A DNA stretch of 37,884 bases. Source: Candidatus Eisenbacteria bacterium. Its GTDB lineage: Bacteria; Eisenbacteria; RBG-16-71-46; SZUA-252. The notes beneath the pieces were generated by a model. That model was given only the letters and a program-made list of their open reading frames with translations. It had not been told where the DNA came from and did no database searches. Numbering within the stretch: the first letter of the stretch is position 1; every line of letters starts with the position of its first letter. The stretch spans positions 73,436-111,319 of the forward strand of contig VBOZ01000008.1 of assembly GCA_005893305.1 (NCBI GenBank), written 5' to 3'. The translations under genes and the position numbers were made by a program. This document shows, one piece after another, positions 1-37,884 of this stretch.

Positions 1-463
1 CACGCTCGGGCTGCGACACGGATGGAGTACCTCCCAGGAGCTTCAGCGTCTCCTCGCGAACTTTCTTCCGGTCGACGCCCAGCTCCAGAAGAACGCGCGC
101 CGCAACGCCCTCACCCTCCCGAATCAACCCGAGGAGAAGGTGCTCGGTTCCGACATAGTTGTGGCCCAGCTGTCGCGCTTCGTCGACCGAAAGCTCGAGC
201 ACGCGCTTGGCGCGCGGCGTGAACGGGATCTCGCCGATCGTGAGCGTGCCGCCGGTCGCGGCGACCATGCTCTCCACCGCTTGGCGGATGGCGTCCAGGT
301 CGAGTCCCAGATTATTCAAAACGGTGGCGGCGATGCCTTCTCCTTCCCGGATGACTCCGAGGAGAAGGTGCTCGGTCCCGATGTAATCGTGCTGCAGCCG
401 GGCCGCCTCTTCGCGCGCGAGGTACATCACTTTTCTCACGCGTTCCGTGAACTTGTCATGCAT
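1..463 (-). CDS. clpC: ATP-dependent Clp protease ATP-binding subunit ClpC, N-terminal part
   Basis: The first 154 residues of a ClpC-type AAA+ unfoldase; the rest runs off the left edge. What is visible is the Clp N-domain made of two repeats, each carrying the YxGTEHLLLGxIREGEG signature (near residues 28-43 and 103-118), which docks adaptors and, in the Firmicutes system, phosphoarginine-tagged substrates. In the cell ClpC unfolds proteins for the ClpP protease. Start ATG at 463 follows a GGAGG at 473-477 with 9-base spacing. It is the last gene of lolC-lolD-mcsA-mcsB-clpC, 48 bases after mcsB. A small GC hairpin (479-491) lies just before the ribosome binding site. The AAA modules cannot be seen, so ClpC rather than another two-repeat Clp ATPase is inferred from the mcsAB neighbours. 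Confidence 0.93.
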   Translation of the reverse strand, partial: MHDKFTERVRKVMYLAREEAARLQHDYIGTEHLLLGVIREGEGIAATVLNNLGLDLDAIRQAVESMVAATGGTLTIGEIPFTPRAKRVLELSVDEARQLGHNYVGTEHLLLGLIREGEGVAARVLLELGVDRKKVREETLKLLGGTPSVSQPER

Positions 464-478
464 GATTCAAAACCTCCA

Positions 479-491
479 GCGGGCTCCCCGC
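479..491 (-). other. Small GC hairpin before the clpC ribosome binding site
   Basis: Perfect 5-bp stem GCGGG/CCCGC with a 3-base loop, directly upstream of the clpC Shine-Dalgarno. It could weakly affect clpC translation or protect the 3' end of the mcsB message; no T-run follows. Confidence 0.3.
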
Positions 492-511
492 TCTCAAAAC
501 CCCCATACCCG

Positions 512-1588
512 TCAATTCGGATTCACGGCGCTCGCCGCGCTGTTATCGAGTAGCTTCCGCACGTAATCCGCGCGGATCACATTCCGTTCCCGTTGTTCCA
601 TCTCCCGCCCGGTCGCCAGCTGGATGTGGGCGGGCTGCGTCCGGATCAAGAGCTCGTTCAGCTTCTGCACGCTCGCCAGCCCGTCCATCTGGAGGGCCAC
701 GCCGAAACGCACCGCCGACGAGAGGTTGATGACCTCCTGCGACGAAATCACGCGGCTGTGCCGCAGCGTACCGTACGCACGCCAGATCTTGTCCTCGATC
801 TGAACGCGCGCGTCCTTGAGCAGCTCGTCGCGGGCCCGCTGCTCGTAGTCGATGATCTGCCGGGTCACGCGCTCGAGACTTTCGACCGTCTCCCGCTCGC
901 TCTGACCGAGCGTCGTCTGGTTCGAGATCTGGAAGAAATTCCCCTGGATCTGCGAGCCCTCGCCGTAGAACCCCCGCACGGCGAGGCCGACCTGCGTGAT
1001 GCCCTGGAGGACGCGCCCGATCTGCTTCGTCAATACGAGCGAGGGCAGGTGGATCAGGACCGAAGCCCTCATCCCCGTGCCCGCGTTCGTCGGACAGGCG
1101 GTCAGATACCCCAAGTCGTCACTGAAAGCATAGTCGAGGTCCTGGCCCAGTTCATCATCGATGGCGTTCACCGCCTCCCACGCCGAGCGGAGCTGAAATC
1201 CGGACGAGAGGGCCTGAAGCCTGAGATGGTCCTCCTCGTTCACCATCGCCGAGACGCTCTCGTCGGGAACCATGAGGAGCCCGCGCAGCCGTCCGTTGTC
1301 CGCGAGATCGTGCGAGATCAAGTGCCGCTCCACGAGAAACTGCCGGTCGAGCGGGGTCAGCTCCCGCATCGAGAGCGCCGTCGAGGAAACGAGCGCGGGC
1401 GTCTTCCGCACCGCCGAGACGACGCTCGAGTAGACCATGGCCATCTGCTCTTCCCGCGCCCGGTGGGTGAACGGGACTTCCTTGAGATTCCGGGCCAGCC
1501 TGACGCGGGTGCTCAGCACGATGTCGGACGACGGGCCCGACCCGTCGAGCCACCGCCCCAGGCCCTGGGCGAGCGAGATCAGCTTCAT
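512..1588 (-). CDS. mcsB: Protein arginine kinase McsB
   Basis: 358 residues, the normal McsB length. It belongs to the ATP:guanido phosphotransferase family and, by family knowledge, phosphorylates arginine side chains, marking proteins for ClpC-ClpP. The N-terminal substrate-binding segment DIVLSTRVRLARNL and the central CPTNAGTGMRASV segment, which matches the conserved kinase core, are both present. The C-terminal region carries the segment associated with phosphoarginine binding and oligomer control. The ATG at 1588 overlaps the mcsA stop in an ATGA arrangement, so the two are translationally coupled. A longer upstream extension of this frame is just the shadow of mcsA. No ctsR repressor gene accompanies it, unlike the Firmicutes operon. 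Confidence 0.95.
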   Translation of the reverse strand: MKLISLAQGLGRWLDGSGPSSDIVLSTRVRLARNLKEVPFTHRAREEQMAMVYSSVVSAVRKTPALVSSTALSMRELTPLDRQFLVERHLISHDLADNGRLRGLLMVPDESVSAMVNEEDHLRLQALSSGFQLRSAWEAVNAIDDELGQDLDYAFSDDLGYLTACPTNAGTGMRASVLIHLPSLVLTKQIGRVLQGITQVGLAVRGFYGEGSQIQGNFFQISNQTTLGQSERETVESLERVTRQIIDYEQRARDELLKDARVQIEDKIWRAYGTLRHSRVISSQEVINLSSAVRFGVALQMDGLASVQKLNELLIRTQPAHIQLATGREMEQRERNVIRADYVRKLLDNSAASAVNPN

Positions 1589-2112
1589 CGCGAACCCTCC
1601 TCCGCCGTGAGGCCGCCGCGCGCTTCGATCGACCGGATCTGGTCCCGAAGGCGGGCCGCGGTCTCGAACTCCTCGTGCTCGATGGCAGCCTGCATGTCCT
1701 CGTGAAGCTTCTGCACCTCGCGCCGGATCGCCACGCGGGCTGAATCCCGCACCGGCGTCTTGCCCACGTGCTTGGTGCTGCCGTGGATGCGCCGGAGCAG
1801 GGGCCGGAGCTGGGCCCGGAACGTCGTGTAGCACTCCGAGCAGCCCAGCCGGCCCGATTCCTTGAACGCGGAATAGACCATGTGGCAGCGCGGACACTGG
1901 ACCCGGCCGACCTTCGCCTCCTCCCCGACGCCGGCCTGGTCGACCATGCCGGCGAGCAGGTCGCCCACCGAGAACTTTGTTTTCACCAAAGGCGTGTGGT
2001 AGCCGCGCTCCTCGGCGCACTTCTCGCAGACGTGATATTCCGACTTCTTGTTGTTCACGATCTCCGTGAAGTGAACGACGGCCGGACGCTTACCGCACAG
2101 TTGGCATTGCAT
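1585..2112 (-). CDS. mcsA: McsA, zinc-binding activator of McsB (UvrB/UvrC motif protein)
   Basis: 175 residues. Four CxxC pairs (Cys 3/6, 29/32, 73/76, 91/94) give two zinc-ribbon units, followed by a UVR motif (about residues 133-165, with EFETAARLRDQIR). This is the standard McsA layout. McsA activates the McsB arginine kinase and helps load ClpC. Start ATG at 2112 is preceded by a GGGAGGGAG purine stretch about 10 bases upstream. The stop overlaps the mcsB start by 4 bases. The upstream gap to lolD is only 47 bases. Confidence 0.93.
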   Translation of the reverse strand: MQCQLCGKRPAVVHFTEIVNNKKSEYHVCEKCAEERGYHTPLVKTKFSVGDLLAGMVDQAGVGEEAKVGRVQCPRCHMVYSAFKESGRLGCSECYTTFRAQLRPLLRRIHGSTKHVGKTPVRDSARVAIRREVQKLHEDMQAAIEHEEFETAARLRDQIRSIEARGGLTAEEGSR

Positions 2113-2156
2113 CGTTTTTAGGCTCCCTCCCGCGTACTGCCTCTTTAGATGCCGCC

Positions 2157-2185
2157 ATTCTACAGATTCATCGGCTTGAGCTGAC
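2157..2185 (-). promoter_or_regulatory. Weak promoter-like site upstream of mcsA
   Basis: On the minus strand TAGAAT (2162-2157), whose TAG is the lolD stop codon, would make a good -10, but the -35 position (GTCAGC, 2185-2180) is poor. A CTTGAG about 30 bases upstream hints at a heat-shock-type site; the matching -10 half is only partial. No CtsR or CIRCE operator sequence is visible. Confidence 0.25.
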
Positions 2186-2864
2186 CATCCTCAAGCGCCA
2201 GGATACGCCCCGCGGAGCGGGCCACATCAGGGTTATGTGTTGCAATGACAATCGCTTGACCCTCATCGCGACGGTATTTTTCGAGGATCTGCATCAACGT
2301 GGACGTGGCCGCCCGGTCCAGGTTTCCGGTCGGTTCGTCCGCCAGGAGCACCGCGGGCCTACGATGCAAGGCCCGCGCCACGGCGATCCGCTGCTGTTCG
2401 CCTCCCGAGAGCTCCGAGGGTTTGTGCTCCGCCCTCTCGGAGAGCCCCAGCGAGGCAAGCAGCTCCTCCGCCCGGCCGCGCGCGGCCGCCTCGGCCCTCC
2501 CTCCGGCGATCCACCCCGGCATCATGACGTTTTCCAGCGCGGTGAATTCGGGGAGGAGCTGGTGGAACTGGAAGACAAACCCCACGCTCCGCGCGCGAAG
2601 CCTGGAGCGGCCGTCCTCGCCGAGGGAGGTCATCGGTTCCCCGCCGATCCGCACGTTCCCCGACGTCGGCTGGTCGAGTCCCCCGAGCAGGTGGAGCAGG
2701 GTCGACTTCCCGGAGCCCGACGCCCCCATGACCGCCACCATCTCCCCGGGCGAGACGGTCAGGTTCACGTCCCGGAGGACCTCCACCGGCGCCATTCCTT
2801 CCTGGTAGGTCTTCGCGAGCGACGCCGCCTCCAGCGCGGCAGCGCCCCCGAGGACCTCATTCAT
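2160..2864 (-). CDS. lolD: Lipoprotein-releasing ABC transporter ATP-binding protein LolD
   Basis: 234 residues. Walker A GASGSGKST, the LolD/MacB-type Q-loop region FVFQFHQLLPEFTALENV, ABC signature LSGGEQQRIAVARAL, Walker B AVLLADEPTGNLD and switch His in ATHNP are all present. It powers extraction of mature lipoproteins from the inner membrane for transfer to the outer membrane. Start ATG 2864 gives an 8-base overlap with the preceding permease gene; an 8-residue upstream extension lacks family support. FtsE- and MacB-type ATPases are close relatives, but the adjacent LolC-type permease supports LolD. Confidence 0.92.
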   Translation of the reverse strand: MNEVLGGAAALEAASLAKTYQEGMAPVEVLRDVNLTVSPGEMVAVMGASGSGKSTLLHLLGGLDQPTSGNVRIGGEPMTSLGEDGRSRLRARSVGFVFQFHQLLPEFTALENVMMPGWIAGGRAEAAARGRAEELLASLGLSERAEHKPSELSGGEQQRIAVARALHRRPAVLLADEPTGNLDRAATSTLMQILEKYRRDEGQAIVIATHNPDVARSAGRILALEDGQLKPMNL

Positions 2865-4080
2865 AGCGGATCGCCTGCACCGGAGCAAGCCGCGCCGCCT
2901 GCCAGGCCGGATAAAGACTGGCGAGGAAGCAGGTAGCGGTGGCCGCGCACGCCACGAACACGAAATCGGGCCATTCCATCTTCACAGGCAGGGTGTCGAT
3001 GAAGTAGATCTCGCCGGGCAGGTGGAGGAGTTTGTAGCGGCCGAGAACGAACGAGACGGCGAACCCAGCGGCAAGGCCGGAAATGGTGCCCGCCAAACCG
3101 ATCAGCGTTCCCTGGAGGACGAAGATCCTCATGATGCCGCGGGGCGTGACGCCCATGGTGCGCAAAACCCCGATGTCGCGCCGCTTCTCCAGAACCAGCA
3201 TCACCAGGCTCGAGACGATATTGACGGCGGCGACCACCACGATCAGGACCAGGATCGTGAACATGACCGCCTTCTCGATTTTCATCCACGCGAACAGATT
3301 GCGGTTGAGGTCGATCCAGTTCGTGGAGCGATACCCCGGTCCCAGCACGCTCTCGATTCGCTGCGACGCCTCGCGCGCGCGAAACATGTCCACGAGCCTG
3401 AGCTCGTATCCCGTGATGTCGCTGCCCAGCCCGAAGAACTCCTGCGCGGTCGGCAGCGGCACCACGCCGAACGACGAATCGTATTCGTAGAGCCCGGACC
3501 GGAAGATCGAGCCCACCCGGAGCCGGCGGGATCGCGGCACGCCGCCCAGGAATCCGCCCGGCTCCTCCGACGGGATACTGATCAGGATGATGTCGCCCCG
3601 CGTCACGCGCAGCCGAAGCGCGAGCTCCTGCCCCAGCGCGATGCCCGGAAGATCGCCGCCGTCGAACGGATTGTCCGCGGGCGTCAACCGGGCGAGGATG
3701 TCGGTCACGCGCCGCTCCCGGTCTGGGTCGACGCCCTTCAGGACCATCCCGTCGACGCCGTGTCGGGACGCGACCATCACCTTGCCATAGACGAAGGGGG
3801 CCACCTCCGCTCCCGGCACCGCGCCGCGGATGGCGCGCTCGAGGGCGGGGTCCGAGTGCAGGGGCCGGTCGCCGCCGTCCAGCACCGCCGCGTGCGCGTT
3901 CGTGCCGGCGATCCGCTGCTGGACCTGATCCTCGAAGCCGTTCATCACGGAGAGCACGATGGTCAGCGCTGCGACGCCGACGAAGACGCCGCCGATCGCG
4001 AGCAGGCTCACGAGCGTGATGAAATTGAGACGGCGCTTGGAGCGGAGGTACCGCGAAGCGATGATTCGGACGTAACCCAT
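2857..4080 (-). CDS. lolC: Lipoprotein-releasing ABC transporter permease (LolC/LolE family)
   Basis: 407 residues with the LolC/E layout: one N-terminal membrane helix (about 21-46, after the family-typical ASRYLRSKRRLNFITLVS), a large periplasmic domain (about 47-265), and three C-terminal helices. The C-terminal cytoplasmic-facing segment LEKRRDIGVLRTMGVT is the coupling helix typical of FtsX/MacB permeases. Only one permease gene is present, so the transporter may work as a homodimer with LolD, as in LolF-type or single-LolC systems; a second copy elsewhere cannot be excluded. It lies 30 bases after lysS and overlaps lolD. Confidence 0.9.
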   Translation of the reverse strand: MGYVRIIASRYLRSKRRLNFITLVSLLAIGGVFVGVAALTIVLSVMNGFEDQVQQRIAGTNAHAAVLDGGDRPLHSDPALERAIRGAVPGAEVAPFVYGKVMVASRHGVDGMVLKGVDPDRERRVTDILARLTPADNPFDGGDLPGIALGQELALRLRVTRGDIILISIPSEEPGGFLGGVPRSRRLRVGSIFRSGLYEYDSSFGVVPLPTAQEFFGLGSDITGYELRLVDMFRAREASQRIESVLGPGYRSTNWIDLNRNLFAWMKIEKAVMFTILVLIVVVAAVNIVSSLVMLVLEKRRDIGVLRTMGVTPRGIMRIFVLQGTLIGLAGTISGLAAGFAVSFVLGRYKLLHLPGEIYFIDTLPVKMEWPDFVFVACAATATCFLASLYPAWQAARLAPVQAIRYE

Positions 4081-4110
4081 GCGCCGCCCGCCGCTCAGGC
4101 CGGAGGAGGG

Positions 4111-5580
4111 CTACGCCGAGGCATCCTGGCCCTCCTCCGGCCGCATGTGCGGGAAGAGGATCACATCGCGAATGGATCGTGAGTCAGTGAGCAGCATCAC
4201 GAGGCGGTCCACGCCGAGGCCCACGCCGCCGGTCGGCGGAAGACCCAGCTCGAGCGCCCGAAGGTAGTCGGCATCGAGCGGCTGCGCCTCCTCGTCGCCG
4301 CGCCGCCGCTGCTCCAGCTGCGCTTCGAACGCGCGGCGCTGCTCCGCCGGGTCGTTCTGCTCGGAGAACGCGTTCGCGAGCTCGGCCCCCGCGACCACCA
4401 CCTCGAATCGCTCCACGACGCTCGGATTCCCCCGTTTCGCCTTGGCCAAAGGCGAAATGTCGCGCGGATGGTCCACCAGGAACGTCGGGGCGATGAGGTC
4501 GGGCTGCACCTTCGCGGAGAGGACCTCGTCGAGGATGCGCCCGTACGAGAAGGCGGGATCGACGGCGATCCCGGCCCGGCGCGCGAGGTCCCGGAGCGCC
4601 GGCTCCTCCGCGGGAAGCGCGTCCACACCCAGCGCCTCCGCCGCGGCCTCGCTGAAGACGACGCGGCGCCAGGGCGGCGTGAAATCGATCTCTTTCCCGT
4701 CGAAAGGAATCCGGAGCGACCCGTGAACTCTCCGGACGGCGTGCAGGATCATCTCCTGCGTCAGCGTCATCATGTCTTCGTAGTCCGCGTACGCCTGGTA
4801 GAGCTCGAGCATCGTGAACTCCGGATTGTGCAGGCGGTCCACGCCCTCGTTCCGGAACGTCTTCGCCACCTCGTAGACGCGGTCGAGCCCGCCCACGATG
4901 AGGCGCTTCAAATAGAGCTCCACCGCGATCCGGAGATAGAGCTTCATGTCGAGCGCGTTGTGGTGCGTGGTGAACGGCCGCGCGGCTGCGCCGCCGTAGA
5001 GCGGCTGGAGGACCGGGGTCTCGACCTCGATGTAGCCGCGGGCGTCGAGGAACTCGCGGAGCGCGCGGACGATCGCCGACCTCGATCGGAAGACGGCGCG
5101 CACGTCGTCGTTGACGACCAGGTCGGCGTACCGCTGGCGGTAGCGCGTTTCGACGTCGGTGAGGCCGTGCCATTTCTCGGGCAGCGGCCGCAGCGACTTC
5201 GAGAGAAGCTCGACCCGGTTGGCTTTGACCGTGGTCTCCCCGGTCTTGGTCCGGAAGACCTGTCCCTCCACGCCGATCCAATCGCCGAGATCGAACGCGA
5301 CCGCGTCGGCGTAGGCGTCGGCGCCGAGGAGGTCCTCGCGGAGGTAGACCTGGAGCAGGCCGTCGGCGTCCTTGAGAGAGGCGAACGAGGCCTTCCCGTG
5401 CCCGCGCTTGGTCATGAGCCGCCCGGCGACGCGCACGACCTCCCCGGACGACTCCAACGCGTCGGCGTTCTCGAGGACGCGCGACGAGCTATGGGTCACG
5501 TCGTAGCGATAGGCGTACGGCTGGATGCCGCGCTGGCTGAGTGCGTCAAGCTTCTCGCGGCGGGATTCCTGAACGGACAC
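4111..5580 (-). CDS. lysS: Lysyl-tRNA synthetase, class II
   Basis: 489 residues, the usual LysS length. An N-terminal OB-fold anticodon-binding domain (about 45-145) is followed by the class II catalytic core: motif 2 region TFRNEGVDRLHNPEFTMLE and motif 3 GVGLGVDRLVMLLTD near the C-terminus. It charges tRNA-Lys. The start is a GTG at 5580 with GGGGAG close upstream; no better start exists before the conserved region. A strong promoter sits about 75-100 bases upstream, at the pilB stop codon. Confidence 0.96.
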   Translation of the reverse strand: MSVQESRREKLDALSQRGIQPYAYRYDVTHSSSRVLENADALESSGEVVRVAGRLMTKRGHGKASFASLKDADGLLQVYLREDLLGADAYADAVAFDLGDWIGVEGQVFRTKTGETTVKANRVELLSKSLRPLPEKWHGLTDVETRYRQRYADLVVNDDVRAVFRSRSAIVRALREFLDARGYIEVETPVLQPLYGGAAARPFTTHHNALDMKLYLRIAVELYLKRLIVGGLDRVYEVAKTFRNEGVDRLHNPEFTMLELYQAYADYEDMMTLTQEMILHAVRRVHGSLRIPFDGKEIDFTPPWRRVVFSEAAAEALGVDALPAEEPALRDLARRAGIAVDPAFSYGRILDEVLSAKVQPDLIAPTFLVDHPRDISPLAKAKRGNPSVVERFEVVVAGAELANAFSEQNDPAEQRRAFEAQLEQRRRGDEEAQPLDADYLRALELGLPPTGGVGLGVDRLVMLLTDSRSIRDVILFPHMRPEEGQDASA

Positions 5581-5654
5581 GGCTCCCCGGGGGTAAGTGG
5601 TGCACCGGCGCGAGATCGGCCGGCGGGATGCCGGCTCAGGCGTTAGGTCGGGGG

Positions 5655-5683
5655 ATTCTAAGAACCGGGGCGGGGTGGGTCAA
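5655..5683 (-). promoter_or_regulatory. Predicted sigma-70-type promoter for lysS
   Basis: On the minus strand, -35 TTGACC (5683-5678), 17-base spacer, -10 TAGAAT (5660-5655). The TGA inside the -35 box is the stop codon of the upstream pilB gene (5682-5680). The transcript would start near 5648, leaving a leader of about 70 bases before lysS that contains two GCCGGC blocks able to pair. The -10 also falls in an imperfect dyad GGATTCTAAGAACC (5653-5666). Confidence 0.6.
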
Positions 5684-7695
5684 GCGCCGCGACGCGGAGC
5701 GGGTGCGTTCCGCGCGGTGCGGGGCGTGCTGGCGGAGCGCGTCGGGGGCTCGGGGAGGCCGATCATCTGCTCGACGGTGCTCACCGGAACGGCCGACTCC
5801 GGAATCTGCCGTCGGCGAGCGCCGCACGAGGGGCAGAACGACCAGCCGGTGTCGACGCGCCGCTGGCACTCGGGGCAGACGTGGTCGGCGGCGTTGCCGC
5901 AGTGCGGACAGAAGAGATACTCCGCGGAGACCGCTTCGTGGCACGAGGGGCAGATCCGCGCGAGCTCCTCCTCGCAGTAGACGACCCGCTGCAGCTCCTC
6001 GAGGCTCGTCTGGCCGGAGAGCACCTTCGCCATCCCGTCCTGGCCGATCGGGACCATTCCCGCCTCGAGCGCCGCTTGACGGATCACGGACTCCGGCGCG
6101 CCGCTCGAGATCTGCCTGCGGATGGGATCGGTCACGTCGAGCACCTCGAATACCCCGATGCGCCCCCGGAAGCCGGTCTCGAAGCAGTGCTCGCAACCGA
6201 CGGGCCGGTACAGCGTCAAGTCCGCACCCTCGCGCGCGCCGAGCCCGAGGAGATGGAGCTCCTCGGGGGACGGAACGTAGGGATCCTTGCACTTCGGGCA
6301 GAGCGTGCGCACGAGCCGCATCGATACGACGCCCGCGAGGCTCGATGCCACCATGTAGGGCTGGAGGCCGAGGTCGACCAGGCGGGTGATGGCGGACGGG
6401 GCGTCGTTCGTGTGCACCGTCGAGAGGACGAGGTGCCCGGTGATCGAGGCGCGGAAGGCGATCTGGGCCGTCTCGAAGTCCCGGATCTCTCCGATCATCA
6501 TGACGTCCGGATCCTGCCGGAGCATCGCGCGAAGGATCGCGGCGAAGGTCTTCTTGCTCTTCTCGTCCACCTGGACCTGGTTCACGCCGGCGACCTGGTA
6601 TTCGATCGGGTCCTCGACGGTCACGATGTTCTTGGTCACCGAGTGGATGTGCTGCAGCAGGGAGTAGAGCATCGTGGTCTTCCCGCTCCCCGTGGGACCG
6701 GTCACCATCAGGATCCCCTGCGGACGCTGGCCGTACGCGCGGATTCTCGCGAGCACCGTACCACTTAACCCGAGCGTGTCGAGCCGCAGCGCCGAGCGCT
6801 CCTGGTCCACGATGCGGATCACGATCTTCTCGCCGTGGTCCGTCGGAAGGGTCGAGACGCGGAAATCGATCCGTCTGCCGTCGATCTCCACGCGGAAGCG
6901 TCCATCTTGCGGCAGCCGCTTCTCCGCGATGTCCAGCGAGGAGAGGATCTTGATGCGCGAGGTCAGCGCCCCCTGGGTCCACTTGGGGAGGCGCTCCATG
7001 TCCTGGAGGAGGCCGTCGACCCGGATGCGGACGCCCACTCCTTTTTCCTGAGGCTCGATGTGGATGTCGCTCGACCGCATCTCCACGGCGCGCGTGATGA
7101 TCCAGTTCGCGAGCCGCACGATCGGCGGGCCCGCGCTGATCTTCATCAGCTCGTCGACCGATTCGTCCGGCTCCGCCTCGACGATCTCGCGCACTTCGGA
7201 GACGGGATCGTTCTTGATGATGTTTTCCAGGATTTCCACGACCGAGGCGTCGATGTGATAGTACTTCGAAATCGCCTCGACGATCTCGGTGGGCGGGGCG
7301 AGGACCGGACGGACGAAGTAGCCGCTCTGGAAACGGAGATCCTCGAGGGCCGCCGCGTTCAGCGGATCCGCCATCGCGACCCGGAGCGTGGTGCGGTTCT
7401 CCACCTCGATCGGAATGGCGGTGTATTTCTTGGCCAGCTCTTCCTTGATGAGGCGGATGATGCCGTCGTCGATCGCGATGGCCTGGAGATCGACGATCGG
7501 TAGGCCGAGCTGCGCGTGAAGGGTGCGGCAGATGTCCGCCTCGGACACCATCCCGCTGCGCGAGAGGATGTGCCCCAGCGGCTCCTTCGTCTGACGCTGC
7601 CGGCGGAGCGCTTCCTTCAGCTGCTGATCGTTAATCAGCCCCGCTTCGAGAAGGTACTCGCCCAGCTTTTTCCGCTTTCCGTTCTCGGTTGCCAC
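5680..7695 (-). CDS. Type IV pilus / type II secretion assembly ATPase (PilB/GspE) with C-terminal double zinc ribbon
   Basis: 671 residues from a GTG at 7695 (GAGG 8 bases upstream); a TTG at 7761 would add 22 unconvincing residues with no binding site. N-terminal MshEN-type domain (about 8-145) has two copies of the c-di-GMP-binding pattern LGxxLxxxGxxxxxxLxxxLxxQ. The ATPase core has Walker A GPTGSGKTT (333-341), Walker B and Asp/His boxes, and the tetracysteine zinc site of GspE/PilB (Cys 466, 469, 501, 504). Beyond the usual end there are about 90 extra residues with four more CxxC pairs (582/585, 596/599, 607/610, 621/624), a double zinc ribbon, then a Ser/Pro/Arg tail. It drives pilus or pseudopilus assembly at the inner membrane. 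No other pilus gene is in the window, so PilB versus GspE cannot be settled. Confidence 0.9.
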   Translation of the reverse strand: MATENGKRKKLGEYLLEAGLINDQQLKEALRRQRQTKEPLGHILSRSGMVSEADICRTLHAQLGLPIVDLQAIAIDDGIIRLIKEELAKKYTAIPIEVENRTTLRVAMADPLNAAALEDLRFQSGYFVRPVLAPPTEIVEAISKYYHIDASVVEILENIIKNDPVSEVREIVEAEPDESVDELMKISAGPPIVRLANWIITRAVEMRSSDIHIEPQEKGVGVRIRVDGLLQDMERLPKWTQGALTSRIKILSSLDIAEKRLPQDGRFRVEIDGRRIDFRVSTLPTDHGEKIVIRIVDQERSALRLDTLGLSGTVLARIRAYGQRPQGILMVTGPTGSGKTTMLYSLLQHIHSVTKNIVTVEDPIEYQVAGVNQVQVDEKSKKTFAAILRAMLRQDPDVMMIGEIRDFETAQIAFRASITGHLVLSTVHTNDAPSAITRLVDLGLQPYMVASSLAGVVSMRLVRTLCPKCKDPYVPSPEELHLLGLGAREGADLTLYRPVGCEHCFETGFRGRIGVFEVLDVTDPIRRQISSGAPESVIRQAALEAGMVPIGQDGMAKVLSGQTSLEELQRVVYCEEELARICPSCHEAVSAEYLFCPHCGNAADHVCPECQRRVDTGWSFCPSCGARRRQIPESAVPVSTVEQMIGLPEPPTRSASTPRTARNAPAPRRGA

Positions 7696-7914
7696 GGATC
7701 GGCCCTCGAACTTCCATGTTGTGGGATGCGGCCAGGGATGCCCGCGCGGGTCGTAGGGCAATGTTCATGCCAGGGAACAACTTCGGAGTTGATCCGCGCG
7801 GGGCGGGCTGGGCCGTTAAGTTGCGGCGGGGATGGGGGAAACGATCGTTGCGCGGTCGTGCAATTTACGTAGGGCCATCGGGACCCGCATGCAATCCGCC
7901 TGCCCAAAAATTTG
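7696..7914. other. 219-base spacer between purF and pilB
   Basis: The largest gap in the window. No convincing reading frame or RNA gene. It holds a GC palindrome (CCCGCGCGGG, 7741-7750), a 5-bp stem with a 4-base loop (7778-7791) without a T-run, and a relatively AT-rich patch just after the purF stop (7903-7914). I found no good -35/-10 pair for pilB here, although the space suggests one exists. Confidence 0.5.
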
Positions 7915-9360
7915 CTACGAGGGTGTTTCCGTGACCCGGCTCCGGCCGCGCTCCATGGCGAGCTTGTCCATCTCCACACCGAATCGGACTGAGTAGTCGC
8001 CGTTGAAGCAGGCGTAGCAGTGGTCGTCGGGGCGCTCGACGCAGGCCCGGAGCCCGTCCATCGAGAGATAGCCGAGCGTGTCGACGTGCAGGTAGCTGCG
8101 GATCTGCTCCACGGTGTGGGACGAGGCGATCAGCTCACGGCGGTTCGGCGTGTCGATGCCGTAGTAGCACGACCAGCCGATCGGTGGGCTCGAGACCCGG
8201 AAGTGGACCTCGCGCGCACCGGCTCCGCGCAGCATCGCGACCAGGCTCCGGCTCGTCGTCCCGCGCACGATCGAATCGTCCACCACGACGACCCGCTTCC
8301 CTTCCAAGATACGGCGCACCGGGTTGAATTTCAGGTTAACGCCGAAGTCGCGCGTGATCTGCTGTGGCGCGATGAACGTGCGCCCGACGTAGTGATTTCG
8401 GATCAGTCCGAGCTCGAAGGGAATCTTGGAGCGCTCCGAGAAGCCGAGGGCCGCCGAGTTGCTGGAATCGGGCACCGAGATCGCGATGTCGGCGTCGGCG
8501 GGATGCTCCTCGGCCAGCCGCTGGCCGAGGCGCCGGCGGATCGAATCGACGCTCTGGCCGAAGACCACGCTGTCGGGACGCGAGAAGTAGATGAGCTCGA
8601 AGACGCAGGCCCGGGGGGCCTCCGCCTTGAAGATCCGGAAGGACCGGACGCCGCTTCCGTCGATGATCACCATCTCGCCGGGCTCGATCTCCCTCACGAG
8701 ATCGGCGCCGACGATATCGAGGGCACACGTCTCGCTCGCCAGGACGTGGGCATCGCCGCGGCGCCCCAGACAGAGCGGCCGGAAGCCGCGGGGGTCACGG
8801 ACGCCGATCAGCTTGTCCCCCGCGAGGAGAACCAGCGTGTACGCGCCCTGACAGCGCGCGAGCGCCTCCGGGATCATCCGCTCGATCTCGGTCGCCGAGG
8901 ATCGCGCGATCAGGTGGAGGATAACCTCGGTGTCGCTCGTCGTCTGGAAGATCGATCCCTTCCCTTCCATCTCGTCCCGCAGCGCGAGCGCGTTGACGAG
9001 ATTTCCGTTGTGGGCGATCGCGAGCTTCCCCTCGCGATAGTTGACCACCAGGGGCTGCGCGTTCTGGAGCTGGCTTCCCCCCGTCGTGGAATAGCGGTTG
9101 TGCCCGATCGCGACGTGGCCCCGAAGCGGCTCGAGCGCGTTCCCCACGAAGACGTCGGAGACGAGACCGACCCCGCGGTGTTCCCGGTACTCGACGCCGT
9201 CGGTCGAGACGATGCCCGCGCTCTCCTGCCCGCGGTGCTGGAGCGCGTAAAGTCCCGCGTAGGCGAGGCGGGCCGCGTTCTCCGCGCCCCAGATCCCAAA
9301 GACGCCGCACTCCTCCCGAAGCCGGTCGCCGTTCGCCGATTTCACGATGGTCTTCTCCAT
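7915..9360 (-). CDS. purF: Amidophosphoribosyltransferase PurF
   Basis: 481 residues. It catalyses the first committed step of purine synthesis, PRPP plus glutamine to phosphoribosylamine. The nucleophile is Cys18 in REECGVFGI, preceded by a 17-residue propeptide as in the Bacillus subtilis type. The PRPP-binding motif VVVVDDSIVRGTTS is intact. Cysteines in PRACVFELIYF, GWSCYYGID and HCYACF sit where the B. subtilis enzyme binds its 4Fe-4S cluster, so this is probably an iron-sulfur, oxygen-sensitive form. The ATG at 9360 shares one base with the stop of the upstream gene (TGATG). Last gene of the purB-L-Q-X-F run. Confidence 0.96.
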   Translation of the reverse strand: MEKTIVKSANGDRLREECGVFGIWGAENAARLAYAGLYALQHRGQESAGIVSTDGVEYREHRGVGLVSDVFVGNALEPLRGHVAIGHNRYSTTGGSQLQNAQPLVVNYREGKLAIAHNGNLVNALALRDEMEGKGSIFQTTSDTEVILHLIARSSATEIERMIPEALARCQGAYTLVLLAGDKLIGVRDPRGFRPLCLGRRGDAHVLASETCALDIVGADLVREIEPGEMVIIDGSGVRSFRIFKAEAPRACVFELIYFSRPDSVVFGQSVDSIRRRLGQRLAEEHPADADIAISVPDSSNSAALGFSERSKIPFELGLIRNHYVGRTFIAPQQITRDFGVNLKFNPVRRILEGKRVVVVDDSIVRGTTSRSLVAMLRGAGAREVHFRVSSPPIGWSCYYGIDTPNRRELIASSHTVEQIRSYLHVDTLGYLSMDGLRACVERPDDHCYACFNGDYSVRFGVEMDKLAMERGRSRVTETPS

Positions 9361-9959
9361 CAAGCCGCGCTCCGGAAAGGCGCCGCCGCCTGCACGAGGA
9401 ACGCCTCCACCGTGCGCCAGGGAACGGAGCCTTCGATTCGAAGATCCGACTCGGCGTGCGGATTCACGAGAAGCCCGCGCCGCGCCCCGCTGACGGGGCC
9501 AACCTGCTCGTAGCACTCCTTCATCGCCGACCTCCCTTCGGGTCCTTCCGTCCAGAGCCACCAGAGGCGCGCGCGCCGGATCGCGCCCAATCCGTCGATC
9601 GGATGCTCCCGCGACAGGCGCTCGCGCAGGCCTTCGTCTCGCGTGTCGTCTCTCGGCCGGGCCAGGATGCCCCAAGCTCCATCCGGCGCGGCCAGCGACT
9701 CGCCGCGTCCGGACGAGGTCAGGAACCGGTACCGCTCCTTGTTCGGGTTCACGAAAAAGTTGCTGTTCTCGATCGCCCGGCGGAGCGGCTCCTCGAACGC
9801 GGCCGGCGCCGCGCCGGCGTCCGCCTCGAACAGGTAGAGCTCCTCCCTCACCAGACGATGGAGCGAGCAGCCCGGCGGCAGGAGACGGCGGCCCGTCTCG
9901 AGCGCCGTCCACGCCGCGAGGTCGGCGATCTTGTATCGGGTCAGGAGCACCGCGCTCAT
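9360..9959 (-). CDS. Candidate FGAM synthase small subunit: two PurS-like domains in tandem
   Basis: 199 residues, not recognised as a named family at first sight. It sits between purQ and purF, overlapping purQ by 4 bases (ATGA) and purF by 1. Two halves each look like PurS (about 80 residues, beta-alpha-beta-beta-alpha-beta). Half 1 (1-86) ends in IENSNFFVNPNKERYRFL; half 2 (about 95-175) has ARPRDDTRDEGLRERL, then RRARLWWLWTE, then GLLVNPHAESDLRIE. These resemble the PurS pattern LDPQGxAV...VxxVRxGKxxEL...LLANPVIEDYxIE. The neighbouring PurL is the small type, which needs PurS and PurQ, and no ordinary purS is seen. The PurS assignment is inference from pattern and position; a lineage-specific accessory protein is the alternative. 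Confidence 0.6.
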   Translation of the reverse strand: MSAVLLTRYKIADLAAWTALETGRRLLPPGCSLHRLVREELYLFEADAGAAPAAFEEPLRRAIENSNFFVNPNKERYRFLTSSGRGESLAAPDGAWGILARPRDDTRDEGLRERLSREHPIDGLGAIRRARLWWLWTEGPEGRSAMKECYEQVGPVSGARRGLLVNPHAESDLRIEGSVPWRTVEAFLVQAAAPFRSAA

Positions 9960-10798
9960 CGGGACGCCTCCGCCGCGCGCGCGACCCCGAGGGAGAGCGC
10001 CAGCGACTCGAAGAGAAATCGCCCGGGCCCCGAGCCCTCGAGCGCGTCGTACGATCCGACCGAGGCGCGGCGCCGCTCGCCCCAGGTGCCCGGCCACTCG
10101 AGCGGAACCTGCTTGAGCCACGACGCCCGCTCCGGGTGCGGCATGATCGCGAGCACGTTTCCCGATCGATTCGTGACGCCCGCCGCCTGGAAGAGCGCGC
10201 CGTTCGGATCGTCGGGAAACCGGGTTGCCGGAGCGCCGCTCGCGTCGACGTACCGGAAGAGAGCCAACCCTCCCTTTTGGATGCTGGATTGAACCTCGGG
10301 ATCCGCCGTCTCGAACCGCCCTTCTCCGTGGGCCATCGGAAGCGGCACGATCTCTCCATTGGGGAGCACGGAGCTCCAGATCTTCCGGCCAGGGCCCTCC
10401 TCCGTCCGGACACGCACCCAGCGGCAGAGGTATCCCTGGCGCCGCGGCGCGCGATTGGGTGCCAGGGCCATCTCCACGCGACCGGATCGGATCCCGGGGA
10501 CGAGCCCCGCTTCGACGAGGACCTGCGCGCCGTTGCAGATTCCGAGCACCGGCTTTCCCCGCTCCGATTCCGCCGCGATGCGCTCCACCGCGGGAAGCTT
10601 CGCAGCCACCGCGCCCGCGCGAATCCGGTCCTGGAACGCGAAGCCGCCCGGAAGGACGTACGCGTGGAACTCGCTCAAGACCGAGGCGGGCTCGTTCGAG
10701 CGGACGATGCGCGCCTCGAGACCCACGGCCTCGAGAACGCGCGCGGTCTCGTACTCGCAGTTGACGCCCGGGATTTGCAAGATCGCAACTCGAGCCAT
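9956..10798 (-). CDS. purQ: Phosphoribosylformylglycinamidine synthase glutaminase subunit PurQ
   Basis: 280 residues, somewhat longer than the roughly 230 of B. subtilis PurQ and closer to the longer PurQ form. Class I glutamine amidotransferase: N-terminal ILQIPGVNCEYETA, nucleophile elbow VLGICNGAQVL, and the His/Glu pair in MPHPERASW. It supplies ammonia to PurL. Start ATG 10798 lies 2 bases after the purL stop; the stop overlaps the PurS-like gene by 4 bases, pointing to translational coupling and a stoichiometric complex. Confidence 0.94.
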   Translation of the reverse strand: MARVAILQIPGVNCEYETARVLEAVGLEARIVRSNEPASVLSEFHAYVLPGGFAFQDRIRAGAVAAKLPAVERIAAESERGKPVLGICNGAQVLVEAGLVPGIRSGRVEMALAPNRAPRRQGYLCRWVRVRTEEGPGRKIWSSVLPNGEIVPLPMAHGEGRFETADPEVQSSIQKGGLALFRYVDASGAPATRFPDDPNGALFQAAGVTNRSGNVLAIMPHPERASWLKQVPLEWPGTWGERRRASVGSYDALEGSGPGRFLFESLALSLGVARAAEASR

Positions 10799-10800
10799 CG

Positions 10801-13155
10801 TCACTCCACGTAGGGGCGGATCGCGGCGCGGTGGACCGCCGCGAGATCCGCAAGGTCGGCGTCGACCAGCGCGAGCCCGCCGTCGAGGAGGCGGAATCGG
10901 GGCTCGGCCAGTGTCCGCCCGATCATCGTCGCGTCGACGCCCAAGGACTTGAAGAGGTCCAGGAGCGGCGTGAGCTGCTCCTTTGAAACCTCGAGCAGGA
11001 ATCCCGGCGATTCCGAGTAGAGCCGGACTTCGGGCGCGGTCCCCCCCAGGCCCGAGATCGGGATCTGGAGGCCGAGCCCTTGCGAGGCGAAGCCTCCCAG
11101 GGCCATCTCGAGGGCCGCGACCGCAAGACCGCCCTCGGCGATGTCGTGGCTCGCGAGGACCCATCCGCGCCGAACCGCTTCCAGCACGGCGTAGAGGCGC
11201 CGCCGCTCGCGGTCGAAATCGAGGGTCGGGAGATCGCCGCCCGTGTCGCCGGTCAGGGCATGCCGGAGCTGCGACGCGCCGAGACGGTCTTCCCGCGGGC
11301 CGGTGAGAACGATCACGCTCCCGGCGCGCTTGATCGCGCCGGTTACTGCCACGGCGTAATCGTCGAGGACGCCGAGCCCCGCGACGATCGGGGAGGGCTC
11401 GATGGCGCGGCCGGTCGAGGATTCGTTGTAGAAGGAGACGTTGCCCGAGACGAACGGGATCGGCGGTCCCTCCGTGCCGCTCGGGCCGAACGCGCGCGCG
11501 GCGTCCCCGAGCCCGCGGACCGAGCGGACGAACTCGTCGAAGACCTCCGGATCTTCCGGGTTCCCGAAGTTGAGGCAGTCGGTGAGAGCGGTGGGCCTCG
11601 CCCCGACGCAGACGAGATTCCGGAGCGCTTCGTACACCGCGTGGGCCGAGCCCGCGTAGGGATCGGCCGCGACGTACCAGGGGTTCCCGCCCACGGACAT
11701 CGCGGCGCCGAGCGGTGAGCCGGGCACGGGCGCCATCACCGAGGCGTCGGCTTCCCCCGCGCGGATCACCATCCGTCCCTGCACCTCGGTGTCGTAGTAG
11801 CGCCAGAGAGGCTCCCGCGATCCCAGGTTGGGCGAGCCGATCAGCCGGCGGAAGAGCGCGTCGTGATCGTGCACCGGCGGGAGCGCCGCGCCCGCCGGCC
11901 GAGGAGCGCGGGGCCGCTGAGCCCGGCGGTGCTCGATCCCGGCCGTGATCACATCGACCGCCGCGTCGCAGACCGGCTGTCCGCCCTTCAAGATCCGATA
12001 CCGCGCGTCGTCGCGCACGCGGCCGATGACGGCGGCCCGGGCTCCCTCGTAGACCGCGGGAAGCGCGTACTCCACGTTATAGATCTCGAGGACGCGCGGG
12101 GCCAGACGCTCGGGGACCACGAGCGCGAAGCGCTCCTGCGTCTCGGAGCAGCTGATCACCTCGGGCGGAAAGTCGCCCTGCGGCGTCGGAACGCGATCGA
12201 GATCGACGTCCATCCCGAACCCTCCCGCCGCCGCGAGCTCGGAGGAGGCGCACGCGATTCCGCCGGCGCCCAGGTCCTTGAAGCCGAAGGGAGCCCCCTG
12301 CGCGTGGAGCCACGCCAGGGCCGCGCGGTTCGCCTCCAGGAGGACGCGCTTCAAGAACGGATCGGGGACCTGCACGTGTCCCCGCTGATCGTGCGCGCCT
12401 TCCTCGAGGATCGCGGACGCGAAGGAGGCGCCGCCGAACCCGGTCTCGTCGGTCGGCTTTCCCAGGAGCACGAGGATGTACGGCTCGCGTTTCGCCGCGT
12501 CGGGAACGCGGCTCCGGACGACCTGGTCGGCGCGGACGATCCCGAGCGCCACGACGTTCACGAGGCAGTTCTCGTCGTATCGCCCCGAGAAGAAGACGTC
12601 GCCGCCCAGGTTGGGCACGCCGAGCGGATTCGCGTACTGCCAGATTCCGTCGACGACGCCCCGCACGATCTCGCGGACCGCGCTCGCTCGCGGCCCTTCA
12701 GGGTCCCCGAAGCGGAGCGCATCCATGACGCCGATCACTTCCGCGCCCATGCACGCCACGTCGCGGACGATGCCGCCGATTCCGGTGGCCGCTCCTTCGA
12801 TCGGGACGATTTGGGAGGGGTGGTTGTGGCTCTCGTGGGCGAACACCAGCGCGTAGTCCACGCCGCGGTGCTTGCCGAATCGGACCACGCCCGCGTCCTC
12901 GCCCGGTCCAAGGATTACGTCCGGGCTCTCGGTCGGCAGGTGGGACCGGAGCACCCAACGGCTGCTCTTGTAGGAGCAGTGCTCGCTCCACATCGTGTCG
13001 AAGATCGTCGCCTCGACACGAGTCGGATTGCGGCCGAGGAGGTCGAGCATCCGCTTCGCCTCATCGGGCGTCAGGCGGAAGCCTTCCGCGGCCAGGAGCT
13101 TCCCGAGGCCCTCCGGATCCGCCTCGGCGAGGGGGAGCACGCTGGCTTCAGCCAC
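10801..13155 (-). CDS. purL: Phosphoribosylformylglycinamidine synthase subunit PurL (small type)
   Basis: 784 residues, the length of the small PurL that works with separate PurQ and PurS; it lacks the PurS-like N-terminal and glutaminase C-terminal domains of the 1300-residue enzyme. Signatures: MWSEHCSYKSS, the ATP/substrate segment FAHESHNHPSQIVPIEGAATGIGG, and the second AIRS-type half with VSGNVSFYNES and SHDIAEGGLAVA. It converts FGAR to FGAM. Start is uncertain: GTG 13155 (8-base overlap with purB) was chosen over TTG 13188 (41-base overlap); neither has a strong ribosome binding site. Confidence 0.94.
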   Translation of the reverse strand: MAEASVLPLAEADPEGLGKLLAAEGFRLTPDEAKRMLDLLGRNPTRVEATIFDTMWSEHCSYKSSRWVLRSHLPTESPDVILGPGEDAGVVRFGKHRGVDYALVFAHESHNHPSQIVPIEGAATGIGGIVRDVACMGAEVIGVMDALRFGDPEGPRASAVREIVRGVVDGIWQYANPLGVPNLGGDVFFSGRYDENCLVNVVALGIVRADQVVRSRVPDAAKREPYILVLLGKPTDETGFGGASFASAILEEGAHDQRGHVQVPDPFLKRVLLEANRAALAWLHAQGAPFGFKDLGAGGIACASSELAAAGGFGMDVDLDRVPTPQGDFPPEVISCSETQERFALVVPERLAPRVLEIYNVEYALPAVYEGARAAVIGRVRDDARYRILKGGQPVCDAAVDVITAGIEHRRAQRPRAPRPAGAALPPVHDHDALFRRLIGSPNLGSREPLWRYYDTEVQGRMVIRAGEADASVMAPVPGSPLGAAMSVGGNPWYVAADPYAGSAHAVYEALRNLVCVGARPTALTDCLNFGNPEDPEVFDEFVRSVRGLGDAARAFGPSGTEGPPIPFVSGNVSFYNESSTGRAIEPSPIVAGLGVLDDYAVAVTGAIKRAGSVIVLTGPREDRLGASQLRHALTGDTGGDLPTLDFDRERRRLYAVLEAVRRGWVLASHDIAEGGLAVAALEMALGGFASQGLGLQIPISGLGGTAPEVRLYSESPGFLLEVSKEQLTPLLDLFKSLGVDATMIGRTLAEPRFRLLDGGLALVDADLADLAAVHRAAIRPYVE

Positions 13156-14461
13156 TGGCGACAACTGACGCTCCGAGAACGCGATCAAAGACTTGATTCA
13201 CATTCCGAGTGAAGTGCTTCGGGTCGAAGCATGCCTCCAGCTCCTCGCGCTTGAGCACGCCGGTGACGGCGGGATCCGCGGCGAGCCGGGCCCTCAAATC
13301 GGGGCCACCCTTCCACGCTTCCATGGCGTGACGCTGGACGACGGCGTACGCCTCTTCGCGGGCGAGCCCCGCCTGGGTGAGCGCGAGGAGCACCCGCTGC
13401 GAGTAGACGAGGCCGCGGGTCAACCCGAGGTTCTGGAGCATCCGCTCCGGGTAGACGATGAGGCCGGCCAGGACCTCCCGGATCTCGCTCGTCATGAAGT
13501 CGGCCAGCAGGAACGAGTCGGGCAGGATGACCCGCTCCACGCTCGAGTGGCTGATGTCGCGCTCGTGCCAGAGGGCGACGTTCTCCAGCGCCGCGTGCGC
13601 GTTGGCGCGCAAGAGGCGCGCGAGGCCGGTGACCCGCTCGCAGCGGACCGGGTTCCGCTTGTGCGGCATCGCCGAAGAGCCCTTCTGCCCCTCCCGAAAC
13701 GGCTCCTCCGCTTCCAAAACCTCGGTGCGCTGGAGGTGGCGGATCTCGACGGCCATCTTCTCCAACGAAGCCCCGAGGAGCGCGAGCGTCGAGAGAAGCT
13801 CCGCGTGGCGGTCGCGCTGGACGACCTGCGTCGCCGCGGGCTCGGGCTTCAATCCGAGCGCGCCCAGCACCTGCTCCTCGAGCTCGGGACTCAAGTGCGC
13901 GAGCGTCCCCACCGCGCCGGAGAGCTTCCCGACCGCGATCGCCTCGCGCGCGCGCGTGAGACGCGTCCGCGCGCGCCCCAGCTCCTCGTACCAGACCAGG
14001 AGCTTCAACCCGAACGTGATCGGCTCGGCGTGGATGCCGTGGGTCCTGCCCACCATCGGCGTCTCCTTGTAGCGGAGAGCCAACCCGCGGACCGTCTCCC
14101 GCAGGGCATCCAGCTCCTTCGAGAGAAGATCAGCCGCCCGCGTGAGCGTCAGCGCCAGCGCGGTGTCGACCAGGTCGGAGGAGGTCATGCCGAGATGCAG
14201 ATGGCGGGCCTCGGGGCCGACGGTCTCGCCCACCTGGGTCAGGAAGGCGATGACGTCATGGTGGAGCGTCCTCTCCAGCTCGTCGATCCGGGCCATGTCG
14301 ACCCGCGCCCGCTCGCGGATTCGGGCGGTGACGCCGCGGGGAATCTCGCCGCGACGCTCCATCGCCTGCGCCACGGCCAGCTCCACCTCGAGCCAGTTCC
14401 GGTAGCGCGTCTCGTCCTCGAAGAGCGCCGTCATCTCCTTCCGGCTGTAGCGCGCGATCAT
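13148..14461 (-). CDS. purB: Adenylosuccinate lyase PurB
   Basis: 437 residues, fumarase/aspartase superfamily. The lyase signature [12 protein letters not shown] is intact, with the catalytic-base loop in it, and the conserved [12 protein letters not shown] and [11 protein letters not shown] segments are present. It acts twice in purine synthesis, on SAICAR and on adenylosuccinate. ATG 14461 is preceded by GAGGA about 9 bases upstream, inside the 3' end of htrA; the gap to htrA is 4 bases. First gene of the purine run. Confidence 0.96.
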
Positions 14462-14465
14462 GGCG

Positions 14466-15707
14466 TTATTCCTCGGGCGTCTCTTCCAGCAGGAGCTTCA
14501 TCGTGAGGAGCTTCCCGTCGCGCTCCACGGTCAGCGAGATCGTGTCCCCGACGCTCGCCCCGAAGATCACGCGATAGGCCTCATTGCTGTCCCGCACGGG
14601 CGTCCCGTTCACCTTGCGGATGATGTCCCCCACCTTGACGCCGGCCTTGTCCGCGGGGCTCCCCCGCTCGATGACCGCGACGTAGAGGCCGTTCCGATCC
14701 GCGGTGCCGAGGCGCTCCGCGACGTACGGCGTGATCTCCCAAGTACGGACGCCGATCCAGACGTTCCGGACCTTTCCGAAGCGGATGATCTCGTCCACGA
14801 CGCGCTTCGTGGCGTCGATCGGGATCGCGAAGCCGATCCCCTCCGAGCCTCCGCTCTTCGTGAAGATGAACGTGTTGACCCCGATGACCTCGCCGCGCGC
14901 GTTCACGAGCGGCCCGCCCGAGTTCCCTGGATTGATGGCTGCGTCGGTCTGGATCATGTTCTTGTAGATCCCGGTGGTCTGGCTCTGCGATTTGATGTCG
15001 CGCCGGGTCGCGCTGATCACGCCCGCGGTCACGGTCGGCTGCGTATCGTTCAGCAGGAACCCGAACGGGTTCCCGATCGCGATCGCCCACTCCCCTACCA
15101 GGAGATCGTTCGAGGTGCCCAGCGGCGCGACGGGAAGGTCCTTGCCGTCGATCTTGACGATCGCGAGGTCGTATTGCGGGTGCGAGCCGACGATCCGCCC
15201 CGTGAACGAGCGCCCGTCGGAGAGGATCACGGTGATCTTGTCCGCGCCGTGCACGACGTGCTCGTTGGTCAGAACGTAGCCGTCCTTGGAGATGATGAAC
15301 CCGGAGCCCATGCTCGGGATCTGCTCCCGGTAGCGGTACTGCGGGATCATGTCCCGGAAAAACGGCTCGAAGAACTCGCTCCCGAGTGGGACCGGCGAGG
15401 TCTGGACGACGCGCGTCTGCACCACGCTGAGCGTGACGACCGAGGGGCCGACCCGCTGCGCCGCTTCCACGATCGCGGTCCGGCGGGTCCGGTCGACGTT
15501 TCCGGGGGCGTTCTCCGCCATCGATTCGGCGGCGGTCGCGGCCGACACCTGGCCCTGGGGGCCGGATACCACGCGCTTCTTGCCGCGCGTCCCGACAAGG
15601 AGCGCGGCCAGGAGCAGGAGGCCGAAGAGAATCCCCGCCGCCAGGGTGCCGAGGGGCCATTTGCTCGCACCGCGCGAGGAAGGTGAATTCAGTTCAGGCG
15701 ACGACAT
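14466..15707 (-). CDS. HtrA/DegQ-family periplasmic serine protease with one PDZ domain
   Basis: 413 residues. An uncleaved membrane anchor (about 18-39) is followed by a linker, a trypsin-like domain with the triad His150 (TNEHVVHGA), Asp180 (YDLAIVKI) and Ser263 (NPGNSGGPL), and one PDZ domain (about 310-405). It is a membrane-tethered envelope quality-control protease, as in DegS or HtrA-like proteins with a single PDZ. ATG 15707 has AAGGAG 8 bases upstream. It overlaps truA by 14 bases and precedes purB by 4. DegS-like signalling versus general protease function cannot be told apart from sequence. Confidence 0.93.
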   Translation of the reverse strand: MSSPELNSPSSRGASKWPLGTLAAGILFGLLLLAALLVGTRGKKRVVSGPQGQVSAATAAESMAENAPGNVDRTRRTAIVEAAQRVGPSVVTLSVVQTRVVQTSPVPLGSEFFEPFFRDMIPQYRYREQIPSMGSGFIISKDGYVLTNEHVVHGADKITVILSDGRSFTGRIVGSHPQYDLAIVKIDGKDLPVAPLGTSNDLLVGEWAIAIGNPFGFLLNDTQPTVTAGVISATRRDIKSQSQTTGIYKNMIQTDAAINPGNSGGPLVNARGEVIGVNTFIFTKSGGSEGIGFAIPIDATKRVVDEIIRFGKVRNVWIGVRTWEITPYVAERLGTADRNGLYVAVIERGSPADKAGVKVGDIIRKVNGTPVRDSNEAYRVIFGASVGDTISLTVERDGKLLTMKLLLEETPEE

Positions 15708-16485
15708 TCAGAGACTCCTTGGGGATCCATCCCACCCGGGGATACCGAACCCGCATCAAGTAGAGACCGTGCGCCGGAGCGGGCGGTGCGGCGGCCCGGC
15801 GATCCCTTGCTTCGAGCGCGGATTCCACCGCGCCCGCGCCGGCCCCGCTCTCCGACTCGCGAACGACCGTGGCCACGATCCGGCGAACCATAGTGTACAG
15901 GAACCGGTCCGATTCGATGTCGAAGCGCAGCCGCCCGCGGCGCCCGGACCACCGCGCGCGCGTGACGCGGCAGAGCGGGCCACCGTTCTCGCTTCCCTGC
16001 TTCGAGAACGTCGTGAAATCGTGCGCGCCGAGGAGCGGCCGGGACGCCTCGTTGAGCGCCGCGACCCCCGCTCGAACCGCGCGCGCCCAGGCGTAACGCC
16101 GCCGGATCGGGACGATCCGAGGCTCGATGACGTATCGGTAGGAGCGCCGCATCGCGTCGAACCGCGCGTGGAATTCCGGCCCGACCTCTTCCACCTGGAC
16201 GATCCTGACGTCGCCGGGAAGGATGCCGTTGAGCGCCAGCCGGAGCCGCTCCGCCGAGAGCCGCGTCGTGAGCTTCACGCTCGCGACCTGGCCCGCGGCG
16301 TGGCATCCCGCGTCGGTCCGCCCCGCGCCCGCGATGCGGACCGGGCCGTGCGCCAGGCGCTTGAGCGCGGTCTCGATTTCTCCCTGAACCGTTCGATGCG
16401 ACCGCTGCACTTGCCAGCCGTGGAACTCCGAGCCGTCGTACTCGATGACCAGGCGGTACGCCGCCTCCCGGCGGTCAGACGCCAC
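15694..16485 (-). CDS. truA: tRNA pseudouridine(38-40) synthase TruA
   Basis: 263 residues. Catalytic aspartate Asp58 in GAGRTDAGCHA, and the family segments YDGSEFHGWQVQ, FHARFDAMRRSYRY and FLYTMVRRIV are all present. It modifies the anticodon stem of many tRNAs. The start is a GTG at 16485 that overlaps the stop of the upstream ecfT-type gene by 11 bases; the 3' end overlaps htrA by 14. Confidence 0.95.
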   Translation of the reverse strand: MASDRREAAYRLVIEYDGSEFHGWQVQRSHRTVQGEIETALKRLAHGPVRIAGAGRTDAGCHAAGQVASVKLTTRLSAERLRLALNGILPGDVRIVQVEEVGPEFHARFDAMRRSYRYVIEPRIVPIRRRYAWARAVRAGVAALNEASRPLLGAHDFTTFSKQGSENGGPLCRVTRARWSGRRGRLRFDIESDRFLYTMVRRIVATVVRESESGAGAGAVESALEARDRRAAAPPAPAHGLYLMRVRYPRVGWIPKESLNVVA

Positions 16486-17176
16486 GAAGCAGCCACGCGG
16501 CCGATGCCGCTCCCCCCGCGATCGCCCCCATCTCGGCCCAGCCCCAGGTGGCCCGAAGCCCGCTTCGCCGCCGGGCGCCCAGCCGGTAGCCGCGCGCGTG
16601 GAGCGCGTCTCCGTACGATTCTCCGACCCGAAGCATCGTGCCCAGGAACGGGAGGAGCCAGGCGGCCAGATAGCGCGCCCGGCCCGCCGCGCCGTGACCG
16701 GGACGGAGCCCGCGGGCGCGGAGCGCCTGGTGCTGCTGCTCCGCCTCGCGGAGCGCGATCGGGGTCAGAGCGAGGGCGTGCCGGGCGCTCTCGACGGGAA
16801 GAAGGAGGAGCCGCGGCCGGGGCGGAATCGGGAACGCGAGCAGCCACCGCGCCGCGGCGCCGAGAAAGGTCCGCGCCGCCCAGCGGAGGAGGTAGAGGAG
16901 CGCGAGCAGCCGGAGCGCGATCAGGGCCGCGGCCTTGGCAGTCTCCAGCGTCGGGCGGCCCGAGAGAAGCGCGTGTGCCAGAAAGACGATGAGCGCCAGC
17001 GTGAGGAGCGGAAGCTCGGAGCGGATCGTGCGGCCCTCGGCGCGAAGGGCGAATCCGGCGCCGAGCACCGAGAAGACCGCGAGATCGATGGAGGAGCGTC
17101 CGAGCGCCAGGCCGACGCCGACGAGCGCGCAGGCGAGGAGGAGCGCCGCCGGATGAAGCGGGCGCGCGGATTTCAT
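16475..17176 (-). CDS. Energy-coupling factor transporter transmembrane protein, EcfT/CbiQ family
   Basis: 233 residues with about five hydrophobic segments and the two cytoplasmic Ala-Arg-Gly motifs of EcfT coupling helices (ALRARGLRPG and ALHARGYRLG), which contact the ATPase subunits. It would form the T component of a vitamin or metal ECF importer. No EcfA ATPase or S component is adjacent, so it either shares subunits encoded elsewhere or is orphaned. ATG 17176 was chosen over an upstream TTG (17266) whose added residues are not membrane-like. A promoter lies about 100 bases upstream. Confidence 0.8.
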   Translation of the reverse strand: MKSARPLHPAALLLACALVGVGLALGRSSIDLAVFSVLGAGFALRAEGRTIRSELPLLTLALIVFLAHALLSGRPTLETAKAAALIALRLLALLYLLRWAARTFLGAAARWLLAFPIPPRPRLLLLPVESARHALALTPIALREAEQQHQALRARGLRPGHGAAGRARYLAAWLLPFLGTMLRVGESYGDALHARGYRLGARRRSGLRATWGWAEMGAIAGGAASAAWLLRGV

Positions 17177-17281
17177 TTCTGGGGCTATCGCGTGGGACCG
17201 GGGAGAGCCGGGCACTTTCGCTGCGTTTCCTCCGTGCCATCGGAGGCGGGCGCCGACGTCCGGCAACCCACCTAAAGTGCG
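17177..17281 (-). promoter_or_regulatory. About 100-base leader of the ecfT-truA-htrA-pur transcript, with a hairpin
   Basis: Between the predicted start of transcription (near 17275) and the ecfT start codon. It contains a perfect 6-bp stem CCTCCG/CGGAGG with a 6-base loop (17229-17246) and no T-run after it, so it does not read as a terminator. It matches no riboswitch consensus I could recognise. Structured leader function is speculative. Confidence 0.3.
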
Positions 17282-17310
17282 ACTCTACCCGATCATCCCT
17301 TCGGTGTCAA
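17282..17310 (-). promoter_or_regulatory. Predicted sigma-70-type promoter for ecfT-truA-htrA-purB...
   Basis: On the minus strand, -35 TTGACA (17310-17305, perfect consensus), 17-base spacer, -10 TAGAGT (17287-17282). The lnt stop codon (17295-17293) lies in the spacer, so the promoter begins inside the lnt coding sequence. Confidence 0.6.
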
Positions 17311-18912
17311 CGCGGTGCCCAGGCGCTGGAGCGGCCGGTACCACGAAATCACGACGAGAATCAGCGTGAGGCCGAGGCAGAGGGAGGTAACCCAGTCCCC
17401 CCACTGGAGGAACAGCGTCGGGCCGGCTCCGACCCAGACGTCCCCGGTGAGGAGTGCTTCCTTGAAGAGCGGCGTCCGCTCGACGACGCGGCCGTACGGA
17501 TCGATCAGCATCGAGACGCCCGTGTTCGCGCATCGCGCCGTGGAGAGCCCCAGCTCGACCGACCTCAAGATCGCCATCTCCGCGTGCTGCACGGGCCCGG
17601 CCGACTTCCCGAACCATTCGTCGTTCGTGATATTCACGAGGTACTGCGCCCCCTCGAGCGCGTAACGGCGGGCGAGGTCCGGGAAGATCGATTCGAAGCA
17701 GATGAGCACGCCGAACGACGAGCCCCCGGCCGTGAAGACGACGGGGCGCGTTCCCGGGGTCCACTCGGCCTGCCCCAGATCGATCTTTCCGAGAAACGGG
17801 AGCAGCCCCTGAAACGGAACCCGCTCGCCGAACGGGACGAGGTGAATCTTCTCGTACTGCCCCCCGAACGTGCCGTTCGGCAGGACCAGGCCCGCGGCGT
17901 TGTACGTGAGGACGCTCCCGTTGTTCGAGAGGCGCGCGTCCGGATAGCCCGCCAGCACCGGCACGCCGGCCTCCCGGACGAGATCGACAAAAGCCTTGAG
18001 CTTGACCCGCTCCAGGCGCACGTAATACGGGAGCGCGGTCTCGGGCCAGACGATGAGGTTGGGACGCGGCATCAGCGAGGCCGCCACGCGCGTCATCCGC
18101 GCGAGCGTTCCGACGACCGAGTCCTGCAGGGCGGGGTTCCACTTGACGTCGCTCGGGATGCTCGGCTGGACGAGGGCGACGCGTGCCAGGGGCCTCCCGC
18201 GCGGCTCGCGAAGCCGGGTCTCCCCCCAGCGGACCGGGAGCCAGACCACGAGCAGGGCCAGGATCACCCACGCCGCGCGGGCCCACCACCGCCGCGAGAC
18301 CGCCGCGGCGGCGACGAGGGAGTTCGTAACGAGAATCCAGAAGCTCAGGCCCGGCGCGCCGGCGAGCGACGCGGCCTGGATCCAGGCCGGGTGCTCGGCG
18401 AGCGCGTAGCCGACGTTGCCCCAGGGACAGCCGAGCACCCCGGAGGACCTGGCCCATTCGCTCGCCGCCCACGCGATCGGCGCGGCGGCGAGCACGGGCC
18501 AGCCGAGACGCCTCCGCACGAGCCGGACGATCCATCCGAAGAGGGCCATGAAGAGCCCAAGGTAGAGCGCGAGAGCGAGGAGGCCCGGGAAGATCAGCCA
18601 CGGATGTGTCATCGCGTGGGCGGGCAGCCGCACGATCCACGAGAAGAGCACCGCGTTGAAGACGATGCCGGCGATCCACGGCGCCCAGCGCGCCCCGCGC
18701 GGCGTGGCCGCCGTCGCGCCGGGCCCGGGCGAGTCGTGGTGGAGGACCACCAGGAGCGGAACGAGGGCGACGAACACCAGGGGCCAGAGCCCCGCGGACG
18801 GAAAGGAGAGGCTGAGGAGAATTCCCGATGCCGCCGCGGCGAGCGGCCGGCGAAGCCGACTGCTAATGAAGTCGGACTTCGCGGCGGGCTTCCGCCGACT
18901 GGTAGATGGCAT
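17293..18912 (-). CDS. lnt: Apolipoprotein N-acyltransferase Lnt
   Basis: 539 residues. An N-terminal block of about seven membrane helices and a periplasmic nitrilase-like domain (about 242-490), then a last helix. The catalytic triad is Glu291 (VWPETALPYY), Lys355 (YEKIHLVPFGE) and Cys405 (GVLICFESIFP). It adds the third acyl chain to lipoproteins, the form that LolCD releases, which supports an outer membrane. The start at 18912 overlaps the 3' end of the oxidoreductase gene by 50 bases; no later ATG precedes the membrane domain. Confidence 0.95.
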   Translation of the reverse strand: MPSTSRRKPAAKSDFISSRLRRPLAAAASGILLSLSFPSAGLWPLVFVALVPLLVVLHHDSPGPGATAATPRGARWAPWIAGIVFNAVLFSWIVRLPAHAMTHPWLIFPGLLALALYLGLFMALFGWIVRLVRRRLGWPVLAAAPIAWAASEWARSSGVLGCPWGNVGYALAEHPAWIQAASLAGAPGLSFWILVTNSLVAAAAVSRRWWARAAWVILALLVVWLPVRWGETRLREPRGRPLARVALVQPSIPSDVKWNPALQDSVVGTLARMTRVAASLMPRPNLIVWPETALPYYVRLERVKLKAFVDLVREAGVPVLAGYPDARLSNNGSVLTYNAAGLVLPNGTFGGQYEKIHLVPFGERVPFQGLLPFLGKIDLGQAEWTPGTRPVVFTAGGSSFGVLICFESIFPDLARRYALEGAQYLVNITNDEWFGKSAGPVQHAEMAILRSVELGLSTARCANTGVSMLIDPYGRVVERTPLFKEALLTGDVWVGAGPTLFLQWGDWVTSLCLGLTLILVVISWYRPLQRLGTALTPKG

Positions 18913-19879
18913 CGATGACCTGCATGAGATCGTGCCCTTCCTCGGCGGAGGCCATGGGGCGCTCGCCTTGGGTCAGGCAGCGGAGGAAATGGTCCAGCTC
19001 GCGCTCGTACGACTGCTTGTAGATGTTCTTCGTCGATTCCAGCGGCGGGGTCACGTTGAGCAGGTTCCCGTTCAGCTCCTTGTGGATGCGAAACGGATTC
19101 AAGAGCGCCGCGCCGTCGGTGCCGAAGAGGTTCAGGTACGGGAAGTTCCTCTCGAGCAGCAGGGCCCAGCTGACTTCCAGCGTGAGCGAGGCACCACCGT
19201 CCAGGACCAGAAACGCGGCCACCGTGTCCTCGACGTCCTTCCGCGGATCGGTCACGTACTTCGATGCCGTCACCGAGACGACCTTGGGGTTTCCGAGGAG
19301 CCAGAGCGAGAGATCGAGCATCTGGACCCCGAGGTCCATGAGCACCCCTCCCCCCGAGCTCTTCTTGTTCTCGTACCAGCCGGGTCCGCGGCGCTCGGTC
19401 CGGCGCAGCAGCCAGCCCGTCTTGACGTAGAAGATCTTCCCGAGCTCCTTGCGCTCGAGGTAGCCGCGCAGCACGGACACGTCGCTCCGGAACCGGTTGT
19501 TCATGGCGTACATGAGAACCTTGCCCGAGCGCTCGGCCGCGACGGCCATCTGGGCCGCCTCCGCCGCGGTCCTGGCCGCCGGCTTCTCGCAGAGGACGTG
19601 CTTCCCGTAGCCGAGCGCGGCCTGGGTCATCGGCGCGTGGAGGTGATTCGGGGTGGCGATGATGACCGCGTCGATGTCGTCCGAGCGAAGGAGCGACTCA
19701 TAGTCGGCGACCGCGCGGCCGATTCCGAAATGTTGGGCCACCATGCGGGCCTTCTCGACGTCGTCGTCGCAGACCGCGACCACCTCCACGTCCCTCCGCG
19801 ACTTCAGCGCGGGAAGATGGTTGACCTGGGCGACGACTCCGACCCCGATGACTCCGAGTCGGATGGGACGTTGGGCCAA
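18863..19879 (-). CDS. Gfo/Idh/MocA-family NAD(P)-dependent oxidoreductase
   Basis: 338 residues. N-terminal Rossmann fold (LGVIGVGVVAQVNHLP near residue 8), the family lysine in GKHVLCEKPAA (about 95), and the C-terminal alpha/beta sugar-binding domain with KSSGGGVLMDLGVQMLDL. The substrate, probably a sugar or inositol derivative, cannot be told. Start is a TTG at 19879 with GGGAG 7 bases upstream; longer versions of the frame run into the promoter and the previous gene. Its own promoter lies 50 bases upstream. Context with lnt is not informative. Confidence 0.88.
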   Translation of the reverse strand: MAQRPIRLGVIGVGVVAQVNHLPALKSRRDVEVVAVCDDDVEKARMVAQHFGIGRAVADYESLLRSDDIDAVIIATPNHLHAPMTQAALGYGKHVLCEKPAARTAAEAAQMAVAAERSGKVLMYAMNNRFRSDVSVLRGYLERKELGKIFYVKTGWLLRRTERRGPGWYENKKSSGGGVLMDLGVQMLDLSLWLLGNPKVVSVTASKYVTDPRKDVEDTVAAFLVLDGGASLTLEVSWALLLERNFPYLNLFGTDGAALLNPFRIHKELNGNLLNVTPPLESTKNIYKQSYERELDHFLRCLTQGERPMASAEEGHDLMQVIDAIYQSAEARREVRLH

Positions 19880-19931
19880 GTGAGGGCTCCCGAAGAGGGA
19901 TCGGCGTCGTGAAGGCGGCGAACTTCGCGCG

Positions 19932-19959
19932 AGTATAGGGACCGGTGTCGCGAAATCAA
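19932..19959 (-). promoter_or_regulatory. Predicted sigma-70-type promoter for the oxidoreductase-lnt pair
   Basis: On the minus strand, -35 TTGATT (19959-19954), 16-base spacer, -10 TATACT (19937-19932, five of six consensus bases). The TGA within the -35 box is the stop codon of the sigma-54 activator gene (19958-19956). Leader to the TTG start would be about 45 bases. Confidence 0.6.
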
Positions 19960-21080
19960 GGCGAATCAGGCCGCGTATCGTCCGCGCGCGTGTTCGTTCC
20001 CGGTGCGGCCACCGCGTGCGCATCCGCGGCGACCGCGTGCGCATCCGCGGCGACCTCGTCGCGCGCGAGGCGGCGGATTTTCTTCCAGAGCCCCTGCCGC
20101 GTGAGTCCCAGAGAACGGGCCGCCCGCGTGCGATTTCCGCCGGTGCGCCGGAGCGCACTCTGGATCATCTCCACTTCCAGCTCGCGCGTGCGGCCGCGCA
20201 GGTTCTCCGCGCGCTCCCGGACGACCGGGACATCCACCGCGGCGAGCCCTTCCCCCAGGGAGTCGTGCGTCAGCGTCCCGCCCGGACCGAGCGCGTGAAC
20301 CGCGCGCTCGAGGGCGGTCTCGAGCTCCCGCACGTTCCCGGGCCAGGGGTACCGCGCCAGGACATCGAGCGCCTCACCGGTGATCCGTCTCGCCTCGGGC
20401 CGCTGCCGGCGCGAGAGGCGCCGGAGGATGTACGCGACCAAGAGCGGCACGTCCTCGCTCCGCTCGCGGAGCGAGGGAGCGCGGATGGTGAGGACGTGGA
20501 GCCGGTAGAAGAGATCGGCCCGGAAGCGCGCCCCGCGGACCTCGGCGGCCAGATCGCGGTGCGTCGCGGCCACGATGCGCACGTCGACGCGACGAACGCG
20601 GCCGTCGCCGACGCGGCGGAGCTCGCCTTCCTGGAGCACGCGGAGGAGCCTGCTCTGCACCGAGGGGCTCGCGTCGCCGATCTCGTCCAGGAACAGGGTG
20701 CCCCCGTTCGCGAGTTCGAAGAGACCGGGCCGGTCGGCGTGGGCGCCGGTGAAGGAGCCCTTCGCATGACCGAAGAGCTCACTCTCGACCAGGGAATCGG
20801 GGATCGAGGCGAAGTTGTGGGGAAGGAACGGACGCTCGGAGCGGGGACTCTCGCTATGGAGCGCCCGCGCGATCAGCTCCTTCCCCGTTCCCGTCTCGCC
20901 GTGCACGAATACGGTCGCCGGGCTCGGCGCCAGGGCCGCGATCCGATGCCCCAGCTCGATCACCGCGCGGCTTCGGCCGACCAGGCCGAGCGTCTCGGCG
21001 TGCGGCCCGTACCCGTCCGTGGCGAGCTCCTCGATCTCGAGCGCCCGGCGACGGTCGTGCTCCCATCCCACAGCCATCAT
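19956..21080 (-). CDS. Sigma-54-dependent transcriptional activator without receiver domain
   Basis: 374 residues. AAA+ domain with Walker A GETGTGKE (61-68), the sigma-54-contact loop GSFTGA (108-113, usual form GAFTGA), Walker B TLFLDEIG (128-135) and the arginine-finger region, then a Fis-type helix-turn-helix ([23 protein letters not shown]). It activates sigma-54 promoters. Only about 30 residues precede the AAA+ domain, so there is no receiver, GAF or PAS input. The C-terminal tail contains a repeated AADAHAV heptapeptide produced by a 21-bp tandem duplication. ATG 21080 follows a GGGGGA. Genes it controls are not evident here. Confidence 0.9.
20011..20052. repeat. Perfect 2 x 21-bp tandem repeat in the tail of the sigma-54 activator
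   Basis: Two identical 21-base units (20011-20031 and 20032-20052) back to back. They are in frame and encode a doubled heptapeptide after the DNA-binding domain. The unit length is a multiple of three, so copy-number change would not break the gene. Confidence 0.9.
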
Positions 21081-21095
21081 CCCAATCCCCCGAAC

Positions 21096-22115
21096 CTACG
21101 CCAGCACTACCTCCCTTGTTCCGGCAACGGCCTCTCCGACGCGGAAGGCCGGGTGACCCGCTTTCTTGAGCGCCCGCTCGATCGTCTCGGCATCCTTTCG
21201 CCGCACCACCATCAGAAGCCCGATTCCCATGTTCCAGACCTCGTAGGCTTCCGACGCCGGCACCTTCCCCGCCTCGCTGAGAAATCGAAAGAGTGGGGGA
21301 ATGGGCCAGCCCGCGGCGCGGATCTCGGCGCGAACGTTCTCCGGAAGGATGCGCACCAGATTCCCGGGAATCCCGCCCCCGGTGATGTGCGCCATGCCCC
21401 GCACTTCTCCCGCCGCGCGCGCGACCCCCACCGGCGCGCCGTAGTAGAGGTGCGGCAAGAGGAGCACGTCCCCGACCGTGCCCCCGCCCGCGGGGAACGG
21501 ATCCGTAATCTTGAGGCCGAGGCCGTCGAAGAGGATCGACCGCGCGAGCGAGTAGCCGTTCGTGTGAAGTCCCGCGCTCGGGAGCCCGAGGATCTGGTCG
21601 CCCGGTTCGATCGCCGAGCCGTCGATGATCCCGGCCTCGGGCGCGATCCCGACGATGGCGCCCGCCAGGTCGTAGTCGCCCGGCGCGTAGAGCCCAGGCA
21701 TCTCGGCGGTCTCGCCGCCGATCAGCGCGCACCCGACCTCGCGGCAACCCCGCGCGAGCCCGCGGACGAGCAGCTCCACCCGCTCCGGGGAGAGGGCTCC
21801 CATCGCGATGTAGTCCAGAAAGAAGAGCGGCTTGGCCCCGTGCACCAGGATGTCGTTCGCCGAGTGGCAGACGAGGTCGTACCCGACCGTGTCGTGCCGG
21901 TCGCAAAGGATCGCGACCTTGAGCTTCGTGCCGACGCCGTCCAGGCTCGAGAGGAGGACCTGCCCCGGCGCGCCCGGCACGCGGAACGCGCCCGCGAAGC
22001 CGCCGAGGTCGCCGACCACCTCCGGGCCGAAGGTGGACCGGCAGAGCGCCCGAATCCGGTCGACCGCCTCCTGGCCCTTCCGGATATTGACGCCGGACTC
22101 CTCGTAGCGGCCCAT
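21096..22115 (-). CDS. purM: Phosphoribosylformylglycinamidine cyclo-ligase (AIR synthase) PurM
   Basis: 339 residues. Signatures of AIR synthase: the N-terminal YEESGVNIRKGQEAVDRI, the ATP-binding SSLDGVGTKLKVA, ALIGGETAEMPG, and AHITGGGIPGN. It makes aminoimidazole ribonucleotide from FGAM, the step after PurL-PurQ. ATG 22115 overlaps the stop of the HD-GYP gene by one base (TGATG). It is separated from the main purine run by 6.6 kb of unrelated genes. Confidence 0.96.
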   Translation of the reverse strand: MGRYEESGVNIRKGQEAVDRIRALCRSTFGPEVVGDLGGFAGAFRVPGAPGQVLLSSLDGVGTKLKVAILCDRHDTVGYDLVCHSANDILVHGAKPLFFLDYIAMGALSPERVELLVRGLARGCREVGCALIGGETAEMPGLYAPGDYDLAGAIVGIAPEAGIIDGSAIEPGDQILGLPSAGLHTNGYSLARSILFDGLGLKITDPFPAGGGTVGDVLLLPHLYYGAPVGVARAAGEVRGMAHITGGGIPGNLVRILPENVRAEIRAAGWPIPPLFRFLSEAGKVPASEAYEVWNMGIGLLMVVRRKDAETIERALKKAGHPAFRVGEAVAGTREVVLA

Positions 22116-23452
22116 CACGCCTCCGCTCGCTCCGGCTCCGGGATCGACTGGACCGGCTCCGCATCGGCTCCGTCGAGGAGGAGCACCAGCGCTTCGACGA
22201 TCTCGCGATCGAACTGCGAGCCGGCGTGGGCGCGAAGCTCGGCGAGCGCGCGCGGGATGGGGAGGCCTTTCCGATAAGGACGGTCCGACGTCATCGCGTC
22301 GAACGCGTCGCAGACGTGGATGATCCGAGCGCCCAGGGGCACGTCGGTCTCCGTGAGGCCGGGCGGATACCCCTTTCCGTCGGGGCGCCAGTGATGTGTG
22401 CGCACCATGCGCGCCGCGTCGCGCAGGGCCCGGATCTGCCCGATGATCTTCGCCCCAGCCTCCGGGTGGCGCATCATCAGCGTCCGCTCTTGGTCGCTGA
22501 GCACGGTCGGCTTCCGGATAACATCGGGGCGCTGGGCGATCTTCCCGATATCGTGAACGAGCGCGGCGTAGCGGATCGTCTCCACCTCGGCGCTCCCGAG
22601 CCCCATGTGCCGCGCGACGCGGACCGAATACTCGGCCACGCGCACCGAATGCTCGTGGGTGTACGGGTCGACCGCGTCGAGCGCCACGCTCAACGCGCGG
22701 ACGAAGCTCACCAGATCCTCGCGCAGATCGGCGTAGAGCCGAAGCGTGTAGCGCGCGAAGACGAGCGGGAGGACCAGGAGCAGGACACCCGGGATGCCGG
22801 CCGCGAGGCGCACCTGCGCGAAGAGGAGCCCGAATCCCAGGGAGAGCCCGTGCTGGGGCAATCCGTCCCGAAAATGCTGTCGCCAGATCGTGAGGGCCGG
22901 CTCGCGGGCGCGCGCGCCAAGGACGAAGCTGACCCAGGCCGTGTTCAGGGCGTAGTAGAGCGAGCCCGCGAGGAGCAGCGGAACGAGGTTCCGGACCCAA
23001 TGCGAGGCGCCCAGCTCGCCGCCGGCGGCGAGGTACGCGGAGCCGGCGACGATCGTGGTCGATGCGTAGAGACCGGCGTTCAGCGCGGCCGCTCCGGGCC
23101 GGTTTCGCAAGATCGCAAGCTGCGCGGGGATCGTCGTGAGGAGATCAAGCGCCCCCGCGATCCACGGTCCGAAGAGGAGGATCGCCCCGATGTCGAGGAT
23201 CGACGCCACCGTCATCGTGCCCCCGCGCGGGAGCGGCACGGGGAGCGCCTCGGCGGCGAGGAGAAGCCCGAACCACGCGACGATCGCCCACATGTCCCAT
23301 CGCGTCTGCTTCAGATCCTCGCCGCCGAAGATCGCGAGGAGGAGCGGAAGCGACGCCAGGAATGACGGGACCAGGAGCCAGACGAGGCGCTGCCCGAAGA
23401 CGGCCGGCTGATTCGGCTCCGATGCCGGGCGCTGAGAGCTCAGATCATCCAT
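22115..23452 (-). CDS. Membrane-bound HD-GYP domain protein (probable c-di-GMP phosphodiesterase)
   Basis: 445 residues. About seven hydrophobic segments (roughly 22-235) form a membrane sensor, followed by an HD-GYP domain: the metal-binding HD pair His300-Asp301 in LVHDIGKIAQRP, HH of RTHHWRPDGKGYP (about 353-363), and DAFDAMTSDRPYRKG. HD-GYP proteins hydrolyse c-di-GMP. The membrane part resembles that of the histidine kinase at 29473-30882. ATG 23452 with GAGGA 6-7 bases upstream was preferred to a longer frame. It is coupled to purM by a 1-base overlap although the functions seem unrelated. Confidence 0.9.
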   Translation of the reverse strand: MDDLSSQRPASEPNQPAVFGQRLVWLLVPSFLASLPLLLAIFGGEDLKQTRWDMWAIVAWFGLLLAAEALPVPLPRGGTMTVASILDIGAILLFGPWIAGALDLLTTIPAQLAILRNRPGAAALNAGLYASTTIVAGSAYLAAGGELGASHWVRNLVPLLLAGSLYYALNTAWVSFVLGARAREPALTIWRQHFRDGLPQHGLSLGFGLLFAQVRLAAGIPGVLLLVLPLVFARYTLRLYADLREDLVSFVRALSVALDAVDPYTHEHSVRVAEYSVRVARHMGLGSAEVETIRYAALVHDIGKIAQRPDVIRKPTVLSDQERTLMMRHPEAGAKIIGQIRALRDAARMVRTHHWRPDGKGYPPGLTETDVPLGARIIHVCDAFDAMTSDRPYRKGLPIPRALAELRAHAGSQFDREIVEALVLLLDGADAEPVQSIPEPERAEA

Positions 23453-23632
23453 GCGATGTCCTCGGGCGCGTTGGTTGAGATCCCAGAGACACGCCGCCCC
23501 GCGCAACGAGCGTGCCACGCGGGCGCGACGCGGCGACCGCGCAAGCCGCGGAACGACCCAGCGCGGACGCCGCTCCGAGGCCAGCGACTGCGCCTCGAGG
23601 CGTCAGGGGGCCGTCGCCGTCGAAGCGCACGC
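23453..23632. other. 180-base GC-rich spacer upstream of the HD-GYP gene
   Basis: No gene recognised. Contains a perfect 12-bp palindrome CGCCTCGAGGCG (23591-23602) about 30 bases after the pfkB-type stop; there is no T-run, so I do not call a terminator. No convincing -35/-10 pair was found. Confidence 0.4.
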
Positions 23633-24562
23633 TCAACGGAGGATGCGCGCCGTATCCGAAAGGTCGAAGCGGCTCATGGAAGCGATTCCCTCCGCACGGT
23701 CGAGGATCGCCTCCCGCGACGCGCGCAAGAGGCCGGTCACCCCGAACCCCTCGACGGTGAATGAGGCAAGGACGCAGCCGTAGACCACGGCCCGGCGGAG
23801 ATTCCGGTCATCCACGCGCCCCATCCTGGCGAGCGCCCCGACGAAGCCCCCCGCGAACGTGTCGCCCGCTCCGGTGGGATCGACGACGGTCCCGATCGGA
23901 TACGCCGGGCAGCTGAAGTACTCGTCGCGGCCCTGCAGAAACGCGCCGTGCTCCCCCTGTTTTACCACAACCGTCTCGGGGCCGAGGGAGAGGATCGCGC
24001 GGGCGGCCTTGTGCGTCAGCGCTTCCCCGGTGATCTCGCGCGCCTCTTCCTCGTTGATGATCAACATGCGAACCCGGCGGAGAATCCCGAGCAGCTCCGC
24101 CCGCTTGCTCTGGATCCAGTAATTCATCGTGTCCGCGAGAACGAGCTGAGGCTTCTCGAGCTGATCCAGAACGTCCCCCTGCAATACCGGATCGATGTTG
24201 GCGAGGAAGACGGTCTTGAGCGCGCGGGTCTCGCGGGGCAGCTTGGGCTTGAATCGCTCGAAGACGTTCAGCTCGGTGCGGAGCGTTTTCCGCGTGTTCA
24301 TATCGTCGCTATAGACGCCCTCCCAGCGGAAGGTCTTCCCCTCGCTCACCTCGAGGCCGCTCAGGTCGAGCTCGGCCTGCTGCAGGGTCGCGCGGGCCTC
24401 GGCGGGAAAGTCCTGCCCGACGACCGCCACCACGGAGACCGGCAGGAAGTAGCGCGCCGAGAGCGCGAAGTAGGCGGCGGACCCGCCGAGCACCTCCGTG
24501 ACGCGCCCGGCCGGGGTCTCGATCGTGTCGAGGCCGATCGAGCCGACGACCGCGATCGCCAC
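23633..24562 (-). CDS. PfkB-family carbohydrate/nucleoside kinase
   Basis: 309 residues, ribokinase fold. N-terminal AIAVVGSIGLDTIETP and GGSAAYFALSARY, and the C-terminal PfkB signature DPTGAGDTFAGGF with the catalytic Asp of GAGD, are present. Substrate is not evident; sugar, nucleoside or sugar-phosphate are possible. Start GTG 24562, two bases after the argS stop, with GGAG upstream; the conserved N-terminus starts right there. Last gene of the polyprenyl synthase-rsfS-argS run. Confidence 0.88.
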   Translation of the reverse strand: MAIAVVGSIGLDTIETPAGRVTEVLGGSAAYFALSARYFLPVSVVAVVGQDFPAEARATLQQAELDLSGLEVSEGKTFRWEGVYSDDMNTRKTLRTELNVFERFKPKLPRETRALKTVFLANIDPVLQGDVLDQLEKPQLVLADTMNYWIQSKRAELLGILRRVRMLIINEEEAREITGEALTHKAARAILSLGPETVVVKQGEHGAFLQGRDEYFSCPAYPIGTVVDPTGAGDTFAGGFVGALARMGRVDDRNLRRAVVYGCVLASFTVEGFGVTGLLRASREAILDRAEGIASMSRFDLSDTARILR

Positions 24563-24564
24563 GG

Positions 24565-26244
24565 CTACATCGTCTCCGGCGCGCTCACGCCGAGGAGGTG
24601 GAGCCCGCGGCGGAGGACCACGCCCGTCGCGCGGGTGAGAAGGAGCCTGGCCGCCGTCCGCTCGGCATCGGCGGTGACGACGCGATGTTGATGATAAAAC
24701 GAATGAAAGCGAGCCGCTAAGTCCTTGAGATAAGCCGGGATCCGATGTGGCTCCCGGCTCCTGGCCGCGGCGGCCACGAGGGACGGAAATCCGGCCAGGC
24801 CGCGGAGTAGCGTCTCCGTCTCCGGCTCCGTGAGGAGATCGAGCTTGGCCTTCCCGGGATCCGGCTCGGGGACTCCCTGCTCCTTGGCATAGGCGAGCAC
24901 GTGGGCGATCCGGGCGTGGGCATACTGAACGTAGAAGACCGGATTCTCTTCGGTGCGGCGAACCGCGAGCTCGAGGTCGAAGTCCATGGGGCTCTCGGCC
25001 CGCCTCATCAAAAAGAAGAACCGCGCGGCGTCCACGCCGACCTCGTCGATGAGCTCGCGCAGGGTGATGAACTCGCCGGACCGCTTCGACATCTTGACGA
25101 CCTCTCCGGCGCGAAGAAGCCGGACCCACTGGATCATGATCACGTCGAAGCGATCGCGGGGCCACCCCAGCGCCTCGATGACCCCTTCCATCCGCGCGAC
25201 GTGGCCGTGGTGGTCGGGACCCAGGAGATCGATCAGCCGGTCGAAGCCGCGCGAGAACTTGTCGTTGTGATAGGCCGCGTCCGCGAGGAAGTAGGTGGGC
25301 TCCCCGTTCGACCGCACGACGACGCGGTCCTCCTGGTCCCCGAACTGGGTCGAGCGGAACCAGAGCGCGCCGTCGCGCTGTTCCAGAAGCCTTTGTTCGT
25401 GGAGCCGGTTCCGGGCCGCGTCGACCGCGCCGCCGCGGTGAAGCTCGCTCTCCCGCATCCAGCGGTCGATGCGGGCTCCGAACCGCTCGAGCTCCGCCTT
25501 CTGGACCTCGAGCATCCGATCGATACCCCACGCGCCGAACTTGAGGCGCTGATCCCGCTCGGGAAGCTCGAGCCACCCGCGCCCGGTAGCTAGGTCGAGC
25601 TCCTTGACGAGCTCGGCGACGTAATCGCCGGAGTATCCCTCTTCGGGAACCGGGGGCGCCGTGGCGCCGATCGACTCCGCGAATCGCGTCCGGATCGACG
25701 CCCCGAAGAGCTCGGCCTGGAGTCCCCAGTCGTTGCAGTAGAACTCGCCGGCCGCGCGCCAACCCGCGGCGTTCAGGATCCGGATCAGCGTGTCCCCGAT
25801 GCTCGCGGCGCGCGCGCTCACCACGTTCAAGGGACCGGTGGGATTGGCGCTGACGTACTCGACCAGCACCTTCTCGCCGCCTCCGGCCTCGCTCGCGCCG
25901 TAGGTGTCGGGCCCGGCCAGGATCTTCCGCACCGTGTCTTGAAGCCACGCGGGAGCGAGCCGAAAGTTCAGGAACCCCGCGCCGGCGGTCTCGACCGCGG
26001 TCACGACCCTGGGATCGACCTCGAGGGCTTCGATCAGGGACTTCGCGACGTCGCGCGGCGGGCGGCGCGCGGACTTGGCGAGCGTAAGCGCCACGTTGCT
26101 CGCCCAGTCGCCGTGTCCCGCCTCGCGCGGTACCTCGACCTCGACCGGAACTCCCTCCGGAAGCGCTAAGCCCGCCTTCCCGATCGCCGCATGGAGCCGG
26201 TCGATCAGGTAGCCCTCAATCGGCCACGACTTCACGATCGGCAT
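24565..26244 (-). CDS. argS: Arginyl-tRNA synthetase with altered HIGH motif
   Basis: 559 residues. Class I synthetase: N-terminal Add-1 domain (about 1-110), catalytic domain with VEYVSANPTGPL (129-139), KMSKRSG, and a C-terminal DALR anticodon-binding domain. The class I HIGH signature that normally follows ANPTGPL (HxGH) reads NVVS here (140-143), so both signature histidines are absent, while the flanking ARAASIGD is conserved. ATG 26244 overlaps rsfS by 29 bases; a longer frame from 26289 is a shadow. It charges tRNA-Arg unless a second argS exists elsewhere. Confidence 0.93.
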   Translation of the reverse strand: MPIVKSWPIEGYLIDRLHAAIGKAGLALPEGVPVEVEVPREAGHGDWASNVALTLAKSARRPPRDVAKSLIEALEVDPRVVTAVETAGAGFLNFRLAPAWLQDTVRKILAGPDTYGASEAGGGEKVLVEYVSANPTGPLNVVSARAASIGDTLIRILNAAGWRAAGEFYCNDWGLQAELFGASIRTRFAESIGATAPPVPEEGYSGDYVAELVKELDLATGRGWLELPERDQRLKFGAWGIDRMLEVQKAELERFGARIDRWMRESELHRGGAVDAARNRLHEQRLLEQRDGALWFRSTQFGDQEDRVVVRSNGEPTYFLADAAYHNDKFSRGFDRLIDLLGPDHHGHVARMEGVIEALGWPRDRFDVIMIQWVRLLRAGEVVKMSKRSGEFITLRELIDEVGVDAARFFFLMRRAESPMDFDLELAVRRTEENPVFYVQYAHARIAHVLAYAKEQGVPEPDPGKAKLDLLTEPETETLLRGLAGFPSLVAAAARSREPHRIPAYLKDLAARFHSFYHQHRVVTADAERTAARLLLTRATGVVLRRGLHLLGVSAPETM

Positions 26245-26584
26245 CGCCCCAGAGCTTATCGAGGAGGTAGTACTCCCGCGCGCGTGCATGGAAGACGTGG
26301 ACGACGAAGTCGACGTAATCGAGGAGAATCCACCGGCGCGCTTCGAATCCCTCGGAGTGCCACGGCCTGACGCCGCGCTCCCGAAGCCCGAGGTCGACCG
26401 CCTCGGCGATGGCCTTGACCTGAACCTCGGAGTGCCCCGTCGCGAGGACGAAGTAGTCGCAAACGCCGTCGAGCCGGCGCAGATCGAGGATGAGCACGTC
26501 CTCGGCCCGCTTCGTCAGCGTGAGCCGGGCCGCTTGGAGCGCGAGATCGTGGGGCGTGGATGGGGCCAGGGAGGGCAGGTTCAC
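26216..26584 (-). CDS. rsfS: Ribosomal silencing factor RsfS
   Basis: 122 residues, the usual RsfS/Iojap length. Family signatures: CDYFVLATGHSEVQVKAIA, GVRPWHSEGFEARRWILLDYVDFVVHVF, and the C-terminal YYLLDKLWGDA. It binds ribosomal protein uL14 and blocks subunit joining in starvation. Start GTG 26584 makes a GTGA overlap with the polyprenyl synthase stop; the 3' end overlaps argS by 29 bases. Confidence 0.93.
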   Translation of the reverse strand: MNLPSLAPSTPHDLALQAARLTLTKRAEDVLILDLRRLDGVCDYFVLATGHSEVQVKAIAEAVDLGLRERGVRPWHSEGFEARRWILLDYVDFVVHVFHARAREYYLLDKLWGDADREVVAD

Positions 26585-27600
26585 CGATGCCGCGTGACCG
26601 CGTAGCGGAGCGCGTCGCGGAGCGATTCGCGCGCATCGGTGTCCGGAACGTGCTTGAGCTCCGACTCCGCCCGATCCGCGAGCTCCATGGAACGGGCCTG
26701 GCTGTACGAGACGCCGCCGTTCTCGGTCACGAAGCGGACCACGTCGGCCCAATGGCCGTTCCGGAATTCCTGGTTTCGGATCAAGTCCACCATCTGGCTC
26801 CGGTCGCGGTCGGGCGCGTTTCGGAGCGCGTTGATGAGAGGAAGCGTGATCTTGCCGCCGTCCAGGTCGCTCCCCATCGCCTTCCCCATCACGCTCTCGG
26901 CGCCCAGGTAGTCGAAGATATCGTCCGTGATCTGGAAGGCCAGCCCCACCGCGTGGCCGAACCGGCCCAGGGCGCGCCGCGCCCCCGCGTCGCCGCCCGC
27001 CGCGAGCGCTCCCAGCTCGCAGCCGGCCGACATCAGGCACGCCGTCTTCTCCTCGATGACGCGCATGTACTCGGCTTCCGTCAGGTCGAGACGGTTCTTC
27101 TGCTCGATCTGGCGGAGCTCGCCCTGGCTCATCCGGTGGGTCGCCTCCGCGAGCAGATCCATCGCGCCGTACATGCGGTTTCGAACCAGGATCGAGAATG
27201 CCTTCGAGTAGAGGTAATCGCCCATGAGGATCGCCACGTCGTTGCTCCACGCGCTGTTCACGGTGGGCAAACTCCGCCGGACGAGGCTCTTGTCGATGCT
27301 GTCGTCGTGAATCAGCGTCGCGGTGTGGATCAGCTCCACGACCACCGCGCCGAGGAGCGCCTCCTCCGTGACCGATCCGAACGCCTGGGAGGTCAGCAGG
27401 AGGAGCGTGGGGCGGAATCGCTTCCCGAACGCGCGGTGGAGGTGCGCGCCGACCGCTCCGACCAGGTGGACGTCGCAGAAGAATGCGTCGTCCAGGCGTT
27501 CCTGGAACCGCTCGAACGCCTCGGCGATTGGGCCCCGAATAACCTCGAGGGTTGGCTCCTCGGTCTGGGTCCGCTCTCGGCTCTGCCCGTTCCTGGTCAA
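26581..27600 (-). CDS. Trans-type polyprenyl diphosphate synthase
   Basis: 339 residues. Both aspartate-rich motifs are intact: DDSID (99-103) and DDIFD (226-230), plus KRFRP near residue 60 and KITLPLI. It elongates allylic diphosphates, probably to the octaprenyl or heptaprenyl side chain of a quinone, given the small residues before the first motif; chain length is not certain. Start is a TTG at 27600 with AGGAG just upstream; there is no ATG before the conserved region. It has its own promoter at the end of the preceding gene. Confidence 0.92.
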   Translation of the reverse strand: MTRNGQSRERTQTEEPTLEVIRGPIAEAFERFQERLDDAFFCDVHLVGAVGAHLHRAFGKRFRPTLLLLTSQAFGSVTEEALLGAVVVELIHTATLIHDDSIDKSLVRRSLPTVNSAWSNDVAILMGDYLYSKAFSILVRNRMYGAMDLLAEATHRMSQGELRQIEQKNRLDLTEAEYMRVIEEKTACLMSAGCELGALAAGGDAGARRALGRFGHAVGLAFQITDDIFDYLGAESVMGKAMGSDLDGGKITLPLINALRNAPDRDRSQMVDLIRNQEFRNGHWADVVRFVTENGGVSYSQARSMELADRAESELKHVPDTDARESLRDALRYAVTRHR

Positions 27601-27641
27601 GTCGCTCCTAGTGCCTGGAAGGAATTGAATTACGGGCCGCC

Positions 27642-27670
27642 AGCCTAGGCTCCAGGCCCCCTTAAGTCAA
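27642..27670 (-). promoter_or_regulatory. Predicted sigma-70-type promoter for polyprenyl synthase-rsfS-argS-pfkB
   Basis: On the minus strand, -35 TTGACT (27670-27665), 17-base spacer, -10 TAGGCT (27647-27642). The first three bases of the -10 are the TAG stop codon of the upstream nucleotidyltransferase gene (27647-27645). Leader to the TTG start is about 35 bases and includes the AGGAG site. Confidence 0.55.
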
Positions 27671-29027
27671 TCGAAAAGGCCTCGCGTGCCCTCCGGAGCA
27701 GCCGTTCCCGCTCATTCAACGACGGTTCCTCAACGACCTGCTCGAGCAACCAGCCGAGGATTTCCCCCACCCGGGGCCCGGGCGGGAGGCCAAGCTCCCG
27801 CATCACGTCCTTACCGTCCACCTTGAGGTCGCCCAGCGTCAGCGCCGCCTTGGCCGCGAGGACGCCCTCGATCCTCCCGCGGAACTCTTCAAGATAGTGT
27901 GGGAATCCCGTCTTCAGCCCGTTGCCGACATTGTCCGCGATCCGAAGATCGAAGAGGTCGGCGATCTTGTCCACCCCGACTTTCTGCACGAACCGACGCA
28001 CCGCCGCGTCCGTCCACTCCGGCCGGTAGTCGAACATGTGGTACCGCACCAGATGGACCACCTGCTCCATGGTATCGCGGCCGAATCGCAGCCGGGTCAT
28101 CGCCTCCTCGGCGAGCCGGGCGCTCTCGAACTCATGATTGTAGAACGTGGCGTCCCCGTTCTCCCGCTCGACGCGTGTTACCGGCTTCCCCACGTCGTGG
28201 AACAGGGCCGCGAGGCGCACGATCGGCTTCTCGGCCGGGGCGGAATCCACGGTATAGAGCGTATGGAAGTAGACGTCGTGGGCGTGATAGCGATTCTGGG
28301 GAACGGCGACGGAAGCCTGCAGCTCGGGGAGGAGAATCGCGAGGAGCCTCGCCTTCCGGAGCACCTCGAAGCCTCGGGACGGCCGAGGAGCGCCCAGGAG
28401 CTTCAGGAGCTCGTCCCGAAGCCGCTCCGCGGCCACGCGCGCGACCTCGGCCCGCGCCTCGCCGAGCGCCGCTTCGGTCGCCGGCTCGAGATCGAACTCC
28501 AGCGTGGCCGCGAAGCGCGCCGCGCGGATCGGCCGGAGCCCGTCTTCGCGGAAGCGATCGACCGGTGATCCCACCGCTCGGAGAAGCCGCGCTGAAAGAT
28601 CGTCCCGGCCCCCGAAGGGATCGACCTCCTCCCCGTGGAGAGGATCCCACGCGATCGCGTTCACGGTGAAGTCGCGCCGCGCGAGGTCGGCCTCGAGATC
28701 GGTGACGAACTCGACCCGATCGGGGCGTCTCGCGTCGGTGTATCCCCACTCGATCCGGAAGGTCGTCACCTCACAGGGACCCGCGTCGGTCGGCACGGTG
28801 ACGGTGCCGTGCTTGAGGCCGGTCGGGATTGCGGAGGGGAAGATTTTCAGCACTTCCTCCGGGCGCGCGATCGTGGCGATGTCCCAGTCGGAGACCGCCA
28901 CGCCCCGGAGGAGGTCCCGAACGCAGCCGCCCACGAGGTAGGCGCGGTGCCCGGCCCGTTGGAGGCGCCGGAGCAGATCCGTGATCGCGGCCGGGACCCG
29001 CTTGGGATCGAGTGGACGGAGTGTCAT
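27645..29027 (-). CDS. CCA tRNA nucleotidyltransferase / poly(A) polymerase family protein with HD domain
   Basis: 460 residues. Class II nucleotidyltransferase head with LVGGCVRDLLRG (31-42) and the metal-binding DxD, Asp47 and Asp49 (SDWDI), the RRDFTVNAIA segment, the RNA-binding DGLRPIRAARFA region, and an HD domain (LAALFHDVGKP). It most likely adds or repairs tRNA CCA ends; poly(A) or A-adding variants share this architecture. ATG 29027 has GGAG 4 bases upstream. Confidence 0.9.
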   Translation of the reverse strand: MTLRPLDPKRVPAAITDLLRRLQRAGHRAYLVGGCVRDLLRGVAVSDWDIATIARPEEVLKIFPSAIPTGLKHGTVTVPTDAGPCEVTTFRIEWGYTDARRPDRVEFVTDLEADLARRDFTVNAIAWDPLHGEEVDPFGGRDDLSARLLRAVGSPVDRFREDGLRPIRAARFAATLEFDLEPATEAALGEARAEVARVAAERLRDELLKLLGAPRPSRGFEVLRKARLLAILLPELQASVAVPQNRYHAHDVYFHTLYTVDSAPAEKPIVRLAALFHDVGKPVTRVERENGDATFYNHEFESARLAEEAMTRLRFGRDTMEQVVHLVRYHMFDYRPEWTDAAVRRFVQKVGVDKIADLFDLRIADNVGNGLKTGFPHYLEEFRGRIEGVLAAKAALTLGDLKVDGKDVMRELGLPPGPRVGEILGWLLEQVVEEPSLNERERLLRRAREAFSIDLRGPGA

Positions 29028-29055
29028 CCCGCTCCATGGTACCAGACGGGGCGGC

Positions 29056-29084
29056 TTGTGCCGCGCCCGGCGACTGCGTAGGCT
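29056..29084 (+). promoter_or_regulatory. Possible promoter of the DUF2279-type gene, placing transcription at its start codon
   Basis: -35 TTGTGC (29056-29061), 17-base spacer, -10 TAGGCT (29079-29084), the same -10 as the polyprenyl synthase promoter. Expected transcription start, 7 bases on, is at about 29091-29092, where the GTG start codon lies. The -35 is only partly consensus. Confidence 0.4.
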
Positions 29085-29091
29085 CGCGCCC

Positions 29092-29472
29092 GTGCGACCC
29101 GTGCGCCCCACCATCACCCCCGCCCTGAATCCCGCCCTCTTCGCCGCGCTCACCATCACGATGCTTGTGTGGTTCGGGACGGCCTCGGCCGAGCCTCTCT
29201 TTCTCCCGGCCTCGTCGCAGGGCGGATGGCTGGCCGCGGACAAGGAGCTCCACTTCGCCGGCTGCCTCGCGATCTCCGCTTCCCTGCGCGTGGCGGGGCG
29301 ATCCGACGGCGAGAGCTTCGGCGGCGCGATCGGGGTCGGAGTCCTCAAGGAGATCTACGACGGGACCCTCAAGCCGCGCCGCAAGGGGCACGGGGCCAGC
29401 TGGAAGGATTTGGCCGCGGACATCCTCGGCGCCGCGGCCGGGATCGCGATCGTCGGCGCGCTGGACCGGTAG
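29092..29472 (+). CDS. Small exported protein of DUF2279/YfiM type
   Basis: 126 residues, one of only two plus-strand genes. A signal-peptide-like N-terminus (hydrophobic stretch to about residue 33, ending in TASA|EP) is followed by a domain with DKELHFAGCLAIS and GVLKEIYDGTLKPRRKGHGASWKD, matching the DUF2279/YfiM pattern of small membrane-associated proteins related to VanZ-like folds; function unknown. Start is uncertain: GTG 29092 and GTG 29101 are both in frame with no ribosome binding site. Its TAG stop abuts the TAG of the opposite-strand kinase gene (TAGCTA at 29470-29475). Confidence 0.72.
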   Translation: MRPVRPTITPALNPALFAALTITMLVWFGTASAEPLFLPASSQGGWLAADKELHFAGCLAISASLRVAGRSDGESFGGAIGVGVLKEIYDGTLKPRRKGHGASWKDLAADILGAAAGIAIVGALDR

Positions 29473-30882
29473 CTAGGCTCCGTTCTTGGCCGGGAGGACG
29501 ATCGTGAATCTCGCTCCCGCGCGCGCCATGTTCTCCGCGGCGATTCGGCCCCCGTGGTTCTGCACGATCCGGTAGCAGGTCGATAGCCCGAACCCGTGCC
29601 CCTCGGGCTTCGTGGTGAACGACGGCTCGAAGAGCCGCGTCATGGCGGTGGCGGGAATGCCGGGTCCGGTGTCCTCCACCGCGAGCTCCACCTCCTGTCC
29701 GGCGGTCTTGAACCGCGTCCGGATCGCGATGCGACGCTCCCGGACGTCGTTCCCGCGCATGGCGTCGGCGGCGTTGCTGAACAGATTGAGGAGGACCTGC
29801 TGGATCTGAGCCGGATCGATGTTCATCTCCGGCAGATCGCCGGCGAGATCCAGATCGAACGCGACCTGCTCATATTTGTTCTGCGGCACGATGAATTCGA
29901 CCGTGCGGCGGACCACGTCGTTGAGCCGCGTCGGCTGCAATCTAACGCCCTGGTGCGAGAAATCGAGGAGACCCTTGACGAGCACGCCCATGTTGCTCGC
30001 CTGCTCGAAGATGATCCGGGCGCTTTCTTTGAGTCGATCCGGCTGGATCGCTCCCCCGACGTTCATGAGCAGGAGCTGCGCCCGGCCCGAGATCGCCGCC
30101 AGGTAGTTGTTCAGCTCGTGGGCGATCTCGGCGGCCATTTCCCCCTTCGCCGCGAGACGCTCCGAGGATATGAGCTCGTCCTTCGCCTTCTCGAGGGCGA
30201 TGTAGCGCGCGCCCGCCTCCTTGATCAGAAAGAGCGGCACGAAGAAGAAGACGAGGCCGAAGAACCCGACCGCGAGGTAGGAGACGACGATGAGGGGCGA
30301 GAGGAAGAAGAGCGCCGTGGAGCCGACCAGGGAATTGTAATAGAGGTACTCCTCGCGCCAGGTCTTGAGTATGGGGCGGCCCGAATCGAGCGCGACGGCC
30401 GCGGAGACGAGGAGGGTATTCATCAGAAAGTAGACCACCGTCGCGCCGACCCAGGGGAGCAGCATCTGGTGCCCCCGCAGCGCGTCGAGCCCCCTCTCCG
30501 CGAGCGGCGCCCCGCCCAGCGCGGTGAACGCGAGCCCCGCGGCGGTGAGCGTGATCACGTTCTGGCCCGCGTTGAAGACCGCCTTGTACCAGACCCGGTG
30601 GGAGAAGAAGACATTCGCGAGCGTGAAGGCGATCGCGACGATCCAGATCGCCGGCTTGAAGCCGAGGAGGATCAGGAGGCTGATGTCGACCGTGGAGGCC
30701 ATGCTCTCCATGGCCTTCCCGGTGACCGTGGGGAGCCAGAGGCTCTCCGCCAGGAGGCTCACCAGGATCCAGGCGGCGAGGTACATCGCGCCGATCGCCC
30801 AGAACGAATGGAAGGAGAGCGCGAGGAGCGCGCCGCCGACCGCGCCGACGATCGCGATGAACGCGACGAGACCTTGCGTCAT
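29473..30882 (-). CDS. Membrane sensor histidine kinase
   Basis: 469 residues. About seven membrane segments (1-225), a short coiled linker (KEAGARYIALEKAKDELISSERLAAKGEM), then HisKA with phospho-acceptor His255 in AAEIAHELNNYLA, and a HATPase_c domain with N-box NLFSNAADAM, G1 box VEDTGPGIP, and FEPSFTTKPEGHGFGLS. The hybrid NtrB/ZraS-type kinase core is typical of partners of sigma-54 response regulators, but no response regulator is adjacent. The membrane domain resembles the HD-GYP protein's. ATG 30882; its promoter lies 130 bases upstream. Confidence 0.92.
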   Translation of the reverse strand: MTQGLVAFIAIVGAVGGALLALSFHSFWAIGAMYLAAWILVSLLAESLWLPTVTGKAMESMASTVDISLLILLGFKPAIWIVAIAFTLANVFFSHRVWYKAVFNAGQNVITLTAAGLAFTALGGAPLAERGLDALRGHQMLLPWVGATVVYFLMNTLLVSAAVALDSGRPILKTWREEYLYYNSLVGSTALFFLSPLIVVSYLAVGFFGLVFFFVPLFLIKEAGARYIALEKAKDELISSERLAAKGEMAAEIAHELNNYLAAISGRAQLLLMNVGGAIQPDRLKESARIIFEQASNMGVLVKGLLDFSHQGVRLQPTRLNDVVRRTVEFIVPQNKYEQVAFDLDLAGDLPEMNIDPAQIQQVLLNLFSNAADAMRGNDVRERRIAIRTRFKTAGQEVELAVEDTGPGIPATAMTRLFEPSFTTKPEGHGFGLSTCYRIVQNHGGRIAAENMARAGARFTIVLPAKNGA

Positions 30883-31010
30883 GGATTCACCGGGCGACGA
30901 TGGAGGCGCGCGCTAGGAGGATACGGATTGGAAGGTCTTCGCGAACGCGCTCCGATTCGCGCGGGCCGGCCAGGGCGTGCCGGAACGCGACCTTCCGTGG
31001 TCACGACGCG
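30883..31010 (-). promoter_or_regulatory. Structured untranslated leader before the histidine kinase
   Basis: About 120 bases from the predicted start site (near 31004) to the ATG. It contains an 8-bp inverted repeat GGAAGGTC/GACCTTCC (30930-30937 and 30989-30996) that encloses smaller hairpins (CCGGC/GCCGG and GCGAA/TTCGC). No known riboswitch or RNA family was recognised. Confidence 0.35.
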
Positions 31011-31039
31011 AACCTAACAGCGGGCTAGAGGACCGTCAA
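31011..31039 (-). promoter_or_regulatory. Predicted sigma-70-type promoter for the histidine kinase
   Basis: On the minus strand, -35 TTGACG (31039-31034), 17-base spacer, -10 TAGGTT (31016-31011). The TGA in the -35 is the stop codon of the LolA-like gene (31038-31036). Confidence 0.55.
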
Positions 31040-31764
31040 CGGGATTCCCCCCGGTTGTCGCGCTCGAGGAGCTCCCTCGGGTTGAGCGGCTCCTCGGGGG
31101 TGCCCTTGGGCGCGCTCAAATCCAGGTCGCGCGGCCTCGCGGCCTTCAAGAGGGCGAGGCCCCGGAGCTCCACGAGCACCGACTCCGCCTCGGAGTAGAT
31201 CGAGATCCACCGGGGGAGCCCGGAAGACGGATCGGCCGCGATCCACGTGGATACCTCCCCGAGCGAATCGCCCAGCGATGCCGACCTGAGGCGGTAGCCC
31301 GACCGCGCCGCCCCGCGGATCACGCGCCGCTCGGGAATCGAGCGGAGATCCTTGGCCAGGATCCGCTCCGGGTCCGAGATGAGCCGTCGGATCTGGAGGG
31401 GCGATCGAGTGAAGGGCGCACGGTAGACGAGCCGCTCGGCCGGGCTATAGACCAGGAACGCGTCGCGCTCCCGGTCGATGACCATCTCGTGCCCGCCTTT
31501 CCCCTCGGACTTGTAGCGAAGCCCCCGTCCCGGGAGATACCAGAGCCGGCCCCGCTCGACCTCGGGCGGACCCCCGAAGGGATCGCTCCGCTCGATCGAA
31601 ACGCGCGCGGTCGCCTCGGGCGCGCTGGCCATCGGGCGGAGCATGGCGTGCACCGCCTCCTCAGGGTCGGCATCCCGCCGCGAGGCTGCCGGAGGAGCCG
31701 CGGATACCGCGATGGCGCTCAACGCGACGACCGCGACGACCGCGACGCGGAGCTCCGCCCTCAC
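31036..31764 (-). CDS. LolA-like outer-membrane lipoprotein carrier protein
   Basis: 242 residues with an N-terminal signal peptide (hydrophobic 6-22, cleavage near VSAAPPA). The mature part looks like the LolA fold, an open beta-barrel: EVERGRLWYLPGRGLRYKSEG, HEMVIDRERDAFLVYSPAERLVYRAPF, then GYRLRSAS...WIAADPSSGLPRWISIYSE, the usual LolA order of strands. LolA proteins shuttle lipoproteins across the periplasm. The GTG start (31764) overlaps the stop of the upstream lipoprotein gene as GTGA. Membership is by fold pattern, so confidence is moderate. Confidence 0.68.
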   Translation of the reverse strand: MRAELRVAVVAVVALSAIAVSAAPPAASRRDADPEEAVHAMLRPMASAPEATARVSIERSDPFGGPPEVERGRLWYLPGRGLRYKSEGKGGHEMVIDRERDAFLVYSPAERLVYRAPFTRSPLQIRRLISDPERILAKDLRSIPERRVIRGAARSGYRLRSASLGDSLGEVSTWIAADPSSGLPRWISIYSEAESVLVELRGLALLKAARPRDLDLSAPKGTPEEPLNPRELLERDNRGESR

Positions 31765-32597
31765 GGCGCCGCCCCCGAGTCGGCGACGCCGAACAGGCGG
31801 CCGAGCAGCTCACGTCCGCGTGGATCGTCGAGCGCGAGGATCGTCCAATCGGCCCGCGCGGGAGGCAGCCTATGGAACTGGGACGGTTTCGCCGCGGCGT
31901 GGTCTTCGATATCCAGACGAATGCGCGTCGCGCCTCGCGTCCACTCGATCCATCGTGGGACGCGCCCGCTCTTGAATCGCCCGACCGGCCCATACCGGAT
32001 CGCGATCGAATTCCGATCGTCCGAGCCGAGCCGGATCTTGAGCGTCCTCGGCTCCGCCTTCGCGCTCAGCTCCAGGGTGAACGGGTGGGCGCCGTCCGCG
32101 CCGTCGAACGCGCCCGCGAGTCGCCACCCCTCGCCTGAAGCCTCGACCGCCGCATGCTCGACCGCCCGGCGCACCCGGGGCGCGCCGAACGCCCAGGGGC
32201 GCGCGAGGAAGCGGAGGCCGTCGGGACCGAGCCCGCCGCGGGATTGGACCCGCCCCGCGAGGCCGAGATCGTAGGGACGGATCGTGATGTAGACCGAATC
32301 CGCGAGGACCGTCGCGTCGAGCGTGCGGATCGGGCCCGCGTAGGCCACCACCGCGAGGCTCTCGTGAACCGCGGCCCAGCGGGTGTTCAAGCCCTCGCGC
32401 CCCTTCCCGCCGCTCCGGACCGCGAGCATCCCCGCGCCCCTCGTCGCCGAATCCACGCCGGCGAAGGCCTCGAGGAACCTGGCGCGGGCTTCCCCGCCGG
32501 TCGAGGGAGCCGGCCCGTGGGCGCAGCCGGCCGCGAGGAGGAGGGCGCAAATCGCTTGCGCCGTTCCGGCGCGCCGGGCAAAGTCCCCGCAATGCAG
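31761..32597 (-). CDS. Predicted outer-membrane lipoprotein, LolB/DUF4292-like
   Basis: About 278 residues. A lipobox LLLAAGC is followed by about 250 residues of alternating beta-strand pattern similar to LolB/DUF4292 lipoproteins (for example GGKGREGLNTRWAAVHESLAVVAY, then VYITIRPYDLGLAGRV). The start is a problem: no ATG, GTG or TTG lies in a sensible place before the lipobox. The closest candidate is CTG 32597, 25 codons before the lipobox Cys, with a GGCGGGGG stretch upstream. That start overlaps the ATG of the divergent pgeF gene. It is coupled to the LolA-like gene by a GTGA overlap, suggesting a carrier/receptor pair. Confidence 0.62.
   Translation of the reverse strand: MHCGDFARRAGTAQAICALLLAAGCAHGPAPSTGGEARARFLEAFAGVDSATRGAGMLAVRSGGKGREGLNTRWAAVHESLAVVAYAGPIRTLDATVLADSVYITIRPYDLGLAGRVQSRGGLGPDGLRFLARPWAFGAPRVRRAVEHAAVEASGEGWRLAGAFDGADGAHPFTLELSAKAEPRTLKIRLGSDDRNSIAIRYGPVGRFKSGRVPRWIEWTRGATRIRLDIEDHAAAKPSQFHRLPPARADWTILALDDPRGRELLGRLFGVADSGAAP
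32544..32562. repeat. Inverted repeat upstream of pgeF, inside the lipoprotein signal sequence
   Basis: Perfect 7-bp arms GGCGCAA/TTGCGCC with a 5-base loop. On the plus strand it overlaps a weak TTGCGC-17-CAAAGT promoter-like pair (32556-32584) that would start transcription at the pgeF ATG. It could be an operator or an RNA hairpin, or simply codon use. Confidence 0.35.
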
Positions 32598-33362
32598 GCG
32601 CCCCCGCCGGACCGCGACGCCGTCGCGTTTTGGAGACCAGCGCCGGGCGACTTCCCCCCGCGCGCGGGGTTCGCGCTCGCGTTCCGGCGGGGCGGAGTGA
32701 GCCTCGACCCCTACGCCTCGCTCAACCTCGGCTTGGGGGTGGGCGATGAGGAGCGGTCGGTGCGGGAGAACCGCCGCCGGCACAACGCCGCGGCCGGGAT
32801 CGAGGGCGACGAGCCGCTGCGCCTTCACCAGGTGCACGGGCGGCGCATCGTCGAGCCGCGCCAGGCGCCGTGCGAGGCCGACGGGTTTCTCCTCCGCGCC
32901 GGAGATCCATGGGTCGCCGTCTCTGCCGCGGACTGCGCGCCGGTCGCGATCGTGGCGGAGGACCTTGGGAGGGGCGTTCTCCTCCATTGCGGGTGGCGCG
33001 GAGCGCGGGAGCGGATCGCGGCCCACGCCGTGAGCCTGCTCGAAACGGTCGGCGTTGCGAGGGAGCGGCTCCACGCCGCGATCGGTCCGTGCATCCGCGC
33101 CTGCTGCTTCCCGATCGGACCCGAGGTCGCGGCGCAGTTCGACCCGAAGCTTCTCCACGAGCACCCCAGCGGCCGGCCCGCGCTCGATCTCCCCGAGGCG
33201 ATCGCCGCCGCCCTCCTCGAGGCGGGGATCCCGCGCGAGCGAATTCGCGCGACGCCGGATTGCACCTCGTGCCTCCCCGATTTCTATTTCTCCCATCGGA
33301 GGGACCGGGGCGTCACGGGCCGGCACTGGGCGATTCTCCGACTCCCGCCTTTGGGCGCCTGA
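32592..33362 (+). CDS. pgeF: Multicopper-oxidase-like (laccase domain) protein, PgeF/YfiH family
   Basis: 256 residues. The family's metal/active-site residues are present: RLHQVHG (His), SAADCAPV (Cys) and LHCGWRGA (His), and the C-terminal DCTSCLPDFYFSHRRD with GVTGRHWA. Members are variously described as peptidoglycan-editing factor and as purine nucleoside phosphorylase/adenosine deaminase. ATG 32592 begins right at the divergent lipoprotein gene's start. The 3' end overlaps the PAP2 gene on the other strand by 50 bases. Confidence 0.92.
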   Translation: MQAPPPDRDAVAFWRPAPGDFPPRAGFALAFRRGGVSLDPYASLNLGLGVGDEERSVRENRRRHNAAAGIEGDEPLRLHQVHGRRIVEPRQAPCEADGFLLRAGDPWVAVSAADCAPVAIVAEDLGRGVLLHCGWRGARERIAAHAVSLLETVGVARERLHAAIGPCIRACCFPIGPEVAAQFDPKLLHEHPSGRPALDLPEAIAAALLEAGIPRERIRATPDCTSCLPDFYFSHRRDRGVTGRHWAILRLPPLGA

Positions 33363-33906
33363 ACCACCGCTGCGCGTTCCGCTCCAGGCGCAGGAACGCC
33401 TTTCGACCCAGCATCCCGAGGCCGAGCCCGAGAAGGATCCCCGCGAGGACATCCGAAGGCCAATGATCCCCGACGTAGACCCGGGAGAAGCAAACCAGGG
33501 CCGCCACGACGGCGGCCGGAATCGTCGCCGCCGGAAACACGGTCGCGACGATCGGTACCGCCGCGGAGAAGTTGACGGCGTGGACCGACGGGAAGGCGTA
33601 GGAGCGGCGCACGCCGAAGAGCGGGTGCGAGTCGGCGAGAACCACGGAAGGACGCGGGCGCTTCACGATCGGCTTGATGATCTTCGCGCTGACCTGGTCC
33701 GCGACCGTGAGCGTCAGCGCGAGGACGACGAGCGCCAGAGCTCCGCGGGCTCGCTGCGTCAGGAACAGCGCGCCCACGAGAACGAGGAGCGGAATCTTCC
33801 AGCGCCCCGGATCCGTGAGCGCCATCATGATCGGATCGAGCGCGGGGTGGTGGAGCCCGAGATGGATGGCCCGGAAGAGCGCCGGGTCCCAGGCAAGGAG
33901 AATCAC
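33313..33906 (-). CDS. PAP2-superfamily membrane phosphatase
   Basis: About 197 residues with five to six membrane segments. Phosphatase motifs: KPIVKRPRP (KxxxxxxRP), FPSVHAVN (motif 2; the usual PSGH reads PSVH here), and SRVYVGDHWPSDVLAG (motif 3). It probably removes phosphate from a lipid such as undecaprenyl diphosphate or phosphatidic acid. Starts GTG 33906 or TTG 33909 are both possible, 6-9 bases after the barrel gene's stop. The gene's end runs 50 bases into pgeF, antisense. Confidence 0.85.
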   Translation of the reverse strand: MILLAWDPALFRAIHLGLHHPALDPIMMALTDPGRWKIPLLVLVGALFLTQRARGALALVVLALTLTVADQVSAKIIKPIVKRPRPSVVLADSHPLFGVRRSYAFPSVHAVNFSAAVPIVATVFPAATIPAAVVAALVCFSRVYVGDHWPSDVLAGILLGLGLGMLGRKAFLRLERNAQRWFRRPKAGVGESPSAGP

Positions 33907-33915
33907 CAAGCCCGG

Positions 33916-35334
33916 CTAGAACTCGGGGCCGAACGTGAAGAAACTACGGGGCTTCCCGAGGCCCCGTTCGAACCGGTGCTCCCTTCCCCAATCGTAGCGA
34001 AGGACGAAGTAGCCCAGGTTGATGCGCGCGCCGAATCCGAAGGCCATCCGCATGCTCTCGGTGTGGAATCCGCCCTTGTTGGAGAAGAAGACCGGATCGG
34101 CGTCGCTGTTCCACGCCGACGCGGCGTCGATGAACATCACGCCGTTGACCCCTCCGAGCGAGAGCGGGAGCGGAAAGCCGGTTCGAAGCGTCTCGATCAG
34201 GGGGAACCGGAACTCCAGATTCCCGATGATCGATCGCGTCCCGATCAGGTCGCCGTAGTCGACGCCGCGGTACGTGAACGCGCCGCCGAACCGGAAGTAC
34301 TGCGGATCCCTCCCGAAGCTTCCGCCTCCGAGAAGCCGCCGGGCCAGCGTGAACCGGCGGGCGAGGTTCGTGTAGCGCCGCGAGTCGACCAACGCCGTGG
34401 TGTAGCTCAGGCCGCCCTCCGCGTGCTCCACGCTGTAGCGTGACCGGCCTCCGTTGATCGGTCCCGTGGAGCCGTAGAGAGCGTTGTCCCCGACCTGCGC
34501 CAGGTTGGGCGCCACGTAGAAGTAGTTCCCCAGATTGCGAATCTGCGACACCGTCCCCGTGCCGTAGTCGTAATGAAAGACGTGCTGATCCACCACCGCG
34601 GCCTGGATTCCGTACTCGATCCTTCGAAACCGCGTGAAGGGACGGGAGAAGAACAGAGCCGCGCCCCGGTGGACCTGATTCTGCAGGTCGTCCGTGGAAG
34701 GGGACGAAAGGAGGAGAAGATCTTTCTGGTACTGGAAGACCGCCAGGCCGTAATTCGTCCGGCTTGAGAGATTGGTGTATGAGAGAAAGACGTCCGAATC
34801 GCTCAGGTTGCCGTAGAGGTTCAGCACGGCGAGGATGTTGTGGTTCCCGAGAAGATCGCTGAAGGAGATGACGCTCGACCCCGCGAAGCCGACGTTCGAC
34901 GCGACGACCGCCCCGCCCGAGAAGTAATCCCTGCTGAAGGAAGCGCGGTACGGGAGGTGCTGGAACGAGGTGCTGTCCGCGAGCGGCTCCCGGTAGACCA
35001 TCTGGACGTAATCCGAGAGCGTCGTGTCGATCGGCGCGGGAGCCGCGGTGGAGGTCGCGTCGGCACGCGGGTCGGCGCCGGAAGAGCCGGCAGAGCCGGC
35101 CGTGCTGTCGCGCGCCGTCGAGCTCCGCGGGCTCGGTCGCGGCGGCAAGGTCGATCCTCGCGGCGGCTCCTGCGCCGGGGTCTCGTCGGAGCCAAGGGAC
35201 GCCTCGACGCGCGTGCCGAGAGGCGCCAGTGCCGCCCCGGCGCCGGTCGCGGCCTCGACCGAGGTCTGGCGCTCCAGGAATTTCAGCGGCTCCCGAACGG
35301 AATAGACATCCCACCCGCCGCGCGTGACCGTCAT
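33916..35334 (-). CDS. Outer-membrane beta-barrel (surface antigen/BamA-like), C-terminal part of a frameshifted gene
   Basis: 472 residues from ATG 35334, but probably the C-terminal part of a longer protein. It starts with RGGWDVYSVREPLKFLERQ, which completes a beta-propeller blade begun in the other frame. After a Ser/Thr/Pro/Ala-rich linker (about 30-105) comes a 16-strand-like barrel pattern (about 120-472) with BamA-family features such as FRFGGAFTYRGVD, SIIGNLEFRFPLIET and VNGVMFIDAASAWN, ending in a C-terminal Phe. On its own it would have no signal peptide and could not reach the outer membrane, supporting a frameshift rather than a separate gene. Confidence 0.72.
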   Translation of the reverse strand: MTVTRGGWDVYSVREPLKFLERQTSVEAATGAGAALAPLGTRVEASLGSDETPAQEPPRGSTLPPRPSPRSSTARDSTAGSAGSSGADPRADATSTAAPAPIDTTLSDYVQMVYREPLADSTSFQHLPYRASFSRDYFSGGAVVASNVGFAGSSVISFSDLLGNHNILAVLNLYGNLSDSDVFLSYTNLSSRTNYGLAVFQYQKDLLLLSSPSTDDLQNQVHRGAALFFSRPFTRFRRIEYGIQAAVVDQHVFHYDYGTGTVSQIRNLGNYFYVAPNLAQVGDNALYGSTGPINGGRSRYSVEHAEGGLSYTTALVDSRRYTNLARRFTLARRLLGGGSFGRDPQYFRFGGAFTYRGVDYGDLIGTRSIIGNLEFRFPLIETLRTGFPLPLSLGGVNGVMFIDAASAWNSDADPVFFSNKGGFHTESMRMAFGFGARINLGYFVLRYDWGREHRFERGLGKPRSFFTFGPEF

Positions 35335-37036
35335 GAGAGAGCGAGAGGCACGGACTCTCGGGAACGAGCCCCGAGACCCCCGTCAAGAGATCCGTCAGCC
35401 GCACGCTCTCCCCGGTCGCGAGGTCGATGCGATAGATGTTCGGGATCCCCGTCCGATCCGATACGAAGAGAAGGGAGCGCCCGTCGGGGGACCACTGCGG
35501 GGAGATGTTCGTGCCGTTCTGATTCGGCGGGACGACGACCTTGCCGCTCTCCACGTCGAGGACGGCCAGGCGCAGCGGACCAAAGATCAGCTTGCCGACC
35601 TCGGTTCCCGGTCCCTCGTCGGTCGCGTAGGCGATCTGGGTGCCGTCGGGCGACCAGACCGGATCGCGGACGGCGTAGCGGCCGCTCAGCTGCTGCCGGA
35701 GGTTCTTCCCGTCCGAGTCGGCCAGATAGAGCACCGACCGTCCCGCCTTCAAGCCGACGAAGGCGAAGCGCGAGCCGTCCGGCGACCACGTCGGGGAGTA
35801 GATCGCGTCGAGGCCGAATCGGAATTTCTTGACGATCTTTCCCGATGGAATCTCGACGATGTAGATCGCATCCTCGCCGCCCACCTTCGCCGGGATCGCG
35901 ATCTTCTTCTCGTCCGGGGACCATGCGATCGCGGTGTTGAAGAAGCGCAGTGTCTCGAAACTGCCAGTCCGCTCGCCCTCGATCAGCTTCTTGGATTGCT
36001 TCCCGTCGAGCGCGGAGGCCAGGTAGACATCGTTGTACATGCTTCGATCGGAGATGTAGACGTACTGGAGCCCCGACGGGGACACGGACGCCGCCACGTT
36101 GAAGTTCGAGACGTCGTGCTCGGAGTCGGTCAGCTTCATCGCGATCTTGGTCGGGGTCTCGTGATCGACGATCTGAGGCAGGTATTCCTTGCGCACCGCC
36201 TCGGTCCACTTCTTCGAGAGCACGTCGATCGTGAGCCCGGTCGATGCCTCCAGGGCCCGCTCCGCGCTTCCCAGGCGCCGCGTCTTCTTCAAGATCTCGC
36301 CGATCTTCGCCAGACCGTAGTGGTCGGCGATAAACTGGAAGATCGATTGACCGAAGCGGTAGACCCGGATGTCGCCCACGTAGCCGAGCGTCCGGACCGG
36401 GATCAGGTAGCCTTCCAGCGACGCGTCCCGCAGCCACATCGCCGTGTTGGGATCGATCCCGCCGATCGACAGATACTCGGCCATCCCCTCCATGAACCAG
36501 ACCGGGACCTGGGCGGCGAACGGATTCCCGAGAAGTCCCTGGTTCTCCCCGAAGAGGACATCCACTTGAAACGCGTGCACGAGCTCGTGGGTCATCACGT
36601 GATCGAGCTCGGAGTACGAACCGGTGAACGGGAGGAAGACGCGCCGCTTCAAGAACTCGGTGACGCCGCCGGTGCCGATCCCGAGCAGCTCCGGCGTGAT
36701 GTTCGTCTGCTCGAAGTCGGTATGGGAAGCGTAGAGGACGAGCGGAACGCGGTTTCGGATCTCGTGATGTAGCACGCGGCTCAGACGCTGGTAGGCGCGC
36801 TCGGCCATGAGCGCCGCGTCGTTCACGGCCGCCTCCGTGCCCTGGTAGTAGTGGATGTCGAAGTGCTGGGTCCGGAGCACCCTCCAGTGGAAGCGCTTGT
36901 ACTGGACCTTGTTCTGCCCGAAGAACTGGGCCGCCGCGCTGGATGGGAAGAGCGGAATCGCGACGGCGAGGGCGGCAACGGCGACCAAAGCGTACGATAC
37001 GATGAGACGGCCCGCGCGGCGCTGAAGCCGATCCAT
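33944..37036 (-). CDS. Secreted gluzincin metallopeptidase with beta-propeller repeats, N-terminal part of a frameshifted gene
   Basis: ATG 37036 with AGGAG 7 bases upstream. Signal peptide (1-36, ending AAAQF). Metallopeptidase domain with His150-Glu151-xx-His154 (MTHELVHAFQ) and downstream Glu in WFMEGMAEYLS (183-187), a gluzincin pattern of peptidase-MA type. Then at least four TolB-type PD40 repeats (AWSPDEKKIAI, TWSPDGSRFAFV, VWSPDGTQIAYA, QWSPDGRSLLFV). Meaningful sequence stops at about residue 565 (near 35330); the frame stays open to 33944, but that tail is Arg/Pro/His-rich shadow sequence, while the true continuation is the barrel in the other frame. The ancestral product would be about 1035 residues. 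Confidence 0.72.
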   Translation of the reverse strand: MDRLQRRAGRLIVSYALVAVAALAVAIPLFPSSAAAQFFGQNKVQYKRFHWRVLRTQHFDIHYYQGTEAAVNDAALMAERAYQRLSRVLHHEIRNRVPLVLYASHTDFEQTNITPELLGIGTGGVTEFLKRRVFLPFTGSYSELDHVMTHELVHAFQVDVLFGENQGLLGNPFAAQVPVWFMEGMAEYLSIGGIDPNTAMWLRDASLEGYLIPVRTLGYVGDIRVYRFGQSIFQFIADHYGLAKIGEILKKTRRLGSAERALEASTGLTIDVLSKKWTEAVRKEYLPQIVDHETPTKIAMKLTDSEHDVSNFNVAASVSPSGLQYVYISDRSMYNDVYLASALDGKQSKKLIEGERTGSFETLRFFNTAIAWSPDEKKIAIPAKVGGEDAIYIVEIPSGKIVKKFRFGLDAIYSPTWSPDGSRFAFVGLKAGRSVLYLADSDGKNLRQQLSGRYAVRDPVWSPDGTQIAYATDEGPGTEVGKLIFGPLRLAVLDVESGKVVVPPNQNGTNISPQWSPDGRSLLFVSDRTGIPNIYRIDLATGESVRLTDLLTGVSGLVPESPCLSLSHDGHARRVGCLFRSGAAEIPGAPDLGRGRDRRRGGTGASRHARRGVPWLRRDPGAGAAARIDLAAATEPAELDGARQHGRLCRLFRRRPACRRDLHRGSRADRHDALGLRPDGLPGAARGQHLVPAPPVPRFLQQGLLLGRGGRRVERRLRGVERHLLQRSSREPQHPRRAEPLRQPERFGRLSLIHQSLKPDELRPGGLPVPERSSPPFVPFHGRPAESGPPGRGSVLLPSLHAVSKDRVRNPGRGGGSARLSLRLRHGDGVADSQSGELLLRGAQPGAGRGQRSLRLHGTDQRRPVTLQRGARGGRPELHHGVGRLAALHEPRPPVHAGPAASRRRKLREGSAVLPVRRRVHVPRRRLRRPDRDAIDHRESGVPVPPDRDASNRLSAPALARRGQRRDVHRRRVGVEQRRRSGLLLQQGRIPHREHADGLRIRRAHQPGLLRPSLRLGKGAPVRTGPREAP

Positions 37037-37068
37037 GATGCTTCTCCTCATGCCACGGCCCTCTCCGT

Positions 37069-37884
37069 TCAGCCGGCCATCGCGGCGTCCCGCGCCTCCC
37101 GAAGCGCCTGCGGCACCGCGTCCTTGGGAATCGTTCCCTGCGCTGACTCGGGCCGCCCACCGCCGCGCCCTCCGTGGCGCTTGCAGATCTCGCCCAGCAG
37201 CGCGCCCATAGACATTGTACCCGTAGGGGCGGAAAAGTGCGCCCGTGGAGTCTCGTCGCCGCAAACGAGCAGGGCGGTCCCTCCCTGCTCCGCGATGAGC
37301 CCCGCGAGGAGCCCCGCCTCATCCGCGGGGCGATCCGGCGCGTGGAGCGCCACCACCGGTCCGTGCGGGCCGCGGGGTGCATCCGCGAGCAGGCGCGCCG
37401 CCTCGCGCTCCAGCGATTCCCTGAGGAGCGGCTTGAGGCGCCGATCGAGACGCCCGTGCGATTCCTTGAGCCGCTCGACGGCGCTCGGAAGATCGGCTTC
37501 CCCGGCCGTGAATTCGAGACAGACCCGCCGGAGGAGATCGCCGGCGCCACGGAGGCGCCGGAGCGCCCGCGCGCCGGTCACGAACGCGACCCGCGTGCCT
37601 CCCTTGTACCGCTCGATTCCGAGGATCGAGATCATGCCGACCTGGCCCGAGCGGCGGACGTGGGTTCCGCCGCACGCGGACCAGTCGTAGCCTTCGACCT
37701 CGACGACACGGACGGGTCCCTCGACATCGGGCGGCTTGCGGAGCGGAAAGCGGAGGGCGTCGTCGCGGGAGACGACGTGCGTCAGGACCTCTCGGTCCTC
37801 CCAGACGATCTGGTTGGCGCGGTCCTCGACGAGACGGAGGAGGTCCGTTCCGGGCGACGCGTGGTCGACGTCGATCGTGACCTC
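37069..37884 (-). CDS. Alanyl-tRNA editing protein AlaX-type with DHHA1 domain, C-terminal part
   Basis: 271 residues visible; the N-terminus is beyond the right edge. The second half of the editing domain carries the zinc/catalytic motif CGGTH (Cys71, His75 of the visible part), followed by QVGMISILGIERYKGGTRVAF, typical of AlaX-L rather than AlaRS. The C-terminal DHHA1 domain ends with KRHGGRGGGRPESAQG. It hydrolyses Ser- or Gly-mischarged tRNA-Ala. AlaRS itself is the alternative, but the segment after CGGTH favours AlaX. The stop is 32 bases before the peptidase gene. Confidence 0.82.
   Translation of the reverse strand, partial: EVTIDVDHASPGTDLLRLVEDRANQIVWEDREVLTHVVSRDDALRFPLRKPPDVEGPVRVVEVEGYDWSACGGTHVRRSGQVGMISILGIERYKGGTRVAFVTGARALRRLRGAGDLLRRVCLEFTAGEADLPSAVERLKESHGRLDRRLKPLLRESLEREAARLLADAPRGPHGPVVALHAPDRPADEAGLLAGLIAEQGGTALLVCGDETPRAHFSAPTGTMSMGALLGEICKRHGGRGGGRPESAQGTIPKDAVPQALREARDAAMAG

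Follow-up and report, generated by a model that had tools for sequence, protein, structure and literature searches.

Two membrane signalling genes and their surroundings

The window, meaning the whole stretch of 37,884 nucleotides of Candidatus Eisenbacteria bacterium analysed here (contig VBOZ01000008.1, positions 73,436 to 111,319), carries two genes in which a membrane sensor is joined to a signalling output, and both open reading frames were located at the positions given in the earlier note; they and all features described below lie on the minus strand. One of them (22115..23518) encodes a protein of 467 aa from a GTG start, with a further ATG at residue 23, composed of a membrane sensor domain of predicted S-component fold (22709..23401, residues about 40-270, AlphaFold) and an HD-GYP output domain (22118..22702) with putative c-di-GMP phosphodiesterase activity (Pfam HD_5, 3.4e-33). 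The HD domain and the HD and GYP motifs are all present (HDIGK and HHWRPDGKGYP), and the catalytic domain and its motifs are as in the solved HD-GYP phosphodiesterases 5z7c (2.9e-36) and 4mcw (2e-28). A residue variant, HHW, is found in the window protein and in all seven family members that have that stretch, HHE being found in the others.

The other gene (29473..30882) encodes a membrane sensor histidine kinase (HK) of 469 aa (HisKA 1.9e-9, HATPase_c 1.6e-23, MASE9 1.3e-5), in which a MASE9 membrane sensor domain of predicted S-component fold (30178..30882, residues 1-235) is followed by the HisKA and HATPase_c output (29473..30168). With both the phospho-acceptor box AHELNN (H-box) and the G-box DTGPGI present, the motifs of a sensor histidine kinase are intact. 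The kinase scores 25.7 bits for MASE9 (Pfam PF20972), above the curated cut-off of 24.3, and the HD-GYP protein has no match to this Pfam family at E 1 or better.

A purM gene (21096..22148; AIRS 2.9e-23, AIRS_C 9.3e-27) overlaps the HD-GYP gene at its 3′ end and is its neighbour in 28 of the 33 HD-GYP loci offering room for this check. Beyond it lies a gene for a sigma-54 AAA+ activator with a Fis HTH (19956..21080; Sigma54_activat 9.4e-65). The Pfam matches of this activator include no receiver domain, and it is a neighbour in 27 of the 28 HD-GYP loci offering room for the same check. No known RNA family was found between 19000 and 34000 at gathering cut-offs.

One sensor family in front of several outputs

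The HD-GYP protein and the kinase are homologous in their membrane halves, and the similarity there is more than chance. A direct BLASTP comparison gave E 9e-9 (a single comparison), and with the HD-GYP protein as query against the whole genome, the membrane region of the kinase was recovered at E 1.5e-5. Class-wide profiles built from 37 HK rows and 32 HD-GYP rows matched with a probability of 99.9 over 223 columns (E 1.2e-32, again a single comparison), and 14 multi-helix open reading frames outside the family, used as controls, scored no higher than 0.8% with the HK profile and 1.3% with the HD-GYP profile. The profile comparison that the earlier note had proposed thus gave a significant match.

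The motifs quoted in that note are present and aligned in both proteins, namely W38/E46 of the kinase with W82/E90 of the HD-GYP protein, ILL.G at 70-74 with 112-117, FNAG at 103-106 with LNAG at 146-149, YFLMNT at 151-156 with YYALNT at 188-193, and TWRE with IWRQ; its spacing AW..LL.AE.L.LP holds only approximately. The common membrane region likewise stands, but its proposed limits (53-205 in the HD-GYP protein and 33-195 in the kinase) were too short, the region covering about residues 40-270 and 1-235, respectively. Differing helix counts had been named as a refutation; helix order is identical in the two AlphaFold models, DSSP merging the final helices of the HD-GYP protein into one run (184-241), and in both models the helix ending at HK residue 47 is followed by a short strand pair.

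The proposal of a single sensor family signalling through c-di-GMP turnover in one protein and phosphorylation in the other is supported jointly by sequence, profile and predicted structure. The domain is conserved widely across the class, and the sharing of the sensor looks old and real. The HD-GYP copy is a divergent MASE9 relative, linked to that family only through the kinase form. Sensor families that serve several outputs are already known elsewhere, and in this family, too, a search for further outputs found both kinds that had been suggested, as additions behind the HD-GYP domain: among 90 relatives, a PP2C-type phosphatase in two and GGDEF in one. The GGDEF-bearing relative (L022), the one additional locus given by a scan of named genomes, comes from a record named Acidobacteria. 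MASE9 matches at E 0.01 or better occur in 67 of these 90 relatives.

The same genome holds two further copies of the sensor without an output domain, both above the MASE9 curated cut-off. Profile comparison of the stand-alone form gave E 4e-49 with the HK form and E 6.4e-31 with the HD-GYP form, and the stand-alone copies are a third subfamily of the sensor domain. A lipoprotein tail specific to stand-alone partners was considered and rejected, 19 of the 30 loci examined being without a sensor domain in the stretch.

Predicted fold and orientation of the sensor domain

AlphaFold models of the two membrane domains were obtained with pLDDT 94.9 and pTM 0.90 for the kinase and pLDDT 90.5 and pTM 0.84 for the HD-GYP protein (22685-23410). 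Their likeness to ECF S-components is a point that the earlier note had missed. The top VIA match of the kinase model is 4m5b, a transition metal transporter (Z 15.0, 3.2 Å over 185 residues), and that of the HD-GYP model is TmRibU, 5kbw_B (Z 15.1, 3.2 Å over 159), scores to be read against the Z near 13 that helical bundles may reach from arrangement alone. Ranks 1-22 of the kinase (Z 15.0 to 8.1) and ranks 1-20 of the HD-GYP protein (15.1 to 10.6) are all S-components, followed in each case by Lnt (6.4 and 7.7), and chains other than S-components stay below Z 8 for both models. Foldseek gives weak E-values (HK 0.042, HD-GYP 0.0032), and the fold match is one of predicted models built from overlapping alignments. 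A six-helix core is predicted to be common to the window domains and S-components such as RibU, FolT, BioY, ThiT and CbiM/NikM; with 4m5b, 4m58 and CbiM the alignment extends through an extra N-terminal helix of the window domains. Since the VIA-aligned stretches stop near residue 209, the last helix lies outside this core.

The predicted likeness to S-components is visible in the modelled structures and not from sequence alone. Profile searches against PDB sequences returned no S-component; an unrelated enzyme was all that they yielded (E 0.65 and 0.42). By hhalign, nine S-component candidates of the class reached at most 2.2% with the HK profile, close to the 0.8% of the controls, and the HD-GYP profile gave one weak hit among many comparisons (L158, 50%, E 1.6e-4), to which BLASTP aligned 28 aa of the HD-GYP protein at E 0.005; these hits to L158 were not counted as proof of a sequence-level link.

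A close precedent is that of the 5TMR-LYT kinases (LytS/BtsS/YpdA), for which the available part of PMC11109136 describes an S-component fold with an N-terminal helix, H0, and varied outputs, an arrangement like that of the window domains. A link by family search was rejected, PF07694 being absent from all 47 genomes of the class at E 0.001; moreover, the four rows aligned here do not show in their hairpin the NXR motif reported after helix 1, and, unlike the 5TMR-LYT domains, those of the window have an extra helix after the core. HmrC of Caulobacter crescentus resembles the stand-alone copies by description only, being a membrane protein that stands alone, belongs to a histidine-kinase pathway and has been compared to an S-component (PMC11481889, available part). 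In the limited literature searched we found no paper on MASE9 by name and no published link between MASE9 and the S-component fold, nor was anything related found there for MASE7, 8, 10, 11 or 12.

In S-components, loops L1, L3 and L5 are found on the outer face, where the ligand is. Loops 93-99 and 168-182 of the kinase form are positive (net +1.78 and +1.05), as are the same loops in the HD-GYP form (+2.25 and +1.84) and the stand-alone form (+2.43 and +1.36), whereas in six S-components of the class the NPxG stretch at the corresponding place is without K or R. Because the loop charges differ in this way, either the orientation is unlike that of S-components or the fold mapping is off. A topology of seven crossings, with the N-terminus outside and the ligand arriving from outside, was withdrawn in view of these charges, which slightly lowered our confidence in the explanation preferred below. 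They favour a pocket on the cytoplasmic side, and the sensor core may be inverted with respect to S-components and read the cytoplasm. A comparison of 'outer' and 'inner' halves, made with a shared stimulus in mind, showed no difference; its halves had been set by the seven-crossing orientation that the charges make doubtful, and it therefore speaks neither for nor against such a stimulus.

Probable receptors, most likely for different ligands

We consider it probable that the two proteins are paralogous sensors of the MASE9 kind, each with a predicted S-component core flanked by one extra helix before it and one after it, the latter leading into the output domain, and that they act as ligand receptors for two different outputs. 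A small ligand, such as a vitamin, metal or metabolite, would lie among the bundled helices, close to the strand pair after the second helix, and the last helix would relay the resulting change, in one protein to an HD-GYP phosphodiesterase dimer and in the second to the dimeric kinase, with no docking of the sensor domain on an EcfT module. It is unlikely that the domain serves just to anchor the protein in the membrane or as a platform for dimerisation, with the signal entering elsewhere and an incidental fold similarity: no ligand is known and there is no clear sequence link to S-components, but polar residues of the predicted helices are conserved across the three subfamilies (E46 84-100%, N104 81-93%, N155 91-97%), over a deep divergence and beyond an anchor's needs. 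Continued transport, by an S-component with attached regulators or by stand-alone copies as solitary S-components of the BioY/BtuM type, has very little likelihood. The predicted fold match agrees with it, and a small number of S-components carry out transport with no ECF module according to the available part of PMC11109136, where AXXXA is given as a requirement for EcfT docking; however, AXXXA in helix 1 is not conserved (5/37 HK, 8/32 HD-GYP and 3/14 stand-alone rows), and EcfT/CbiQ (PF02361), present in 25 of the 47 genomes of the class, was found in none of the nine genomes of the window's own family, an absence on which transport via EcfT was rejected. Unlike S-components, moreover, two of the four copies in the genome are fused to cytoplasmic signalling outputs.

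The earlier note had further suggested that both proteins might answer the same stimulus. Such a linked pair of co-sensors would fit the presence of both forms in 29 of 40 domain-bearing genomes and, among eight other genomes of the window's family, their occurrence on one contig with identical intervening genes in six (separate contigs in two). Against this, the intervening genes are housekeeping-like (argS was named by eye), and seven of the 40 genomes have the kinase only and four the HD-GYP form only, including some given as 95-100% complete; in one of these four there is, in addition, a kinase-like protein lacking the H-box. Two label changes occur in the whole tree, the split between kinase and HD-GYP forms is deep and old, and each has conserved residues of its own (F103, Q107 and W80 in HK; D109, P118 and H223 in HD-GYP). 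Given this deep split, the differing residues and the 11 genomes with one intact form only, a shared stimulus is unsupported and the co-sensor pair improbable; most likely the two forms see different, perhaps chemically related, ligands.

A bolder extension of the receptor model, which we regard as rather doubtful, is that MASE9 constitutes a second large family of receptors with the ECF S-component fold, inverted by its extra end helices to read an intracellular ligand, with a three-way kit in this class of c-di-GMP level, phosphorylation, and stand-alone copies with a lipoprotein-like partner. If the receptor model itself is right, the S-component-fold link published for 5TMR kinases (PMC11109136, available part) would be extended to MASE9 and to HD-GYP proteins, and the MASE9 ligand would be expected to be of the size and kind bound by S-components. 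The natural pairs of a common fold with different outputs would then offer material for chimera work.

A membrane domain shared by two signalling proteins

The HD-GYP protein (22115-23518, minus strand; Pfam HD_5) and the histidine kinase (29473-30882, minus strand; Pfam HisKA, HATPase_c and MASE9) are encoded by open reading frames whose membrane halves align over 168 aa with 29% identity (BLASTP E 9e-9). The likeness between these halves, which the earlier note had read from the sequence, is confirmed and extended. Single profile comparisons gave E 1.2e-32 for kinase against HD-GYP domains, 4e-49 for kinase against stand-alone domains and 6.4e-31 for HD-GYP against stand-alone domains, and 14 control multi-helix ORFs from outside the family reached at most 1.3%.

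A search of the genome (2.75 Mb in 39 contigs, 95.8% complete) with an E limit of 10 found the domain four times: in the two window proteins and in two stand-alone membrane proteins, encoded on contigs C5 and C7. Among the 47 genomes of the class (a phylum-level search drew the identical 47), a four-row profile matched 40 at E 1e-3 and a larger profile matched 41 at 1e-4, one of them via a 27-residue contig-edge piece alone. In total 90 distinct domains were gathered, 89 of them from the class genomes; the remaining one, L022, comes from a record labelled Acidobacteria. After correction the 90 comprise 37 kinases, one kinase-like protein lacking the H-box, 36 HD-GYP proteins (one truncated by a contig edge), 14 stand-alone copies and 2 partial sequences. 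Pfam at E 0.01 on all 90 found MASE9 in 67, HisKA and HATPase_c in 37 each, HD in 35, PP2C in 2 and GGDEF in 1, and because 54 of these domains come from proteins other than HD-GYP, MASE9 must also match at least 13 of the HD-GYP proteins. Longer architectures occur as sensor-HD-GYP-PP2C at two loci (L102 and L104) and as sensor-HD-GYP-GAF-GGDEF in L022. The GYP motif starts HHW in all 8 HD-GYP proteins of the window's family that hold it, including 22115-23518, and HHE in other relatives.

Predicted fold and relation to ECF transporters

AlphaFold models of the domain are confident for both the kinase (pLDDT 94.9, pTM 0.90) and the HD-GYP protein (pLDDT 90.5, pTM 0.84), the two being not fully independent owing to overlapping alignments. 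For both models the top Foldseek matches in the PDB are ECF-transporter S-components, at weak E-values (0.042 for the kinase, 0.0032 for the HD-GYP protein); in VIA-align, S-components occupy ranks 1-22 for the kinase and 1-20 for the HD-GYP protein, with Lnt as the runner-up group (Z 6.4 and 7.7). Since the VIA-aligned stretches stop near residue 209, one helix would follow the S-component core (kinase 207-234) and one precede it (3-28). Profile and sequence comparisons alone did not establish a link between S-components and the MASE9-type domain. The S-component fold has been demonstrated in 5TMR-LYT kinases by Partipilo and Slotboom and, after earlier work, is also described for MreD (PMC11109136); the main text of that paper contains neither "MASE" nor "HD-GYP", and PF07694, the 5TMR-LYT family, matched 0 of the 47 class genomes. 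What is new here is that this MASE9 group has an S-component fold, as inferred from predicted structures.

The sensor domain is not an ECF subunit, as EcfT/CbiQ is missing in 9/9 genomes of the window's family and the AXXXA motif, needed for docking on EcfT, is unconserved in the sensor domains; EcfT/CbiQ was found in 25 of the 47 class genomes. Net charge is positive in loops 93-99 and 168-182 (+1.78/+1.05 in kinases, +2.25/+1.84 in HD-GYP proteins, +2.43/+1.36 in stand-alone copies), near neutral in loops 72-77, 122-137 and 203-209 (-0.43 to +0.50) and variable in the strand pair 48-61 (-0.68, +0.44, +1.14). In six S-components of the class, matched by eye, the turn corresponding to 72-77 carries arginine in 5/6, and the NPxG stretch corresponding to 93-99 carries K or R in 0/6. 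By the positive-inside rule, these charges hint that the core may be inverted relative to S-components, with its pocket side toward the cytoplasm.

Gene neighbourhoods and stand-alone copies

The gene order around HD-GYP is argS-pfkB-HD-GYP-purM-sigma-54 activator. Over 34 HD-GYP loci, and counting only those with room to test within limits set by the analyst, purM is a neighbour in 28/33, the activator in 27/28, pfkB in 27/33 and argS in 18/31. In the window the conserved HD-GYP, purM and sigma-54 AAA+ activator row spans 19956-23518, the activator being devoid of a receiver match. At L065 (2302-4710) no stop separates the HD-GYP frame from purM, giving a reading frame of 803 aa that reflects either a gene fusion or an effect of the assembly. 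Upstream in this row, genomes of the window's family carry the kinase gene, with a convergent ORF and five genes of the same strand in between. The convergent ORF (29020-29472, plus strand) lies between cca and the kinase gene, has no Pfam match and is found in this position in 6 further genomes of the family.

Stand-alone copies have a lipoprotein-like gene as neighbour at 10 of their 16 loci. Both pairs of the window's genome, on C5 (L012:5616-6950) and C7 (L013:6535-7916), have this arrangement; their lipoprotein-like genes (L012:5616-6221 and L013:7263-7916) are paralogous, and the gene order is reversed between the two loci. Most members seen of the lipoprotein-like family end in HFS(K/R)Y..G(K/R)AGW. 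The family has matches in 24 of the 47 class genomes, and the sensor domain lies within the stretch at 11 of the 30 lipoprotein-like loci examined. A precedent exists in Caulobacter, where HmrC, a stand-alone protein likened to an S-component, belongs to a kinase pathway (PMC11481889).

Two outputs of one sensor family

Both forms occur in 29 of 40 genomes, the kinase alone in 7 and the HD-GYP form alone in 4, some genomes being incomplete; one of these four (G012) also has the kinase-like protein lacking the H-box. Positions conserved at 70% or above across the three subfamilies include E46, G55, N104, Y151, N155, V159 and G206 (kinase numbering); F103, Q107, W80 and P196 are additionally conserved in kinases, and P118, D109, H223 and D268 in HD-GYP proteins. 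The earlier proposal of one sensor family with two outputs was right, whereas its suggestion of the same stimulus for both is unsupported, a common ligand for the two forms having no positive support.

In a tree of 83 domains, midpoint-rooted for drawing only, all 32 HD-GYP domains fall on one side (100/100) and kinase and stand-alone domains on the other (100/100). Several long branches leave details unsure, and one kinase row (HK_18, from L064) is placed, on weak support (84/54), next to the stand-alone clade. The whole tree holds two label changes, so output swapping is rare in the sampled class and the split is old.
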